Of a stretch of 64,000 bases of DNA, positions 1 to 64,000 are shown one piece after another (the first letter of the stretch is position 1; the number at the start of each line of letters is the position of its first letter). Position numbers and translations under genes: made by a program. The notes below the pieces were generated by a model. That model did not search any database. It had not been told where the DNA came from and worked only from the letters and a program-made list of their open reading frames with translations. Source of the stretch: Enterococcus pallens ATCC BAA-351 (GTDB taxonomy: Bacteria > Bacillota > Bacilli > Lactobacillales > Enterococcaceae); assembly GCF_000407485.1 (NCBI RefSeq), contig NZ_ASWD01000002.1:1054001-1118000 (forward strand), written 5' to 3'.

Positions 1-2441
1 TAATATTGGTTCAGGTTAACTACCCGTATTTTCAGAGTAGAATTTGGAAAGACATAAGTTGAACACCTAAAATTACGGTGATCACCATTGTAAATAGAAT
101 AAGGAAATGTGGTGTCTGAAATAGTTACCCAAGGGTACTTGCCGTATACACCACCTCCAGTGTCAGTTTCATAATAGAAACTTAGCCTATTGAACCCTCT
201 CCCAATTTCACCATCAGGCAGCTGGAATTCCTCTTCATAAACCTCGCCCGCAGCTATTTCCTGATTGATTTCAATTATTTGTGGATGATCAACTGCATCA
301 AAATCGATTTCAGCAGAAACTGAACCACTAGTTGCTGTAATTGTCGCGGTTCCTTCACTTAATGCTTCAACAACTCCAGTTTCACTAACAGTTAGAATTG
401 ATTCATCACTACTATGCCAAACGAGTGTTTTATCCGTTGCATTTTCTGGATAGAATTTTACTTGTGTTCTTACTTTTCGATCATTCCCTACATAAACCTC
501 TTTAAACTCAGTTGATAACTCAATTCGCTCTAAAGGAATAATTGCCTCATTCACTCTAAGCTCACATGTTGCAGTTAAGCCATTACTTGTTCTAGCGGTT
601 ATTATTGCGGTTCCTTCACTAATACCGATGACTTCTCCATTCATAACGGTCGCGACACTTTCATCACTGCTGCTCCATCCAATGGTCTTATCATCCGTAG
701 TATCTGCTGGCGTGATTGTGGTTTGTAAAACTTCTGAGGTTCCCTCGTCCAATTCTAATTGGTTCTTGTTTAAAGTAATGTTAGTAATATTCTTAGGCTT
801 TTCGGAACCTTTTGGAAAGATATTTAACACATAGTTAGTTTTGTATGCTTCTTCATCTATATGATAGAACCTACGTAGTTTAGGTAATATATAGTAGCTC
901 TTACCTGCTTCAAAGGAATAAGAAAAGTATTTTTGTTCCTCCTTTTTAAGATAAGTTCCATTCTCATCCCAGATCATGAATTCCCACACTTGATTTAACG
1001 CTACGTTATTTGGTCCCAATACTTCTCCATCAATTGTATATTCGCCACTAGATTCAGCTTTAAATTTGAAATAATCCAAATCAGAGTATTTGTAAAAGTA
1101 ACCCCACTGGCTTACACTACTTTCAATCTGTGTTGCCGTCTCAAACTTATCCCCATGGTCATCAACACGAACAGTCTTTGCTTTATATGTCTGTCCGTTG
1201 TCTTTCGAATGGCAATAAATATCTACAGATCCTGATTTACGATATTTTGGTGAGTAGGGGTCTTTCAACTCCATATCTAAAATATCCGTATCTGAACTCG
1301 TATAGTAGATTTCTTTATTACTAGCATTTTCTGGTATAAATATTGGTGGTCTGGTAGAAAAAGATCTTCCTTTTTCTACATCTTCCACTTGGTCATTATT
1401 ACTAAACTCAATTCGTTCCAACGGTACATAATTTTCATCTACTACATTCACCAAACAAGTAGCCTGTTTTCTGTTGTCATCAGTAGTAAACGTAATAGTT
1501 GTTTGACCATGATTCTTGCCTGTTACTTTTCCAGCGTAATCAACAGTAGCGATTGACTTATCACTCGTTGTCCATTTTCCTTCTTTAATCGTTGCATTGC
1601 TCGGCAGCACATTGACACTTAGTTGATGTGTCTGATCCTTCTCTAGCGAAAGTAATTGATTGGACAAGGAAACATCAGTCACTTCAACTTCTGCTTGACC
1701 TGTCACCCAAAAATCAATCATTTGCTTAGCAGTATTGGTAATTTTCGAACCGCCATTATTTGAAGTGTTTACCCCTCCTGAATGAATAGCAATCAATTCA
1801 TTGTTTATGTTGTAGACAGGGCTGCCGCTATTTCCACCTGTTGAGTCAGCACTATACGTAATTCCGTTATAATATATCTGATTGACCGATCCTTTTCCTG
1901 TCCACATTGTCTTGTTTTTCTCACCAGGGTATCCAGTAAGAGTCACCGACTCCTGCAAGGAAATATTCTGCTGAAGTGGAAACCACCCCGTTTCCTCTCC
2001 TAGGTTACGATCCAGCTTAATTGCTGCTAAATCGTAGGAAGAATTGAAACTAGTTATCTTCGTCCATGAAGCTGCGCCTAAAATTTGTGCAGCCTCTGCA
2101 TAATACTTGTTGTTTAATCCATCGAAACCCGCATGGACCTTCACATCCGTTGCCCAACCCTTAGATGAATTGAATAAAACATGTCCGCAAGTTAAAACCG
2201 TATCTTTAGAAACCATTGCTCCACTGGCGTAAGTTTGCGAACCATCTGCAAAAGTAATATCTAAGAATACAGTCCAGCGATAGGGTGCTTGCTCCAAATG
2301 TTCTCCACTAACTAACTCACGATCATCTGGTCCAATAATAATTCTTGGCTTAATTGTATTTTCTGCAGCATACGTATGACCTATGAATCCAACACTTGCC
2401 ATGAGTGCTAGCAACAACCCTAACAGTATTTTTCTTTTCAC
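1..2441 (-). CDS. Secreted V8-like (trypsin-fold) serine protease with Ig-like repeats, 3' end missing
   Basis: The reading frame starts at a GTG preceded by GAGGAGG seven bases upstream and stays open for 813 codons to the left edge, so the C-terminus is not in the window. Residues 1-25 are a signal peptide ending AYA. The protease domain covers about residues 30-245. Its likely triad is His87 (LTCGHV), Asp137 (YDLAAI) and Ser205 (GGNSGSPV), the arrangement of staphylococcal V8 and other glutamyl endopeptidases. Three bacterial Ig-like (Big_2) domains follow at about 254-335, 542-622 and 627-704, with a PPC-like beta domain between the first and second. The gene lies 145 bp beyond the matrix operon in the same direction and may be its last member or have its own promoter. 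Substrate is unknown; processing of matrix or host protein is inference. Confidence 0.85.
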   Translation of the reverse strand, partial: MKRKILLGLLLALMASVGFIGHTYAAENTIKPRIIIGPDDRELVSGEHLEQAPYRWTVFLDITFADGSQTYASGAMVSKDTVLTCGHVLFNSSKGWATDVKVHAGFDGLNNKYYAEAAQILGAASWTKITSFNSSYDLAAIKLDRNLGEETGWFPLQQNISLQESVTLTGYPGEKNKTMWTGKGSVNQIYYNGITYSADSTGGNSGSPVYNINNELIAIHSGGVNTSNNGGSKITNTAKQMIDFWVTGQAEVEVTDVSLSNQLLSLEKDQTHQLSVNVLPSNATIKEGKWTTSDKSIATVDYAGKVTGKNHGQTTITFTTDDNRKQATCLVNVVDENYVPLERIEFSNNDQVEDVEKGRSFSTRPPIFIPENASNKEIYYTSSDTDILDMELKDPYSPKYRKSGSVDIYCHSKDNGQTYKAKTVRVDDHGDKFETATQIESSVSQWGYFYKYSDLDYFKFKAESSGEYTIDGEVLGPNNVALNQVWEFMIWDENGTYLKKEEQKYFSYSFEAGKSYYILPKLRRFYHIDEEAYKTNYVLNIFPKGSEKPKNITNITLNKNQLELDEGTSEVLQTTITPADTTDDKTIGWSSSDESVATVMNGEVIGISEGTAIITARTSNGLTATCELRVNEAIIPLERIELSTEFKEVYVGNDRKVRTQVKFYPENATDKTLVWHSSDESILTVSETGVVEALSEGTATITATSGSVSAEIDFDAVDHPQIIEINQEIAAGEVYEEEFQLPDGEIGRGFNRLSFYYETDTGGGVYGKYPWVTISDTTFPYSIYNGDHRNFRCSTYVFPNSTLKIRVVNLNQY

Positions 2442-2483
2442 TTTGACACCTCCTCAGAATTAGTAATTATTCGTTACCCCCAC

Positions 2484-2512
2484 ATATAATTTCTTAGTAC
2501 CCATCAAATCAA
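2484..2512 (-). promoter_or_regulatory. Possible promoter of the serine protease gene
   Basis: On the minus strand TTGATT (2507-2512) and TTATAT (2484-2489) are separated by 17 bases, about 43 bp before the GTG start at 2441. Both hexamers are imperfect, so this is only a candidate. Confidence 0.3.
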
Positions 2513-2562
2513 TGCTTTACACTTAAAACACTCACCTCATGAGTATTGCTTTTTTATTAAGA

Positions 2563-2585
2563 GGGATACAGAAAATTCTGTACCC
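2563..2585 (-). terminator. Hairpin after the last TasA-like gene
   Basis: GGGATACAGAA pairs with TTCTGTACCC directly after the stop of the 2586 gene. There is no U-tract in the minus direction, so it may be a weak terminator or an mRNA 3'-end stabiliser. Confidence 0.35.
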
Positions 2586-3224
2586 CTAGTTATCGGTCAT
2601 AGTCTTCAGGGTATTATTGATGGTTTTTAGTGGATCATCCGTTGGTACGGTTCCCTGCCACCAAGCCTTTTGATACGCCTCTTCATTACAGTTGATGGTT
2701 TCTACCTTCAATGACAATGAGAAAGTGGCACCATGGTATTGATCACTTAGGCTGCTGGAAAGCTTGACTGTCTTGAACAGACTCGTGGTAGGTTTCCCTG
2801 CAGGCACGGCTTCCTTTACATAGTAGTAATAGCCGTCTCCGCCATCCTTCCACTCACTTGTATTCAATTGTTCCAGCTCCAAATCCTTCCCAATCACTAA
2901 CGGCAGTGTCCGGGTATTGTTGGGATCACCTGCGATTGTTGTCCGTACTTCAGGCAAGACCATTACCCGAACGAATTGCTTAATCGTTCCAGTATTTTTG
3001 ATGGTGACATCCTTACCAATTGATTGGTCCTTCGGTATTTCAGTAATCGGCGTAAAGGCTTCTACCAATTTAGTTTCCACCTGGCCGATTTGGAAATCAT
3101 TCACTTTTTCGTCTGTGTCTGTCATAGCTGCATACACCAGATAGCCGCCGCCAGCTACTAAAAGGATGGAGCAGATAGTGACTAATACATAGACAGCACG
3201 AACTGATTTTCTTCGCAAATTCAT
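2586..3224 (-). CDS. SipW-dependent TasA/BsaA-like matrix protein (third copy)
   Basis: The 212-residue product has a basic N-terminus, one hydrophobic segment at about residues 10-33 and then TDTDEKVNDFQ, the pattern of SipW-type signal peptides. The body carries VTIKNTGTIKQFVRVMV, close to the 'SNTGT..VFVR' signature of TasA/CalY/BsaA proteins, which form extracellular fibres in Bacillus and Clostridium. It is the shortest of the three paralogues here (others at 3237 and 4885) and lacks a cell-wall anchor. It starts 12 bp after the upstream paralogue's stop, so the two are cotranscribed. Export by the adjacent SipW-type peptidase and a role in the biofilm matrix follow from the family and context. 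Confidence 0.75.
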   Translation of the reverse strand: MNLRRKSVRAVYVLVTICSILLVAGGGYLVYAAMTDTDEKVNDFQIGQVETKLVEAFTPITEIPKDQSIGKDVTIKNTGTIKQFVRVMVLPEVRTTIAGDPNNTRTLPLVIGKDLELEQLNTSEWKDGGDGYYYYVKEAVPAGKPTTSLFKTVKLSSSLSDQYHGATFSLSLKVETINCNEEAYQKAWWQGTVPTDDPLKTINNTLKTMTDN

Positions 3225-3236
3225 CCTGCTCCTCCT

Positions 3237-4076
3237 TTACTTCGCTAGTTTCCCTTGATACAGGTTATACACATAATCGGTTGAAACCAGACCCCAATCA
3301 TCTAATAAAGATTTGGTTAGATCATGAGCATCCATCTCTGGTACCAGCTTGTACAGAGCACCTTTGTATTGATTGGCATACTCTGCACTTAACGACACAC
3401 TGTCCAAGAGATTCTCGGTTTCTTCACCTGGCTTCAGCACCTCTGAATAATAAAAGTAGCCGTTTTCGTAATACCAATACTTCGTTGTTCCAGGCGGTAC
3501 CGTTGAATCAAACACTTTTCCTGCTTGATAGGTTAACTCAATTGAAGGAAGCGGTTGGGTACGCGTCCCATTGTAGACAATCTTCTGATCAGTTAAAACC
3601 TTATCCGCTTTGTAATATTTGCTGGCACTTTGTTCATAGGTGTTACCCTTCTTCCAAGTAGACGTGTCGTTTACCTTAATAGCCGTCGTTGGAACTCCAT
3701 AGACCTTCAAATTTCCATTGCCATCGCCCGTGCCTACGTGATTGTCAGTCACATCGGTTTCAAATCCCGCAAAGAATTCTGTCAAAGAAATGCGCACAAG
3801 TGCGGGGACTTCCCCAGTATTTTTCACTCGGATATTCTTTTCCTTTGTAGTGCCGGGTGACCAATGAAACACCTGATTGAAGTCTTCAACAATTACTGCA
3901 CCTAACCGCTTATGGTTAGCCACATTCCGATTGACCCGTTCATCACTAGAGGTAATCCAAGCATATGTGCTGCCAACAATTAAAAGCAAACTCAACGCGA
4001 TGGAGAAGCAGGCAAAGAGTGCCTTGCTTTTAACAAAGACTTTTAGTAAATGTCTTCGTTTGTCTTTTTGGCTCAT
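3237..4076 (-). CDS. SipW-dependent TasA/BsaA-like matrix protein (second copy)
   Basis: The start chosen is the ATG at 4076, which has AGGAGG seven bases upstream and overlaps the TGA of the preceding LPxTG gene as ATGA, suggesting coupled translation. A longer frame to 4106 lacks a better site. The 279-residue product has a membrane segment at about residues 15-40 followed by AWITSSDERVNRNV, nearly the same motif as in the 4885 protein (AWITSQDQRVNKV). VKNTGEVPALVRISL is the TasA-type signature. It is probably a minor or accessory fibre subunit. Cleavage by the SipW homologue is inferred from the signal type. Confidence 0.8.
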   Translation of the reverse strand: MSQKDKRRHLLKVFVKSKALFACFSIALSLLLIVGSTYAWITSSDERVNRNVANHKRLGAVIVEDFNQVFHWSPGTTKEKNIRVKNTGEVPALVRISLTEFFAGFETDVTDNHVGTGDGNGNLKVYGVPTTAIKVNDTSTWKKGNTYEQSASKYYKADKVLTDQKIVYNGTRTQPLPSIELTYQAGKVFDSTVPPGTTKYWYYENGYFYYSEVLKPGEETENLLDSVSLSAEYANQYKGALYKLVPEMDAHDLTKSLLDDWGLVSTDYVYNLYQGKLAK

Positions 4077-4840
4077 TCCCGCTCCTCCTCTCGGCGTTTT
4101 TTCCATAAGAACAATGCAAGTAACACCAACAACAAGCCGGAAAGAAACTGGTAAACCAGCTGTTCACCGGTTTGCGGCAAACGTTTTCCGCTACCAGAGG
4201 TTCCTGCAGTAGTCGTTGGACCAGTTCTTGGTAAGTCTCCTGAACCACTAGGTGCTGTAGGATCGCTTGGTACAGTCGGCTCTGTTGGCTCGCTGGGTTC
4301 TGTTGGTTCTGTTGGTTTTTGATCCTTGGTACCAATAAAAGTCCAGTAGAATTGCAGGGTACTGTCTTCTCGCAAATCTTCATTGGTTAGGCTGCCATCG
4401 ACAGAGAATTTTGCGACGAGAACCTTGTCAGTCCCATACTTGCACACACCTAGTTCCAAAGGGGTTTTCGTCCAATCCGTTTTGCCATCGCCTAGTAATG
4501 GACCATGGTAAATTTCTTTATCATCCAAAGTTAAGGTCATCGTAATATGCTCTTTCCAATCCACTGACCCCGTAGAGTCGCCTTCTTCCACCAACATCCC
4601 TAAAGAAAAGGGCTCCTCCAGATCCAAACTGCGGATGGTTATCTCTTTTTCATACATATCACCAGGCAGAATATTCACTAAATCAACATAGTATTCCCCT
4701 TCAGATGTTGCATAGACACCATCAGAATCCCCGATTACCATGCCGGGAGGAAGTGCTTGTGCGGCTTCTGCTGAACGTAATCCTCCAAAACAAGCAAGGA
4801 GACACATCAGAATACCGAATATAGCTTTGAGCTTGCGCAA
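4073..4840 (-). CDS. LPxTG-anchored surface protein of the matrix operon
   Basis: The 255-residue protein has a signal peptide (cleavage near SAEAA, residue 26), a beta-rich domain of about 140 residues, a Pro/Thr/Glu/Ser stalk of repeated PTEP/PSEP units, and a C-terminal LPQTG, hydrophobic stretch and KKRREEERE tail. It should therefore be fixed to peptidoglycan by a class A sortase, which is not encoded here. Sitting between two TasA-like genes, it is a plausible wall anchor for the fibres, as TapA is in Bacillus, although no sequence likeness to TapA is visible. A second LP-type motif, LPRTG, occurs upstream of the stalk end. The anchor role is inference. Confidence 0.75.
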   Translation of the reverse strand: MRKLKAIFGILMCLLACFGGLRSAEAAQALPPGMVIGDSDGVYATSEGEYYVDLVNILPGDMYEKEITIRSLDLEEPFSLGMLVEEGDSTGSVDWKEHITMTLTLDDKEIYHGPLLGDGKTDWTKTPLELGVCKYGTDKVLVAKFSVDGSLTNEDLREDSTLQFYWTFIGTKDQKPTEPTEPSEPTEPTVPSDPTAPSGSGDLPRTGPTTTAGTSGSGKRLPQTGEQLVYQFLSGLLLVLLALFLWKKRREEERE

Positions 4841-4884
4841 CTTTTTCCACCCCTCCCTTTTTCATGGTTTTATTTCCATAGTGA

Positions 4885-6129
4885 TTATTGTGTTAATTTG
4901 TCGTAAATAGCCTTAGTAATTGGTTTGGTTGCTGGTGTAATATCTAATTTCCAACCACTACTATCTGTTAATGCTTCTGGAGTCGCTTGGATTGCTTCCA
5001 TTTTTACAACTAAATCGTAAGAAGCATTTCTGTATTCTGTACCCATCGCACTGCCAAATACTAGTTTGTCTAATAATTCTGCTGTAGTCACACCATTTTT
5101 CAGTGGTTGAGTATAGTAGAACCAGCCATCTTCAGAGTTGTAAATCCAGTTATCTGTTGCGGTAGCTAAAGCGGCTTGACCAATAACTGCTGCAGTATAA
5201 TTTACGTTGATTTCACTCTTGCCTAAACCTGTAGGATCAGTATCTGCTTGAACAGCTTTTTGTCCAGCTCCTGTAGGAATTTGCGCAGTGTTTGTTGTTA
5301 CTGATTCACCAGGAATTGCAGCTATACCTAAATCTGCAATTGTGTACTTGTAGCTCACACCATGACGGTTACCGCTTGTTCCCAGCAAAGCATTCCCAGT
5401 CAAGTTTCCTGCTTCATCTTCTAGTGAAGATTTCGCCCAATTAGCAACTGTGTGTTTGTAGCCATTTTCAAAGTAGCCATATTGCGAATCAGAAACTGTG
5501 AAGGTCCAATCTTTCGCATCATTACTTGCTTCAGTGTCTTTATTAGGAATAGTGACAGTTGCTGTCATGTCTTGGTATTTCCCAGGCGCATACTCATGAA
5601 CAACTTTTGGTTCATCGTTGTATGAAATAGCTCCGGTTACACCATCAACAATTCTTCCACCTTTAACAAATAGTTTTGTATTAGGCTCCAATCCGGTTAC
5701 ATTTGTCGCTTCTACGTATCCAGTCACTAATGTTTCCGCTGGCATATGTTTGCCTAAGCCTGGATCGTTTGCCACATAGGTATACTTAGCGGAAGGAACT
5801 GCTCCTGCACCAGTCGTTGGCGCGAATTTGATTTCACCTTTGTTGGTCAAGTGCTTCAAGACTTCTTCATAAGAAACTCGAACAAATACACTTGCAGTAC
5901 CTGTGTTAGAGATAGATACTTTTTTAGTAGCCTCTGTACCCGCTACTAACGGCTTTGGTTCCCATTCCTCATTGATGGTTACACTGTTATCAACAACCGC
6001 TGATGAACTCACCTTATTGACCCGTTGATCCTGTGACGTAATCCAGGCAAATGTCCCGGAAATAGCTGCGATTAAGGCTAAACCTGCTGCTGCAGCCATC
6101 AGCTTTTTCTTTTTACTGTTCTTCTTCAT
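4885..6129 (-). CDS. SipW-dependent TasA/BsaA-like matrix protein (first, largest copy)
   Basis: At 414 residues this is the longest of the three paralogues. A lysine-rich N-terminus (KKNSKKKK), a hydrophobic core at about residues 10-28 and FAWITSQDQRVNKV give a textbook SipW-type signal. VSISNTGTASVFVRVSY is the TasA/BsaA core motif. An insertion of about 200 residues in the middle accounts for the extra length. AGGAGG lies eight bases before the start. It is the first matrix gene after the peptidase gene and therefore probably the main fibre subunit; that ranking is inference. Confidence 0.8.
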   Translation of the reverse strand: MKKNSKKKKLMAAAAGLALIAAISGTFAWITSQDQRVNKVSSSAVVDNSVTINEEWEPKPLVAGTEATKKVSISNTGTASVFVRVSYEEVLKHLTNKGEIKFAPTTGAGAVPSAKYTYVANDPGLGKHMPAETLVTGYVEATNVTGLEPNTKLFVKGGRIVDGVTGAISYNDEPKVVHEYAPGKYQDMTATVTIPNKDTEASNDAKDWTFTVSDSQYGYFENGYKHTVANWAKSSLEDEAGNLTGNALLGTSGNRHGVSYKYTIADLGIAAIPGESVTTNTAQIPTGAGQKAVQADTDPTGLGKSEINVNYTAAVIGQAALATATDNWIYNSEDGWFYYTQPLKNGVTTAELLDKLVFGSAMGTEYRNASYDLVVKMEAIQATPEALTDSSGWKLDITPATKPITKAIYDKLTQ

Positions 6130-6192
6130 TTCTTTTCCTCCTATAGTTTTCCTTTTTTTGTTTTTTTATATAAACACCTGCAATGCAGATGG

Positions 6193-7149
6193 TTATACCC
6201 CATTTGGATACCTATTTCTTTTGGTTGATTCTCTTACTGTGTCTGGTTGTAAAAAGTATGCTTTGAGTACCAGAAAGAACCCAAAGGTCGATAGGACACA
6301 AACAATACATAACCAGAGATTTTCTTGAACAAAATTAAGTACACTGCCCATTCTCGGAATTACAAAGGTGACCTTCCCGTAGACTCGCGAGGCTTCTATT
6401 GGAGGATCTTTACTTTCATTTGCATCCCCTTTGGTGACAATGTAGTCTCCTTCTTTACCATTCAATTCAGTTAAACGCTCTACCATTCTATGAGTCAGGT
6501 AACGATCGCCATCACCAACCTGGAAAGTAACAATATCTCCTTCCTTCACCTGACTACCATCCGTCATCTTCACCAGTACAATGTCGCCTGAATAGAATCC
6601 TTTGGACTGAGCATCTGGCTGTGATGCCATCGAATCAGTTAACACGCGATAAAACCGATGACCAAAAATGGCCGCATCTGATTTTTCACTAAAAGCAAAC
6701 ATCAAGGAACTCAATAGAATGCCAATCGTCAACGTGTAGAAAAACAAGTTGTAAATGAATAAAAAGATTTTTCGATTCGTTGATGCTTTAGCTTCACGCA
6801 ATGGTTGACTGCCAGTAGATGCCGGCCGTTGCTGTACTGGGCGTTGCCTTGGTGGAATTACTTCACGTTCGTATCCTCTAGGAATGGGTCGCGGCCTTTC
6901 ATCGTGATAATGATTGACTGGTCGCCTTTCCCCTCTAGGCGGTTGGTGCCGATCAACAGGTGGATAGTACTCTCGATTGTAATTTCTTCTAGGCGGCACT
7001 GAACGATGATTGGTGAGCCTTGGCCTCCGATCGTTGTAACGATCATCCACATAGTCATCCTCTTCGTATCTCCTGCTCGGCCGACGTTCAGAAGGGGCTC
7101 GCTCCCGATAAGGTGGTTCTTCCTTTCGATAGTCCCGTGTTCTCGGCAT
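6193..7149 (-). CDS. sipW: SipW-type (ER-type) signal peptidase I with long basic N-terminal extension
   Basis: The start at 7149 has AGGAGGGG five bases upstream; a longer frame to 7185 is less likely. The 318-residue product has Ser173 (LTDSMAS), His220 (LTHRM) and Asp242 (GDAN). This is the Ser-His type of catalytic centre found in SipW and eukaryotic signal peptidases instead of the Ser-Lys pair. Membrane segments lie at about 128-153 and 275-305. Residues 1-125 are unusual: Arg/Pro/Tyr-rich with mixed charge, predicted disordered and cytoplasmic, and absent from classical SipW of about 190 residues. It lies just upstream of three proteins with SipW-type signals, so it is their likely processing enzyme. 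Confidence 0.85.
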   Translation of the reverse strand: MPRTRDYRKEEPPYRERAPSERRPSRRYEEDDYVDDRYNDRRPRLTNHRSVPPRRNYNREYYPPVDRHQPPRGERRPVNHYHDERPRPIPRGYEREVIPPRQRPVQQRPASTGSQPLREAKASTNRKIFLFIYNLFFYTLTIGILLSSLMFAFSEKSDAAIFGHRFYRVLTDSMASQPDAQSKGFYSGDIVLVKMTDGSQVKEGDIVTFQVGDGDRYLTHRMVERLTELNGKEGDYIVTKGDANESKDPPIEASRVYGKVTFVIPRMGSVLNFVQENLWLCIVCVLSTFGFFLVLKAYFLQPDTVRESTKRNRYPNGV

Positions 7150-7162
7150 GATTCCCCTCCTC

Positions 7163-8263
7163 TCATTGTGCAGTTCGATTACCAATAAGCTGCTTAGCTG
7201 GCCGTTGAGCAGTTGATGGAATTACGACCACTTTTTGTTTAGTTTTAACGGCTATCGCTTCAACTTCCGATGATTCGGAACCTGCCTCACTTGAATTAGA
7301 TTCGTTCCTAATACCTTCCTCAGTTGAAACGACAGTTCTAATTGGTTCTGACAATCCTTCTGTTTCTCCAGCCTTATCCGGCTCACCATCAAACTTCGTT
7401 AACTCATAGGTTTCAATCAATGCATTCAGCTTCTTGTCATAGGAAGTATCCGTCGCGTATTTACCTGTCAGCGCTTTAGTTGCCTCATAGTAGGTTGCGG
7501 CGTTTGTTTTCCAGGTTGCTTGGTAAAATCCTGGATTCCCCGACAATCCTTTTTTTAACAATGCGGCATAATCTTCTAACGATTCTTTATAGCTGGGATA
7601 TTGACGAAATGCTGATTGAATCGTGTATAACTGCCCATTCCCTTTATCTTCTTGTGTATTGAAGGACACGTTTTTCCCTTGATAACTCCCTTTAATTCCG
7701 AACAAATTATGATGCGGTGGACGCGCCAATTGACTGTTACCTGAACCTGTTTCCAGAATTGCTTGGGCAATCATGACCGAAGCATATAATCCTTCATTCC
7801 ATGCAATTTGCTGGGCATCCGCCCCAATGGTTTGAATAAACTCTTCAGTCGTTTGATTTTTCGCCACTGAAAACTGATAATTTTCCTCTACCTTGGCAGC
7901 TGGCAGCGGTGCCTGAACCTTGTTAACTGCTTCTGATGTGGGCATTGTTATAGCCGCTACAGATTCTTCTGTTACTTTTGGTGATTCACCTAAGGCAGTA
8001 GTTGAAGCCGTTGAGTTCCCTTTTTCAATTTCACTATTTGTCGTTTCTTCTATAGAAGAAGCCGGAGGTGTAGTTGATTCAGTTGACTCTTTCTTTACTT
8101 CACTAACAAGACTGGAGCTCGCTGTCACACTGGAAGCCACTTCCTGTTGTAACGATATTGACTCCTGCGTTTCTGCTAAAACAGTTTGTTTCACTTGAGT
8201 TTGATAAATTGTAAATAAACAAAGGCTTAACCCCAAGCTTCCCAGCAAGACCTTACCCTTCAT
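7163..8263 (-). CDS. Secreted glucosaminidase-domain (GH73-type) peptidoglycan hydrolase
   Basis: The 366-residue protein has an N-terminal signal peptide (about 1-30), a Ser/Thr/Glu-rich linker to about 125, a glucosaminidase domain at about 130-295 (AQAILETGSGNSQLA with the probable catalytic Glu; HHNLFGIKGSYQG; YPSYKESLEDYA) and a Ser/Glu-rich tail with no wall-binding module. The domain resembles enterococcal AtlA and other N-acetylglucosaminidases that cleave the glycan strand. Its start overlaps the end of the 8253 gene by 11 bp. Within a matrix-export operon it may open the wall for fibre assembly or release DNA; both are inference. Confidence 0.85.
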   Translation of the reverse strand: MKGKVLLGSLGLSLCLFTIYQTQVKQTVLAETQESISLQQEVASSVTASSSLVSEVKKESTESTTPPASSIEETTNSEIEKGNSTASTTALGESPKVTEESVAAITMPTSEAVNKVQAPLPAAKVEENYQFSVAKNQTTEEFIQTIGADAQQIAWNEGLYASVMIAQAILETGSGNSQLARPPHHNLFGIKGSYQGKNVSFNTQEDKGNGQLYTIQSAFRQYPSYKESLEDYAALLKKGLSGNPGFYQATWKTNAATYYEATKALTGKYATDTSYDKKLNALIETYELTKFDGEPDKAGETEGLSEPIRTVVSTEEGIRNESNSSEAGSESSEVEAIAVKTKQKVVVIPSTAQRPAKQLIGNRTAQ

Positions 8264-8567
8264 CTTGCTTCCGCCTTTCCTGCGGTCGCGGCTGCGGACG
8301 TCCTCTCGGTCTTCTAGGCCGAGCAGCTAACTGCTTCAATTTCAAAAGAACATTGTGATAATGTAACGCTGTCATCCTTAGATAAAGTGCCAACACCATT
8401 AACAACATCAATAGAAACAACTGACTAACCGTGACTACCTCTTGAAAATCCGTAAAATAGAAAAAGATACCTAATATGATGACTCCAAACAGCACGACTA
8501 AAGAGAGAAGCCAATAAACCCAATACCAAAAGGTGTACCATTCGATTTTTTCCTGCAGTGTCTTCAT
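8253..8567 (-). CDS. Small membrane protein with Arg/Pro-rich tail, unknown function
   Basis: The 104-residue product has two membrane segments (about 13-36 and 44-64) and a cytoplasmic tail ending in a run of Arg, Pro and Gln (RPRRPRGRPQPRP). I do not recognise a family. It overlaps lepB by 4 bp (ATGA) and the glucosaminidase gene by 11 bp, so it is tightly coupled within the operon. The basic proline-rich tail echoes the N-terminus of the SipW homologue and could contact the acidic N-terminus of the coiled-coil protein at 10253; this is speculation. Confidence 0.6.
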   Translation of the reverse strand: MKTLQEKIEWYTFWYWVYWLLSLVVLFGVIILGIFFYFTDFQEVVTVSQLFLLMLLMVLALYLRMTALHYHNVLLKLKQLAARPRRPRGRPQPRPQERRKQDEG

Positions 8568-9074
8568 TTATCCTTGTTCCCCTCTTTGACGATTCCTAAA
8601 ATTTGTTTTTCTGAAACTAGTCCGAAGATTCGGCTATCCTTGGAAATGTTGCGATTGTCTCCTAATACAAAGTAATAACCTGGAGGAATAGGCTCCTCAT
8701 ACAACAGTTTCCATTCGAATTGCTCTGTGTTTGCTGCGAACCTATCCGGCGTGGCTACATCATTAACAAATAGCTGGCCGTCTTTGTAATCAATTCGCTC
8801 CCCTGGTAACCCAATAATTCGTTTCAGATACAAATCATTCGGTGCATCAGGCGGATGCAGCACCACCACATCAAACCGTTCTGGTTCACGATGTGCCTTC
8901 ACTTGAACCACTTCTTGTTCCCAGAAGGTTGGATTCATGGATTCCCCACTGACAAAATACTTTGGATATAGCCAGTGATAGGTACGAAACGCTCCAAGAA
9001 ATAGTAAATAGCAAAGAATAAATGCACTTGCGAGTTTTGCAACAATCGGCCAATTTTTGGATCGCTGTCCTCAT
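8564..9074 (-). CDS. lepB: Signal peptidase I (Ser-Lys type), apparently frameshifted near its 5' end
   Basis: The open part 8564-8938 encodes KRIIGLPGE (catalytic Lys) and GDNRNISKDSR, boxes of bacterial signal peptidase I. The catalytic Ser lies in SGESM, one codon before the first in-frame ATG at 8938, so translation must begin upstream. That frame continues up through a membrane segment (about 9045-8960) but meets the stop of the 9071 gene without an ATG, GTG or TTG. The expected ATGA-overlap start at 9074 is in another frame. Removing one base from the A5 run (T5 at 9054-9058 on the plus strand) joins them into about 169 residues. It is either a real frameshift, with activity lost, or a sequence error. 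It is presumably dedicated to operon products with ordinary signals. Confidence 0.8.
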
Positions 9075-10240
9075 CCAACCTCCTGGGCTTCTTTGACTGG
9101 CGCATCCTTTTGTTCTCGAACCATCCGTTCCAACAAAGCACTTTCTCCTTGAAGCAAATCAAAGTAGGCTGCCTTACTTAACAAATTGTCGTAATCCATC
9201 TTCATCAGTTTGACGTAGGGTTTTCTAAACCAAGGTCGAGCATGAACTTTGGCCCGCGACTCAATCACTTGGCATTCATATAGGACAAAGTGAATGTCTC
9301 TGGCTGAAAGATTGGCTTTGATTTGTTTGACTTGATCTCGCTCGTAGACCAGTTTGTTGCCGGTCACGGTCATTTTTTCAGTTTTATTCACCAGCTCACC
9401 ATTGAGATTCCACATCTGTTCCAAAAACCTTGCCTTCTGAAGCAAATACGTGTATTCCCGCAAGCTGATTTTGATTCGTTTGTCCCAATCGCTTTCTTCT
9501 TTGTTTTCTCGTTCAAAGTATTGGATACCGCTGTAGAGCATGGATAATTCTAGTTTTTCAATCACCATTTCTAACTTCTGATTTACTGCTCGCAGCCGAG
9601 CCTTGCTTTGACTTTCTTGCTTGACTTCTTCCTGTTGGACCCGATTAACAGATACTTCCGCTTTCTTTACCTGTTCTTCTACCTGTTTGATTGGAACATT
9701 CGCGGTCTTTTCTGATGTGTCCTTTGATTTAGGCGGCACATCTAACAGGTGCTGTTCTACTAATTCCAGTAATAACTGCTCTGCTCGGTCCAAGGCTTCT
9801 TCGGCAGACAAAGGAAACTGTTGGATCAAGCTTTCCTCTAAGTGGATCGCAAAGGGAAACCCGACTTCGCGAAAAGTTAACGGAATAAAGTCAAAGCGAT
9901 AAATCTGCCGGCCATATTTTGGTTCTTCCGTTTGTGCTTTGATCCAAGCAAATTGCGGAAAGAACTGATGCAGCGACTGCCAGAAACCCGACCAATCAAA
10001 ATAGCCGGTTGGCAACAACAGCTCCACATGATAGCTGCTGTTCATCAGACGAAACAATTGCTCAAAGTGCTGATAAATCTTTTTCCGCTGGTCGTCGTTT
10101 AAGGTGCCATGTGGTGCGTATAAATATTCACACGCCCGTTCAATTTCCTCTAAGAGCGGCTGGGTCACTAACTCCTCCTGCATGGCAGGAGCTGGAGTGG
10201 GATATAAGGCGAGTTGATTCTGTGCTTGCTTCACCAACAA
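9071..10240 (-). CDS. Unknown protein of the matrix operon
   Basis: The 389-residue protein has no signal peptide or membrane segment. About residues 1-165 look globular, 175-215 form a Lys/Glu/Gln-rich linker, and 210-380 are strongly helical with coiled-coil character. I recognise no family. Its stop overlaps the apparent lepB start as ATGA and it begins 12 bp after the coiled-coil gene at 10253, so it belongs to the same transcript. A cytoplasmic scaffold or adaptor for the secretion apparatus is possible from the context but not shown by the sequence. Confidence 0.65.
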   Translation of the reverse strand: MLVKQAQNQLALYPTPAPAMQEELVTQPLLEEIERACEYLYAPHGTLNDDQRKKIYQHFEQLFRLMNSSYHVELLLPTGYFDWSGFWQSLHQFFPQFAWIKAQTEEPKYGRQIYRFDFIPLTFREVGFPFAIHLEESLIQQFPLSAEEALDRAEQLLLELVEQHLLDVPPKSKDTSEKTANVPIKQVEEQVKKAEVSVNRVQQEEVKQESQSKARLRAVNQKLEMVIEKLELSMLYSGIQYFERENKEESDWDKRIKISLREYTYLLQKARFLEQMWNLNGELVNKTEKMTVTGNKLVYERDQVKQIKANLSARDIHFVLYECQVIESRAKVHARPWFRKPYVKLMKMDYDNLLSKAAYFDLLQGESALLERMVREQKDAPVKEAQEVG

Positions 10241-10252
10241 TCATCCCCTCTT

Positions 10253-11200
10253 CTATTCGTCATCCAATAAGTTGTCGCTCGTTGCTAACAAACGCACAAA
10301 AAATTGGGTGGTTTCTTCTTGCACCGAACGCAGGCGTTTGCGGTAGTTCCTGATTTCCTGCTTCATGACACGTAATTCCAACGACGCATCGTGAATCACT
10401 TGATGGGCTTCTTGTTCGGCTTGACTGCGAATGCCTTTGGCCTCGTATTCGGCCCGTTCCAAGATCGCACGTTCCTGTTTCTTCGTTTCAATCAGAATCG
10501 TCGCCAATTCTGCCTTCATGTCTTCATTTTCTTTTTGCGTTTGTCTCAAGGTGTCAATTTGACGTTGGGCCTGAGCCAAGGCTTCACTTTGGTAAGTTTG
10601 ATCCTTTTGCAGGTCGCTCTTCAATTGAGTCAGTTGATCCTTTAACTCATTGATTTGTCGATCTTTTGCTGCCAGCTGTGCTTGGATTTTCTGTTGGTTT
10701 TCTGTTTGCAGGGCTTGGAGTTCGCGTTCTTTTTCTTCCCGCAGGGCTTCTACTTGTTGCTCTGCTTTGGTCTGATACTCCTGCAATGCTTGATCTTTTT
10801 CAGTCAAGGTCGTTGCCATCCCTGTCATCTCAGTTTGTTTGACTTCCAGCTGGTGCTTTAACTGAGCAACGGTTTCTTCCAACCGTTCCACTTCCTGTTG
10901 CAGTGGGGGCTCTTGATGTCTAGATTGCTCCTCCTCAATAGCCGATGTATGCATGGGCTCATTTTCACCACTATAACGGCCATCATAACGTTCTTCCGCG
11001 GAAGGTTCTGTTCGTCTCCGTGAGCGACGTTCTTCACGACCATACTCACGATAATTTTCTACTGGCCGTTCATATTCTTCTTCAGGATACGAGTCATACC
11101 CATAATCGTCTTCGTACCCCTCTTCATAATCATCGTAAAAATAATCGTCTTGATTGGTTTCCTGATAGCTATCTTTTTTCTGCTTGCCAAATCCAAACAT
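10253..11200 (-). CDS. DivIVA-like coiled-coil protein, first gene of the matrix operon
   Basis: The 315-residue product begins MFGFGKQKK and has an extremely acidic, Tyr-rich stretch at about residues 10-60 and an Arg/Glu patch to about 75. A long coiled coil follows from about 95 to 300, rich in Gln, Glu, Lys and Leu. The segment AILERAEYEAKGIRSQAEQEA resembles the C-terminal helices of DivIVA/GpsB-type proteins, but the conserved DivIVA N-terminal lipid-binding motif is not evident. AGGAGG lies eight bases before the ATG. A polar or septal scaffold organising export of the matrix proteins is an inference; a distant link to ATP synthase-like b subunits cannot be excluded. Confidence 0.65.
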   Translation of the reverse strand: MFGFGKQKKDSYQETNQDDYFYDDYEEGYEDDYGYDSYPEEEYERPVENYREYGREERRSRRRTEPSAEERYDGRYSGENEPMHTSAIEEEQSRHQEPPLQQEVERLEETVAQLKHQLEVKQTEMTGMATTLTEKDQALQEYQTKAEQQVEALREEKERELQALQTENQQKIQAQLAAKDRQINELKDQLTQLKSDLQKDQTYQSEALAQAQRQIDTLRQTQKENEDMKAELATILIETKKQERAILERAEYEAKGIRSQAEQEAHQVIHDASLELRVMKQEIRNYRKRLRSVQEETTQFFVRLLATSDNLLDDE

Positions 11201-11272
11201 CCAGCGTTCCTCCTCTATTCCTTCGCAGGGGTTTCTTTTGAAAAACTCCCTTCATTCATCTATACTTTTTTT

Positions 11273-11303
11273 AAGGCAAAGCGCTCGTTTTGCCTTTTTT
11301 TAC
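11273..11303 (+). terminator. Plus-strand terminator hairpin in the operon leader
   Basis: AAGGCAAA pairs with TTTGCCTT, followed by a T-run on the plus strand only. No plus-strand gene precedes it, so it would stop antisense transcription coming from inside the matrix operon, or act as a cis element in its leader. Confidence 0.55.
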
Positions 11304-11351
11304 TTAGTATTAGAAAGACTACGAAACTCCTCAGAAACCCTTTTACAGCAA

Positions 11352-11397
11352 CAAAAAAAGCCATCCCCTGACAAAGAATGACGGATAATAGCAGGCC
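11352..11397 (-). terminator. Probable terminator of the recombinase gene
   Basis: On the minus strand an imperfect stem (GCTATTATCC... with ...GGGGATGGC) runs into seven T residues. It lies between the recombinase gene and the start of the matrix operon and would separate the two transcripts. The pairing contains wobbles and mismatches. Confidence 0.4.
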
Positions 11398-11418
11398 GAA
11401 TGGTCAGCAATTTTTTTA

Positions 11419-11476
11419 TTAAATAACGATGGAGCCGAGGTGGCTGTTTTTATTTTAAATAACGATTGTTATTTAA
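11419..11476. repeat. TTAAATAA palindrome plus a direct half-copy, left of the recombinase gene
   Basis: At 11455-11476 the arms TTAAATAA and TTATTTAA enclose the six bases CGATTG. A half-copy, TTAAATAACGAT, occurs 36 bp to the left at 11419-11430. The same arms enclose a different six-base centre at 12976-12997 on the other side of the recombinase gene. Such 8-6-8 symmetry is typical of tyrosine-recombinase core sites but would also suit a dimeric repressor. Confidence 0.55.
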
Positions 11477-11591
11477 GGTTATCATGCCAAGCTATAACTT
11501 TATAACTTTTGAAGCGCTTACTTTAACTGAGCAAACTGTTTCCCTCCTTAAAATAAAGATCAGTTTTTTAAAAACATTTTAATTTAATAAC

Positions 11592-12698
11592 TTAACTAAT
11601 CGCCTGTTCCATCTGTACAACGACTTGAATTTGTTGCTCCATCAGTGAACCCGCATACGTATCCAAGGTCATTTGAGTAGAGCTGTGCCCCATTAAAGCA
11701 CTCACGCTCATAATGTCCCCTTTACTTTCCAAGCAACGGGTCGCAAATGTATGACGCAATTGATGGAAATGGATCGTTTCCAGCCCCGCCTTTAGGCGCA
11801 GCTTATGGAAATGGTAGGTAATCAGTCGTGGCTCGATTGGTTCCTTCTTATCAGAGAGAACAAATTCTCCTTTGGCCTGCTTCTTCCGATCCAACAACAC
11901 CTGTCGCAACAGCTTGCTCATAGGAATGGAACGAGTCGAAGCAGCGGTCTTAGAGCTCGAGTAGAGCAAGCCGGTTTTTTTACCCGCATATAGTCCAATA
12001 ATTCGTTGAAAAGTAGAACGGACATGGATAAGGTTATTGTCGAAATCAATGTCTCGCCAAGCTAAAGCCGCTGTTTCACCAATCCGAAGGCCGGCATGCA
12101 GGGCTAACAAGGTGGACACCCCTCTGCCTTTCTTTTCTGATAAAGCTGCCGTTTCCAATCTTTTTTGTTCTTGTCTGGTGATGGCTTGATTCTTTCTTTT
12201 TTCTACTTTGGGCAGCTTCACAGACAGGAATGGATTGACCTTGATTCGTTGCTTCCGTATAGCAATTGCCAAACATTGATTCGTAATCCGAAAGATCACT
12301 TGGATCGTAGAAGGCTTCAACTTGCGCTGCAGCAAAGACGCTAACAATTCTTCTCCCACTGATTCATCCAATTCATTCAAGCGATAATCACCAATAGCTG
12401 ATAAGACATATTGAACCAATTTATGTTCGTAGTTGGCATAGGTGGCTGGTTTTACAGTCGGTTGAACGTCATGCAGCCATAAATAGCCCCATTCTCGAAG
12501 AGAAATCGTGGACTCTCCTTGAACTTTTTGAATTAATTGATATTTCGCTTTCAATGGGTACAACTTCTCCCGCACCTCTGTTAAGGTACTGCCGTAGACA
12601 GAACCGTATAAAATTCTGCCGTTCGGTTTTCGTCCTTTGGCATAACGACCTTCCCATCGTTTGTCCTTTCGCCAATAGATATTTTCTCCTCTGCGCAT
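11592..12698 (-). CDS. Tyrosine recombinase / phage-type integrase
   Basis: The 368-residue protein has an AP2-like N-terminal DNA-binding part (about 1-60), a SAM-like core-binding domain (about 62-160) and a catalytic domain with Arg205 (GLRIGE), Lys250, His312 and Arg315 (HQLRHTF), His338 (GHSS) and nucleophile Tyr348 (DTYAGS). All catalytic positions are intact, so it should be active. It is related in layout to Tn916-type and phage integrases. No excisionase, relaxase, phage gene or transposase accompanies it, and no tRNA target is visible. The inverted TTAAATAA sites on both sides suggest it may act locally, for example on DNA between itself and the matrix operon. The start has AGGGAAG upstream. 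Confidence 0.9.
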   Translation of the reverse strand: MRRGENIYWRKDKRWEGRYAKGRKPNGRILYGSVYGSTLTEVREKLYPLKAKYQLIQKVQGESTISLREWGYLWLHDVQPTVKPATYANYEHKLVQYVLSAIGDYRLNELDESVGEELLASLLQRKLKPSTIQVIFRITNQCLAIAIRKQRIKVNPFLSVKLPKVEKRKNQAITRQEQKRLETAALSEKKGRGVSTLLALHAGLRIGETAALAWRDIDFDNNLIHVRSTFQRIIGLYAGKKTGLLYSSSKTAASTRSIPMSKLLRQVLLDRKKQAKGEFVLSDKKEPIEPRLITYHFHKLRLKAGLETIHFHQLRHTFATRCLESKGDIMSVSALMGHSSTQMTLDTYAGSLMEQQIQVVVQMEQAIS

Positions 12699-12974
12699 CC
12701 TATTACTTCCCTTCTATAAAATACGATTTTTTGACGGCTAATAGGATAGCTATATTCCTTGGCATTTCCGCAGCAAATATTGCATGCCTGATCATTATAA
12801 AAACGAAATAAAAAACCATTTTAATTATTTTTTTAAAATATATTGCGTATTTATTTCTCGTATTCTATAATTAGACTAGTAAAGAGCCACTGAAATATTA
12901 AAAACATAACTACCTTATCGACAGTCTTCTACAAACTTCTTAGTATTTCTAATACCAAGAAGTTTTTTTGATTT

Positions 12975-12998
12975 ATTAAATAACCATATTTATTTAAT
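12975..12998. repeat. TTAAATAA palindrome right of the recombinase gene
   Basis: ATTAAATAA and TTATTTAAT are separated by CCATAT, giving nine-base arms and a six-base centre. The arms are identical to those of the palindrome at 11455-11476. A further half-site, TTAAATAAAAA, follows at 13010. Possible recombinase core site or operator. Confidence 0.55.
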
Positions 12999-13058
12999 TT
13001 GTTCGTCCCTTAAATAAAAACCATGCTTCCCTGCCTCTCATAAGTTGATTATTGCATA

Positions 13059-13088
13059 TTGACAGGAAATTATTAAATTAAATTTAAT
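13059..13088 (+). promoter_or_regulatory. Possible promoter of the ComK-like gene within AT palindromes
   Basis: TTGACA (13059-13064) and TTTAAT (13083-13088) are 18 bases apart. The spacer and -10 region form overlapping AT-rich palindromes (TTAAATTTAA), suggesting an operator. A second TATAAT occurs at 13174-13179 without a good -35 box. Confidence 0.4.
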
Positions 13089-13249
13089 TAAAATAATCAT
13101 TAAACATCCAAGTGAGAATTTTCGTTTCCTTATATCATTGATGTTTTTTTAACTATTTCTCGGTAATATAGTTTATAATATTAGTTGTTACTAAGAGTCT
13201 CGTTTATTTCTCTTGTAACAAACAATTATATGAAGATGCCATAGCAAAA

Positions 13250-13426
13250 TGACAGAAACTGAATGAAACCGCGTCACGTCTCAGTAGCAGGTAATGATAG
13301 GGCCCTATTCATTACCAATTGTGTATGAACAAGTACTTTTAATTCGCGATAAAAAGTACCGTTGATCGATTCATTGATACCCCATTTCGCTGGCATCCCA
13401 CTAAAAAAAGCAGGGGTGACAAACAC
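13250..13426 (+). other. Folded 5' leader before the ComK-like gene
   Basis: The stretch of about 330 bases before the gene holds two strong hairpins: GGTAATGA..TCATTACC around GGGCCC (about 13291-13318) and GTACTTTT..AAAAAGTAC (about 13334-13359). No known riboswitch class is recognised. AGGGGTGA at 13413 is the ribosome binding site. No other gene is seen between 12699 and 13426. Confidence 0.4.
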
Positions 13427-14152
13427 ATGTATAAACCAAATTCCTTATTTGAATTACTAAATGAAACCGATTTATCGCTGAATACGAACACTTTTCCAGA
13501 AAATCACGCACTCTCTTTGATATTTCCTGTGCCTGATCGGAATGAAAGTATCCTGTTTTTCCAAAACATCCAGCATCACCAACCCAACCAAACGCTTACC
13601 ACCTTACAAAAACATGCAAAAACAATGAATTTTCTAGATTATTCTGCACTTGCCCGTGCTTTGAGACGGTTTGACTGTTTCAGTAAACGAAACAATCCAA
13701 TGGCTAGTTTGTCTTCGGTTCTTTTCCCTTTGGGACAGCCACAGCACAGTCCGTGGATCAATCCGGCAGACATTGAAGAATTAAAAGAAGAGGCGGGATT
13801 CACATATATCCAGCTAGTAAATGGTTCAACACTCCGGACGACGCTAACTACTCGGACAATCCGAAACCGCTCGGAGGAGGCATTGTCTCTTCTTTCCCTA
13901 CTTGAACGCGACTATTTACAATCGTCTGCTTCTTCGCCTTTAGCACTTCTGCAGCTGCCAGATACGCCATTTTTACGCTCTCTCAGCAAACGAGCGATGC
14001 TAGAAGCCTTTCCGCTTCCAATTGGTGCTTTAAAAGAAGCTTATGAAAAAGAACATGCGCTTCAAACCTTCCTGCATCTGGGACATTCACTAGATCCAGC
14101 TGAGTGGAACTATGAGACTTTTTCTGAGCTGCTTACAACATTACTGACTTGA
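13427..14152 (+). CDS. Possible ComK-like transcription regulator
   Basis: The 241-residue protein has no signal or membrane segment. The middle section, LFPLGQPQHSPWI at 99-111, then an acidic helix, then a strand and NGSTL at 132-136, followed by a TIRNRSEEA-type helix, matches the order of motifs in ComK (FP..S....WI, then NG..L). ComK binds AT-rich boxes and controls competence genes in Bacillus. The protein is longer than ComK (about 190) at its C-terminus. It is isolated, with its own leader and terminator, beside the recombinase and the matrix operon, so it may regulate surface or DNA-uptake functions. The family call rests on motif order only and could be wrong. Confidence 0.5.
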   Translation: MYKPNSLFELLNETDLSLNTNTFPENHALSLIFPVPDRNESILFFQNIQHHQPNQTLTTLQKHAKTMNFLDYSALARALRRFDCFSKRNNPMASLSSVLFPLGQPQHSPWINPADIEELKEEAGFTYIQLVNGSTLRTTLTTRTIRNRSEEALSLLSLLERDYLQSSASSPLALLQLPDTPFLRSLSKRAMLEAFPLPIGALKEAYEKEHALQTFLHLGHSLDPAEWNYETFSELLTTLLT

Positions 14153-14172
14153 TTTCATCGTTCTATTCAGGT

Positions 14173-14220
14173 TGCCTTCGTTATTTTATTTCCCTTTCGG
14201 GAAGCGAAGGCAGCTTTTTT
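14173..14220 (+). terminator. Terminator of the ComK-like gene
   Basis: TGCCTTCG pairs with CGAAGGCA around an inner CCC..GGG stem, followed by GCTTTTTT. It starts about 20 bp after the stop codon. Confidence 0.8.
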
Positions 14221-14336
14221 ATTTTTCCTTCCCCATCCCCTTCACAATAAAATCCTTTTAAAATCAGCGAAACACATCCTTTTTTTCACAATATCCTTGT
14301 TTTCCTATCGGAAATAAAAAATTTCCCTGACCCTAG

Positions 14337-14423
14337 AAATACGACACTTTTCCCCCACCCAAAAAGACCAAAAACTGATTAAATCAGCATTCCTTAAAAA
14401 TAAGACAGTCGTATTTGTGGGGG
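14337..14423 (+). other. Crossing inverted repeats upstream of the DUF1659 operon
   Basis: AAATACGAC (14337-14345) is complementary to GTCGTATTT (14408-14416), and CCCCCAC (14352-14358) to GTGGGGG (14417-14423). The order A-B-A'-B' would form a pseudoknot in RNA or two alternative hairpins. A small palindrome CTGATTaAATCAG lies between. The rest of 14221-14543 holds no gene; GGAAAT..ATTTCC lies at about 14310-14325. Confidence 0.45.
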
Positions 14424-14543
14424 CACCTGCATATTTCTACAGTTTTCAATTTTTTGTTATTGAAGTATGGTTTAGTCACCGGCCGGGAAACACAACAAGC
14501 AACACCAAATACAAACTAAAAACAGAAAACGGAGGAATGAATT

Positions 14544-14759
14544 GTGATACAAAAATTGGGCACAAAACTACAAGTACAAATCGAACAAGAAGGCGAAGAC
14601 AAACAGAAGAAAGTGAACTTTTCAAATGTAATTGATAATCCACCTGAAGAAGATGTGGTGAAATTAGGCGAAATTATGGCAGATCTGTCTCAACAAGGCA
14701 GCTCATTGGATAGTGTGATTATGACGGTGCAGTCACGAATTACGAAGGAGGTTGAATAA
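14544..14759 (+). CDS. DUF1659-like small protein
   Basis: The start is GTG at 14544 with GGAGG eight bases upstream. The 71-residue product (VQIEQEGEDKQKKVNFSNVIDNPPEEDVVKLGEIMADL) has the size and pattern of DUF1659 proteins of Firmicutes, which usually sit directly before a DUF2922 gene, as here (2 bp gap). It has no signal or membrane segment. Function of the family is unknown. A longer overlapping frame starting at 14417 is a shadow. Confidence 0.7.
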   Translation: MIQKLGTKLQVQIEQEGEDKQKKVNFSNVIDNPPEEDVVKLGEIMADLSQQGSSLDSVIMTVQSRITKEVE

Positions 14760-14761
14760 GG

Positions 14762-15004
14762 ATGAATCGAGTCGTGAAATTAGTTTCCATGTTTAGAAAT
14801 GGTGCAGGAAAAAGTCAAACTTGGAGTTTAAACAATCCCGATACAACAAAAACGCCATCCCAGATCAAAGGATTGTTAGAAGAAATGTCCAAACTAAACT
14901 TGTTCCAAAAAGATGGCATTCGTCTCTTTGATACAGTTGTGAGTGCCAAGTATGTCGAAACGATTGAAACACCGATCTTTGAAGAAGTCCCTGTTACACG
15001 CTAA
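14762..15004 (+). CDS. DUF2922 family protein
   Basis: The 80-residue protein follows the DUF1659-like gene and has the DUF2922 layout: a beta hairpin (VVKLVSMFRNGAGKSQTW), NPDTTKTPSQIKGLLEEMSKLNLF, then a strand with VVSAKYVETIETPIF. It is a close paralogue of the N-terminal 75 residues of the protein at 15581, showing a local duplication. Function is unknown. A strong hairpin directly follows, which may lower expression of the downstream genes. Confidence 0.75.
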   Translation: MNRVVKLVSMFRNGAGKSQTWSLNNPDTTKTPSQIKGLLEEMSKLNLFQKDGIRLFDTVVSAKYVETIETPIFEEVPVTR

Positions 15005-15013
15005 TTAAAACAT

Positions 15014-15044
15014 GAGAAGCTGCGACAGACGTGTCGTGCTTCTC
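15014..15044 (+). terminator. Intercistronic hairpin after the first DUF2922 gene
   Basis: GAGAAGC pairs with GCTTCTC, with an inner CGACA/TGTCG stem. The following sequence has only a poor U-tract, so partial termination or RNA processing is more likely than a full stop. Confidence 0.5.
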
Positions 15045-15128
15045 TTGCACTATTTTATGATTGAACCAACTTTCCTAGATAGTTGGTCCAATGAATACTT
15101 AACTATAAAGAGAAATGAGGAATCCATT

Positions 15129-15521
15129 ATGATGTCAGAGCAACCCTTCACTCACCAGCAACTGTTTAACCTAAAACTCGAAACCATTGAACAAAGACTC
15201 ATGGAATATTACCAAGAAACTCAGAATGGCACCATGACCATCAAGCTATTACTTGCTTTACGTGTACGTTACCAGTTAGGTGCGAAGGAGTTTGCTCTGG
15301 TATTGCAGGATTTAGTTCGTTACTTATTTATGAATACCAAAGCTACGAAAACCATGAAGCAGTTCTTCTGGTATTTCGTGGATTATTTTGAAACCAGTGA
15401 GTTGCGGATCTTGAATTTAAAGCTGAATCCTGTTCGCAACTTTATCGAAAAAACCAAGTCTCTGATCAAGTCACAAGTTGCCAAGCTATTCCATTCTGAA
15501 GCCGACACTGAAGCCACCTGA
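15129..15521 (+). CDS. Unknown helical protein of the DUF2922 operon
   Basis: The start chosen is ATG 15129 (MMSEQPFTHQQ) with GAGG upstream; a longer frame to 15012 runs through the hairpin and is unlikely. The 130-residue product is all-helical by eye, rich in Leu, Lys and aromatic residues (YLFMNTKATKTMKQFFWYFVDYF), with no signal peptide. I recognise no family. It lies between two DUF2922 genes and is presumably part of the same operon. Confidence 0.55.
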   Translation: MMSEQPFTHQQLFNLKLETIEQRLMEYYQETQNGTMTIKLLLALRVRYQLGAKEFALVLQDLVRYLFMNTKATKTMKQFFWYFVDYFETSELRILNLKLNPVRNFIEKTKSLIKSQVAKLFHSEADTEAT

Positions 15522-15580
15522 AAGTAATATGCATTGTCTGTCTCACCTACGCGAATAACCTAAAGAAAGGAGTCCAGTAA

Positions 15581-16174
15581 ATGATCAAACTAGTATCCAC
15601 CTTCCTGAACAGTGCAGGAAAAACACATAATTTTACAGTTAAAGATCCGGATACGACGAAGAGTCCTGAAGAAATCAAAGAATCATTGAAGCTGTTAAGC
15701 AGTTTACATCTGTTTGAAAAAGATGGCGTGGTTCTGTTCCAAGAAGTGGTCAAAGCCAAATTTGTAGAAACCATTGAACATCCAATTTTTGAAGGCGATG
15801 AATTGTTTGGTGTTCCAGTACCAGAAGAGAAACCGGAAGAAATTGAACAGCCCGAACAACGGACAGCACTACATTGCACATGGCAGGAAGCGCCAAAAGT
15901 TCCAGAAATATCCTTAGATTTACCACCAATTAGAAGTGAGGTACACGATACTCTGCGTTCTGTAGTTGAGAACGACGGAGAGGTTAAGGAAGTTGCTGCA
16001 ACTACCTTTCCTTCTATTGAAGCAACAACTACTTTAGATAAAGAAACACCTTTAACTCCTCCTGCCGGAAGTCCTTACGATGCCGTGAAAGAAATGATTC
16101 GGCGAAGAAAGCGACGGAAAGCCAAAGAAAAAGAGCGTCAGAAACGGAATGGTCCGCCTGACACCCCTTCTTGA
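15581..16174 (+). CDS. DUF2922 protein with long charged C-terminal extension
   Basis: AAAGGAG precedes the ATG. Residues 1-75 repeat the DUF2922 domain of the 14762 protein (LVSTFLNSAGKTHNF; NPDTTK is replaced by DPDTTK; VVKAKFVETIEHPIF). The remaining 120 residues are an acidic, Pro/Glu-rich linker and a strongly basic end (RRRKRRKAKEKERQKR). The basic end could bind nucleic acid or teichoic acid. The domain is normally 70-80 residues long, so the extension is unusual. Function is unknown. Confidence 0.75.
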   Translation: MIKLVSTFLNSAGKTHNFTVKDPDTTKSPEEIKESLKLLSSLHLFEKDGVVLFQEVVKAKFVETIEHPIFEGDELFGVPVPEEKPEEIEQPEQRTALHCTWQEAPKVPEISLDLPPIRSEVHDTLRSVVENDGEVKEVAATTFPSIEATTTLDKETPLTPPAGSPYDAVKEMIRRRKRRKAKEKERQKRNGPPDTPS

Positions 16175-16243
16175 TGTTTGATCATTTACCAGCGTAGGTA
16201 GATAACCTTCGTCTAGATCGTGATCCTGTACTGAAGGGAGGTG

Positions 16244-16342
16244 ATGAATGTGCAACCTTTTGTACAGTATATTCTAGCCCCGATTATTGTCGGTGTGGTT
16301 CTCGCTATTGTGAACCATTTGTTAGACGATCATGATCCATGA
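16244..16342 (+). CDS. Fst-like hydrophobic peptide, putative type I toxin
   Basis: A 32-codon frame follows GGGAGGTGATG. It may start at ATG 16244 or, with better spacing, at GTG 16250. The peptide contains ILAPIIVGVVLAIVNHLLDD: one membrane helix with an API.VG motif and an acidic end, as in the Fst toxin of plasmid pAD1 and its chromosomal relatives. Those are silenced by a converging antisense RNA. A strong hairpin follows at 16349-16385. DUF1659/DUF2922 operons often end with a small membrane protein of the YvrJ family, so that is the alternative; the API.VG...LD pattern favours Fst. Confidence 0.6.
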   Translation: MNVQPFVQYILAPIIVGVVLAIVNHLLDDHDP

Positions 16343-16348
16343 CGATAC

Positions 16349-16385
16349 AAAAAGACCCCTGTGAATGCTAGCTTCGCAGGCGGTC
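16349..16385 (-). terminator. Terminator for the PTS operon or for an Fst antisense RNA
   Basis: GACCCCTGTGAA pairs with TTCGCAGGCGGTC with one bulge and one wobble, and on the minus strand it runs into TTTTT. It could end the PTS transcript (stop at 16460) or an antisense RNA to the peptide gene. Confidence 0.65.
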
Positions 16386-16459
16386 ATGTGTTCATTGAAA
16401 ATTGAATAAATGATATCTGTTGAAAAAGCAGAATCTCAGCAATAGATGGTCATCTTTTC

Positions 16460-17755
16460 TTATTCAAGTATTTCTTCGGTTTTATTTACTAGTTCCTCTT
16501 CTACGGCTTGATTATCCAGCACTTTGAAGAATGGATAATAAATCAACATAGAAATGGCGGTTGCGAGAATTTCGTAAATACCAAAGGACAGGCTGCCTTG
16601 AACGATTCCGTGAATTACTGGTGGTAAAGAACCTGCACCTAAAATACCGATTGGAGCGGTTACGATTCCTAAGGATATCAGTACATAACCCAAAGTTACA
16701 ATTACTAATGGTGTTAATAAAAAGGGAACCAGCAGCATAACATTCAACATTAATGGCATCCCGAAGATTACTGGTTCATTTACGCCAAATAATCCACTTG
16801 GAAAGACAATCTTAGAAAAAGCTTTGTATCGATTACTTTTGGAGAAAAAGAACATATTTGCGACTAATCCGATCGTTGCGCCGCTTCCGCCTAGACAAGC
16901 CAAGTCGTACAAGCCAAAATTGATTGCATGAGGAATGGCTTCACCTGCTGCAACGGCAGCACTATTGTCTGCTAAATAACCTAAGAAAATTGGCATTAGA
17001 ATCGGAAGGACTGTCATAGAACCGTGAATTCCAAAGAACCAAAGCAAATTTGATACTAGAATCAATAGCAAGAACGCTGGCAGGGTACCTGTTAGCGACT
17101 GCAGGGGCTGCTGTAGAATTGTATAAATAAAATCCGTAGCTGTATTGTAGCTCGTTAAAGTAAATAAGAACTTCACGATGCTAAAGACCAACGCAATGGA
17201 GACAGCTGGGATTAATGCCGTAAAGGATTTTGTTACCATTTCAGGAACTCCGTCAGGCATTTTCAGTGTAATATTCTTTTTAACAAAGAAGCCCATCATT
17301 TTTACGGTAAGCAAAGAAACAAAAATGGCTACAAAGACTCCTTTAGCACCTAGATAAGAAATATCCAGAAAGTTCACTCGTTCTACCAATGTATCATTTA
17401 CAGGTGTTAATAATAAAAATGAAACCAAAGAGATGAAGCCGCTGCTTAAAGCATGTGCTTTAATACCAAAAATATCCGCTGCACAGTAAGCAATACTAAA
17501 AGACATGTACACTGCTAACAAATCAATCGTAAATGCTGGAATATACCCAAAAATCGTTCCCAAATTTGTGGCATTCATGAAGTTTTGATACGGTTCCCAG
17601 GTAAAACTGGTGATCACTGTGAAAATTGCTCCTAGCATGATGACACTCAGCAATGCCATTGAACCAGTACTTACGCTTTTCAAATATTTATTAGAAGAAA
17701 TTTTATTGGCAATTGGAATAAATCTTTGCTCCATAAAAGTAATAAATGCATTCAT
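16460..17755 (-). CDS. celB: PTS EIIC permease, lactose/cellobiose family
   Basis: The 431-residue membrane protein has about ten hydrophobic segments and the family motifs FFGIHGSMTVLPILMPI, GGSGATIGLV and FPSGLFGVNEPVIFGMPLMLN, the sugar-binding NEP loop of EIIC-Lac/CelB proteins. It imports and phosphorylates a beta-linked disaccharide or glucoside together with EIIA and EIIB, which are not encoded nearby. It lies 12 bp after the 6-phospho-beta-glucosidase gene and is cotranscribed with it. Sugar specificity cannot be read from the sequence. Confidence 0.9.
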   Translation of the reverse strand: MNAFITFMEQRFIPIANKISSNKYLKSVSTGSMALLSVIMLGAIFTVITSFTWEPYQNFMNATNLGTIFGYIPAFTIDLLAVYMSFSIAYCAADIFGIKAHALSSGFISLVSFLLLTPVNDTLVERVNFLDISYLGAKGVFVAIFVSLLTVKMMGFFVKKNITLKMPDGVPEMVTKSFTALIPAVSIALVFSIVKFLFTLTSYNTATDFIYTILQQPLQSLTGTLPAFLLLILVSNLLWFFGIHGSMTVLPILMPIFLGYLADNSAAVAAGEAIPHAINFGLYDLACLGGSGATIGLVANMFFFSKSNRYKAFSKIVFPSGLFGVNEPVIFGMPLMLNVMLLVPFLLTPLVIVTLGYVLISLGIVTAPIGILGAGSLPPVIHGIVQGSLSFGIYEILATAISMLIYYPFFKVLDNQAVEEELVNKTEEILE

Positions 17756-17767
17756 TTTCTGCTCCCC

Positions 17768-19138
17768 CTAGTCTTTTAATCCGTCTCTTATTTTTGTTTG
17801 GTACCAATAATAGCTGTCTTTTGGTATTCTACGGCATTGCTTCACGTCTTCGTCTGTTCGATCTACATAAATAAGGCCGTACCGTTTCTTGAAGCCTTGA
17901 TGAGAACTGACTAAGTCTAGCAATGACCAGGCACAATAGCCCAAGAGTGGATACCCTTCTGAGACAAAGCGTTCGCACTGTGAGATATGAGCCGACAGGT
18001 AGTCAATTCGATAGGGATCATGAATTTGATCGTCGATTAATTCGTCTGAATAGGCCAACCCATTCTCGGTCACAATCATCGGCAAGTGATAGCGTTCATA
18101 AATATCTCGCATTCCGATATAAAGGCCTTCAGGATCTATACCGAATTCCATCCATTTCGTTTTTTTAAGGTAGGGATTACTTCCTAAGGTAAACAATTCA
18201 TTTCGATAAAACGGCGGCAATTTGCTGGTATCTTCATTTGGTTTCAATGCTCGGATACACGTACTGCAATAATAATTGATACCGATCAGATCCGGTTTAT
18301 TGTCTGTTAAGGTTTTAACATCTTCCGGTTGAGTCTCTGGATACCAGCCTTTTTTCTCTAAGTAACGGCGATAGGCTTGTGGGTATCGTCCAAAGACTGA
18401 CATGTCTAAGAAGCAATGCTGCAGAAAGTCTTCTGCATTTTTAGCAGCTAAGATATTCGCTGGTAAGGGGCTTTCGGGATAAACTACCTGCATCGAACAA
18501 ATTGGTCCAATTTCCCCTTCTGGTACCAGCTTTCTAAAGAGCTGAATTGTAAGCTTTTCTGCCAGTGACATATGATAGCTCATTTGGTACATATCCTTCA
18601 TTTTTTGAGCAGCATCTTTTTCATGATTTCCGTTGAGGTCCGAAGCTGCACTAACGATCAGCTGTTCGTTAATGGTTCCCCACATTTTCACCCGATCACC
18701 GAAAGCTTCAAAGCAAACCTTGGCATAGTCTACAAAGCAGCTGATACATTCTCTTGATTTCCAACCGCCAAATTTGTCAACTAACGCTTGCGGCATTTCG
18801 AAATGATACAAGGTTGGAAATGGAACTATATCTGCTCGTAGGCATTCATCAATTAGTTGATTATAAAAATCGATTCCTTGTTGATTGGGCTCAAAGCCAT
18901 CTCCCATAATTCTGGACCAATTAAAGGAAAAGCGATAAATGGTTAAGCCTAGCTCCTTCATCAAGGCAACATCTTCTACCATATGATGGTAGTGATCGGC
19001 AGCAACCTTGGCGTCCGCAATTCCAGGGGGAACTGTTCGTGCATCAGCTGTGGAAAGTCCTTTCCCATCTTCTTGATAGCCGCCTTCTACTTGAAAAGCC
19101 GACGTTGAGGCTCCCCATAAAAACTGTTTTTCTCGCAT
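17768..19138 (-). CDS. 6-phospho-beta-glucosidase, GH1
   Basis: The 456-residue enzyme has the GH1 acid/base Glu158 (TINEQ) and nucleophile Glu358 (IVTENG), plus FLWGASTSAFQVEGG at the N-terminus. It hydrolyses phosphorylated beta-glucosides delivered by the adjacent EIIC in the cytoplasm. A near-perfect cre site 26 bp upstream of the start indicates CcpA repression. The RpiR regulator upstream in the same direction is the probable specific regulator. It shares only the fold with the other GH1 protein at 20179. Confidence 0.9.
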   Translation of the reverse strand: MREKQFLWGASTSAFQVEGGYQEDGKGLSTADARTVPPGIADAKVAADHYHHMVEDVALMKELGLTIYRFSFNWSRIMGDGFEPNQQGIDFYNQLIDECLRADIVPFPTLYHFEMPQALVDKFGGWKSRECISCFVDYAKVCFEAFGDRVKMWGTINEQLIVSAASDLNGNHEKDAAQKMKDMYQMSYHMSLAEKLTIQLFRKLVPEGEIGPICSMQVVYPESPLPANILAAKNAEDFLQHCFLDMSVFGRYPQAYRRYLEKKGWYPETQPEDVKTLTDNKPDLIGINYYCSTCIRALKPNEDTSKLPPFYRNELFTLGSNPYLKKTKWMEFGIDPEGLYIGMRDIYERYHLPMIVTENGLAYSDELIDDQIHDPYRIDYLSAHISQCERFVSEGYPLLGYCAWSLLDLVSSHQGFKKRYGLIYVDRTDEDVKQCRRIPKDSYYWYQTKIRDGLKD

Positions 19139-19163
19139 CTGTTATCCGTCCTCTCTTTCTATG

Positions 19164-19177
19164 TGAAAACGATAACA
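19164..19177 (-). promoter_or_regulatory. cre site (CcpA operator) of the beta-glucoside operon
   Basis: TGAAAACGATAACA on the plus strand fits the consensus TGWAANCGNTNWCA at every position and lies between rpiR and the GH1 gene, 26 bp before the latter's start. Confidence 0.75.
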
Positions 19178-19202
19178 TCGGTGAATATACAATGCGATAT
19201 CA

Positions 19203-19240
19203 AAACAAGCTGAACAGTTTCAAAACTGCCCAGCTTGTTT
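19203..19240 (-). terminator. Terminator of the RpiR-type regulator gene
   Basis: AAACAAGCTG pairs with CAGCTTGTTT around an inner CAGTTT/AAACTG stem, followed by TTTT on the minus strand. It separates the regulator from the beta-glucoside genes, though read-through is possible. Confidence 0.65.
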
Positions 19241-19252
19241 CAACTAATGAAA

Positions 19253-20047
19253 CTAATGATGATAGTGAAGGAAATATTGATATATCAGCAGCTCCATTAT
19301 ATAAAGAATCGACAGCCGCCCCTCTGTATTTTCATTATGCGTGCCACACAAGACAATTTCGTCTGCTGTGCGTTCAATCATCGCTGTTTTATTCAAGGTA
19401 AACACGATAATTTTAGTCTTTTTTTCTTTGAGAATGTCTAATATCTTTTCATTGTAGTAAAAGTATCCGCCTTCTAGGGAAAAGATCAATACCGTACTAC
19501 CTTCAGCCATTTCTTGAGCAGCAGTCAATTGTTCTTCTTTCGTCAATCCAATTCGGGTATATTTATTTAACTCTGCCATTTTTATTTGAAAATGCTGAGC
19601 CAAAAAGGAGGCAAACTCTAGACCAAACACACCGACATCTTTTGACTGATGAATGTATTCATTAATACGCAGAAATTGCTCAAAATCCAATTGGTTAGCG
19701 ATTATTTGAACATTGTCTTGAATATTCTCTGTAAATTGCTTAACAAAGGTAGGGTAAACATCCGGTGCTGCCGCGTTGTATTTACTAGAATAATCATTTG
19801 TGATGTCAATCTTTTCAGCACAAGCCTCTTTAAACGCTGTAAAGGTCGAAAAGCCAAGCTGGCGAATAAACCTTGATATGGCTGCTGTCGAAACAAAGCA
19901 AAGCTCTGATAGATCGTAAATGGTTATCTTCGGGATTTGATCAAAGTGATCCAGCATTGCTCTTGCAATATGATAATTATTGTCCCGCTTTTCACGGTTG
20001 TTCACATAGCGTAAAAGAAGGCTCAAGACCGACGTGCGCATTTCCAT
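19253..20047 (-). CDS. MurR/RpiR family transcriptional regulator
   Basis: The 264-residue protein has an N-terminal RpiR helix-turn-helix (about 1-75: ITIYDLSELCFVSTAAISRFIRQLGFSTFTAFKEAC) and a SIS sugar-phosphate-binding domain (about 110-245: DVGVFGLEFASFLAQHF, STVLIFSLEGGYFYYN). The SIS domain of such regulators senses phosphosugars. It is divergently neither but codirectional with the PTS/GH1 genes and separated by a terminator and cre site. Control of that operon is the natural inference; activator or repressor cannot be decided. Confidence 0.85.
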   Translation of the reverse strand: MEMRTSVLSLLLRYVNNREKRDNNYHIARAMLDHFDQIPKITIYDLSELCFVSTAAISRFIRQLGFSTFTAFKEACAEKIDITNDYSSKYNAAAPDVYPTFVKQFTENIQDNVQIIANQLDFEQFLRINEYIHQSKDVGVFGLEFASFLAQHFQIKMAELNKYTRIGLTKEEQLTAAQEMAEGSTVLIFSLEGGYFYYNEKILDILKEKKTKIIVFTLNKTAMIERTADEIVLCGTHNENTEGRLSILYIMELLIYQYFLHYHH

Positions 20048-20078
20048 GGACGTACCTCTTCCTTGTCTTTTTTTTCTT

Positions 20079-20087
20079 ATTATAGCA
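20079..20087 (-). promoter_or_regulatory. Extended -10 promoter of the RpiR-type regulator
   Basis: TGCTATAAT on the minus strand is a consensus extended -10 element, 32 bp before the start codon. No good -35 box is present, as expected for this class. Confidence 0.6.
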
Positions 20088-20134
20088 TATTGGAAAACTC
20101 GGCCGTTTTAATCAGAAGAGCCCTAGCTTTTAAA

Positions 20135-20168
20135 CAAAAAAAGACCTCAGCCAGCTTCTAACTGAGGT
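20135..20168 (-). terminator. Terminator of the second GH1 gene
   Basis: ACCTCAG pairs with CTGAGGT and is followed by seven T residues on the minus strand, 11 bp after the stop codon. Confidence 0.8.
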
Positions 20169-20178
20169 AAATATAGCC

Positions 20179-21462
20179 TTACTTATTAATAATCGAAGGT
20201 GGCTCTTTCAGATACTCTCGGATAATTTCTTGGTTTAACTCTTTAGCTTCAGCAATGGCTCCATAGAATTTCCCGCTCGTTTTTAGCGTTCGTGTATAGC
20301 TTTCTTTGTCTACACTGGCTAAGCCAAAGATTGGGTGATAACTGCCCCATTCCCAGTTATCGATCAAGGACCAATGCAAATAGCCAATGACTTCTGCACC
20401 CAAGTCCATTCCTTGTTTTAACGCCTGAAGCATTGCAGCAATGTAGACGATTCGTAGACGATCATCCGCTACCGCAATACCATTTTCGGTTATCATTATC
20501 GGCTTATCACGAAACCGCATAAGCATCTCAATCATAATATCTGGATTGATTTCTTCTGTAAAGAAAGGCTTATCTAACGCTTTAAAGTGTGTGGCTGTAT
20601 AAACATCAAAACGGAAATTTTCGTCACGGCTATTGATAAATTGACGAATATACGTGTTCAATGCCCAAAAATCGCAAGTATCCTTAAGCTCTGGCATGAC
20701 AACTGCATCATGAAAAGGCATCACAATCTCACCTGTTCGAATGGCATGAATAAAGAACTCATTTTCAATGTAATCGACATAATCCGCCATCACTTTATCG
20801 GGATAGTCGTAACGCCCCCGAAAAGGCTCTTTCATGGAATAGGACAAGGTAGAGCTGACTGGCTTATTCGAATATTGCTTAATGATATGATACCCTCTAG
20901 CATGATATTGCAGCATATTAATTCTTTCCTCAATAGAGTACTCGAAGGCTAAATTCATCTCGTTAATTACTAGCCAATAGTCGACATAGGCTTGATACGT
21001 TTCTGATGCAAAGTGAATATAATTTTCCCAGTCTGGCAGATTGTCTAACGTTTTGAAAGCATCCTGCTTATGAAACCACACAGGATGGGACACATGATGC
21101 AGAGTCAGACACACTTTAATGCCTTCTTCTTGCAATCGGCTCAATACTTTTTTGTAGTGCTCTACAGCTTGCGGATCAATGCAGCCTTTTTCTGGTTCAA
21201 TTCGTGCCCATTCTAGCGACATCCGATAGACGTCTAAGTTCATGGCTTTTAACAGCGCAATATCTTCCTCAAATTTCTCGTAACTGTTATCGGCTTTACC
21301 TGCCATTTGGTAAGGGATGCCCCCATAGGCAAATGCAGGAGCAAAGTCTGGATCATCATGATAGGAACGATTATTTCCCTCAATTTGCATCCCGGCGGTA
21401 GCTGCTCCCATCAAAAACTCCTTAGGGAATTGAATACCTGGGTACTGAAAAACATCAATCAT
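20179..21462 (-). CDS. GH1 family beta-glucosidase or 6-phospho-beta-glucosidase
   Basis: The 427-residue protein is short for GH1 (usually 450-480). It keeps acid/base Glu168 (WLVINEMN) and nucleophile Glu326 (MITENG), with FLMGAATAGMQIEGNN at the N-terminus. It is monocistronic, with its own extended -10 promoter and terminator, and is only distantly related to the 17768 enzyme. Without an adjacent PTS it may act on the same phosphoglucosides or on another substrate. It lies upstream of the RpiR regulator in the same direction. Confidence 0.85.
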   Translation of the reverse strand: MIDVFQYPGIQFPKEFLMGAATAGMQIEGNNRSYHDDPDFAPAFAYGGIPYQMAGKADNSYEKFEEDIALLKAMNLDVYRMSLEWARIEPEKGCIDPQAVEHYKKVLSRLQEEGIKVCLTLHHVSHPVWFHKQDAFKTLDNLPDWENYIHFASETYQAYVDYWLVINEMNLAFEYSIEERINMLQYHARGYHIIKQYSNKPVSSTLSYSMKEPFRGRYDYPDKVMADYVDYIENEFFIHAIRTGEIVMPFHDAVVMPELKDTCDFWALNTYIRQFINSRDENFRFDVYTATHFKALDKPFFTEEINPDIMIEMLMRFRDKPIMITENGIAVADDRLRIVYIAAMLQALKQGMDLGAEVIGYLHWSLIDNWEWGSYHPIFGLASVDKESYTRTLKTSGKFYGAIAEAKELNQEIIREYLKEPPSIINK

Positions 21463-21488
21463 TCATAGGACCTCCTTTTGTCCTTTTC

Positions 21489-21497
21489 AGTATAGCA
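21489..21497 (-). promoter_or_regulatory. Extended -10 promoter of the second GH1 gene
   Basis: TGCTATACT on the minus strand lies 27 bp upstream of the start codon. Confidence 0.5.
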
Positions 21498-21649
21498 ACT
21501 ATTATCAGGACAAAGGTTCCATTCTGGGAAGCGCGATTTCTTATTATCTAAGGCAGTTTCAGATTTTGAAACAAGTTTGTTCTCTACATTAAACTCTGTG
21601 TAGGAATAATTATGGGAATTTATAGCATTTGACTTTTAGAAATACAAAG

Positions 21650-21674
21650 GCCCTACTCGTTTTAAGAGCAGGGC
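21650..21674 (-). terminator. Terminator after the MazE-like gene
   Basis: GCCCTaCTC pairs with GAGcAGGGC. The minus-strand tract after it is only moderately T-rich. The gap 21495-21753 contains no other gene. Confidence 0.5.
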
Positions 21675-21753
21675 AACTTTTCTTCATTTTACTTCTAGCA
21701 GCGTGTACAAAACTATTCTAAGCATTACCACCGTTTTTCGTTGCTTTCATGTG

Positions 21754-21987
21754 TCAGTAAAGGAATTCTCTTCCTACATTTTGTAGACCAACCCATTCAT
21801 CTTTTTCATAAAATTCACCGATCACTGCAGTAACAAAGGGATCATCCATTTTAGGAGTTAACAGAATACTTCCATCTTCACTGTATTCAACAATGTACTC
21901 TTTATTGGGTTCTGGCTTTTTACCATCTTTAGGCGGGAGAGTTATCACAACAGTGTTTTCTTGCAGTCTCGATGTTGTAGTTAACAT
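21754..21987 (-). CDS. Orphan MazE/PemI-like antitoxin
   Basis: The 77-residue protein has the AbrB/MazE swapped-hairpin pattern (TTSRLQENTVVITLPP, EYIVEYSEDGSILLTPK) and an acidic C-terminal tail (DDPF...EFYEKDEWVGL) of the kind that wraps a MazF/PemK toxin. AAAGGTGATT precedes the ATG. The expected toxin gene is absent: the 280 bp downstream encode nothing longer than ten codons. It may be a relic, an antitoxin against a toxin elsewhere, or a stand-alone regulator. Confidence 0.65.
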   Translation of the reverse strand: MLTTTSRLQENTVVITLPPKDGKKPEPNKEYIVEYSEDGSILLTPKMDDPFVTAVIGEFYEKDEWVGLQNVGREFLY

Positions 21988-22141
21988 GTTTAATCACCTT
22001 TCTATGTGTATCGTAATACAATTCGAATAGTAAATTATATCAAATTGATCGTACATATACCATAACACTTATCCTTATCGATGGGTTGTACTAATCCCTT
22101 AATTTTTCCGGAAACAAAAAATTTATGCGTGACAACAAACT

Positions 22142-22191
22142 AAAAAGACAGAAACCCATATCCCGCAGGAAATTATGGCTTCTGTCTTCTT
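22142..22191 (-). terminator. Terminator of the transketolase/PTS operon
   Basis: AGACAGAA pairs with TTCTGTCT, with an inner CCATA/TATGG-like stem, followed by TTTTT on the minus strand, 36 bp after the last stop codon of the operon. Confidence 0.75.
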
Positions 22192-22226
22192 TGATTGATC
22201 ATTTTCGGATCGTATATCTCACTTTC

Positions 22227-23183
22227 CTATTTCAAAAATTTGACTAACTGCTCTAGCATTTTACCAGTTGTCAGCCCAAACTCTTCTTGCAGGAATTCTG
22301 GTGTGCCTACTTGACCGAAACGATTGTCAACACCGATTCGTTTCAAAGGAACTGCCAAGCCATTATCGGCAATAACCTCTGCTACTGCACTGCCTAAGCC
22401 GCCTGTAATTGAATGATTTTCAATAGTGATGACGCCTTTTTTACCAACTAATCGTTCTAGCAATAGCTCTTCATCTAACGGTTTAATCGTGAACATATCT
22501 ACTACATCACAGGTTACACCTTTGGCTGCTAATTGTTCAGCCACCTCTAAGGCTTCGGATACTAACTGTCCAGTTGCTACTATTAAGTAGTCTGATCCTT
22601 CTTTCAGCAAGTTGCCTTTGCCAATTTCGAAGGTAGAGCCTGGTGCATAGACATTCCGAACACCTTTGCGATTGCCCCGTACATAATGAACACCTTCCAT
22701 TTTACTGAAGGTTTTAATAATCCAGTCCATTTGTACTTCATCGGCTGCATCACAGATGACTACATTTGGAATTGAGCGCAGTAACGCAACATCTTCCCAA
22801 GTAGTATGGGTACCGCCGTTATGTCCGGCTGCGAAGCCAGGATCGGAACCAAAGATATTGATGGTATTTTTTGAATAGGCACCTGACAGGAAAATTTGAT
22901 CCAGTACTCGTCGGGTTGCAAAAGGTCCGAAGGTATGGATAAATGGCGTATAGCCAGTTAAATTCAAGCCCGCTGCAACGCCGACCATGTTCGCTTCGGC
23001 AATTCCAACATTGATGAAGCGATCAGGATTGGTTTTAGCAATATCGGTCCATTTACTAGCACCGCCTAGATCGGCATCTAAAGCGACGACTTTATCATTT
23101 TTTTCCATAACGGCCGTCAACGCATCCACCACAGTCGCGCGCAGTTCTTTACCAACTTCTTTATTCTCTGCTAGTGTAAACAT
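22227..23183 (-). CDS. Transketolase, C-terminal subunit
   Basis: The 318-residue protein corresponds to the pyrimidine-binding and C-terminal domains of transketolase (GIAEANMVGVAAGLNLTGYTPFIHTFGPFATRR; the Glu of AEAN activates thiamine pyrophosphate). Together with the 23184 product it forms a split enzyme that moves two-carbon units between pentose and hexose phosphates. The two genes abut directly. Placement behind an ascorbate-type PTS suggests a role in using a pentose-related or sugar-acid substrate, not general metabolism. Confidence 0.9.
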   Translation of the reverse strand: MFTLAENKEVGKELRATVVDALTAVMEKNDKVVALDADLGGASKWTDIAKTNPDRFINVGIAEANMVGVAAGLNLTGYTPFIHTFGPFATRRVLDQIFLSGAYSKNTINIFGSDPGFAAGHNGGTHTTWEDVALLRSIPNVVICDAADEVQMDWIIKTFSKMEGVHYVRGNRKGVRNVYAPGSTFEIGKGNLLKEGSDYLIVATGQLVSEALEVAEQLAAKGVTCDVVDMFTIKPLDEELLLERLVGKKGVITIENHSITGGLGSAVAEVIADNGLAVPLKRIGVDNRFGQVGTPEFLQEEFGLTTGKMLEQLVKFLK

Positions 23184-24047
23184 CTAGGCACGCTCCTTTG
23201 CTTTTAGTTCCTGTAAGGCTTGGTCAGTGGCCGTTTGAACAGCTTCATTGTCGAATTTTACAGAATGATTGGCAGCCATTTCTTCAAAGAATTTGACGCC
23301 TTGGCCTTTGATGGTATCTAATACGATACAAACGGCTTGGTCGGTAACAGCCTTGCACTGATCGATAGCTTCATCAATAGCTGCTAGATCGTCACCCTTT
23401 ACCTTAGTAGTATGGAAGCCGAATGCACGCATTTTTTCTGTGATATCAAAAGGATTCAAGATATCCACTGTTGTGCCATCTAGTTGTTTTTTGTTTTCAT
23501 CAATGATGACTATACAGTTATTTAGTTTGAAATGAGCTAAATACTGGAAGGCTTCCCAGCATTGGCCTTCATTTAATTCGCCGTCGCCGACGATTAAATA
23601 AACATAGCTGTCTTTTTTCTGCATCTTCAAACCAGTAGCAATCCCGGCAGCAACTGACGTCCCTTGACCTAGCGAACCAGTAGTAGCATCGACTCCTGGA
23701 GTTTTGGTCCGGTCCGGGTGAGAAGGTAAGCGAGTCCCACCTTCATTCAAGGTGTCTAGCCATTGTTTGTCAAAGAAGCCAACTGCTGCAAGGGCACTGT
23801 ACCAAGCGGGGCCAGCATGTCCCTTTGATAAAACGAGGCGATCTCGCTCCTCCCATTCAGGATTTTTAGGGTCGTAGTTCATTTGTTTTCCATATAAGAC
23901 AGCCAACAAATCAGCAATCGATAAGGAGCCGCCGATATGTCCGGCTCCTACCTTGCGAATGGCTTCAATACTGTCAATGCGAATTTCAGCGGCTAGCGAT
24001 TCTAGTTTAGCAAGCATAGCTTTTTCCATCGTGTATTTTTCCTCCAT
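23184..24047 (-). CDS. Transketolase, N-terminal (thiamine pyrophosphate-binding) subunit
   Basis: The 287-residue protein has GHIGGSLSIADLLAVLYG, LVLSKGHAGPAWYSAL and the thiamine pyrophosphate-binding motif GDGELNEGQCWEAFQYLAHFKLNN, covering the first third of a standard 660-residue transketolase. It overlaps the PTS IIC gene by 1 bp and directly precedes the C-terminal subunit gene, so all are cotranslated. Split transketolases in PTS operons are a known Firmicutes arrangement. Confidence 0.9.
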   Translation of the reverse strand: MEEKYTMEKAMLAKLESLAAEIRIDSIEAIRKVGAGHIGGSLSIADLLAVLYGKQMNYDPKNPEWEERDRLVLSKGHAGPAWYSALAAVGFFDKQWLDTLNEGGTRLPSHPDRTKTPGVDATTGSLGQGTSVAAGIATGLKMQKKDSYVYLIVGDGELNEGQCWEAFQYLAHFKLNNCIVIIDENKKQLDGTTVDILNPFDITEKMRAFGFHTTKVKGDDLAAIDEAIDQCKAVTDQAVCIVLDTIKGQGVKFFEEMAANHSVKFDNEAVQTATDQALQELKAKERA

Positions 24048-25411
24048 TATTCAGAAACTGCTTTTGATTTTTTACCCTTTGCAGCCACAGTCAAACCGAT
24101 AAGAACAGCTAAGACTGCGATAATTCCAGCGATCGCAGCAATTTGCCCACCGAAGTTTGCCAGGTTGCCTAGGAACAAGCCAGTTACACCATAGTCAGTA
24201 TCTGAGAAGGTTGAGCCTTGGAAGCCCAGATCTCCCATAACCGGCATTAATAAGATTGGCATGAAGCTGATAATGACACCGTGTACGAAGGAGCCAACTA
24301 ACGCCCCACGCAATCCGCCAGTCGCATTGCCGTAAACCCCAGCTGTAGCGCCACAGAAGAAATGCGGGACAACACCAGGAATGATTACCGTTGTTCCTGT
24401 GAAGACCATAATGACTAAGCTGACAATTCCACCCACAAAGCTAGTTAGGAAGCCAATCAATACCGCATTTGGAGCATATGGGAATACGATTGGGCAGTCC
24501 AAAGCTGGGATAGAATTTGGTACCAATTTTTCTGAGATTCCTTTAAAGGCTGGGACAATTTCGGCTAAGATCAAACGAACACCTGCTAGGATAACGAAGA
24601 CGCCGGCCGCAAATGATCCTGCTTGCTGCAATGAATAAATAATGTAGTTCGTACCATCGCTTAAGTTTTCAGTTACAAAGGCATTTCCAGCAAACAAAGC
24701 GACGATGACATAAACAACTGCCATTGTGATCGTAATACTTACCGTTGAATCACGTAGGAAAGATAAGCCTTTAGGAAAATTAATGTCTTCAGTTGATTTT
24801 TCTTTATCTCCGACATATTTTCCGATCAAACCGCTTAAGGCATAGCCGAAGTTCCCTGTATGTCCTAAAGCAACGGTATCGTTTTTAGTAATTTGACGAG
24901 TAAATGGCTGAGCGATTGCTGGGAAAATAGTATTGGCTAACCCTAAAGCCAAACCGCCGAATAATACTAACGGCACAGGTCCCATATCCGTAACACTTAA
25001 AATTACGGCAATCATACAAGCCATGTATAAGGTTGCATGCCCCGTTAAATAGATGTACTTAAAGCGTGTGATTCGGGCAATCAAAATGTTGAAGGCCATA
25101 CCAACCAGCATAATAAGTGCGGTATACGTTCCAAAGGTGGTTAAGGCCAGAGCTACGATTGCCTCGTTATTCGGGACAACCCCCTGCATGTTAAAGGCAG
25201 CCTGAAACATTTCGCCAAAGGGTGCCAATGAATTCTCAACGACACCAGCTCCTGCGGTTACAACTAAGAAGCCGACAAAAGTCTTAATTCCGCCTTTAAC
25301 TGTAGAGGCTAAATCTTTTTTCTGCAGAACATTTCCTAAAATGGCAATTAAGGCAACCAACAGTGCCGGGGTACTAGCGATATCGACTAGTAAATCTAAA
25401 ATTCCATTCAT
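24047..25411 (-). CDS. PTS EIIC permease, ascorbate (UlaA) family
   Basis: The 454-residue protein has about eleven membrane segments and UlaA-type motifs (GHATLYMACMIAVIL, TGNFGYALSGLIGKYVGDK, HFFCGATAGVYGNATGG). It works with the EIIB at 25474. The true substrate may be ascorbate or another sugar acid or pentitol; there are no ula catabolic genes, only transketolase, so the pathway differs from the E. coli ula operon. Confidence 0.85.
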   Translation of the reverse strand: MNGILDLLVDIASTPALLVALIAILGNVLQKKDLASTVKGGIKTFVGFLVVTAGAGVVENSLAPFGEMFQAAFNMQGVVPNNEAIVALALTTFGTYTALIMLVGMAFNILIARITRFKYIYLTGHATLYMACMIAVILSVTDMGPVPLVLFGGLALGLANTIFPAIAQPFTRQITKNDTVALGHTGNFGYALSGLIGKYVGDKEKSTEDINFPKGLSFLRDSTVSITITMAVVYVIVALFAGNAFVTENLSDGTNYIIYSLQQAGSFAAGVFVILAGVRLILAEIVPAFKGISEKLVPNSIPALDCPIVFPYAPNAVLIGFLTSFVGGIVSLVIMVFTGTTVIIPGVVPHFFCGATAGVYGNATGGLRGALVGSFVHGVIISFMPILLMPVMGDLGFQGSTFSDTDYGVTGLFLGNLANFGGQIAAIAGIIAVLAVLIGLTVAAKGKKSKAVSE

Positions 25412-25473
25412 TCTATTTTTCCTCCTATTGTTTAACTATCTTGCTTGCCCTCTCAAGAGAAAGGGCATTGTCT

Positions 25474-25755
25474 TTATAACAAGCCCTTTTCGACACAAAC
25501 AGCTTGAACCTTTTCTTTTAGCTCATCCATATCGATGATGCTGTCCAGGACGACTACTTCACCTAAATGTGTCGCACTGTCTGCCAAGTCTCCGCCGACA
25601 AAGAATACGTCTGCCAAATCTGGTGCAGCACTGCCCATATCATAGTGGGCAACCTCTACATCGCTAACGCCCAAGTCCTTCAATACTGTGTTGATGTTCA
25701 TTTCTACCATAAAGCTTGATCCTAAGCCGGACCCGCAAACTGCTGCAAATTTCAT
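25474..25755 (-). CDS. PTS EIIB, ascorbate/galactitol type
   Basis: The 93-residue protein begins with CGSGLGSSFMVEMNI, where Cys7 is the phosphorylated residue of EIIB-Ula/Sgc. It ends 62 bp before the EIIC gene and overlaps the regulator stop by 1 bp. No separate EIIA gene is present; the C-terminal EIIA-like domain of the regulator is the only candidate in the operon. Confidence 0.9.
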   Translation of the reverse strand: MKFAAVCGSGLGSSFMVEMNINTVLKDLGVSDVEVAHYDMGSAAPDLADVFFVGGDLADSATHLGEVVVLDSIIDMDELKEKVQAVCVEKGLL

Positions 25756-27788
25756 TATTCATTCTCCCCTTTAGTTAAAATTGATAAGATTTCTTCTTTG
25801 GTTGCTGCATTTAACAGCTTTTCTAAGTTTTCCTTGTTAGATAATAATTTGGTTAAGCTGGACAATGCCCGCAAATGTGCTTCGTTGTCGACAGCAGCCA
25901 GACAAACGAAAAGTCGAATGGCATGCTTCTCGTCATCCATCAGCAATACAGGCTCCTTGACTTTTAGCAGCGACATGCCTAACTCGTTCACACCGTCTTC
26001 TGGACGGGCATGAGGCAGGGCAATGCCTTTTCCGATATGAATAAACGGTCCGTATTGCTTAACCTTATTGATCATAGCGTCGATATATTGGTCTTCAATT
26101 TTCCCTTGAGTCACTAACGGCTGGGCAGTTAAGCGAATGGCTTCTTCCCATTCCAGCGGCTGATCATTCAGCTGGATCATCTCTGGGGTAATTAGTTCAG
26201 TTAACATTGGGCGACAGTCCTCCTTTTTCTCAATCAATCGATTCATTTTTTTATTTAAGGTTTTGTACAGCTTTTCCTTGGAAACACCTTTTTTGATGCT
26301 GATATACGGCAAAAGGGCATCAACAATCTCTTCGGCACTAGGCAATGAGAAGCCGGGAATCAACAGTTCCTGCTGAACACGATTGATTAATTGGTTCTTT
26401 TCTAGCTGTGACATTAATGGCTTCACTAGGTAAACACGTTTTGTAGTATCCACTTGGATTGTGGAAAAAATGACATCATAGCTTTCTTCTGGAATACTCT
26501 GCAGCTGGTCTACCGAATTGGCTTCTTCAAAATGAATCGTCGGAAAAATTTTCTTCAATTCTGTTTGCAGAATCAGGGAAGAACTGATCCCGTTCGGACA
26601 TACTATCAGGGCGCGAACCTCTTCTTGAACCGCCTCTTCCTTTTGCCGCGCTACTTCACCGCCAAACAAAATGGAAAAGAATCCTACTTCTTCTTCTGGA
26701 ATTTTCTTACCAGTTAACTGTTCCAGCGGTAACAAGGCTTCCTTAGTAAACCGATAAATTTCCGCATACTCCATTTGAATATTGTCGATTAGGACATTTG
26801 GCAAATAAAAGCCATTCTTAATCCGAAAGTAAGCCGGCACTAAATGATAAAACAGGTTCATCAGCAGCTCACGGAAATTAGAAAATTCAATGGCGGACAG
26901 ATTTTCCATCCGATGAATAATTTCAGCTGAGCAGCTTAAGAGCTGATCCAATTGAATATCCTGTATTTCACCTTGCACAACGGTCATTAGAATGACGGTT
27001 AAATAGGCTGTTTCTCTGGCATTTTCGTTGTCAAAAAAGTGTTGATAAATCAAGGTACCCGCCTGGTATGCGGTTAAGGAACGAATCAACTCGCTATCTT
27101 CTAAAGCTGATAACGGTCGATTGGCGATTCGATCGGCAGAGAAGGCTAAAAATAATGCGACTTCATCAATCCGACTAGGCACAATTTCCAAGCCAACTTT
27201 TTTGGTTTGCTTCTGAATCGTATCCCGCCATCTGGCATATGTAGCCAAATCCTGTTGGTTAATCCAATGCAGCAAGCCGAATTTACCAGAATTGGTTTGC
27301 AGCAGCTGCGCCACAAAGTTTTTGGCTAACCGTCGAGCATTTTCCTCCTCGCCCTCAATCAGAAAACCTGTTTTCCGTGTGTACTCTAAGCGAAGATCAA
27401 AGCTAGTTAACACACTGCGTAATTTCTTGATGTCAGCAATCGCCGTTCCCTTTGAGATTTCTAGAAAATCTTGAAAATGGAACAACGACAGCTCTTCAAA
27501 TTGTGAATAGCTTAGCAGATAAATGAGGGCGCGCCGCTCTTCCTCGGAATAAATAACCTCTTCCTCATGGGTTAACCAGCTGGCCCACTGCTTTGCCGAA
27601 ATCCTTGGCACGTAAAAGACTCCTGCAGCAGTCCTTTGCGTTTTTTGCTTGTGTGTCTGTAGTTCTCCTGATTGCTGCTGGACTTCTTTAGCAGACAGGC
27701 CTGTCTGAATTTGCGCTTGTTCCAGCGTGATTAAGCAATCGGGTTTTTGGGATAGGAGATAACTCAATTTGTAATTCATCTCCGCCAC
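25755..27788 (-). CDS. BglG/LicR-type activator with PRD, EIIB-like and EIIA-like domains
   Basis: The 677-residue protein contains N-terminal helix-turn-helix domains (about 1-150), two PTS-regulation domains (about 185-400), an EIIB-like domain with Cys in IVCPNGISSS near residue 395, and a C-terminal EIIA domain (about 530-675) with His in IALPHARPE near residue 592. Such proteins activate PTS operons when dephosphorylated by their EIIB. It is the first gene of the operon it presumably controls. Because no other EIIA is encoded here, its EIIA domain might also donate phosphate to the 25474 EIIB; this is inference. Confidence 0.85.
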   Translation of the reverse strand: MAEMNYKLSYLLSQKPDCLITLEQAQIQTGLSAKEVQQQSGELQTHKQKTQRTAAGVFYVPRISAKQWASWLTHEEEVIYSEEERRALIYLLSYSQFEELSLFHFQDFLEISKGTAIADIKKLRSVLTSFDLRLEYTRKTGFLIEGEEENARRLAKNFVAQLLQTNSGKFGLLHWINQQDLATYARWRDTIQKQTKKVGLEIVPSRIDEVALFLAFSADRIANRPLSALEDSELIRSLTAYQAGTLIYQHFFDNENARETAYLTVILMTVVQGEIQDIQLDQLLSCSAEIIHRMENLSAIEFSNFRELLMNLFYHLVPAYFRIKNGFYLPNVLIDNIQMEYAEIYRFTKEALLPLEQLTGKKIPEEEVGFFSILFGGEVARQKEEAVQEEVRALIVCPNGISSSLILQTELKKIFPTIHFEEANSVDQLQSIPEESYDVIFSTIQVDTTKRVYLVKPLMSQLEKNQLINRVQQELLIPGFSLPSAEEIVDALLPYISIKKGVSKEKLYKTLNKKMNRLIEKKEDCRPMLTELITPEMIQLNDQPLEWEEAIRLTAQPLVTQGKIEDQYIDAMINKVKQYGPFIHIGKGIALPHARPEDGVNELGMSLLKVKEPVLLMDDEKHAIRLFVCLAAVDNEAHLRALSSLTKLLSNKENLEKLLNAATKEEILSILTKGENE

Positions 27789-27799
27789 CTCCTGACTTT

Positions 27800-27821
27800 A
27801 GTATAGGATGAAAACGATTCA
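27800..27821 (-). promoter_or_regulatory. Promoter with overlapping degenerate cre site for the PRD regulator operon
   Basis: TATACT (minus strand, 27800-27805) lies 12 bp before the start. TGAAAACGATTCA on the plus strand (27809-27821) between -10 and -35 resembles a cre site but is one base short of the consensus. Confidence 0.4.
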
Positions 27822-27905
27822 TTTTCGATTATCGTTCAGTACAAAATAGGTTTCTAAAATTGATTTCATTGTACCGAAGCTTCTGGATCGGCTAACCTGA
27901 AGCCA

Positions 27906-27937
27906 TAAAAAAAGAACAAACCTCCGTCTGTTCTTTT
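27906..27937 (-). terminator. Terminator of the GNAT gene
   Basis: AAAAGAACA pairs with TGTTCTTTT around ten bases, with seven T residues on the minus strand. The 150 bp between it and the GNAT stop hold only a small frame with no coding character. Confidence 0.65.
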
Positions 27938-28087
27938 CCATATTAAATCGCTGCTACCGCATTCGATAGACATTTTTATATTAAAATATTTTGAACAGAA
28001 TAACAAACAGAACTGGAAATTCAATTGTATATTTTTGCACATAATCACGACAGCCTGCTAACTAGAAGTTTGATAAACCACTCCTTT

Positions 28088-28576
28088 TTATTCTGCTAAG
28101 CTTCTCTTGAAGAACACATTATCGACATCCATGATGTGGTAATCCTTAGGCATAGCTGTTTTCGAACATTCTACAAAGCCATGCTTTTTATAGAACTTTT
28201 GAGCTGCAATTAAGACATTGACTGTACCTAGATAAAGCGCCTTGTAGCCATGAGCCTGACAGTACGCAATCAGTGTATCCAGCAGTCTTTTTCCTAATTG
28301 TTTTTCGCCACGGAAAGCTGGAGCCGCAAACATCTTTTTGATGGCACCATTGCCGTTTTCTAGTTTAACTAGGGCAATCGTTCCTACTACCTGACCTTCA
28401 GCGAGCGCCACCCAAAAGTTGCCACCGGTTTCTATGTATTCTTCTTGGATGCGTAACAAATCAGGCTGATCTTCCAAGGTAACGGAAACACCATGTTCCT
28501 GCTGTATGGAAATAATCAGATCGACAACCTGGGATTCGTAGTGCTTTGTAAATGGGACAATCACGATTTCAGACAA
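28088..28576 (-). CDS. GNAT family N-acetyltransferase
   Basis: The likely start is TTG at 28576, which has AGGAGG eight bases upstream; the ATG at 28615 has none and the frame before it is not conserved in character. The 162-residue product has the acetyl-CoA loop (FRGEKQLGKRLLDTLIAYC), IKKMFAAPAFRG and the C-terminal AAQKFYKKHGFVEC of the fold. Substrate is unknown. It is monocistronic. Confidence 0.8.
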   Translation of the reverse strand: MSEIVIVPFTKHYESQVVDLIISIQQEHGVSVTLEDQPDLLRIQEEYIETGGNFWVALAEGQVVGTIALVKLENGNGAIKKMFAAPAFRGEKQLGKRLLDTLIAYCQAHGYKALYLGTVNVLIAAQKFYKKHGFVECSKTAMPKDYHIMDVDNVFFKRSLAE

Positions 28577-28598
28577 TGACGATTCCTCCTTTGCTCTC

Positions 28599-28607
28599 AG
28601 TATAGCA
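28599..28607 (-). promoter_or_regulatory. Extended -10 promoter of the GNAT gene
   Basis: TGCTATACT on the minus strand, 23 bp before the TTG start. Confidence 0.45.
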
Positions 28608-28670
28608 TGGAACACTTTGTCTGTTGTTGCCGATGGCAGACAGCTGTTGGAAACAGCTTTTCTTCATTAA

Positions 28671-29006
28671 TCAGCTAATTTTAGGGAGTATTATATTAAC
28701 TACAACATTGATAGCAATAATTTAATCGTCAATTTGAGCTCCGGTGCCGGAATTGGTCATCCTGTTTACTTGTTAACTGAAGATGATGAATTCGTTTATC
28801 CAACATCTGGTTTTGTTTTAGTGGATCAGTCAGCTGAAGCTGTCTACGAAAATGCTCCTGTAAATACCACCCCAGTCTCCAAACTTGACTTGTTAGATGA
28901 CTACCATGCCAATCGTCAAACCTTTGAAACAAATGCAGATAGAGTAACGCTAAACAGTCAATTCACTACCGCTTCATTTAACGAAATGCGAAATAAAATA
29001 CAATAA
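28671..29006 (+). pseudogene. Gene remnant, C-terminal part of an unknown protein
   Basis: The frame is open from 28671 to the stop at 29006 but has no ATG or GTG and no ribosome binding site in a useful place; only a TTG occurs at 28734. The translation looks like real protein (NLSSGAGIGHPVYLLTEDDEFVYPTS..) with a helical end. It is the only plus-strand frame among minus genes here. I do not recognise the family. It is most simply the 3' remnant of a deleted gene. Confidence 0.5.
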
Positions 29007-29013
29007 CTATAAA

Positions 29014-29048
29014 AACCAGACCTATCACTCAACAGGTCTGGTTCTATT
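29014..29048 (-). terminator. Terminator of the EamA transporter gene
   Basis: AACCAGACCT pairs perfectly with AGGTCTGGTT, with TTTTT on the minus strand. It also closes the plus-strand remnant. Confidence 0.8.
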
Positions 29049-29959
29049 TATCCATCATAAAAGCCTAAGATAATAATCCCTATCATCACAATCGCAATTA
29101 CTACATACTGCTTCCAGTTCAATTTCTCCTTCAAGAAAATCCGACCCAGCAATACCGAAATAATCGCATAAGACGAAATCAATGGTGCTGCAATTACTGC
29201 CTGCTTGCCAGCGATTGCTCCAACATAAAAGAATTGGCCGACTGTTTCAAACAAAGCTGCCAAGCCGCGATCCCGCTCCTGGAAGAATTGGATTTTTTCA
29301 TTTTTGCGGAAGTACAAGTAGCCAATTAAAACAATAGCAACAATCAAGAAGGTCAGCTCGTAGCTCATATTGGCCTGGTCTTCTGGCATAATCTGCTTGT
29401 ATTCCAAGTAATAACTGTCTAAAAAGGTTCCCATCCCATCGACAATCATGTAAATAATGGGAAAAATAATAGCTAACGCACCAAACCGATACTTTTCTTC
29501 TATTTGTACCCCTGCTTGCTTCAGCTCTTCATCTTCAGCCTGCTTTTCTAAAATTGACAGCAGTAATATACCAACTAGGATAAGCAGTACCGCAAACAGC
29601 TGACCACCATTGATCCGATTCCCCAGCAAGATGACCCCCAGCATCGCCGTAACAGCGCCAGAAGAATTGGAAATCGGTGATGAGATAGATACTTCAATGT
29701 ATCGTAAACCAAAATACCCGACAGCCATTGAACCAATGTACATTGAGGAGACCGGCAAATACCGAACCAGATTCATCCAATCATAAGAAATCCGCTCAAT
29801 CAGACCATAATAAATAATTGCATGCAGACCCATCACCAGTCCAACGATAATTGTCGTCTTGACCGCGCTATATCGATCTTTCGGATCATTTCCCTTCTTA
29901 TAGAATAAATCCGCACTTCCCCACGCTAGTACTGTCAGCATGGCATGAACAAACCACAT
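29048..29959 (-). CDS. EamA/DMT family transporter
   Basis: The 303-residue protein has ten hydrophobic segments in two repeats of five, with the EamA helices (SSPISNSSGAVTAMLGVILLG and PLISSYAIISVLLGRIFLKEKL) ending each half. Such proteins export metabolites or drugs. AAGGGG lies nine bases before the start. Its 5' end overlaps the small basic frame at 29898. Substrate unknown. Confidence 0.85.
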   Translation of the reverse strand: MWFVHAMLTVLAWGSADLFYKKGNDPKDRYSAVKTTIIVGLVMGLHAIIYYGLIERISYDWMNLVRYLPVSSMYIGSMAVGYFGLRYIEVSISSPISNSSGAVTAMLGVILLGNRINGGQLFAVLLILVGILLLSILEKQAEDEELKQAGVQIEEKYRFGALAIIFPIIYMIVDGMGTFLDSYYLEYKQIMPEDQANMSYELTFLIVAIVLIGYLYFRKNEKIQFFQERDRGLAALFETVGQFFYVGAIAGKQAVIAAPLISSYAIISVLLGRIFLKEKLNWKQYVVIAIVMIGIIILGFYDG

Positions 29960-30161
29960 ATGGATAACCCCTTTTCATTTTATTGATGGTATTTCCGTAC
30001 AGCTGACGCTTTTTCTTTTTTTGTTTCCGATCCAATTTTTTCAATTTATTCGTGACTTCAGCATTTGCATAAGGTTGATTGGAGGGTGTTTTCACCACTG
30101 AATCGCTTTTCTTTTCCTTCAAGAAAAAAGCTTTGATCTTTGTTAGTATCTTTCCCATCAT
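29898..30161 (-). CDS. Small basic protein overlapping the transporter gene, doubtful
   Basis: The start at 30161 (MMGKILTKIKAFFLKEKK) follows GAGAGAG. The first 60 residues are very Lys-rich and plausible, but the last 20 lie in the transporter gene in another frame and look random (CSCHADSTSVGKC). Either the gene truly overlaps by 62 bp or a frameshift in the A-rich stretch near 30011-30030 hides an earlier stop. Family unknown. Confidence 0.4.
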   Translation of the reverse strand: MMGKILTKIKAFFLKEKKSDSVVKTPSNQPYANAEVTNKLKKLDRKQKKKKRQLYGNTINKMKRGYPYVVCSCHADSTSVGKCGFIL

Positions 30162-30209
30162 TACTCTCTCTTTTTTTGGATATTGCAACCATCTGCTCAC
30201 GTCGAGAAC

Positions 30210-30243
30210 AAAAAAAGGCAGCCTATTTGTTGAGGCTGGCCTT
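30210..30243 (-). terminator. Terminator upstream of the small basic gene
   Basis: AGCCT pairs with AGGCT with flanking GGC/GCC, and TTTTTTT follows on the minus strand. It would end a transcript from the remnant region at 30292-30444. Confidence 0.6.
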
Positions 30244-30291
30244 GTTTAATTATAACATGTGGGTTTTAAGGAGAAAATAGAAGATTATATG

Positions 30292-30444
30292 TTAGTAGTC
30301 AAGCTGCTTTAATCGTAACTTTGCCTCAGAAGAATTCAATAACTCAATCGTATACAGCGTCATAATATCATTCTTCAAATTTTCTTCTTCTTTGTTGCTG
30401 CCATATGACACACGCAATCTTACTAATTGTATTTCGTAAAATAA
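30292..30444 (-). pseudogene. Short gene remnant, unknown family
   Basis: A frame of 50 codons without a start encodes EIQLVRLRVSYGSNKEEENL and then NDIMTLYTIELLNSSEAKLRLKQLDY, which looks like the helical C-terminus of a real protein. It is followed by a proper terminator at 30210-30243. The rest of 30241-30545 holds nothing else I can name. Confidence 0.35.
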
Positions 30445-30548
30445 TTATGAATAAAGTTAATATTCTTGAAGGTTAGTCTCCGATGATTTTTTACCAATTG
30501 TTAGCCTACAATCTGAATTCCAGCACTTAAAATTCCTACACTACGAAA

Positions 30549-30580
30549 AGACCAGTGAAATAGGTACATTTCACTGGCCT
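30549..30580 (-). terminator. Terminator of spx
   Basis: CCAGTGAAAT pairs with ATTTCACTGG, with TCTTTT on the minus strand. Confidence 0.7.
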
Positions 30581-30623
30581 CTTCTTTATTAAAAAGGTGA
30601 AAAATGACTTAGCTCACCTGATT

Positions 30624-31049
30624 TTAAACTAGCTGTTGTTGTCTCAATTCTAAATACATTAATTGTTTTGCTTTAGTTTGTGCATCATAAAGACGAATTT
30701 CTCGCGGAATAAACTGATGAATATCTTCTTCATTGTATCCTACCTGTAATCGCTTGCCGTCAGTCATAATTGGTCGTCTCAACAAGCCTGGATTTTCTTC
30801 AATCAATGCCACAAGTTCGTTAAAGCTTAAATCATCTAAATCAACATCTAATTTTTCATACACCTTTGAACGAGTAGAAATAATTTCTTCTGTTCCGGTT
30901 TCTGTTAATGATAGAATCTCTTTAATTTCATTTCTAGTTAGAGGCTCAGAAAAAATATTACGTTCTTGAAAATCTAATCCCGCTTCTTTTAGCCATGCCT
31001 TTGCTTTTCTACATGATGTACAACTTGGAGAAATATATAATTTGATCAC
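30624..31049 (-). CDS. spx: Spx family transcriptional regulator
   Basis: The 141-residue protein has the ArsC/thioredoxin fold with the redox pair Cys10-Thr-Ser-Cys13 and [18 protein letters not shown] near residue 90. Spx binds the alpha subunit of RNA polymerase and redirects it under thiol stress. Length fits (about 131-140). Low-GC cocci often carry more than one Spx paralogue, so this may be SpxA or a second copy. Confidence 0.85.
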
Positions 31050-31431
31050 TCTAATCCCAACCCTTCAGTTTCTCACTTAATAGTTACTAACTATTTACTG
31101 AAATCAATTTACCTCTTTCTTTTCGCTTTGTTAAATAATTGGATTTTGAATTTCATTTATTTTCTGCCTTTATATCAAAATTTGCATTTATAATAACTAA
31201 CCGTTAAAACAAAGAAGATTTGGCTTAGCAGAAAAACCAGTATTCACAATGGAACTAAAAGCTCCATTCCAAATGGTCTATTCCATTCGATAACAAAATT
31301 ATTTTCGGTCACAAGAATGAATCAAAATTTTCTCTAATGAGGAAAAAAATGGTTCTATTTTTTGAGAGATTAAATCCCTGTTTTCTCTTTTGGTGTGCAT
31401 TGGATCAAGTAGGCCGCCTTTTTAGAGGATA
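31050..31431. other. Intergenic region without recognised gene
   Basis: Nothing but short hairpins (for example around 31245-31275) was found between the spx start and the terminator of the anti-sigma gene. Confidence 0.4.
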
Positions 31432-31464
31432 GAAAAATCCCGAGCGGTGGGATTGCTCGGGATT
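31432..31464 (-). terminator. Terminator of the sigma/anti-sigma operon
   Basis: AATCCCGAGC pairs with GCTCGGGATT; TTTTT follows on the minus strand, 10 bp after the stop codon. Confidence 0.85.
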
Positions 31465-31474
31465 TTGAGGGGGG

Positions 31475-32971
31475 TTATTGGGTTAGTTGAATGTAGCGTT
31501 TTCCAGGTGTGTACGCATTTAGATTCATAAATAAATAGTCATACTCTTCGTAAACCACAATATAGCCACTAGTGAATGTAGCAGTTTCTCCTGGCGCAAT
31601 GGAACGAGCAGCCGTTTCTTCTTTAATGGTACGATCCACAATTTCTCCAACTGTTGTTGGCAAGGTATATGCGGGAACATTTAAGGAAATATACGGATCT
31701 TCTGGATTAGAATATACTTTGCTAACAAGGAATGTATCAGTAGGTAAGTCGGTAAATGTATCTCCTTGTTTTATAAGCCTCCTAACTTGAATATAAGGGT
31801 CATACTCCATAGGGGCTTCGGTTACGTTTTTAACCTGTAATTCAACTTCTAGATATTTTGGTTCAATTTTGAACTCTCGAACCTCTTTACTCAGGGTACT
31901 CTTACCGTCTCCCCATGTATATTCCGTTGCAGTGAGAGGTAAAAGTTTTCCTTTTTTATCCCATTTTGCATTGTATGCCCACTCGTAATCTGTGCCGACT
32001 TTCAAACGCTCATTTAATACGGATAACTGTTCAGGAGCAATTTTATCACTAAGTGTTGCTCTAGTTACTGTAATTTCTTGAAGAGGCATATTGTAAATAT
32101 CAATAGTGTTGATTGCTTCATTCAATTGCACAACTTCGTTTTTGTTATTAATATCTAAAGCCATTGGTTCATTTGACCCTAAAAGCTTCGTAAATCTCTC
32201 ATCCAAATCATCTGGGCTAAAGTAATCACCCACAGAAGTTGCTTCTTCCGCAGTAGCTACACTGACTAAATGCAGATTGTCTAAAATTTTTTCGATGTCC
32301 TTTTGGGAGATGTTCCCATGATACTGCAAATCAACAAACTTATTATGATTTTCAAAAAATCTTCTAACTATAGTATTTTCTTGTTTACCAAAGTTATCTG
32401 TTTGCTTCAGCATATATGCCTTGCCTTTTGAAAGCTTGATCTCTTTGTAATCTTTTATATATTCATCGATCACCGTATCTTTTTCGTTTAATTCATAGAG
32501 TTGGAAAGACATTACACGAGCCTTGGATAAAGCTTCCCAATTCTCTTCATCTTCTTCATCCAATCCTAAATCTTCATAAAAAGATAATGTGTATGGATCT
32601 TCATCAACAGTGAAATACTCCGGAACATACTCAGCCACTAATCGGTAATATCCCGTATCCGGCTGCTGATTAGCTGGTTTGTCGATTTTGGTTGTAAGTT
32701 CATACCCTTGCTTGTCAACAGTGACCTCCCAAAGCTTCGCTGCAACGTAGGTTCCTACTGGTATAAAGAAAAGCAACAAAACAGCAACTAGCAACAGCTT
32801 GTGCTTAGTAAAGGTTACTCGAACAATGGGTTCTTTTTTCTTAAGCTTAGTTTTACGTACAATATTTTTATGATTTTCAGCGGAATAGCTGCTGATATAG
32901 TTGTCTAAAATCTGATCTAGCTGTTCATCAGAAAGCTCGCCTAATGGATGCTCATCATATCTTTTTACCAT
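31475..32971 (-). CDS. Putative membrane anti-sigma factor
   Basis: The 498-residue protein has a cytoplasmic N-terminus of about 53 residues (LSDEQLDQILDNYISSYS), one membrane segment at about 56-80 and a large extracellular region with a DUF4367-like part (VPEYFTVDEDPYTLSFYE, about 115-235) and a second beta domain (about 290-495). Its start overlaps the end of the ECF sigma gene by 17 bp, the usual sign of a sigma/anti-sigma pair. The unusually long extracellular part suggests a surface or envelope signal sensor. Regulation by proteolysis is possible but not visible. Confidence 0.7.
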   Translation of the reverse strand: MVKRYDEHPLGELSDEQLDQILDNYISSYSAENHKNIVRKTKLKKKEPIVRVTFTKHKLLLVAVLLLFFIPVGTYVAAKLWEVTVDKQGYELTTKIDKPANQQPDTGYYRLVAEYVPEYFTVDEDPYTLSFYEDLGLDEEDEENWEALSKARVMSFQLYELNEKDTVIDEYIKDYKEIKLSKGKAYMLKQTDNFGKQENTIVRRFFENHNKFVDLQYHGNISQKDIEKILDNLHLVSVATAEEATSVGDYFSPDDLDERFTKLLGSNEPMALDINNKNEVVQLNEAINTIDIYNMPLQEITVTRATLSDKIAPEQLSVLNERLKVGTDYEWAYNAKWDKKGKLLPLTATEYTWGDGKSTLSKEVREFKIEPKYLEVELQVKNVTEAPMEYDPYIQVRRLIKQGDTFTDLPTDTFLVSKVYSNPEDPYISLNVPAYTLPTTVGEIVDRTIKEETAARSIAPGETATFTSGYIVVYEEYDYLFMNLNAYTPGKRYIQLTQ

Positions 32972-33539
32972 TTCTATCCGCTCCTTTATTTAGTAGTAGT
33001 AAAAATTCCATGTCTTGTTCCGCAAAGGTCTGCTGCAGCATCCTTTTCCCGCGGTAAAGATAATTATTCACCGTCTTTAGCGAAATTTTTAAATCGCGGC
33101 TGATCATTGTTGGTGTCTTTTCGAAAATATAGCGCTGCAGGCAAATCTCACGCATCGGATTGTTCAGGCTGTTAATTAAGTCAAACATCTCATTAATGAA
33201 TTCACGATTTTCTTCTGTTGCTGGAATATTTTCCAATGTGAAATTATCATTAAGCAGATAGTCCTTCTGATTTCGTTGAAGCTTATTAATACTAAGGCTT
33301 CGAGTGATCAGTATCAGATAGTTTTTAAGCGAGCCACGCTTGGGCTGATACTTGTGGGGGGCCTTCCAAATCCGCAAAAAGGTGTCGCTTACAATCTCTT
33401 CGATATCCTGTGGATCATGGTTTTTCCCTAGTATGGATAAGGAGACTACCCAAAGCAGCTTTGAGTACCTGTCCATCAGCAATTCGAAAGCTTCTTCATC
33501 CTGCTGCGCAATTTTCTGCAGCAATTCCAAGTCTTCCAA
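32955..33539 (-). CDS. ECF-type RNA polymerase sigma factor
   Basis: The 194-residue protein has region 2 (EEAFELLMDRYSKLLWVVSL, DIEEIVSDTFLRIWK) and region 4 (EICLQRYIFEKTPTMISRDLKISLKTVNNYLYRGKR) of extracytoplasmic-function sigma factors. It is coupled to the anti-sigma gene. Target genes are unknown; the nearby envelope proteins are candidates. A 20-residue C-terminal tail beyond region 4 is present. Confidence 0.85.
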   Translation of the reverse strand: MEDLELLQKIAQQDEEAFELLMDRYSKLLWVVSLSILGKNHDPQDIEEIVSDTFLRIWKAPHKYQPKRGSLKNYLILITRSLSINKLQRNQKDYLLNDNFTLENIPATEENREFINEMFDLINSLNNPMREICLQRYIFEKTPTMISRDLKISLKTVNNYLYRGKRMLQQTFAEQDMEFLLLLNKGADRNGKKI

Positions 33540-33729
33540 AACAATCCCTCCCTCATTTTTTTGTTTCGTCTGTCACCTATATATACACAGCAAGTTCGTA
33601 AATATACTAGAATTTCAAAAAAATTCTGCAGATATAAATATGTACATAGATATTCATGAATTTTATAGCTTCAGCAATCCCTATTTATCCATATAAAATA
33701 GATTTCTAGGTTAAGAATCCGAAGAGTAA

Positions 33730-33781
33730 AATCAAAGCAGCAATAACTACCAATTTACTAGTAGCTATTGCTGCTTTGATT
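33730..33781 (-). terminator. Long hairpin terminator after the MoaF-like gene
   Basis: A 16-base perfect stem (starting AATCAAAGCAGCAATA) flanks a 20-base loop. The minus-strand tract is GATTTTAC, so termination is plausible. Confidence 0.65.
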
Positions 33782-33792
33782 AATGCCATTGA

Positions 33793-34134
33793 TCAGCTAT
33801 TCTCGGTAATAAAGTGGAACGGTCCCTCATGAGTAAAGGGTCTTCGTCCTCCACGGTAATTCTCATCGGTAAAGGTCATAAAGCTTTTAACATAGTTGTT
33901 GGGTACATCGACTGTGTAGGAAACACAAAGCCCAGATTCTTCCACCCAGTCAATGGAATAAATGCCCCCAGGATATTCTTCAAAATGGATCGATTCCACA
34001 TCTGTTGCTCCCGCATCTTCTTCTCGAATCGATGTCCAGCGCAATTGGTTGTCTGGTAAAAAATCAATTCGAAACTGCAAACCAGAGTCAAATTTTATTT
34101 CTGCTGATTTACCTTCAAATGGATTACTCTTCAT
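33793..34134 (-). CDS. MoaF-like small beta-barrel protein
   Basis: The start chosen is ATG 34134 with AGGTG upstream; a GTG at 34173 lacks a ribosome binding site. The 113-residue protein (GKSAEIKFDSGLQFRIDFL, LRWTSI, VESIHFEEYPGGIYSIDWVE, DVPNNYVKSFMTF) has the strand pattern and YSIDWVE motif of the MoaF N-terminal/calycin-like family. Function is unknown; no molybdenum cofactor genes are present. Confidence 0.6.
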   Translation of the reverse strand: MKSNPFEGKSAEIKFDSGLQFRIDFLPDNQLRWTSIREEDAGATDVESIHFEEYPGGIYSIDWVEESGLCVSYTVDVPNNYVKSFMTFTDENYRGGRRPFTHEGPFHFITENS

Positions 34135-34434
34135 TCTTGCACCTGCTTTATTTAATATTGTGTATAGTTTCACTTAATCAAAGCATACAGATTTTCAACA
34201 AAATTATCAATACAGGATATAAACACTAGCATTTCTTCATTTAATTGTATGTTAGCATGAGAAATACTTGCCTACTCAACAAATAGCTTCTGCCCAAGAA
34301 TCGAAAAATTACTTCATCATATAAAGAGACCTTAACTTGAAACCATGTTTATTCTCTATTTTCTATCTTTCCGCTTAAAAAGAGCTTCTGAATAAAGTCT
34401 ATTTATACAGTCTGAATTTGTATGACACAACACG

Positions 34435-34475
34435 AAAAAACGTAAGTCCTTACGAAAAGGAACTTACGTTTTTTT
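34435..34475. terminator. Bidirectional terminator
   Basis: AAAAAACGTAAGT pairs with ACTTACGTTTTTT. It lies downstream of the DUF3862-like lipoprotein gene on the minus strand and has T-runs in both directions. Confidence 0.8.
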
Positions 34476-34616
34476 AATTTCTTATATCTCACCCATTGGC
34501 TATTGTTGAGTCTGGCTGTAACGCTTGGTTGGATTTCCAACGATTAGCGAAATCAGAACTAGCATTCAACATTTCTTTTTTCGCTGGTCACTATAATCCG
34601 CAAGTGGTTGTATGCT

Positions 34617-34645
34617 GTGTTCCTGTATCTGCTTTATTTAATATT
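34617..34645. repeat. Partial copy of the sequence in front of the MoaF-like gene
   Basis: CTGCTTTATTTAATATT occurs at 34143-34159 and again at 34629-34645, with similarity extending about ten bases further left. The 34476-34643 stretch encodes no convincing protein and may be a decayed duplicate. Confidence 0.4.
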
Positions 34646-35234
34646 AATTCCCAAAACCAACATAAGACAGGCATAACCCTGTTTCATTACTAAAGGTAGC
34701 CGATAAAGAGCTATTATCGGTCCCACGCCAATAATAGTCTTTGGAATCTTCAGTTTTTTCACACAATACTCCGTCAACTCCGCCAACCCATTCTTTCACT
34801 TCATCGTATGTTACACCATCATTTATCTTGGTCTTTAATTCATCTAGATCTTTGACCTTTGTTTTTTGGTTAGTGATATCTTTTACATCATACTCTAATT
34901 CAACTTTCTCAACTTTGTTTTCTTCTTTATCAACATCGACAGTGACACCATGACCATCCTCTACATCCCAAAAATATGTAGTGCTGTATTCACTATCATA
35001 AGTTATTTCGCCTATGTCACCCATTTTTTCTTCAACCTGTTCTAGTGATTCGCCTACATCAATAGCAGCAAAATAGTCCATATAAGTTAGCTTAACCTTA
35101 CTTTTTTTACTCTTAGCTGGCGTTGAAGCTTGCGTACTGCTGCTTTCAGAAAGATCATTTTCATTTTTATCGCCACATCCTGAAAATGATAAGGTAATTG
35201 CGAGACCAAATACCAAAAATCCAATTTTTTTCAT
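34644..35234 (-). CDS. Lipoprotein, DUF3862/BLIP-like
   Basis: The 196-residue protein has a lipobox (LSFSGCGD, Cys20), a Ser/Lys linker and two BLIP-like repeats: YMDYFAAIDVGESLEQVEEKMG..TTYFWDVEDG and LDELKTKINDGVTYDEVKEWVG..YYWRGTDN. The fold is shared with small inhibitor or assembly proteins of the outer cell surface (PepSY/SmpA-like). It should be lipid-anchored outside the membrane. Binding partner unknown. Confidence 0.7.
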   Translation of the reverse strand: MKKIGFLVFGLAITLSFSGCGDKNENDLSESSSTQASTPAKSKKSKVKLTYMDYFAAIDVGESLEQVEEKMGDIGEITYDSEYSTTYFWDVEDGHGVTVDVDKEENKVEKVELEYDVKDITNQKTKVKDLDELKTKINDGVTYDEVKEWVGGVDGVLCEKTEDSKDYYWRGTDNSSLSATFSNETGLCLSYVGFGN

Positions 35235-35608
35235 CCTAAATCCCCCAAAATATTTTTACATAAAATATAAACACTCTTTTCATTTTTGTTTTATTTTACG
35301 CACAAACAATAATACCACATGGCGATAAACGGTGTAAATATATAAAATAAATGTGGATATCGGAGTAAATATAATTAATTGACTTTTTGCTAAATTTAAT
35401 AAAGGTGAAATACTTTTTTATTCAATTTCTTCAAAACACACAATTAACTTTTCGTGTGTATCTTTCGTAAAATACGTTGTTTTAGAACTTTTTCGGTTAG
35501 TAAAAGATTTTTTACTAATTCAATAATTGAATCTATTTGACAGCTCTATTACTTTAAATGAACGATTTCGAATCACTCTTTTGCCTTCCAATTAGACCCC
35601 TCACTATT
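35235..35608. other. AT-rich intergenic region
   Basis: No gene, strong hairpin or known RNA was seen in these 374 bp. Confidence 0.4.
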
Positions 35609-36199
35609 CTATCCAGCAACAAATGAATTCATCATCTCAGTAATAAGCTCAGCATTCTTTTCAAAGAATGACGGAACTCCGATAAGATTAACAACAATAT
35701 AGTCTGTATCTGTCTCTAATAAATAGTACTGGACTTCAATCTTTATCCCTTCTGTAATACCAATAAAACTGTATTCGCTTCCCGAATAATGCGCTGTTTG
35801 ATAATCTGCTTCCGCAGCACTTCCCTCTTCGATTTGAAAGTCCTCCGTTGAAACGATCTGTTCCTTCATGCCATTTTTGAAGGTCTCAAATCCATCTACA
35901 TCGGTCTTTTTCATCCCGTAAACCATTATTCCCTGCACACCTAATTCTTCTCTGGCACTAAACGGAATAGTTTCCTCTTCTGGTTGAATCGCCCACTTAT
36001 CCAAGATTTTGATTTTGTAAGGCGTTCCCTCAATTTGAAAAGCGGCCTCTTTTAATTCGATCTTTTTCTCAGAGGAAGAAACTTCCATTACAGCAGTTGA
36101 TTCTGCAGTGCTTTCTGATTTAGTGGTTTCCTCTGTGCCACCAGAACTACATCCTGCTAAAATACCTGCCATCATTACTAAAACAACCCATTTTTTCAT
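35609..36199 (-). CDS. Putative lipoprotein, unknown function
   Basis: The 196-residue protein has a lipobox (GILAGCSS, Cys16), a Ser/Thr/Glu linker to about 45 and a domain starting AAFQIEGTPYKIKILDKWAIQPEEE that resembles PsbP-like or lipocalin-type lipoprotein domains in layout. Lysozyme-inhibitor or toxin-related roles cannot be judged. It is monocistronic and lies at the left edge of the toxin island. Confidence 0.65.
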   Translation of the reverse strand: MKKWVVLVMMAGILAGCSSGGTEETTKSESTAESTAVMEVSSSEKKIELKEAAFQIEGTPYKIKILDKWAIQPEEETIPFSAREELGVQGIMVYGMKKTDVDGFETFKNGMKEQIVSTEDFQIEEGSAAEADYQTAHYSGSEYSFIGITEGIKIEVQYYLLETDTDYIVVNLIGVPSFFEKNAELITEMMNSFVAG

Positions 36200-36281
36200 T
36201 TTTGCTCTCCTGACATCGTTAGTTTGACACTTTTATAAAATCGTAATTACTGCTTCTACATTTTTAGCTTTCACAAAAATT

Positions 36282-36612
36282 CTAGTGATTGTTCTCCGGA
36301 AGTTCCTCAGGCAATGGCTGCCTAACTTCCTTTTTGTATTCTAAATTGGACACACTAAACATTTTGAAATTTTCCTTTGCCCTATTTAAGACTTATACCA
36401 TGGTTTGGCCCACCACCATAGTCTGGATCTTCCCTTTGTACTATATCATCTTGCCACCAGCATACAGGACAAATGTCATCACTATCCTCGATCAGAGTGT
36501 AATAACCACAACAATGACACCTGTAACGCACAACCTTATCCCCCTTCCATTCTTTATAAACTGCTTGTTTTCCTCCTAGCAGTACTACATATCCAGCTTT
36601 ATAAATAGGCAC
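36282..36612 (-). pseudogene. CPCC-family cysteine-rich protein, frameshifted
   Basis: The frame from 36612 encodes YRCHCCGYYTLIEDSDDICPVCWWQDD..DPDYGGGPNHGISLK and stops at 36382. The expected continuation, RAKENFKMFSVSNLEYKKEV and then RQPLPEELP, is found directly after in another frame and ends at 36282. One missing base near 36384-36388 explains both. CPCC proteins are small zinc-ribbon proteins frequent among immunity genes of polymorphic toxin loci. It is a pseudogene, or a full gene if the base loss is a sequence error. Confidence 0.75.
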
Positions 36613-36644
36613 TTTACGTGATCGCTTACAAAAGCTCTCACATT

Positions 36645-36989
36645 TTAAATAATACTAATCTTGAAATCTCTACAGCTAAAACGCAATATATTATGCTCTT
36701 CTTCTACTATTGTGTATCGTACATTTTCCAATTGATATGAGCTTATATCGGTAATAGTAAAAATTGTTTTATAAAGCCCTTCTAGTTCGTTTAGCTTCAA
36801 CTCTTTGATGCCGATAAAATTTGCCACCATTTTTTTATCTCCCATAGTATACGGGTAGCTAAAAAAAGTTATTCTTAGATTAATGGTTATTTCTTCAGCT
36901 TCGATAAGCTTGCACATTGATAACGACTCTATATACCCAAACTTCGATTGTTCATTATAGAATTCAAGTATTTTTTCATTTGGTCTCAT
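36645..36989 (-). CDS. Immunity-like protein, paralogue of the 42868 protein
   Basis: The most likely start is ATG 36989, ten bases after AGGAG; the frame is open to a TTG at 37010 that overlaps the upstream lipoprotein stop. The roughly 114-residue product alternates strands (EEITINLRITFFSYPY, MVANFIGIKELKLNELEG) in the pattern seen in the Rhs immunity candidate at 42868 (a pair of LxLxY strands, then a 'KLxFxNV' strand), so both may be one immunity family, perhaps Imm50-like. No toxin is adjacent, making it an orphan. Confidence 0.5.
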   Translation of the reverse strand: MRPNEKILEFYNEQSKFGYIESLSMCKLIEAEEITINLRITFFSYPYTMGDKKMVANFIGIKELKLNELEGLYKTIFTITDISSYQLENVRYTIVEEEHNILRFSCRDFKISII

Positions 36990-37006
36990 AGCTTGCATTC
37001 TCCTCT

Positions 37007-37756
37007 TCAATCAACCACTCTAGTTATGTCAATGTATAAGCTGTAATCATAAATATCGAATGTAAATTGGTAACCATTTGAAGTGACCGTACTGGTTTCT
37101 CCAGTCTCAAACAAATCATTAAAAGCTCTAAATACTTTGTCATTATCAACTTCGTAATTTAGTATAAATGCTACCATGATAGCTGCTAGTTCTGGTGTTG
37201 CTGCTTCCTCTCCAGCAATCATAGATAATCCAAGTAATTTCCCCTCCTGAATATGAACCCAAGTTTGAGCATCATTTTTATCATCGGCAATAAAAGTGCC
37301 ATCTTTGACTGTACTAGGAAATCTAGTTTCGGCATTTTCACCCATATCGTTGATAGCCTCATTCATCTGATCAGCAAAAGTATCATAGGAATCAATTGGT
37401 TCTCTCTTGGGTAATTCGATTTCAACATTAGCTCTTTTTCCATTTTTAAAGATCACCTTGAGCTTCAGCTTTTTATCAGTGATTGATGCTGGAATGCTTA
37501 GATCAAAATTTTTCCCATCTATTGTAACTTGATCTCTTGTGCCATCCTCTCTGATGGAAGTTACTGATTTTATCTCAAATTTTGATTCTCCTGTGATGTA
37601 ATCAGAAAGGCCGCCACTTTGATCTACATGTGTTTCAACAGGAGGAGCTTTCTTTACTGGCATTCCCCTTGGTGGTCTTTTCAGTGAACAGCCACTTAAA
37701 ATAGCAACCATAAGGAAAAAAATAATCACACATTGCTTCATTCTAAACGCTTTCAT
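37007..37756 (-). CDS. Putative lipoprotein, unknown function
   Basis: The 249-residue protein has a lipobox (AILSGCSL, Cys23) and a domain of about 200 residues with TFADQMNEAINDMGENAETRFPS and WVHIQEGKLLGLSMIAG. AAAGG lies eight bases before the ATG. It is cotranscribed with the 36645 gene. I recognise no family; a surface partner for the immunity-like protein is only a guess. Confidence 0.6.
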   Translation of the reverse strand: MKAFRMKQCVIIFFLMVAILSGCSLKRPPRGMPVKKAPPVETHVDQSGGLSDYITGESKFEIKSVTSIREDGTRDQVTIDGKNFDLSIPASITDKKLKLKVIFKNGKRANVEIELPKREPIDSYDTFADQMNEAINDMGENAETRFPSTVKDGTFIADDKNDAQTWVHIQEGKLLGLSMIAGEEAATPELAAIMVAFILNYEVDNDKVFRAFNDLFETGETSTVTSNGYQFTFDIYDYSLYIDITRVVD

Positions 37757-37779
37757 GTTAGTAGCCTTTCTTCTTTATA

Positions 37780-38473
37780 TTAGATTCCAAAATGAATAAC
37801 AAATTTATCTTCAGCTATAGCCGTTTCCAAAATTTGCTTCAACGTATCCCATTCATCACCTACAAAATATTTTGCTTGCTCTGATTCCATTGCCTGCCAA
37901 AAAGGCTTCCACCGTTTGAAGTAGTTTTTCAGCAATTTTAGGCGTAATAATGGTTATCCCGTAGTAATTGAATCCTTGTTCTAAATTATCCAGGTTATTA
38001 CAATACATGTCTACATCCTTGAAAACATCATAGTTATCAAGAATAAATTGATCTTGAATTTTAATGCTTATACTTTTATATTTTCTCGGATCAAGATCAT
38101 CGGGTACTTCTTTACATAGGACAAAATCATGAATCAATCCTGCTGTCGAAGGACTCCCATCTACGTGAAAAACCTGCTTGCCATTAGAAAGACAGTCTTC
38201 TAAAAATGACCTGAATTTCACGTATTCTGGTGAAGTATTACCTTTTAAAACCAGACAATTTTGAAGATATAGGATATCTTCTGCATCAAGTAATGTAACA
38301 CCTTTACTTAATCCATAATCTGTCTCTTCCGAATAGTATTCCATGAATTTATGCCTACTCAAACAACTTTTTAAGTCCTCTATCAGACGATTCGATATTC
38401 GGATAAAATCTTCCTCTTGCACAAAATCAATCTGAAAATTTTCATCGTATTTATAAAATTTGTGATTTAGCAT
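37780..38473 (-). CDS. Unknown protein of the toxin island, probable 1-bp frameshift
   Basis: ATG 38473 has GGAGG five bases upstream; the frame is open further to 38539 without a site. The continuous frame stops at 37856, but the next frame carries YFKRWKPFWQAMESEQAKYF and VGDEWDTLKQILETAIAEDK and ends at 37780. Deleting one A from the A5 run at 37925-37929 joins them naturally (..ITPKIAENYFKRWKPF..). The roughly 230-residue protein has no signal. It resembles nothing I can name; the size and place suit an immunity or effector-associated protein. Confidence 0.55.
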
Positions 38474-38697
38474 CTGCACCTCCAAATGATTAATAAAGAA
38501 ACGACCGAAGAGTTTATTCAGCCTTTTCATGTTTTCCACTGACTAATTTTTTCCCAGACTTTTTCAACCCATAAGTTAGAAACTTCGGATAATCGGAAAT
38601 TTTTAACTCATAACTAGATATAAATTGGAATCAAATTCAATCTAATATACTTACTCTTTCCTGACATCAATGGTCTGTATAGATTGCCGGACTCATT

Positions 38698-39258
38698 CTA
38701 TTTTACTTTCAAAACTTCGATAAATTCTGGTGGAATACTATCTGCTAGCCAGACTTTTTCATTTCCCAAATAAAATGTTGTTCCTTTTGCTCTAGCATTT
38801 TCGGTATTGATCACTAAAATAATCGGTTGCTTATCTTTTCTTTTTCCAACTAAAGTAGCTGTTTCAATATCTTCGGATAAATGAACATATTGTCGAGACA
38901 TTGGAGATAAACCCATTGCTTCAATCTTAGGTAAAAACTTATGCGCCGTTCCATGATATAGGTATTTAGGAGGAACAGCCGCTTCCTTTACTATCTTCAT
39001 TGGAATAGAATGTCCGTATAATGCTCGAATACTATTCCCATTGATTTCATGTCTTTTCTTCTCCGATTTCACAATCATTTTTCTTAAATCATCCAGTCCT
39101 ACCTCTTGCCATTCAGGAGATTGGTGAAGCGTTTGCATTAGTTGGTCAATTTCCACCCAGCCCTGTTCATCTAATTCCAATTCATATTCCCATGGAGCAT
39201 GACGCAAGGCATAAGAAACTTCTTTACTCAGTTTTGTATAGTTTATCTCATTAGACAT
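38698..39258 (-). CDS. kptA: RNA 2'-phosphotransferase, Tpt1/KptA family
   Basis: The 186-residue protein shows the family's conserved residues: Arg19-His20 (ALRH), Arg69-His70 and Arg78 with YGHS at 81-84, and the NAD-binding half LYHGTAHKFLPKI, GLSPMSRQYVHLSED. KptA removes a 2'-phosphate from RNA using NAD and is related to ADP-ribosyltransferases. Bacteria lack the tRNA splicing step that makes this phosphate, so its role is unclear. Its position among immunity-like genes suggests repair or reversal of damage by a toxin; that is inference. Confidence 0.9.
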   Translation of the reverse strand: MSNEINYTKLSKEVSYALRHAPWEYELELDEQGWVEIDQLMQTLHQSPEWQEVGLDDLRKMIVKSEKKRHEINGNSIRALYGHSIPMKIVKEAAVPPKYLYHGTAHKFLPKIEAMGLSPMSRQYVHLSEDIETATLVGKRKDKQPIILVINTENARAKGTTFYLGNEKVWLADSIPPEFIEVLKVK

Positions 39259-39317
39259 TTTTTCCTCCTTATATCTAACTTTTTTCGAATAGCTGGCCTA
39301 TTATTTAATTAAACCAA

Positions 39318-39866
39318 CTAATAATCAAGCTTTTTCAAAATAGCACTCACATCATTGTACCAAGCATCTATCGTTTCAATAGCCAACTCTATCCTATCCA
39401 CCATCTCATAATTCGCCATATATGTTTCAAACGGAACAAAATCCTTATCTGGCTCTGAATAATTGTACTGGTATTGTGGAGATATCTCCAAATATGTTTT
39501 TCCTTTGTAAGTATAGATCCAGGTAGCCATTCCAGAAACGGTTTCCCACATTAGAAATGATGACGTTGCATCATCGTCACTAAAGTCTCCCTCGGCTATT
39601 TGATAAGCGGTTTTATTCCACCTATATCCAATCCCTTTTTCAAAATAGTTTGATGGTAAATTTTTCTCACCATTCAGGCATTTTTGTAGAACGTTCTTAA
39701 ACGTACGGATTCCTTCGATCACAAAATCATCAAACAGCTTGATTTTTTTATTTTCAAAATAGTACTCAATTCTCAGCTGAGAAAAATAACCATAATTCTG
39801 GGGATCTTCCAATAAAAATTCTATTGCACGATCACTCGTTATCTCGAACTTTCTAAACGTTCTCAT
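39318..39866 (-). CDS. Unknown immunity-like protein
   Basis: ATG 39866 has AAAGG eight bases upstream, better than the longer frame to 39920. The 182-residue product is acidic and Tyr/Phe/Trp-rich (NYGYFSQLRIEYYFENKKIKL, ATWIYTYKGKTYLEISPQYQY), with no signal. Composition and place in the island fit an immunity protein, but no family is recognised. Confidence 0.5.
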   Translation of the reverse strand: MRTFRKFEITSDRAIEFLLEDPQNYGYFSQLRIEYYFENKKIKLFDDFVIEGIRTFKNVLQKCLNGEKNLPSNYFEKGIGYRWNKTAYQIAEGDFSDDDATSSFLMWETVSGMATWIYTYKGKTYLEISPQYQYNYSEPDKDFVPFETYMANYEMVDRIELAIETIDAWYNDVSAILKKLDY

Positions 39867-39920
39867 CTTTATAGCCTTTCTTTTACCGATCTCCATATGA
39901 TAGCTAGTTTTGATCAACAA

Positions 39921-40248
39921 ATAGCTGGAGCCCTAGTAATCTTCATTTTTGAGATAGTTAACCACTGTCTATCTATCACTTCTAAACTTTAGTTCAAAAC
40001 AAAATCCACGCAGTTTTTTAGTAGATGACACATATACATACTTACTATACGTCCCATGAATTAATATCTACTTTTGATACCTGTATTGAGTGCAACTAAA
40101 CTCTCAGTAAATGCTCTAGATCGTGGCTATCTCTGCATTTATAAGATCTTGTAATAAGTTATCCTACATGAATTATACAACACTGGGGGTAAAGACTTTT
40201 TATGTTTTAGAGAATCCAGTCTCAAAATTAGCTGCTAATTCAAATTCC
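39921..40248. other. Intergenic region with possible decayed coding sequence
   Basis: No intact gene. A minus-strand frame around 39970-40040 (..YVYVSSTKKLRGFCFELKF..) could be a toxin or immunity remnant, but support is weak. Confidence 0.25.
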
Positions 40249-40599
40249 TCACTGATCTTCATTCAACCATTTTCTTTTTATATTAAAGTTAGGATCAAAT
40301 TCAATACTTTTTAGACGCTCTTTCGCTTTATTTATTAAATAATCTATATTCGAATCCAATCTTTCAGGCCTTAATGACTCTACGTCTTCTAATTCACACG
40401 CAAATTCTATAATCTCAACTACTTTTCTATCAATACCTTTTCTATTTAAAATACTTACTGAATATGGGGAAAATAAATATTGTTCACACTCATTAGTTGT
40501 TAAAAGTTTAGCTTTTAAAGCTTCTAATAGCCCTATAGTGCAAACCAATACTATCTTATTTGAATCTCCTTCAGTCCTGCTTTTTAGTTCTAAGTCCAT
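40249..40599 (-). CDS. DUF3969 family protein
   Basis: The 116-residue protein (CTIGLLEALKAKLLTTNECE, QYLFSPYSVSILNRKGID, ELEDVESLRPERL) matches the DUF3969 pattern. The family is common as a small single gene in toxin-immunity islands of Firmicutes and is probably an immunity protein. GGAGGG lies six bases before the start. No toxin is adjacent. Confidence 0.7.
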   Translation of the reverse strand: MDLELKSRTEGDSNKIVLVCTIGLLEALKAKLLTTNECEQYLFSPYSVSILNRKGIDRKVVEIIEFACELEDVESLRPERLDSNIDYLINKAKERLKSIEFDPNFNIKRKWLNEDQ

Positions 40600-40767
40600 C
40601 CTTTTCCCTCCTAATAGTCTTTAGCTGTAGTGTGGTATTGGAGAATTTCTGCTTGTTGTTCTTCATTTTGTTGAAATCTTCCAGAAATTGTTTACTAAGT
40701 TATCATATCAGCATTTTTTCAAAATTAGAATCTTATGAATGAAGTAATTTTGAGGAGCTACCACAAT

Positions 40768-40816
40768 TGAAAAAAGCAAGATGTACAAAATAGAAACTTT
40801 TGTAAACCTTGCTTTT
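40768..40816 (-). terminator. Terminator of the 40894 gene
   Basis: AAAAGCAAG pairs with CTTGCTTTT, with inner TACAAAA/TTTTGTA. T-runs occur in both directions. Confidence 0.7.
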
Positions 40817-40893
40817 CGTCCTGAGTAATTTTCCACCTATGAATATGAAAAGAAAGCCGAAAATCTCCACTGTCTAAGTATTAGCTTTGGCCT

Positions 40894-41400
40894 TTAGAGA
40901 TAAGGTGATTCCATTTCTTCAACGAACAATCCATTTTCGGTTATTTGTGTAATTGATTTTTTCGAAGGTCCACTTGAGCAAATGAACATATAGTAATCAT
41001 ACCCAAAATGGACTTCGATTTCCTTACTCACAAGTTTCGCCCATATATTTTCTCGTAAAATTAATTTCACTGCTAAAGGTACATTACAGTTACTAATTGT
41101 CATTCCTTCTTCAAGTAAGTCATACATTTTTTTCAATTCATCAGAAGCTTCTTCACTTTTACTCGGATGGTGATTCTTCTCAAGTTCTTTAATTCTTAAG
41201 CTGTCTGTTTTCACTTCACTCATCATACTTTTTACTGCCTCACAATATTTTTCTTCGACAAGTAAGTAATCAGATAAAGTGAATTTTTTATTGTCGTATA
41301 CTTTTCCAATATCGCTGATAGCAGTCCAATCATCCTTCATATAATTCCCGTTAGAATTTCTATATCGGGGGTTATACTTTGTAATTCTGTAACAATTCAT
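40894..41400 (-). CDS. Unknown immunity-like protein
   Basis: The 168-residue protein begins MNCYRITKYNPRYRNSNGNY and has a central helical part (EEGMTISNCNVPLAVKLILRENIWAKL) and a conserved-looking strand VHFGYDYYMFICSS. I recall similar stand-alone proteins in Bacilli but no named family. It has its own terminator. An immunity role is inferred from place. Confidence 0.5.
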   Translation of the reverse strand: MNCYRITKYNPRYRNSNGNYMKDDWTAISDIGKVYDNKKFTLSDYLLVEEKYCEAVKSMMSEVKTDSLRIKELEKNHHPSKSEEASDELKKMYDLLEEGMTISNCNVPLAVKLILRENIWAKLVSKEIEVHFGYDYYMFICSSGPSKKSITQITENGLFVEEMESPYL

Positions 41401-41590
41401 ATTAATCCATCATCCTATTCAAATTGGCATCATGAGTAATATTCTTTCTTTTTACTAGTTTCCCTAATGTTAATCCGATTAAACCCCAACTTAAACACCG
41501 TTTTGTGCTAATTTGTAAATCGCTAATCTAATATATCTAACGGTACTATCCTTTTATGACATAACACGTATTGAATAGATTTTTTTTGTT

Positions 41591-42073
41591 TTACAATAAC
41601 TCAACAAATTTTTCGTAGTTAATCGTTCCATATATAAATTCCGAATCATCTACAATTTGATATTTTGCCAAAAAGACAATTCGGCGAATGGGAGAGCTCT
41701 CAATTAGAATTTGCATCGTTTTTAACACGTCTTCTTTATGCTTTTCTCTTAAACAGAAAATATCAATATCAAGTTCATCGGCTGAGTCACACCAAAAAGG
41801 ATAGAGTTCTCTTAATTTTAGTGGATATCGCTCGCTATAAAGCTCATCGTCAATTTCGCACATATTACATAATTCAAATGAAGACCAATTTTCTTCTTCT
41901 TCTGTCAAATAGTACCAAATACCACTTATGGAATTCATGAAATGAAAATATCTGTCATAGTACTTAGGATAAGCATCTTTATTTTTGTTACGAGCATTTA
42001 CACAAATATTTACAGGTAGTTCTTTTATTTTTTTCTTTTGATTCACACATAAGATATTTAAATCATAAGACAT
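41591..42073 (-). CDS. Unknown immunity-like protein
   Basis: The 160-residue protein starts after AGGAG. It is acidic and aromatic-rich (YYDRYFHFMNSISGIWYYLTEE, YPFWCDSADELDIDIFCLRE), without signal or membrane segment. The C-terminal half has the helix-strand pattern (EDVLKTMQILIESSPIRRIVFLAKYQ) often seen in contact-dependent immunity proteins. No family name is supported. Confidence 0.5.
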   Translation of the reverse strand: MSYDLNILCVNQKKKIKELPVNICVNARNKNKDAYPKYYDRYFHFMNSISGIWYYLTEEEENWSSFELCNMCEIDDELYSERYPLKLRELYPFWCDSADELDIDIFCLREKHKEDVLKTMQILIESSPIRRIVFLAKYQIVDDSEFIYGTINYEKFVELL

Positions 42074-42267
42074 TTCTAACTCTCCTATCTGGTAACCTAA
42101 ATGCTAGGACATCGTCAATTCAACGAATAAGCCTTTATGACTATTCGTTTCTGAGAGCAAATAATATTTAATCTCATTATCTAAAACTATTCCAGACACC
42201 TATATCACCACTATCGCTATCTTGGAAAGTATTTTCTATAACTTCCAGTTATTTATAAGTCCTTTAC

Positions 42268-42298
42268 AAAAAAAGGAGAAGGGAAATTACTTCTCCTA
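42268..42298 (-). terminator. Terminator of the broken barstar-like gene
   Basis: AGGAGAAG pairs with CTTCTCCT, followed by seven T residues on the minus strand. Confidence 0.75.
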
Positions 42299-42339
42299 AA
42301 ATCTGGACTATTATCTAAGTAACAATTGGCTTTCACTTA

Positions 42340-42778
42340 TTAATCAACTAAATAAATATCGAATTTCTTAAGAGACATCACTCCACTGAAAGTTTGAGTT
42401 TCTTCACCCCAGTATCCGATTACTCGTTCCACATCATCTTCCCAATGAGATAACCAGCTTATCATTCCAACAAAATTCAATTCTGCGCTTTTAATCCCTG
42501 CATTATAGGATTTACATGTTATTTGAAGGAAATTATTGATGATTATACTTTACAATGTCATTGTTCAACCAATCTAAATCTGTCATATAGTCATTCAATG
42601 CATTGGGATTCGTAATCACATACGGAAACTCAAACAGGAGGGATATCTCTTTCATAAATGACTCGTCATTTTTTAGACATTCATTTTCAATGTCTGCATT
42701 AAAAAAACTACTACTAAGCAGATCATTCTTAGCCTTTTCTTTTTCTGAGTTTGATATTCTAAAAATTTAGTTCTTCAT
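42340..42778 (-). pseudogene. Barstar-like immunity gene with nonsense mutation and frameshift
   Basis: AGGAG and ATG (42778) begin a frame interrupted by TAA at codon 4 (42767-42769). It then reads on to 42533 with LLFEFPYVITNPNALNDYMT and DLDWL, the barstar signature. The rest, FLQITCKSYNAGIKSAELNF and a WEDDVERVIGYW segment ending LKKFDIYLVD at 42340, is in another frame. At least two lesions make it a pseudogene. It probably once protected against a barnase-like toxin tip. Confidence 0.6.
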
Positions 42779-42867
42779 TTTATTCTCCTATCCATAATAG
42801 GTCCCTTTTGAATACAATATTATTCCCCAATGTAGCTTTCGCTTATTCTTTCTAAAAAGGAGACTAC

Positions 42868-43254
42868 TTATGGTTTTGGTACCTTTACACTTTCAAAGCT
42901 AACATTTCCACATAATATCTTTAAAAATTCAGTTTCGTTGTTGACTGTAAATATTCTTATACAAACTTGACTATCTAATTCGACTGTTGTTATTTTGGTA
43001 ATGGTGAAGTGACTGAAATTCAACACGTTATTGTTCATTTCATAAAGTTCTTGTGGAATTTCAAAACTTACTTCCGTACAATTTTCAAAGGTTAATTTAA
43101 TATGCTCTTCGGTTTCTTCTGTAAAATAGTAATCTAAAAGAAGACAAAAATTTACCAGGCTATTATCAAAGTATAAGTTTTCAATGATACTGTCGATAAA
43201 ATCATAGTCATAAAAAAATTTTTTTATTCTTTGCAATTTGCTTTTTAAGCTCAT
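42868..43254 (-). CDS. Probable cognate immunity protein of the Rhs toxin
   Basis: AGGAGG precedes the ATG. The 128-residue protein begins 18 bp after the Rhs stop, the standard position of the immunity gene. It is acidic, has no signal and is strand-rich (NFCLLLDYYFTEETEEHIKL, TFENCTEVSFEIP). It shares its layout with the 36645 protein. It should bind and block the C-terminal toxin tip of the Rhs protein in the cytoplasm. Confidence 0.7.
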   Translation of the reverse strand: MSLKSKLQRIKKFFYDYDFIDSIIENLYFDNSLVNFCLLLDYYFTEETEEHIKLTFENCTEVSFEIPQELYEMNNNVLNFSHFTITKITTVELDSQVCIRIFTVNNETEFLKILCGNVSFESVKVPKP

Positions 43255-43272
43255 ATAAAGCCCTCCTATAGA

Positions 43273-46200
43273 TTATTTAAAGTAGAAATGTGTCAAATTA
43301 CGTACTTCTTGTTTATTTGCATTTGATGGGAATTTCCCTGTGTTGTCTAAATAATTTCCTCCCTTATTTTGCACTCTAAAATAGGATTGCCCATTTGAAG
43401 GTGACTTATGCACTCTAACAACTTCACCAGTAGAAGGATTTCTTAATATAGTAGCTGGTCCACTTTTCTTTCCCCCGGCTTCAACAGTTTTTTTCCAACC
43501 TTGAGATTCAAGTTGATTTATTAATTCGTCTGGCTTATATTTTTTTGCTAAATCAGAAAAATTATCCCCTGTCCATTCTACATTTTTACCAGACCCATTG
43601 CCCTTACCTGCATTAGCACTTACTATAATCCCACCAATCCCGAGGACCCCAGTGGCTGTTCTCATAGATATAGTGTCTCCAACAATAACTGCACCATCAC
43701 CTGCAAAGGTAGTCCTTAAACCCGGAACAGTAAATTCAGGAGCTAACAGAAAAGCCATAAACGTGGAAATTGATAGGATTTCCTTTGCAAACTTTTCTTC
43801 GAGCGCGTCCAGATCCTGTAAACCATTGATATGTTGCCTCGCAGCTTCCGGAGCCATCCAAACTGCTTGTCCGCCGTTGTTAACCCAAGGAACTAGATAT
43901 CGTCCAGCGCTATCTGGTTCCCCTAGAATTCTTTCTAGGCTATCTTTTTCTTTTGGTTTACTAAATCTAATGTTGGTAAGACTAGAAGTCATCGCACAAA
44001 AACGTGTTATTGTATTTTGGTAAGCTCTGTTCCAGTTTAGTAGTAGGTTTCGGCCTTCCATAGTTTTTGGTAGTCCTTTATTCCCAGTTGCTTTATTATA
44101 AGCAATATTGATCTGTTGCTGGCGATAAACATTTTGTGCAACTTGCTTTACAGCATTCCCAAAACCAAAGCTACTTGAAGATGATTTTCCAGAAATAAAG
44201 CTATTGTTATTTCTTACACTTGGATAAGGATTTACTCCAATAAGATACTTGACATTTTCGACAGTTCGTTTGACGCTATTAACAATCCTGTTAGCAACGG
44301 ACTTCATTGTATTTCCAAACGACTTAACACTAGCAAACATTTTTTTCTTATGCCCAGTCGGATCTGTATAATTAATCGGATTATTCTCAACATAGGTATA
44401 CCCATTTTGGCTAAGCGGATTGTCTTCTTCCCCTTCGTAACTATCTTGCGTCAGGAAGGTTCCGGTTTGACTATCGTAGTAGCGTGCCCTTAGATAATTA
44501 TACCCTGTTATGTCTTGTGCTTCACCTGTATAACCATAAGGATTTCCAGTGTCATCTACTTCTTCTGGCATTCCGAATACTGAATAGCTATTCGTGCTAT
44601 TGAGTTCTCCATCCTGCGTCATGCCTGTCACACTGCCTCTAGCATCCGTCAGGTATTGGTACTCATCTTTTGTTTGTTCATTCTTATAGCTGAGTCGTTC
44701 ATTCCCATAGGTATAGGTTTCGCGGGCTTTTAGCTCATCATCATAGGTTTGAAGCACTTGCGTATTCTCTTGGTTAACATCATTTACGTAGTTGCGAACT
44801 TCGTAATAGTTGTAGCTATCCTCTCGAGTCGTATAAGGAATCAATACTTCCTGTACCTCAGAAGAATAAGTCACTTCGCCTTCACCTGGCAGGTTGCCTA
44901 AGCTTGGCGGATTAACAACAATTCCTTCCTCATTTGCCCGATCCTTCGCAATTTTTTGATGATACGCATGTGAGACCGTGTCAAAGACATCCATCCAAAG
45001 ATTACCCACTGTTTCCGGCAAACTTGAAATTCCTTGAATAACATTCTCGCTAAATCCGTACCAGAAGAGTGAATTTTCTTCCCCATTCGGACTTGTTTTC
45101 GGCGATTTTCTGCCACCAGTGTTAGGAACCGTGTTAGACGAAGGGGCCGATTCACCTGAAGAAGATTTCTTCGCATCCTTTTCTTTTCGCTTAAAGAGCT
45201 GATAAGCTGTTTCATCTTCTGTTCGGCTAGCAGTAAATACGCGATTGTCATCACCATCATACAGAGCTGCCATCAGGAGACCTTGATTGTCTTTTACCGC
45301 AAGCAAGCGATTTTCTGTATCATAGATATAATCTAATACTTCATCGGTACCGCTTTGTTTGATCCGATTACCATTCTTATCGTACTCATAACGGATGGTT
45401 TGTTCAGGATTTTCCATACTGATCAATCGATTATTGTCATCATACGTAAAATTAGTCGTTTGTTCTTTCCCATCGATGGTTTCCGTGCTGGTTAGTTTGT
45501 TTCCAGCTAGATCATAAGAATATGCGTAGCTGGCTAACTCATTCTTTTTCTTCTTATCAGAGACCGTCATTTGAGCAACTTGACCAAGACTGTCATACTC
45601 ATAGGTTTGAACGATAGTTTTGCCATCTTGAATAATCGTTTCTTCAGAAACATAATTATCTGCATCGTAAGCGTACTGATAAGAGGCAATTGTTTTTCCT
45701 TTCTTATCTTGATGGACGATTTTCTCCACTCGATTATCCAAACGATAACTTAGCGTTGAGACTGTTCCATCCTTACGTTTGATCTTCGTCATGTTTCCTG
45801 CTTCGTCGTATTCATAGGTGGTCGTTTTATTGTCACTATCGGTTACCTTTGTTAGTCGATCTAATTCATCGTAGTTGTATTTAACTTCTGATCCATCCGC
45901 ATAGGTTAGTTTCTCGATATTTCCATAATCATCGTAGTCGTACTTGATTAGACTACCATCACCTTGACGAACACCAGTGATTTCATCTTCTTCATTGTAT
46001 TCGTAATTCGTCTGACCGGTTAAATCATTCATAGATACCCGACGACCTTCTGCGTCATAAGTATACATGACCGTGCCATCCGATTTTTCTGAATAATTCA
46101 CCTGCAGAAGCTGATCTAACTTATTGTAATCGTACTTGATCGTTTTCCCGTTGGCTTGCTGAACACTATCCAGTCGATTATCTACATCGTAGGTATACTT

Positions 46201-49200
46201 CGTCGTATCTCCCAAGCTGTTTACTTTTTCGATTACATTGGATAATTCATCATATTTGTACTTCGTAACTTTGCCATTTCCATTAGTAATTTCAGTTACA
46301 TTTCCGACCGAATCATAGGCATAACTAGTTTTAGAGGCTTTATCCCCTGTCCCAGTAGTTGCTTCGATTAATTGATCAGCCTTGTCATAACTATAGCTGT
46401 TTACCCGCTGTCCACCGGAAGTAACGTTGGTTAGGTTATCATTCCCATCATAAGCAAATTCGTTGAAGGCTCCTTCGCTGGAGGTTACCTTTGTTAGTCG
46501 ATTGTCTTTATCATAATTGTACGTTGTGATTCGTCCAGCTGTATCTGTCTCAGCGATTAAACGGTCTTCTTCGTCATAACTATTGGTGGCTACTTGTCCT
46601 AATGGATTAACGGTTTCTGTAAGATTCCCATTTGGATCGTATTTGTAGGTTTCTTTGCGTTTGCCATTAATTGTTCTTGTGGTTAATTGTCCCACAGGAT
46701 CATACTCGTAAGCTGTTTGGCGACCGGTTGGCTGAGTCACTGTTTCCAAGCGATCTAACACATCATAGCTATAATTTGTTTTTATACCGCTAGGGCTTAC
46801 TGCTTCAACTAAGTTTCCAGCATCATCGTAGTCAAAAGTAGTGGTTAAATCAGCAGGATCAGTGGTGGTAAGCAGTCGTCCAGCTTCATCATAGGTGTAC
46901 TTGGTGGTACGTTTGGATTGATCTTCTTGCTGAATCAAATTGCCAGACACATCATAGCTATAGCTTTGAGACAATCCTTGAGGCGCGGTCTGTTGACTTA
47001 GTCGTCCAAGCTTGTCATAGGCATAACTGTATTTTGCGCCATTTGGCAAGGTACGATTGGTCGCCTGTCCATAGAGATCGTTCTCGTAGGTTGTCTGGTT
47101 CCCGTTTTCATCGGTTTCCGACAAAAGACTGCCCGTTTGGTCATAGGTATATTCACTTACACCACCAGTTGGTTTTGTAACACTTGCCAGACGGTTCATT
47201 TCGTCATAGGTATAGCTGGTCGTATTTCCTTCTCCACTTGTTTCTGTCAGTGGATTGCCCAGATTGTCATACGAATAACTCTGTACAGCTCCTGTTGGAC
47301 TAACCTTCTCCATTAGACGATTCAACGGATCATATTTTAGTGCCGTTGTATTTTCTTTGGCATCTGTATAAAGAATTAAGTTTTGATTGGCATCGTATCC
47401 GTAGTTGGTTTTTTCACCATTTTCATCGGTAATGCTCGATACATTTCCCAGTACGTCATATGTGTAGGTAATGACTCCTCCGGCTGGATTCGTTTCTGTC
47501 ACAATTTGATTAATATCATCATAAGTGTAGGAGGTTACCCGTCCTTTCGCATCCGTTGCTTCTTTCAGATTGCCATTTTTATCGTAGCTGTACGTCGTTA
47601 GTTTTCCTTCGACATCTGTCGAGGTTAACATATTCCCCATATCATCATAGGTGAAGGCTTCACTTGTTTTATCGGCATATTCTACCTTGATTAAGTTGCC
47701 TTGAGTGTCATATGCATACGTAGTGGTTTCACCTAGACTATTAGTTTCTGTGAGACGTTTGCCGTGATTATTGTAGGTATATGTCTCATCTAATCCTTGA
47801 TTGTCCTTCACATGAACCACTCGATCACTTGTATCATATTCGTACTCAGTGACTAAACCGTTCGAATGTGTTTCTTTCACCAAACGGTCAAGAGCATCGT
47901 AGCTGTTGGTTAAGGTTGTCCCATCCGGTTTTTCAATTTTTTCTGTTTGAGCGGTTGGGGTGTAGGATAGCTTGTAAACATTCCCATTCTCATCTGTGAT
48001 AGCTGTTGGATAACCAAGTTCGTTATAGGAATAAGTTTTTTGGTTGCCAAGAGCATCTGTGGAACTGGTTATTTGTTCTATCTGATTATAGGAATAGGTT
48101 GTTTTATTTCCTAATCCATCCGTTACAATTGCTGGCAGATTGTGACCGTTATACGCAGTGCTGGTTGTGTAACCTGCTGCATCAGTAACACTCGCCTGGT
48201 TGCCATTACCATCATAAGAAATCGATGATTTGTTCCCAAGTGCGTCGGTAATTGTTTCCAATGCGCCGCCTTTTGTATACGTATAAGAAGTTTTCTTCCC
48301 TCGAGCATCAGTGAAAGATAAAATATTTCCCATTGAATCATAGGTGTACGTATTTATTTCTTGGTTGGGATGAGTCACTTGAGTTACATTTCCCAATGAG
48401 TCATAGGTATAGCTGGTAGTTCGTCCGTCTACTGTTTCACTTAGCTTGTTACCATTAGCATCATACTCATAAGTAGAGACTACTCCAGCCTCATCAGTAC
48501 TCTTAATCACTTGGCCTAGATCATCATATTCCATGATCACTTGGGTTCCATCAGGATGTTCCGTTTTAATGAGATTACCGGAGGCATCATAGGTATTGCT
48601 GGTTAACTGATTCAACGGGTCCGTAATAGTTGCAATTTGATTAGCTACTTCATCATAGGTGTAGGTAGTAGTACTTCCTGCTTCATTAGTGTCGCTCAGC
48701 AATCGTCCTAGTGGATCTCTTTGATAAGTCAACGTTTGACTGGCAGCATCGGTTTCACTTAATAAACGGTTCCGCTGATCATAGACATAAGTGGTGCTAT
48801 TCCCTTCAGCATCGGTCATTTGGATTCTATTGCCGACACCATCATAGACATATGAATAGCTGCCTCCTTCACCGTTAGTCTTCGTTAAAGGATTTCCGAC
48901 AGCATTATAGGTATAACTCGAAGTAAAACCATTCCCATCAGTTTGAGCGATCACTTGACCAGCGCCGTCAAAGGTATACGAGGTCTTCTGTCCATCTGGT
49001 GTAGTTTCACTGGTTTTCCGTCCCTCATTATCATAGGTCAGCGTTGTGACTCCACCTAAAGGATTCGTCATACTAACTGGAAGACCATGAGAATTATAGT
49101 CAATAGTTGTTGTTCCTTTAAGGGGATTCACTATTTTATTTAGGAATGCCCCAGAATAACCATAAGATGTTGTATTTCCTTCAGAATCGGTTGTGCTAGT

Positions 49201-52200
49201 TACACGTCCTTGTTTATCTACTTCAAAAGCTGTACTCGGGCGATCATTGATTTGAATAGCTTTTAAATTACCAGAGCCATCGTACGTATAAAGGGTTTTC
49301 TTGCCGTCGAAGTCAACTTCACTGGTAATATGATTTTTTGCATCATAGGTTGCTTGTTTTACAGCACCATCAAATCGTGTTTCAGTTAGGATATTTCCAT
49401 TGTCATCGTAGGTATAGCTAGTGGTCTGACCTGCTTCATTTGTCTCACTCATCAGCCGGTTAGCTGCATCATAGGTGTTAGAGACACTTGTTCCATCCGG
49501 ATAATCGATTCCTGTTGTCCTGTATTGCTTATCATAATGATAGGTGGTACTATTTCCATTCCCATCCGTTGTAAATGTTTGCCCATTACTATACTCAAGA
49601 GTAGAAACTGCGCCTGTGCCATCTACCTGTTTTACGACACGGCCCTCTTTGTCATATGTGTTTTCAATAATCTTAGTGCCATTTCCATCATACCAAGCAG
49701 TCATCAGGCCTTCTTTGTTGTACTCATAACGAGTTTTTACACCTGTTGAATCAGTAAAACCAGTCAAATGTCCATTGTCATCATATTCATAGGTTAATTT
49801 GGACCCATTAGGCACAGTAATACTTCCGATATACCCTTCTTCGTTCATAGAAACATTGTAAAGAGCTCCTGTAGGATCAGTGATTGCTGTTAATTGTGCA
49901 TTCTTATTATAATCAAGCTTAGTAACGTTCCCTTTTTCGTCTTTCTGACTCGCTAGAAGACCAAAATAATTAAAGATTTTTTCTTGATTTTCACTATCTG
50001 TAATATGGTATTCTTTGACAGTATATTTTTCATTGCCATTGCCAAAATCGGCTTCTTTTGTTTCTTTGTCTTTCACTGACAGAGTTAAGTCGTAACCTTC
50101 AGGCGCCACATACTTGTTGCCCTCTTTTTTAAACTTTAAGATACTGCCATCGGTCCGCGTATAATAAAGATTGCCTTTTTCATCACTGGTTACCTGCTCG
50201 TTGTAAGCAAACGACCATCCTCGACCAAAGAGACTATTATAATCTGCCCCTTTTGAATTGTATGAACGGGTTATCTCGAAGTCGCTAGTAAAACTCGGAA
50301 TCGATACATCTGTACGATCTAGATAAAAATTCCCAGTATTAAGGTTGATTGGTTCAAATCCAAACTCACAATGCAGCCCTCGCCCCATTAATAAGCTGTC
50401 AATATCTTCTTTTGTTCCATCAGATAGCTTTGGTGGATTATAGGGCTTATCTGCATTCTTTTTCGGATTACGAATAAAGAGTGTATTATTACTCAAAAGG
50501 AGCATATCCTGCACACGGTTATCATAAACAATTTGTGCCAACGGAACGCCATAATAAGCCGCTATTTTAGGCAGAGTATCATATTGAGTAACCTTATAAA
50601 CAACGAATTTTTCGCTATTCTTCTTTCCGCTGCTATTTCCATCCTTTTTACTCTCAGCGTCTATCGTATAAACTTTATTAAAATCAGGACTAGTAAACGG
50701 GATCCCAGTTTGCCAATTGGATAATTTATCTCTATATTTAGTTGTTCCCTTTGGAAAATATGAATCAAACAAGCTTGAATTAGGATACTTGTAGGAGTAA
50801 CTTGCATAAGACTGCCCACTATAGCTCTTTCCTGCATCACTCAATTCGTAATCGACAATCGCTCCGGGAGTAGTTAACCCGTCTGAAAACACCCCTTGAA
50901 ATTGCAGCTTCCCGCTTTTGTCTGTTAGCATCATGGAGCGAAGTGCAACAGAAGTATCCTTAAGTGGATAATTTGCATCAACCGGATCCGGAATCGACCA
51001 ATTAATCGTCATACTTGGTCGTTTGTCCGGAGTGAAGTCTACCTGTCCTGGGCCACCAGTTGAATAAGTTGTGTAGAAGGCTCCACCATAATCATTTTCA
51101 TTCGTTGCTTGTACAACGATTCCATAGTTTGGACTTGTTCCTTGAACCCAGCTGTTTACCGCATCTCGAATATCAAAACTATGCATTCCATGCTTTGCTG
51201 GACTAATCGCATTTTCACCTGTGGGTTCTTGCGATAAACCTACAGAATTATCCCAGGTTAATGCGTTAATATCAAAATCCTGAGTAAGCTTGTAGCTGGA
51301 AAACGTTGCATTGGTTTGAGGATACTGGATATATTGGTACAAATTATAGGTAGCATTATCGATTTTTGCTTCTTTCGGAATCTTCGAAAAATCATAATTT
51401 ACTTTGGTATAGATTCTGGTACGACCTACGTCCTTGGCATTCCATATACCAGTCATCGCTTGTGTAATATATCCAACATACCCATAGCCACGTCCCTGAT
51501 AGGTTCCATGAACAGAACTGGTTACCGTATCAATCAGGTTTTCAGTCGGAACTGTTACTGTAGGATCGATTCGAACAGGATATGCTCGATTCGTGTCCTT
51601 AAGCCATTCTTCACTTGCATCAATTGTTAGTTCATACTTATCTTTTTGTTCTTTTAAGCTTAACTGAATCTCATCACTCGTTTCCCCAGCACTATCGATC
51701 ATTACAGGAGCAGACAATACAAACAGAACTTCCTTTTTTCCTTTTCTGGTAATAATGACCTGATTGTTTTCTACAGTTGCTGAGTATTTATCAGAAGAAA
51801 AATGGTAAGTAAACTGATGCTTCTCTCGCCATTCCTCCAAAATAATTTCTTCTTTGACGCCATTATCAGTAATTGTATACTGGACATCATCTGCTTCATC
51901 GACATTGTTGTACAAAAGAGCATTTTCTTTTACTGTGGCATTTTCGTAGGTCATATCTTTAGGAATTAACTCTAGCGTATCTTCTCCTTTAGAAACTTGA
52001 ATCCCTTGATTTTTATCTACTTTACTAGGCAGCACAACATCTACTGGACTGCTGTTAGGTTTAAAGACTGTTTCATCACTTTGATTATCGGTTATCAGAC
52101 TTAAATCAACAGGTGTTTCCGTCCCCTCGTCATCTTTGTATGTTTTTACATCTCCGCTAATATAAGTGATGAAATGTGTTTCATCCACTTTATAAATTTG

Positions 52201-52608
52201 TTCTTGTCCATCTACTAAGATCGGTTCGCCATACTTTTCTCTTAAGGCTTCTTCTTCGATACTATTCTTTTTCTCTTCTACTTCGGGTAAGCGAACCTCA
52301 TAGTCTTTGGGTTCTTCATCTTTATTTTCCGTTGGCTCTTCCGGTTGGGTTTTACCTTCCTCTTCCGACTGCTCACTAGAAGACTGACCTGTTTCCTTTA
52401 CCTCTTCAGTAGAAGGAACCTCAACTGAATTTCCTGCATCAGGAACAACAGATTCTTGAACACTTTCAATCGTATCCTTGTAATAATTTTCTGCCTTGCT
52501 TTGATCAACGGCTTCTTTAATATCCTCTGCATATGCAATAGGCATACTTCCCATCAGCAAGCTGACCAGCGTGACATACTTAACAAAATTTCCTACTATT
52601 TTCTTCAT
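43273..52608 (-). CDS. Secreted Rhs/YD-repeat polymorphic toxin (WapA-like)
   Basis: At 3111 residues this is the largest gene here. Order: signal peptide 1-27 (SMPIAYA); acidic Ser/Glu linker to about 110; a beta-rich region; a DNRLRE-like domain about 356-536 (wall or carbohydrate binding, as in Bacillus WapA); LysM about 669-715 (VTQYDTLPKIAAYYGVPLAQ); DUF6531-like start of the shell about 753-820; dozens of YD repeats about 886-2446; Rhs core about 2689-2753 (YNYLRARYYDSQTGTF..NPINYTDPTG); pretoxin region; toxin tip about 3008-3111. The tip (TILRNPSTGEVVRVHKSP, YLDNTGKF, THFYF) resembles barnase/colicin-type (BECR) RNases; this is tentative. An internal VPNTGG near residue 2510 recalls a sortase motif. 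Operon with sortase B and a membrane protein upstream, immunity gene downstream. Confidence 0.95.
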   Translation of the reverse strand: MKKIVGNFVKYVTLVSLLMGSMPIAYAEDIKEAVDQSKAENYYKDTIESVQESVVPDAGNSVEVPSTEEVKETGQSSSEQSEEEGKTQPEEPTENKDEEPKDYEVRLPEVEEKKNSIEEEALREKYGEPILVDGQEQIYKVDETHFITYISGDVKTYKDDEGTETPVDLSLITDNQSDETVFKPNSSPVDVVLPSKVDKNQGIQVSKGEDTLELIPKDMTYENATVKENALLYNNVDEADDVQYTITDNGVKEEIILEEWREKHQFTYHFSSDKYSATVENNQVIITRKGKKEVLFVLSAPVMIDSAGETSDEIQLSLKEQKDKYELTIDASEEWLKDTNRAYPVRIDPTVTVPTENLIDTVTSSVHGTYQGRGYGYVGYITQAMTGIWNAKDVGRTRIYTKVNYDFSKIPKEAKIDNATYNLYQYIQYPQTNATFSSYKLTQDFDINALTWDNSVGLSQEPTGENAISPAKHGMHSFDIRDAVNSWVQGTSPNYGIVVQATNENDYGGAFYTTYSTGGPGQVDFTPDKRPSMTINWSIPDPVDANYPLKDTSVALRSMMLTDKSGKLQFQGVFSDGLTTPGAIVDYELSDAGKSYSGQSYASYSYKYPNSSLFDSYFPKGTTKYRDKLSNWQTGIPFTSPDFNKVYTIDAESKKDGNSSGKKNSEKFVVYKVTQYDTLPKIAAYYGVPLAQIVYDNRVQDMLLLSNNTLFIRNPKKNADKPYNPPKLSDGTKEDIDSLLMGRGLHCEFGFEPINLNTGNFYLDRTDVSIPSFTSDFEITRSYNSKGADYNSLFGRGWSFAYNEQVTSDEKGNLYYTRTDGSILKFKKEGNKYVAPEGYDLTLSVKDKETKEADFGNGNEKYTVKEYHITDSENQEKIFNYFGLLASQKDEKGNVTKLDYNKNAQLTAITDPTGALYNVSMNEEGYIGSITVPNGSKLTYEYDDNGHLTGFTDSTGVKTRYEYNKEGLMTAWYDGNGTKIIENTYDKEGRVVKQVDGTGAVSTLEYSNGQTFTTDGNGNSTTYHYDKQYRTTGIDYPDGTSVSNTYDAANRLMSETNEAGQTTSYTYDDNGNILTETRFDGAVKQATYDAKNHITSEVDFDGKKTLYTYDGSGNLKAIQINDRPSTAFEVDKQGRVTSTTDSEGNTTSYGYSGAFLNKIVNPLKGTTTIDYNSHGLPVSMTNPLGGVTTLTYDNEGRKTSETTPDGQKTSYTFDGAGQVIAQTDGNGFTSSYTYNAVGNPLTKTNGEGGSYSYVYDGVGNRIQMTDAEGNSTTYVYDQRNRLLSETDAASQTLTYQRDPLGRLLSDTNEAGSTTTYTYDEVANQIATITDPLNQLTSNTYDASGNLIKTEHPDGTQVIMEYDDLGQVIKSTDEAGVVSTYEYDANGNKLSETVDGRTTSYTYDSLGNVTQVTHPNQEINTYTYDSMGNILSFTDARGKKTSYTYTKGGALETITDALGNKSSISYDGNGNQASVTDAAGYTTSTAYNGHNLPAIVTDGLGNKTTYSYNQIEQITSSTDALGNQKTYSYNELGYPTAITDENGNVYKLSYTPTAQTEKIEKPDGTTLTNSYDALDRLVKETHSNGLVTEYEYDTSDRVVHVKDNQGLDETYTYNNHGKRLTETNSLGETTTYAYDTQGNLIKVEYADKTSEAFTYDDMGNMLTSTDVEGKLTTYSYDKNGNLKEATDAKGRVTSYTYDDINQIVTETNPAGGVITYTYDVLGNVSSITDENGEKTNYGYDANQNLILYTDAKENTTALKYDPLNRLMEKVSPTGAVQSYSYDNLGNPLTETSGEGNTTSYTYDEMNRLASVTKPTGGVSEYTYDQTGSLLSETDENGNQTTYENDLYGQATNRTLPNGAKYSYAYDKLGRLSQQTAPQGLSQSYSYDVSGNLIQQEDQSKRTTKYTYDEAGRLLTTTDPADLTTTFDYDDAGNLVEAVSPSGIKTNYSYDVLDRLETVTQPTGRQTAYEYDPVGQLTTRTINGKRKETYKYDPNGNLTETVNPLGQVATNSYDEEDRLIAETDTAGRITTYNYDKDNRLTKVTSSEGAFNEFAYDGNDNLTNVTSGGQRVNSYSYDKADQLIEATTGTGDKASKTSYAYDSVGNVTEITNGNGKVTKYKYDELSNVIEKVNSLGDTTKYTYDVDNRLDSVQQANGKTIKYDYNKLDQLLQVNYSEKSDGTVMYTYDAEGRRVSMNDLTGQTNYEYNEEDEITGVRQGDGSLIKYDYDDYGNIEKLTYADGSEVKYNYDELDRLTKVTDSDNKTTTYEYDEAGNMTKIKRKDGTVSTLSYRLDNRVEKIVHQDKKGKTIASYQYAYDADNYVSEETIIQDGKTIVQTYEYDSLGQVAQMTVSDKKKKNELASYAYSYDLAGNKLTSTETIDGKEQTTNFTYDDNNRLISMENPEQTIRYEYDKNGNRIKQSGTDEVLDYIYDTENRLLAVKDNQGLLMAALYDGDDNRVFTASRTEDETAYQLFKRKEKDAKKSSSGESAPSSNTVPNTGGRKSPKTSPNGEENSLFWYGFSENVIQGISSLPETVGNLWMDVFDTVSHAYHQKIAKDRANEEGIVVNPPSLGNLPGEGEVTYSSEVQEVLIPYTTREDSYNYYEVRNYVNDVNQENTQVLQTYDDELKARETYTYGNERLSYKNEQTKDEYQYLTDARGSVTGMTQDGELNSTNSYSVFGMPEEVDDTGNPYGYTGEAQDITGYNYLRARYYDSQTGTFLTQDSYEGEEDNPLSQNGYTYVENNPINYTDPTGHKKKMFASVKSFGNTMKSVANRIVNSVKRTVENVKYLIGVNPYPSVRNNNSFISGKSSSSSFGFGNAVKQVAQNVYRQQQINIAYNKATGNKGLPKTMEGRNLLLNWNRAYQNTITRFCAMTSSLTNIRFSKPKEKDSLERILGEPDSAGRYLVPWVNNGGQAVWMAPEAARQHINGLQDLDALEEKFAKEILSISTFMAFLLAPEFTVPGLRTTFAGDGAVIVGDTISMRTATGVLGIGGIIVSANAGKGNGSGKNVEWTGDNFSDLAKKYKPDELINQLESQGWKKTVEAGGKKSGPATILRNPSTGEVVRVHKSPSNGQSYFRVQNKGGNYLDNTGKFPSNANKQEVRNLTHFYFK

Positions 52609-52629
52609 ACCATTACCCCTAACAAAATT

Positions 52630-53307
52630 TTAAGATCGGATTAATTCCTTATAAACAACTCCTATTGCAATTACTAAGTCAGCAACAAACATCGCTAACG
52701 AACCCATCGTTGGAAAAGTCAGACTAATCCCTATAGATATACTTAATAGTAGAAAGACACCCAGTAACATTTTCTTTAATGATGGATTTTTCCAATTAAA
52801 AGGTTCTTCTAGCAGAAGAGTGAGACAATAATAGATAAAAACAAACCGAAAAACTCCTTGTATATAAGTGGTTACAACCCAAATGAAGCTTTTCACCCAT
52901 TCATAGCTCATGGACGTAGACCGATAAATCCCCTCTCCGATTAAACCAAGGACAACTCCAGAGATCAGAATCAGCAGTACGTAATTTCTAAGTGCTATAC
53001 GTGTCTTATCCTTAAAAGAAACGCGTTTATAAAACTGGTAAAACAAAAACAGCAACAGGCCTAAGCCTACACTTATCGTCAAAACACCTAAAATATAAAA
53101 TAGATTGGCCTTTCTGCTAGCATTAAACATAGAAATCAGCAGCTCATTTAAAAACAAGTAGCTGCCCATTCCATAAAGCATTAAGCCTAAAACATACATA
53201 AAAAAATAGCGTTTTTTTGGTGCTATCGCTAATTGATTTTTAAACTGGTTTTCTTTCTCTTTCAATCGCGTGAACAACAAATCTTCTCCCCCCATCTTTC
53301 GCATCAC
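52630..53307 (-). CDS. Polytopic membrane protein of the Rhs operon
   Basis: The product (up to 225 residues) has about six membrane segments after a cytoplasmic N-terminus of 30 residues. Its frame overlaps the sortase gene by 68 bp. The preceding GGGGGGAG favours a TTG start near 53292 or 53280, so the exact start is open. It ends 21 bp before the Rhs gene. I recognise no family. It may help export or display of the Rhs protein or support the sortase; only the gene order supports this. Confidence 0.65.
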   Translation of the reverse strand: MMRKMGGEDLLFTRLKEKENQFKNQLAIAPKKRYFFMYVLGLMLYGMGSYLFLNELLISMFNASRKANLFYILGVLTISVGLGLLLFLFYQFYKRVSFKDKTRIALRNYVLLILISGVVLGLIGEGIYRSTSMSYEWVKSFIWVVTTYIQGVFRFVFIYYCLTLLLEEPFNWKNPSLKKMLLGVFLLLSISIGISLTFPTMGSLAMFVADLVIAIGVVYKELIRS

Positions 53308-53914
53308 AAGTAGATAATATTAATAGCCTGTCAGTAGGTTTTCTCTTTAATTCACAATAATTCCCACCTAGCTCTACAGAAAGCTCTTTGATTTTTCCAA
53401 AATAAGCGTTTACGTTAGTTTTATTCTCTAGCTGAAACGTATGATAGATATGTTCATCGGTAAAACTGTATGCCGCAAAAACCTCATAAGAAATCTTTTC
53501 CTGCTGTGTTTGGACGGTTACTCGTGTATTTTTGTTAAAAAATTCAGAATCGGCAAAGTATGATAGTGTGCCAAACATAGTCCCATCCTGTGTGGCATGA
53601 CCATAAATAATAGTTGCCAAATCATTAAAATCCTTTGCATTTACTCGTTCTGTAAAAATTGCGCCATAGATCGATTCGTTATGATCGATATCATGGCTAA
53701 GATAGTAGCTGTCATCAGTTGGATGCTGGGCAACAGGATAATCAATATTCGTACCGTCAACGTGTAGATACGCATAAACCTCTTTGTCATTGCTTAGAGA
53801 ACTAAGCGTTTTTTCCGAAGCGGCCTCCATTGACAACTCATTTAAGTGAGTCAGTTTAGCCCAACAGAGACATAGAATACCTAGTATTAAAATAAAAGTA
53901 AGGAATCGCTTCAA
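53240..53914 (-). CDS. srtB: Class B sortase
   Basis: The 224-residue protein has an N-terminal membrane anchor (about 4-20) and the catalytic residues His106 (IIYGHAT), Cys203 (LSTCD) and Arg210/211 (GGRRFVVHA). VYAYLHVDGTNIDYPVAQ and YYLSHD are typical of SrtB. Class B sortases attach NPQTN-type proteins to the wall or build pili. It leads the operon membrane protein-Rhs-immunity, and no protein with a clear C-terminal NPxTN signal is encoded here. Whether the Rhs protein is its substrate is unknown. Confidence 0.9.
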   Translation of the reverse strand: MKRFLTFILILGILCLCWAKLTHLNELSMEAASEKTLSSLSNDKEVYAYLHVDGTNIDYPVAQHPTDDSYYLSHDIDHNESIYGAIFTERVNAKDFNDLATIIYGHATQDGTMFGTLSYFADSEFFNKNTRVTVQTQQEKISYEVFAAYSFTDEHIYHTFQLENKTNVNAYFGKIKELSVELGGNYCELKRKPTDRLLILSTCDAKDGGRRFVVHAIERERKPV

Positions 53915-54690
53915 TTAATCACCTCTCCTTCAAATCTTATTCGCGAAGAAACTTGAAGCTCGTACTTCGCTTCAAGTCATATTGTCATTCACAGCAAAAA
54001 TACTGCAGCCGATTTTCCAAACGAAAAAAGACATTCCAAATACCAACAAACTTAACCTACTCACCGCTTTCAATTCACCCACTTACGCACAAAATAATCT
54101 TTGCAAGGAATATCCATCCCTATGCTCTTTTGTTTCCCTAATAGAGTACGAGTTACTTACTTGATAATCTCTAAAGTATTTACTCAAGCATGAATTCATT
54201 TTTCTCACCAGAATTGCCAGACAGGTCTTCTCCCACAAAAATAGCAAATCCATAACAAAAATGACATATTAATAAAAGTATAAAATATTTATATATAAGA
54301 GAAGGCTTTTTATCATAAAAGACTCTTTTTAGTTCATAATCGGCCTTTTAGAGAGGTTTTATCAGGTTGATCTTCAGGTGAATCCAGGTAAATCTTAGAG
54401 AAGAAAATAAAGGAGAGAAGTTTCATCTACAAAAAAAACAATATATAAACAAGTTATATATAACTTAAAGAATTTATTCAGTTTTTTTAGCACTTGTATA
54501 ACTCTAGACATTATCTGTCGTAAAATCAGCCCTAGCAAAAAAACTTTGTGTTACTAGTTTCTTGAAAAGCTGCTTTTAAACAAACATTTTTCCAGAAAAA
54601 AAGCCTGAATTCCAGTCTGTTTTAAATAACCCGCGTTTTCTATTTCCTTTCCATTGACATTTGAGAAACAAGCCTTTAGACTATAATTTA
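53915..54690. other. Long intergenic region
   Basis: No gene is supported. A hairpin ACTTGAAGC/GCTTCAAGT (53951-53977) lies 37 bp before the sortase start and could control the Rhs operon. The remainder is AT-rich; two small plus-strand frames at 53953-54164 overlap each other and look random. Confidence 0.4.
54654..54687 (+). promoter_or_regulatory. Promoter of the lysine riboswitch transcript
   Basis: TATAAT at 54682-54687 with TTTGAG 16 bases upstream (or a TTGACA too far at 54654-54659). Confidence 0.5.
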
Positions 54691-54699
54691 CAATAACTG

Positions 54700-54957
54700 A
54701 ATACGAGATGCCTCAAATCAATGAGGTAGAGGTCGCGAAGCTTATTAATCCTGTGGAGTGCAAGAGACATGAAGAAGCAGGTCTAGGAAGTTTCGCCGAA
54801 ATGTACAGAATTCTCTTTTTGTTCTGTATGTTGGGACGCAAGCGAATAACTTGCGGACTGTCTTAGCAGTGATGCTAAGTTGCGCTATGTTTTGTGAGAG
54901 GGACATCTTCTTATAGTTGCAAGCGGCCTTTGTTTTCTGGCGGCTTTTTTCTTTTTG
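54700..54957 (+). ncRNA. Lysine riboswitch (L-box) with terminator
   Basis: The leader contains GAGGTAGAGGTCGCG, GAAGCAGGT..GCCGAAATGTAC and GTTGGGACG in the order of the L-box aptamer, with base-paired P2-P4 arms (for example ACAGAAttctctttttgTTCTGT) and a closing P1 helix AGATG..CATCT. A terminator (AAGCgGCC/GGCgGCTT, T6) follows at 54921-54957. High lysine should terminate transcription before the transporter genes. The class fits the downstream amino-acid ABC transporter. Confidence 0.85.
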
Positions 54958-55018
54958 CTGGATTTACTTCGCAAGGACAGGCACCCATCTCGTTTATCAT
55001 AATAAAGGGGAGAAAAAC

Positions 55019-56620
55019 ATGAACAAAAAGTATTTTTCAGTTATCGCATTTATTGCTTTATTTGTTTCATTTTTAGGTCTGCCGCTCGTGTCACATGCAG
55101 ATGATAAAACACCAGAAGGAGAATTACGGGTCGGCATGGAGGCGGGTTATGCTCCGTTTAACTGGACACAAAAGGATGATCGCAATGGTGCGGTTCCAAT
55201 CCAAGGAGATAAATCCTATGCTGGTGGTTACGATGTTGAGATCGCCAAAAGAATTGCTGACAAAATGAACCGTAAGCTGGTAATTGTTAAGACTGAGTGG
55301 GACGGCCTATTGCCTGCTTTGCAATCAGGTAAAATTGATGCCGTTATTGCAGGGATGTCTCCTACAGAGGAACGACGCAAGGAAGTCGATTTCTCAGATG
55401 AATATTACGAATCTCAGCTAGTTATCATTACCCGCAAGGATTCAAAATATGCCAAAGCTAAGTCATTAGAAGATTTTTCCGGCGCAAAAATTACTGGTCA
55501 ATTGAGTACCTTCCATTATAGTGTAATTGATCAGATCCCTAACGTAGACAAGCAGCAAGCGATGGATAATTTCCCAGCCATGCGGGTAGCCTTAGAATCT
55601 GGTACCATTGATGGTTATGTGGGTGAACGTCCTGAGGGGGTCACTGTTGAATCGGTCAATCCCGACTTGAAAATGGTGGAATTCCCAGAGGGTCAAGGCT
55701 TCCAAAACAACCCTGAAGATGTTCAAGTGTCTGTTGGGATGCGTAAAGGTGATCCGCTATTAGCTGAAGTGAATCAAATCCTGAGTGAAATTCCGGCGGA
55801 TGAACGTACGGACATTATGGACCAAGCAGTGAAAAATCAACCTGCCAATGAAGAGGTTGCGACTAACGAAGACGGCAGCCAAGAAAATGTCTTTGTTCGT
55901 ATTTTGAAACAAAACGGTATGATGTTCTTACGAGGAACTGGTATGACCCTGCTATTGGCAATTGTTGGTACAACTGTTGGTACTGGTATCGGCTTGTTAA
56001 TCGGAGTCTTCCGTACGATACCTGAATCAAAAAATAGCGCCAAACGCGGGATGCAAAAGGTATTTGGCTGGCTGCTGAATGCGTATATCGAAATCTTCCG
56101 CGGTACACCAATGATCGTTCAATCCGCCGTTATCTACTACGGAATTGCGATGGCTTTCGGAATCGACTTGAACCGAACTGCAGCTGCTTTGTTCATTGTT
56201 TCTATTAACACCGGGGCTTACATGTCTGAAATTGTCCGTGGCGGTATTTATGCAGTGGATAAAGGTCAGTTTGAAGCGGCTCATGCAATTGGGATGACGC
56301 ACGGTCAAACGATGAGCAAGGTTGTATTGCCACAGGTTTTACGAAACATTTTACCGGCAACTGGTAATGAATTGGTTATCAATATCAAGGATACTTCTGT
56401 TTTGAGTATTATTTCTGTTTCTGAGTTGTTCTTCCAAGGGAAATCGGCAGCCGGAACGAACTACATGTTCTTCCAAACTTATTTCATTATCTGTGTGATT
56501 TACTTTGTCTTAACCTTCTCAGCCACTCGCCTGCTGCGCCTTGTTGAGAAGAAAATGGATGGCCCAGATGCTTACGCACGTTTAGAAGAAACGGACGTTG
56601 CGGTTGAAGCAGATAAATAA
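55019..56620 (+). CDS. Fused substrate-binding protein/permease of an amino-acid ABC transporter (lysine)
   Basis: ATG 55019 with AAGGGGAG is the true start; the frame extends into the terminator to 54917 but is not translated there. The 533-residue product has a signal peptide (LPLVSHAD, cleavage near 27), a SBP_bac_3 domain (about 33-275: [32 protein letters not shown]) and an ABC permease domain with membrane helices and EAA loop (about 305-520: [44 protein letters not shown]). Such fusions (GlnP type) are usual in lactic acid bacteria. The riboswitch indicates lysine as substrate. Confidence 0.9.
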
Positions 56621-56637
56621 TTATAGGAGGTATTCTT

Positions 56638-57381
56638 ATGGACAGCATTATTCAAATCGAACACTTGAAAAAAAGCTTTGGCGATAACCTCGTCTTAAAA
56701 GATATTAATATGAACGTAAATAAAGGCGAAGTTGTGACGATTATCGGCGCCTCTGGTTCTGGTAAATCAACATTCTTGCGCTGCATTAATTTACTGGAAA
56801 CCCCAACTGACGGCAAAATCCTTTATAAAGGAGAAAACGTCTTAGCGGATGGCTATAATCTGCCAAAATATCGTACACACTTAGGCATGGTTTTCCAATC
56901 CTTCAATCTGTTTAACAATATGAATGTTTTACAAAACTGTATGAGCGGCCAATTAACCGTCTTGAAGCGCAACGAAGAGGAAGCGCGCAAGGTAGCCATT
57001 GAAAATTTAGAAAAGGTTGGCATGTCGCGTTTCATTGATGCGAAACCAGCCCAACTATCTGGCGGACAAAAGCAGCGGGTAGCAATTGCCCGAGCGTTGT
57101 CCATGAATCCTGAGGTAATGCTGTTTGATGAACCAACCTCAGCGCTAGACCCAGAAATGGTTGGTGATGTGTTAAGCATCATGAAAAACTTGGCAGAATC
57201 TGGTTTAACCATGGTTGTGGTAACCCACGAAATGGCCTTTGCCAAAGAAGTTTCTGATCGGGTTATCTTCATGGATCAAGGGTTGATCGCTGAAGAAGGC
57301 TCACCAGAGGACATCTTCGTTCGACCAAAGGAAGCCCGCACCAAAGAATTCCTGCGTCGTGTACTTCATCCAGAACCATAA
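56638..57381 (+). CDS. ATP-binding protein of the lysine ABC transporter
   Basis: The 247-residue protein has Walker [11 protein letters not shown]-loop (MVFQSFNLF), signature LSGGQKQR, Walker B VMLFDEP and the switch His (VVVTHEMAF). It begins 17 bp after the permease gene with AGGAGG and shares its riboswitch-controlled transcript. It energises uptake by the fused permease. Confidence 0.95.
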
Positions 57382-57387
57382 AGTGCG

Positions 57388-57428
57388 AAAAGGAGCTTGA
57401 TCATTTTGATCAGGCTCCTTTTTTTGCA
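57388..57428. terminator. Bidirectional terminator between transporter and channel genes
   Basis: AAAAGGAGC pairs with GCTCCTTTT, with inner GATC/GATC; seven T residues on the plus strand and four on the minus strand. Confidence 0.85.
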
Positions 57429-58009
57429 GGAAAAATTTTATGATAATACTCGTCGGCCTTTCGGTAAGACACTACCCACAAAGCAGATACTAAGAAGCGT
57501 CCCAGCATGCCAACTGCTGGATAGATGAACACTCCTACCAGTAGAATCAAATTAATAATCATTGATAAGCGGCTGCGCTTGTCTCGACTTAAAACCTTCA
57601 CAACGTGACTGTTCGCATCGTTGGCTTGAATCACTTTCTTTGAAAAGATGCCAAACGAAAAACTCCACATCCCATAAACGACAACATACGCCAATTCAGG
57701 CCAAAACTGATTGGGATTGCGTCCTACCCAGCTGGTGACAGCCGGACACAGGGTCAACCAAAACAGCCAGAAAATATTGGCCCAAATTACCCCATAATTA
57801 ATTTTTTCTGTCATTTGCATGACTCGATGGTGATTTACCCAAATCACCGCAACGAAAATGAAGCTGACCACATAGGCCAACAACGTGTTGAATATGCTGT
57901 AAAGCGAGGCAAACGTTGGTGGATCTGGAATCTGAATGTCCAGAACTAAGACGGTCAAAACAATCGCCACCACTCCATCGGTGAATGCCTCCAGCCTTGA
58001 TTTTGTCAT
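57410..58009 (-). CDS. TMEM175/DUF1211-like potassium channel protein
   Basis: ATG 58009 has AAGGTG upstream and begins MTKSRLEAFTDGVVAIVLTV, the R..F.DGV.AI selectivity motif of prokaryotic TMEM175 channels. The frame continues to 58057 without a better start. The 199-residue product has six membrane segments, the usual size for one TMEM175 unit. Its stop lies inside the shared terminator. Converges with the transporter operon. Confidence 0.8.
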   Translation of the reverse strand: MTKSRLEAFTDGVVAIVLTVLVLDIQIPDPPTFASLYSIFNTLLAYVVSFIFVAVIWVNHHRVMQMTEKINYGVIWANIFWLFWLTLCPAVTSWVGRNPNQFWPELAYVVVYGMWSFSFGIFSKKVIQANDANSHVVKVLSRDKRSRLSMIINLILLVGVFIYPAVGMLGRFLVSALWVVSYRKADEYYHKIFPAKKGA

Positions 58010-58175
58010 GTTTATCACCTTCAACCACAGCATACACGAAAAACTCATTTTCTGCATAAATTTGATCTTTTATCTGCCTCCGTATCTATAAACTGACAGT
58101 TTTTAACAAATAAAGTACAATGTAGACAAGTATCTGCCGAATTTCGGCCACCAAACTTGTAAAGGAGGAAATAAG

Positions 58176-59684
58176 ATGCTTTATGAAGAATTGATGTTTG
58201 ATTCATCGCTCCTTCTACGTTTTAAAATTTTCCATTATTTAAATCAATCCAGTATGCAAATCTTTCCCATCAGCCAATTATCTGATGAAATGGATTTGAA
58301 TTACCAGCAAACCGTCATTGAATTAACTGAAATTGACCAAGAATTAAAAGATATCCATCCAGAACACGAAAGTATTATGTTACGGGCCGGAAAGATTAAC
58401 TTAGAAAATATTTCTGCTACCCTTGATGAATATCGGTACCACTTATTGAAGCAATCAGTCCCTTTTCAATTTATTCTGTATTTTTTGAATGAAGAATCTC
58501 CAACGATTAAAAGTTTTTGCGATAAGTATTTTGTCAGCCGCTCTACTGTTTCTCGTAAAATTGATCGGTTGAAACGCTACTTAAAAACCTTCAATTTACG
58601 TTTTACTTACACGGAGGCAGGAATGTCTGGAGATGAACGTCTCATTCGAATTGCCCTTTTTGATATTTTATGGTTAGGAACTCGGGGGTTAGATTATCCG
58701 CTGAATGTTAATCAACAATTGGTGGATCAAGCGGTTGAAGCCTTTCAATCTTATTTTCCGCTGTCTCGTACATATTTTGGCGTACGGGAATTGCGTTTAT
58801 TCGCGGGAATTTCCTTAATACGTCTAAACAAACAACATTTTACTAAATACGATGCGCGCTACAATTTCTTAATGAAGGACAATCCTTATTATGATTTCGC
58901 TTCTCTCGGAAAATTAATTGACGTGCAGCTAACTACTAGACAATTAAAGGGTGAATCCAGCTTCATTTATTTTCTCGCTCATTATGCGCCGTTCTACACG
59001 ATTCGTGATGACAACAGCTTGAAACAAACCATTCATGATTTTGACGCTCGCCCGAATCCAGTGAATGACTTTGTCAATGAATTCCGCCGGTTTGGCAAAA
59101 AGACACTATTTCCAGATAAACCAGAAATTTTAGATGACCCATTGATTATTGGCAATCTGTTAAATATTACCTTTGCCTATTATGTTTTCCGTCAACCATT
59201 TCCAAATATCATGAGTATGGTACTGAAGTCAAATCAAGAACAGACCCAGGGCGAACATGTCTTGGAGCAAAATATTATGAGCTTTATGCAAACCGCCGGT
59301 GAAAATCCTGATTATCAGTTTATACGTTCTGTTCGTGTACTTTTAGGTAAATCCTTTAAGCATTTACTAATGCCTAGCTTCAATCAATTTCCTTATGCTC
59401 AGAATTTGAAGCTTGGTATCGCCATCGAACACAATGCTATGTTTGTTCGCGAGCTGTATCACTTTTTAGACGACCTGCGTTTTGTTCAAGCAGAGCCTTA
59501 TGACGCTTCCTTGAAGGAGGATTATGATTTAATCATCAGCTCCTCCACGCTGCTAAAAAATGAAAATTCAATGCTGCCAATCTATGTTCTCGATCATAAC
59601 TATAGAGAAAAAGAATTGATTCCTTTATATATGAAGCTGCGAGAAATTTATGGTCAAAAAAATCGCGCCAAATCAAAGGCGTAA
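58176..59684 (+). CDS. Mga-like transcriptional regulator
   Basis: The 502-residue protein has an N-terminal HTH (about 15-60), a second Mga HTH (about 85-150: SPTIKSFCDKYFVSRSTVSRKIDRLKRYLK), PRD-like helical regions (about 170-390) and a C-terminal EIIB-like part, as in Mga/AtxA virulence regulators. AGGAGG precedes the ATG. It lies directly upstream of the small-RNA array on the same strand; whether it controls the array is not known. Target and PTS link are open. Confidence 0.85.
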   Translation: MLYEELMFDSSLLLRFKIFHYLNQSSMQIFPISQLSDEMDLNYQQTVIELTEIDQELKDIHPEHESIMLRAGKINLENISATLDEYRYHLLKQSVPFQFILYFLNEESPTIKSFCDKYFVSRSTVSRKIDRLKRYLKTFNLRFTYTEAGMSGDERLIRIALFDILWLGTRGLDYPLNVNQQLVDQAVEAFQSYFPLSRTYFGVRELRLFAGISLIRLNKQHFTKYDARYNFLMKDNPYYDFASLGKLIDVQLTTRQLKGESSFIYFLAHYAPFYTIRDDNSLKQTIHDFDARPNPVNDFVNEFRRFGKKTLFPDKPEILDDPLIIGNLLNITFAYYVFRQPFPNIMSMVLKSNQEQTQGEHVLEQNIMSFMQTAGENPDYQFIRSVRVLLGKSFKHLLMPSFNQFPYAQNLKLGIAIEHNAMFVRELYHFLDDLRFVQAEPYDASLKEDYDLIISSSTLLKNENSMLPIYVLDHNYREKELIPLYMKLREIYGQKNRAKSKA

Positions 59685-59722
59685 TAATTCGTTAAGGAAA
59701 AAGAGAAATCCTGCGAACAAAA

Positions 59723-59776
59723 TTCATCGATTTCCTATTCTTTGATCATAGTTCTGTCACATTTAGCTTGTATTAT
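59723..59776 (+). promoter_or_regulatory. Phased operator and promoter of sRNA copy 1
   Basis: Hexamers TTCATC, CCTATT, ATCATA and GTCACA start at 59723, 59734, 59745 and 59756, exactly 11 bp apart. TATTAT at 59771 is the -10 box. This copy has the most degenerate hexamers. Confidence 0.6.
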
Positions 59777-59782
59777 ATAAGC

Positions 59783-59860
59783 ATACCAACAAACAACCCT
59801 AACACTTTTTCATTTTTTAACTCCTTGCCTGCCGGCCACCCACCGGCAGGCTTTCTTTTT
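59783..59860 (+). ncRNA. Small RNA, copy 1 of 5
   Basis: A transcript of about 78 nt is inferred. The unpaired part contains ACCAACAAACAACCCTAACA, a T-rich stretch and AACTCCTT. The terminator stem is GCCTGCCGG/CCGGCAGGC with loop CCACCCA, followed by TTTCTTTTT. No reading frame is conserved between copies. See copies 2-5 for the covarying stems. Confidence 0.8.
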
Positions 59861-59861
59861 A

Positions 59862-59959
59862 CCAGTCCAACTTTTCGCAGTTTTGTATGGAGCGAAAATA
59901 ATTTAGTAATTAAACAGCTATGCATTGGCCGTGCTGTTTAGTTGGATGGTATGCGTACG
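59862..59959 (+). repeat. Dumbbell repeat R1
   Basis: Flanks CCAGTCCAACT and AGTTGGATGG pair; the unit ends in CGTACG. It directly follows sRNA copy 1. The roughly 55-base centre is unique to this copy. Confidence 0.65.
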
Positions 59960-60016
59960 AAAATAAAACTCATTTTTCATGTTCTTAGAAAAATGATTCC
60001 CTTACTTGTGAGTTAG

Positions 60017-60116
60017 CTGCCAGTCCAACTTTTCGCAGCTATATTTAGTAAAAAATCCTTTATCAACATTTACACAAGTCGATTGTTCAACCTGTTTAGT
60101 TGGATAATCGCGTACG
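60017..60116 (+). repeat. Dumbbell repeat R2
   Basis: Flanks CTGCCAGTCCAACT and AGTTGGAT, end CGTACG, with a different centre. A conserved 30-base spacer (GAAAAATGATTCCCTTAC..) precedes it, as before R4 and R5. The stretch 60117-60274 holds nothing recognised. Confidence 0.65.
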
Positions 60117-60274
60117 AAACTCTTTTCTCTGCGGTTTATTGATCCAATAGAAAAAATCAATTTAAACTTATTTGATAGTTTTTTTTGACTGTCTATTTGA
60201 TATTGAGTTTATTTTTTAGCAATCTTAGTGAAATTGAGTTTCCGAAAGTCTTATATGGATAATTTTTTTCAACT

Positions 60275-60328
60275 TTTATAGTTTTCCAATACTTCGTTCA
60301 CAGTTCTTTCACATTTTTCTTGTACTAT
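60275..60328 (+). promoter_or_regulatory. Phased operator and promoter of sRNA copy 2
   Basis: TTTATA, CCAATA, TTCACA and TTCACA start at 60275, 60286, 60297 and 60308. -10 box TACTAT at 60323. No TTGACA is present at -35, so an activator is expected. Confidence 0.65.
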
Positions 60329-60334
60329 ATATGT

Positions 60335-60411
60335 ATACCAACAAACAACCCTAACACTTTTTCATTTTTAACTCCTTGCCTGTCGGCCACCCACCGACAG
60401 GCTATTTTTTT
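60335..60411 (+). ncRNA. Small RNA, copy 2 of 5
   Basis: Same unpaired region as copy 1. Terminator stem GCCTGTCGG/CCGACAGGC: one C-G pair of copy 1 has become T-A in both arms. The loop CCACCCA is unchanged. Confidence 0.8.
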
Positions 60412-60507
60412 GATAAAAATAAAATAAGAAATTAATACTGAAGGAATTACTTGCAGTTTGAAAGATTTAATCATAGATTGAAAAGTATTCAAAATAGTCT
60501 TTCAGAT

Positions 60508-60561
60508 TTTACAGTTTTCCAACACTCCATTCATAGTTCTTTCACAACTTGCTTGTATTAT
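60508..60561 (+). promoter_or_regulatory. Phased operator and promoter of sRNA copy 3
   Basis: TTTACA, CCAACA, TTCATA and TTCACA start at 60508, 60519, 60530 and 60541. -10 box TATTAT at 60556. Confidence 0.65.
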
Positions 60562-60567
60562 ATAGGT

Positions 60568-60644
60568 ATACCAACAAACAACCCTAACACTTTTTCATTT
60601 TTAACTCCTTGCCTGTCGGCCACCCACCGACAGGCTATTTTTTT
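60568..60644 (+). ncRNA. Small RNA, copy 3 of 5
   Basis: Identical core to copy 2, including stem GCCTGTCGG/CCGACAGGC. Copies 2-4 sit in a 225-230 bp tandem unit whose flanks (GAAGGAATTACTTGCAGTTT) are also repeated. Confidence 0.8.
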
Positions 60645-60741
60645 GATAAAAAATAAAAGAAGAAATTAGTACCGAAGGAATTACTTGCAGTTTGAAGGAT
60701 TTAATCATAGATTGAAAAGTATTCAAAATAGTCTTTCAGGT

Positions 60742-60795
60742 TTTACAGTTTTCCAACACTTCATTCATAGTTCTTTCACAACTTGTTTGTATTAT
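60742..60795 (+). promoter_or_regulatory. Phased operator and promoter of sRNA copy 4
   Basis: TTTACA, CCAACA, TTCATA and TTCACA start at 60742, 60753, 60764 and 60775. -10 box TATTAT at 60790. Confidence 0.65.
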
Positions 60796-60801
60796 ATAGG
60801 T

Positions 60802-60876
60802 ATACCAACAAACAACCCTAACACTTTTTCATTTTTAACTCCTTGCCTGTCAGCCACCCACTGACAGGCTATTTTT
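60802..60876 (+). ncRNA. Small RNA, copy 4 of 5
   Basis: Stem GCCTGTCAG/CTGACAGGC: a further G-to-A change is matched by C-to-T in the other arm. Everything else is as in copy 3. Confidence 0.8.
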
Positions 60877-60923
60877 ATCTAATTTTTTAGGCAATTCTAA
60901 AGTTTTCCTTGCCTATACGATTT

Positions 60924-60977
60924 TTCAACGTTTGTCAAGACTAAATTCATGACTTATTCACATTTTTCTTGTAGTAT
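60924..60977 (+). promoter_or_regulatory. Phased operator and promoter of sRNA copy 5
   Basis: TTCAAC, TCAAGA, TTCATG and TTCACA start at 60924, 60935, 60946 and 60957. -10 box TAGTAT at 60972. Phase is kept although the sequence has diverged. Confidence 0.6.
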
Positions 60978-60983
60978 ATAAGC

Positions 60984-61063
60984 ATACCAACAAACAACCC
61001 TAACACTTTTTCATTTTTTTAACTCCTTTTCCCGTCGGCCACCCACCGACGGGTTCTTTTTTT
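60984..61063 (+). ncRNA. Small RNA, copy 5 of 5
   Basis: The most diverged copy. Stem CCCGTCGG/CCGACGGG again keeps pairing, with unchanged loop CCACCCA. The unpaired part with CCAACAAACAACCCTAACA and AACTCCTT is conserved. Confidence 0.8.
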
Positions 61064-61160
61064 GCCAGTCTAACTTTGCGCAGTTCATTTAGTTCGAGCA
61101 AAAACCTGTGATGATTCACAAATTTACGCTCGTGCTGTTTAGTTAGATGGTAGGCGTACG
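61064..61160 (+). repeat. Dumbbell repeat R3
   Basis: Flanks GCCAGTCTAACT and AGTTAGATGG, end CGTACG. The centre has its own hairpins CGAGC/GCTCG and TGTGA/TCACA and is identical to that of R5. Confidence 0.65.
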
Positions 61161-61216
61161 AAAATCATTTTATTTTTCGTGCTCTTCGAAAAATGATTCC
61201 CTTATTCATGAGGTAG

Positions 61217-61315
61217 CTGCCAGTCTAACTTTGCGCAGATTATCCAGCTCGAAAGAAATTTAAAAGTTATCCTCATGTTTATATACATACTGTTTAGTTA
61301 GATGGTAGGCGTACG
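61217..61315 (+). repeat. Dumbbell repeat R4
   Basis: Flanks CTGCCAGTCTAACT and AGTTAGATGGTAG, end CGTACG. The centre differs from all other copies. It lies about 155 bp from R3 and R5. Confidence 0.65.
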
Positions 61316-61371
61316 AAAATTTTTTCATTTTTCGTGCTCTTCTAAAAATGATTCCCTTACTTGTGAGTTAG

Positions 61372-61470
61372 CTGCCAGTCTAACTTTTCGCAATTCATTT
61401 AGTTCGAGCAAAAACCTGTGATGATTCACAAATTTACGCTCGTGCTGTTTAGTTAGATGGTAGACGTACG
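61372..61470 (+). repeat. Dumbbell repeat R5
   Basis: Flanks as R3 and R4 and centre as R3. A partial further copy (TAGCTGCCAAC) begins at 61497. Confidence 0.65.
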
Positions 61471-61530
61471 AAAATGTTCTTCTTTCCTATACTAGGTAGC
61501 TGCCAACCTACAATTCAAAGTCTTTATCAA

Positions 61531-61552
61531 AAGGCTCAGGCCTTATTTTTTT
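61531..61552 (+). terminator. Plus-strand terminator closing the repeat array
   Basis: AAGGC pairs with GCCTT, followed by ATTTTTTT. It shows that plus-strand transcription across the dumbbell repeats is expected. Confidence 0.6.
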
Positions 61553-61572
61553 ACCGTAAAATCTTTTCAAAC

Positions 61573-61608
61573 ACAAAAAAATGGAACCAGTCTCCTGATT
61601 CCATTTGG
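61573..61608 (-). terminator. Terminator of prs
   Basis: AAATGGAAcCAG pairs with CTGaTTCCATTT, with seven T residues on the minus strand, 11 bp after the stop. Confidence 0.85.
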
Positions 61609-61618
61609 TTTGATTTAT

Positions 61619-62587
61619 CTATTTTTTCGTTTCGAATAATGGGCTGACTGGTTTGTTTTCATGGATACGTTTGATTGCATCCCCCATTAATTCACCAACA
61701 CTGATTTCATCAATTTTGTCGATTTTGCGATCATCTGACAAGTAGATTGAATCAGTAACTACTAAATGCTCAATTGCAGAGTCTTGGATACGTTGCATTG
61801 CTGGACCTGATAAAACCGGATGCGTACAAGATGCATAGACTTGTTTTGCTCCTGCTTCTTTTAAAGCATTGGCTGCTAGGGTAATGGTACCTGCAGTATC
61901 GATCATATCATCAATAATCACACAAGTTTTACCATCAACATTTCCGATGATATTCATTACTTCAGCTACATTGGCTTTTGGTCGGCGTTTGTCGATAATC
62001 GCAATTGGTGCCTTCAAAAACTCAGCCAGCTTACGCGCACGGGTTACACCGCCGTGGTCAGGAGAGACAACAACTACATCATCGCCGCAAACCCCTTGTT
62101 CAACAAAGTAATTAGCGATTAAAGGTGCCCCCATTAAATGGTCCACTGGAATATCAAAGAATCCTTGGATCTGTGAGGCATGCAAATCTAAGGTTAACAG
62201 GCGCGTTGCTCCTGCTTTTTGGATCATGTTAGCGACTAATTTCGCTGTAATCGGTTCACGAGCACGAGCTTTTCGATCTTGACGTGCATAGCCATAATAA
62301 GGCATTACTACGTTAATAGTTTTTGCACTTGCACGTTTTAGGGCATCAATCATGATTAATAGTTCCATCAAATTATCATTTACCGGACTACTGGTTGACT
62401 GAATAACATAGACATGCGCACCACGAATACTTTCCTCGATGTTCACCTGAATTTCGCCATCGCTAAATTGTGTGACTGAGCTTTTTCCTAATTGCACACC
62501 TACAGCTTCAGCAATTTTTTCTGCTAACGGACGATTCGAGTTCAAGGCAAAGATTTTCAATCTTGGATCAAAATACTGTTTTGACAT
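61619..62587 (-). CDS. prs: Ribose-phosphate pyrophosphokinase
   Basis: ATG 62587 has GGAGGG four bases upstream; a frame four codons longer is less likely. The 322-residue enzyme makes PRPP from ribose 5-phosphate and ATP for nucleotide synthesis. [32 protein letters not shown] (ATP loop), VVVSPDHGG and the PRPP-binding [14 protein letters not shown] are all intact. It follows glmU in the same direction, the usual order in Bacilli, but has its own promoter. Confidence 0.97.
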
Positions 62588-62621
62588 GGGTCCCTCCACT
62601 TTCTTTTTGCATACGTTACCG

Positions 62622-62627
62622 ATTATA
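62622..62627 (-). promoter_or_regulatory. Possible -10 box of prs
   Basis: TATAAT on the minus strand lies 34 bp before the start codon. The -35 region is weak. Confidence 0.45.
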
Positions 62628-62690
62628 TACTATTTCAAGTAAAATACTAGTCATTTTTCTATAGGAAATCAAGCTATCTAGCTTAAAAAT

Positions 62691-64000
62691 TTAAAAAGGG
62701 ATATGAGAGGCATAGCCTTCTTTATTCACTTGTCTAGCTCGAGCAATCGCCATATCTCCACTTTTTACGTCTTCTGTGATGGTAGAACCGGCTGCTGTAA
62801 CACTGTTTGCCTCCAAATTAACTGGTGCAACTAAATTAGAGCCTGAACCGATAAACACATGATCCCCAACCGTTGTATGATGTTTGTTCTTGCCATCGTA
62901 ATTAACAAAAACTACCCCACAACCGACATTGATATCTTTTCCTAACGTAGCATCACCAACATAAGTTAAATGCCCCACCTTAGTTTGTTCACCAATGGTT
63001 GCTTTTTTCGTTTCTACAAAATTTCCGATATGGGCATGTTCACCAATATCTGATTGCGGACGTAAATGAGCATACGGACCTACATCGGCATTTTTGCGAA
63101 CAATACTTTCTTCAACTACGGAAGATTTAATTTCAACGTTGTCTTCAATTGTACTGTCGACAATTTTTGAATGGGCACCGATTAGACAATCTTCCCCAAT
63201 AACAGTCTTTCCTTGCAGCTGAACACCTGGCTCAATCACTGTATCAGAACCAATTTCTACACCCGCATCAATATATGTGCTGGCAGGATCAATAAAGCTG
63301 ACACCATTGACCATGTGCATTTTATTAATACGTGCCCGCATGATTTCATTTGCTTTAGCTAAAGCAATACGATCGTTCACACCTAGAGATTCCTCGAAGT
63401 CCTCTGTTTGATAAGCCGCTACGGTTTTGTCTTCACTTTTTAGGATTTCGACAATATCGGTTAAATAATACTCACCTTGTGCATTATTGGTTCCAATTTT
63501 TGCCAAAGCTTCAAATAATGCTTGGTTGTCAAAGCAGTAAGTGCCAGTATTGATCTCTTGTACTCGAGCTTCTTCAAGAGTCGCATCCTTTTGTTCAACA
63601 ATCTTTTCCACGATGCCTACATGATCACGTAAAATCCGGCCATAGCCAGTTGGATCTTCAGCATGCGCAGTTAAAATGGTGGCACTAGCCTTTTTACCTT
63701 GATGATAATCAAATAAATTGTCTAAGGTTTGGGTTGTTAATAGAGGTGTATCTCCACTAATGACTAAGGTTGTACCACTTTTATCCTTTAGAAATTCAGC
63801 TGCCTGCAATACTGCATGGCCTGTTCCCAATTGCTCTGCCTGCAGCGCATATTGACTGCGTTCACCTAGCTGTGCCTTTACCTTTTCGGCGCCGTGTCCT
63901 ACAATTGTTACGATTTCTTTCGGGCTGGTTTCAATCACTCGTTCGATGATGTGTTCTACCATCGGTTTGCCTGCTACTGGATGCAACACTTTATAAAGCT
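62691..64000 (-). CDS. glmU: Bifunctional GlmU (N-acetylglucosamine-1-phosphate uridyltransferase/glucosamine-1-phosphate acetyltransferase), 5' end missing
   Basis: The frame runs to the right edge as [18 protein letters not shown], so only the first 20-25 residues, including the LAAGKGTRM loop, lie outside. The uridyltransferase half (about the first 205 residues here, with [14 protein letters not shown] and SGDTPLL) is followed by the left-handed beta-helix acetyltransferase half ([31 protein letters not shown]). It makes UDP-GlcNAc for peptidoglycan and teichoic acids. Confidence 0.97.

Follow-up and report, generated by a model that had tools for sequence, protein, structure and literature searches.

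A multicopy small RNA gene family of the Enterococcaceae with a segment complementary to translation starts and a promoter site shared with a PieRS-like two-component locus

Five short units, each ending in a hairpin, stand close together in the genome of Enterococcus pallens, and they raise the question of whether they are genes for small RNAs and, if so, what they might act on and what might switch them on. They lie in the window analyzed here, a stretch of 64,000 nucleotides from E. pallens ATCC BAA-351 (NZ_ASWD01000002.1, positions 1,054,001 to 1,118,000), between a gene for a Mga-type regulator (window positions 58176-59684; Pfam Mga) and a ribose-phosphate diphosphokinase gene (61619-62599, minus strand). 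The original prediction described five small RNA (sRNA) units with a common promoter, an unpaired segment and a hairpin, and all of these elements were found where it had placed them. The units measure about 78 nt and are all on the plus strand; each runs from its promoter through some 45 unpaired and almost invariant nucleotides to an intrinsic terminator.

Copy 1 (59781..59860; stem GCCTGCCGG/CCGGCAGGC; 106.5 bits with model R1) follows the promoter ATCATA-N5-GTCACA-N9-TATTAT at 59745..59779, which scores 31.6 bits with the promoter matrix (PWM). Copies 2 and 3, at 60333..60411 and 60566..60644, share the stem GCCTGTCGG/CCGACAGGC and the R1 score (111.3 bits each), and their promoters read TTCACA-N5-TTCACA-N9-TACTAT (60297..60331, PWM 34.4 bits) and TTCATA-N5-TTCACA-N9-TATTAT (60530..60564, 33.5 bits). 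The latter pattern recurs before copy 4 (promoter 60764..60798, PWM 33.2 bits; sRNA 60800..60877, stem GCCTGTCAG/CTGACAGGC, R1 108.3 bits), while copy 5 (60982..61062, stem CCCGTCGG/CCGACGGG, R1 99.7 bits) is preceded by TTCATG-N5-TTCACA-N9-TAGTAT at 60946..60980 (PWM 28.7 bits). All of these features lie on the plus strand. The 100 nt upstream of the other copies are 76-84% identical to those of copy 1. Copies 2-4 form a set of tandem duplicates with a spacing of 233-234 bp, and over 234 nt copy 3 shows 94% identity with copy 4. The unpaired stretch of the window copies varies only at its second base, in the length of one T-run and at the bases adjacent to the hairpin.

The hairpin consists of an 8-9 bp stem, the loop CCACCCA and a following run of T residues. 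It is the sole fold in 5/5 window copies, with folding energies of -15.1 to -19.6 kcal/mol and no equally stable sequence among 200 shuffles; its stem arms and 7-nt loop had been read correctly in the original prediction. Among the eight E. pallens copies (see below), two-sided changes were found in 4 of the 9 stem pairs; copy 5 has lost one pair. The family-wide alignment held 150 matches, the 10 weakest of 160 having been left out beforehand, and 121 of them are distinct. Over these 121 sequences the stems stay paired in related genomes, with 97.5% of cells pairing compared with 75.9% in shuffles (0/500 as high). Two-sided cells numbered 280 compared with 61.9 in shuffles (0/500 as high) and were seen in 9/9 stem pairs, a spread that 24/500 shuffles equalled, and when the pairing was offset by 1-3 columns the paired cells fell to 25-46%. 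Variation in the family is found in the stem, and conservation in the unpaired 5' stretch. The paired changes had been read as selection on RNA structure; the pairing is indeed kept, but every intrinsic terminator must pair, so that stem covariation alone indicates a real transcript end and not a function.

The family is larger than the five copies first counted. The E. pallens genome (5.44 Mb, 13 contigs) holds eight, with three extra copies at C2:830755, C2:1048499 and C1:777103, and the unit also occurs beyond this genome. As had been proposed, a covariance model was built from the copies, here all eight from E. pallens, and run against relatives. It matched 19/20 genomes of the genus and 103 of 105 Enterococcaceae genomes from 17/17 genera, at 1-13 copies each; genome G008 gave no model match, although the regulator discussed below is present there. 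An exact core 25-mer was found in 36 stretches, every record being titled Enterococcus (including avium, raffinosus, malodoratus, casseliflavus, gallinarum and asini). When 395 genomes of the order outside the Enterococcaceae were covered, 9 matched (E 3.7e-8 to 5.9e-4, 1-6 copies), all from six genera of one other family (f8). Among 72,556 plasmid records, 11 matched the query, 8 from E. faecium and 3 from Vagococcus fluvialis. A tandem pair of members lies on the E. faecium plasmid NZ_CP065768.1, typed as conjugative (locus L357, 2839-2908 and 3011-3084). The query also matched three records without annotation that are listed as Enterococcus phage (OR846601.1, OR846615.1, PQ520085.1); one of them, OR846601.1, may be bacterial DNA, as its member has exactly the score of copy L090 of genome G020. 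G020 is presumably E. faecalis, given that Ref84, an Enterococcus sRNA considered below, scores 112.6 bits there, and G025 appears to be E. faecium-like. Promoter scanning also led to more divergent members, namely L191 (G020 C1:2228931, minus strand), which has two anti-Shine-Dalgarno segments and scores 33.9 bits with R1, and L206 (G096 C3:436223, minus strand).

The antisense of the invariant stretch reads AAGGAG-TTAAAA-ATG-AAA-AAG-TG, that is, a Shine-Dalgarno sequence, a spacer, a start codon and two lysine codons, suggesting that the RNA probably pairs with translation starts. CTCC is present in 150/150 matches, and the order CTTTT-CAT-CTCC in 146/150. Reading frames of exported proteins often start with Met-Lys-Lys. 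The stretch, exemplified by 60570..60610 (plus strand) in copy 3, was the input to a pairing test against 670 called gene starts in 864 kb of the E. pallens genome, classed by a simple hydrophobicity rule. Secreted-type starts (n = 82) paired more strongly than cytosolic ones (n = 473; p = 4.8e-7), and energies below -16 kcal/mol were reached by 20% of secreted-type, 16% of membrane-type (n = 115) and 8% of cytosolic starts. The median gap between secreted-type and cytosolic starts was -1.9 kcal/mol, a moderate preference that depends on our own gene calls. When four genomes were searched with a pattern for such starts, 17 matches were obtained, compared with 2 for the reversed control; sRNA genes of the family itself make up 9 of the 17. 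The other eight comprise three starts of signal-peptide proteins (one each in E. pallens, G020 and G025), two starts of cytosolic-looking enzymes, one 68-aa frame and two non-starts. With the sRNA of the same species, the three signal-peptide starts paired at -26.7 (E. pallens), -17.5 (G020) and -27.3 kcal/mol (G025), whereas letter-shuffled sRNAs averaged -11.9, -7.5 and -17.0 kcal/mol, respectively; at the G020 candidate, the strongest of 200 letter shuffles reached -20.1 kcal/mol and so outpaired the real sRNA.

The complementarity might be explained in other ways. The conserved stretch may act on one or a few mRNAs, or bind a protein or the ribosome, and its resemblance to an antisense of starts would then be a by-product of a C-rich, G-poor sequence. 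Conservation does reach well past CTCC and CAT, beyond what a general anti-start action would need. However, the real stretch outpaired 59 of 60 dinucleotide shuffles at gene starts, the remaining one pairing equally well overall, and just two of the 60 matched the secreted gap; the eight matches outside sRNA genes, three of them at signal-peptide genes, likewise exceed the two of the reversed control. This explanation is considered unlikely. It is very improbable that the stretch serves instead as the ribosome-binding site and start codon of a small protein or leader peptide on the minus strand. That strand does read AAGGAG-TTAAAA-ATG-AAA-AAG, but the frame varies across 110 distinct rows, stopping after 4 codons in 77, after 5 in 7, after 3 in 1 and after 12 in 1, and staying open to the unit end in 24. 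This agrees with the earlier observation that no reading frame is kept, and it is the plus strand that has the conserved promoter as well as the run of T residues behind the hairpin. The tandem duplication of copies 2-4 and the occurrence of copies on plasmids would suit a non-transcribed repeat or a mobile terminator-like element spreading by duplication. We give this idea very little credit, since the promoter is conserved like the body and its spacing is kept across genera, at copy numbers of 1-13.

The promoters offer a clue to the control of the family. Their consensus over 49 non-redundant sequences is TTCAYA-N5-TTCAYA-N9-TATNNT, with the repeats 11 bp apart and covering the place of the -35 element; to obtain this set, 14 of 150 rows and then near-duplicates were dropped, and 7 of the 49 score 12 or less against the pattern. 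Double direct repeats across the -35 element are the promoter layout of OmpR-type response regulators. The CiaR promoter has been quoted as an example of this type (PMC8186281). When the repeats were surveyed across genera (13 of 150 rows dropped as duplicates or because fewer than 90 nt lay upstream, and a further 6 for want of an anchor), some copies in genera g8 and g14 were found to carry TTTATG- or CTTAGG-N5-TTAAG-like repeats in place of TTCAYA, and these variants resemble the CiaR site as quoted in PMC8186281. At loci L094 and L110 (g8) and L079 (g14), members carry TTTAAG-like (CiaR-like) repeats with unchanged spacing, as if their control had been rewired. A promoter matrix was trained solely on sRNA promoters, those scoring below 13 being dropped before building. 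At 13 bits it found six places in 864 kb of the E. pallens genome, the five window copies and one other, compared with 1-2 in shuffles. The other place, L146 (C1:108831, minus strand, 17.5 bits), lies between genes; a hairpin and T-run come after it, and it perhaps marks another small RNA. When mismatches were allowed across the whole genome, 38 places had at most three (27 in the control), and the 14 places with at most two include all eight sRNA promoters.

One of the six other sites with at most two mismatches precedes a membrane-protein gene, which itself follows a sulfatase-family gene, presumably ltaS-like. The same order, with the site, was also found in three further genera, and the same two-component system adjoins the membrane-protein gene in all four discovery genomes. 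Its best NCBIfam matches are PieR (317.8 bits, cut-off 450) and PieS (426.4 bits, cut-off 850), both below cut-off, followed by families at 217.8 and 240.8 bits. The PieR-like regulator is present in 103/105 genomes, and in 98/98 good genomes, at 77-100% identity. In 39 PieRS-like loci from 39 genomes, the four discovery loci and 35 more, the matrix at 15.5 bits gave 27 matches compared with 0.0 in shuffles. These fell in 26 loci; the membrane-protein gene begins 6-56 nt downstream of the site in 25 of them and just downstream in the 26th. Of the remaining 13 loci, 10 have the gene, with a weaker site of 5.0-15.1 bits in 9 and none in 1; for comparison, 3000 random stretches had a 99th percentile of 2.0 and a maximum of 10.0 bits. 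With the weaker sites counted, the site accompanies the gene in 35/36 loci having it (31/32 without the four discovery loci), three of the 39 being left out as the gene is absent from the stretch covered. Genome G008 has a weak site at this gene as well (10.7 bits, L275).

The membrane protein has no match in Pfam or NCBIfam, and the next gene has weak ABC-ATPase matches. In Listeria, the PieRS regulon is described as including the chaperones PrsA1 and PrsA2 together with Lmo1505 and Lmo1506, predicted to be an ABC transporter and its permease (PMC12234432). The PrsA part of this regulon does not carry over: upstream of prsA, in Listeria the chief target of PieRS, the coding strand had no site of at least 8 bits in 8/8 genomes, and the other strand had two weak ones (8.4 and 9.6 bits). 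No site with 0 or 1 mismatch was found at 30 PieR-like regulator loci themselves. As judged from the shared site, the conserved PieR-like protein is the most likely candidate for the regulator of the sRNA promoters.

A different OmpR-type regulator might drive the same sRNAs with the same anti-start action, whether a PhoP-like protein, the second two-component system of the genus at C3:729309, or several regulators in turn; we regard this as rather unlikely. TTCACA-type direct repeats resemble the PhoP boxes of Gram-positive bacteria, and the variant repeats in g8 and g14 suggest that control can change. Moreover, the site stands before the regulator gene of the second system in 19/19 genus loci, with no mismatch in 13, one in 5 and two in 1, and with matrix scores of 5.4-14.2 bits. 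Yet that system was found in just 52/105 genomes at E 1e-45, G020, whose sRNAs have the site, not being among them, and the CroR motif as printed in PMC9426447, TTTATTAA, differs. It was the first system to be found through the site, and was rejected as a universal regulator on the strength of the 52/105 count. Within the genus it could still share or contest the control of the sRNAs. In E. pallens, the site occurs before a response regulator/kinase pair (L135, C3:729250) and again after the pair, before a small unknown gene (L141, C3:731046).

The computed features, namely the genes, the promoter architecture, the terminator, the conservation, the complementarity and the site shared with the PieRS-like locus, are together best read as a multicopy anti-start sRNA driven by a PieR-like regulator and favoring exported-protein genes, a reading that we hold to be probable. 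Each unit would be transcribed as a free-standing gene for a trans-acting sRNA of about 78 nt that ends at the intrinsic terminator. An OmpR-type response regulator would bind the two direct TTCAYA repeats spanning the -35 element and turn the promoter on; the PieR-like protein, whose own neighboring membrane-protein gene has the same site, is the candidate for this role. The unpaired 5' stretch would then bind mRNAs at translation starts (AAGGAG, spacer, AUG, AAA AAG), exclude ribosomes and so repress translation, the preferred targets being exported-protein genes with AAGGAG...AUGAAAAA starts, and the multiple copies would provide an additive dose. A further step, which we offer as a possibility more doubtful than not, is that the family might act as a brake under export stress. 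One PieRS-like system would drive up to 13 sRNA copies, and a generic antisense of Met-Lys-Lys starts would throttle many exported proteins, limiting export load by targeting a protein class and not gene by gene, while Ref84 with its ordinary promoter would set the resting level.

Judged by sequence, the nearest relative of the family is Ref84 (Rfam RF02846, Enterococcus sRNA 84), a distant sister. The sequence had not been recognized in the original prediction, and Ref84 was missed there: its model aligns over the full length of each of the five units at 26.7-38.8 bits, with copy 5 highest at 38.8, below the cut-off of 52. Conversely, model R1 matched 7/7 tested Ref84 genes end to end, weakly (18.4-25.0 bits). 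The likeness extends to the 5' start ACCAACAACAACC, the anti-AUG and anti-Shine-Dalgarno segments and the terminator, and the end-to-end matches in both directions show that the units follow the body plan of Ref84 (ACCAACAA start, anti-AUG, anti-Shine-Dalgarno, terminator). Ref84 is above cut-off in 70/105 genomes, and in G020 and the 11 genus members listing both, the over-cut-off gene sits elsewhere than the R1 copies. Its promoters also differ: among 15 sampled genes, one of them without a readable core, 14/14 readable promoters have TAGACA or TGGACA 17 bp before the -10 element and no double repeat, whereas the window copies have one; the sRNA-promoter PWM scores the Ref84 promoters at -16.9 to -1.5. 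Given the separate location and the ordinary promoter, Ref84 and the present family look like two arms of a single superfamily, one with a housekeeping-type promoter and the other multicopy and controlled by a response regulator. A search for the word Ref84 in the literature returned unrelated uses only.

By mode of action, the closest analogues would be the csRNAs of streptococci and LhrC of Listeria, and the comparison drawn with them in the original prediction is supported by the computed evidence, although the family is a member of neither. The CiaR-dependent csRNAs (RF02379) are likewise described as multicopy genes with direct repeats of 11-bp period, a spaced -10 element and unpaired anti-Shine-Dalgarno and anti-AUG segments (PMC3091779, PMC8186281), and the conserved order of CAT and CTCC noted above gives the present sRNAs this last trait. 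However, the CiaR repeat is TTTAAG-N5-TTTAAG (PMC8186281) and not TTCAYA-N5-TTCAYA, the csRNAs have two hairpins where 5/5 window copies have the terminator hairpin alone, and the csRNA model reached 23.1 bits, on copy 4 only, with a cut-off of 57. LisR-dependent LhrC (RF00616) is similar in its multiple copies, two-component control, CU-rich anti-Shine-Dalgarno segments and surface-protein targets (PMC4132741, PMC7602753). It differs in that the sRNAs here have one hairpin and lack the three-fold UCCC motif, and its model gave 20.9 bits, on copy 5 only (cut-off 110). The LisR consensus was not known, according to PMC4132741.

Some members have probably been listed already among the uncharacterized sRNAs of E. 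faecalis and E. faecium. The E. faecalis sRNA_112 and E. faecium sRNA_005 are reported to be about 81% identical, with the first 50 nt highly conserved, to have predicted targets including lipoproteins and ABC transporters, and to form one conserved pair of unknown function (PMC7724050). Sections 24-26 of that account say nothing of copy number, of a promoter site in common or of a regulator. Matched by description and not by letters, the two are very probably members of the family, in which case two members have already been seen as transcripts. The same paper likens the pair sRNA_109/sRNA_093 to Rfam sRNA_084 (PMC7724050), which is probably Ref84. Ern0160 was considered and rejected, its pairing region being reported inside reading frames (PMC12870237).

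No report of the family, the shared promoter site or the regulator link was found in the literature, supplements aside, and the family is thus a new, Enterococcaceae-wide sRNA family of a kind already known. With it, the Enterococcaceae have a counterpart of the csRNAs and LhrC, and so do the two main clinical species if G020 and G025 are named as presumed above. A single regulator is predicted for sRNAs that were probably listed as separate unknowns, and the translation starts of many exported-protein genes are a plausible target class. Enterococci are reported to lack Hfq (PMC10117718, PMC3091779).

Several other features of these loci are worth recording. Against the Rfam gathering cut-offs, 12 sRNA loci yielded nothing but a T-box, and the window yielded a lysine riboswitch alone. 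The riboswitch, at 54719-54895 (88.2 bits), lies upstream of a gene predicted to encode an amino-acid ABC transporter. A homologue of the TMEM175-type potassium channel is encoded at 57410-58057 on the minus strand (Pfam, 96.7 bits). In addition, a second repeat family of five units of about 110 nt (59862-59972, 60014-60122, 61062-61174, 61214-61329 and 61369-61484) interleaves with the sRNA array and then continues past it. A single two-sided change was seen among the 18 predicted pairs of these repeats, with no net covariation support, and one stretch of them matches Rfam sRNA_2410 weakly on the minus strand (20 bits, cut-off 61). Their ends, CCAGTCYAAC and GTTRGATGG, are conserved and able to form a long stem.
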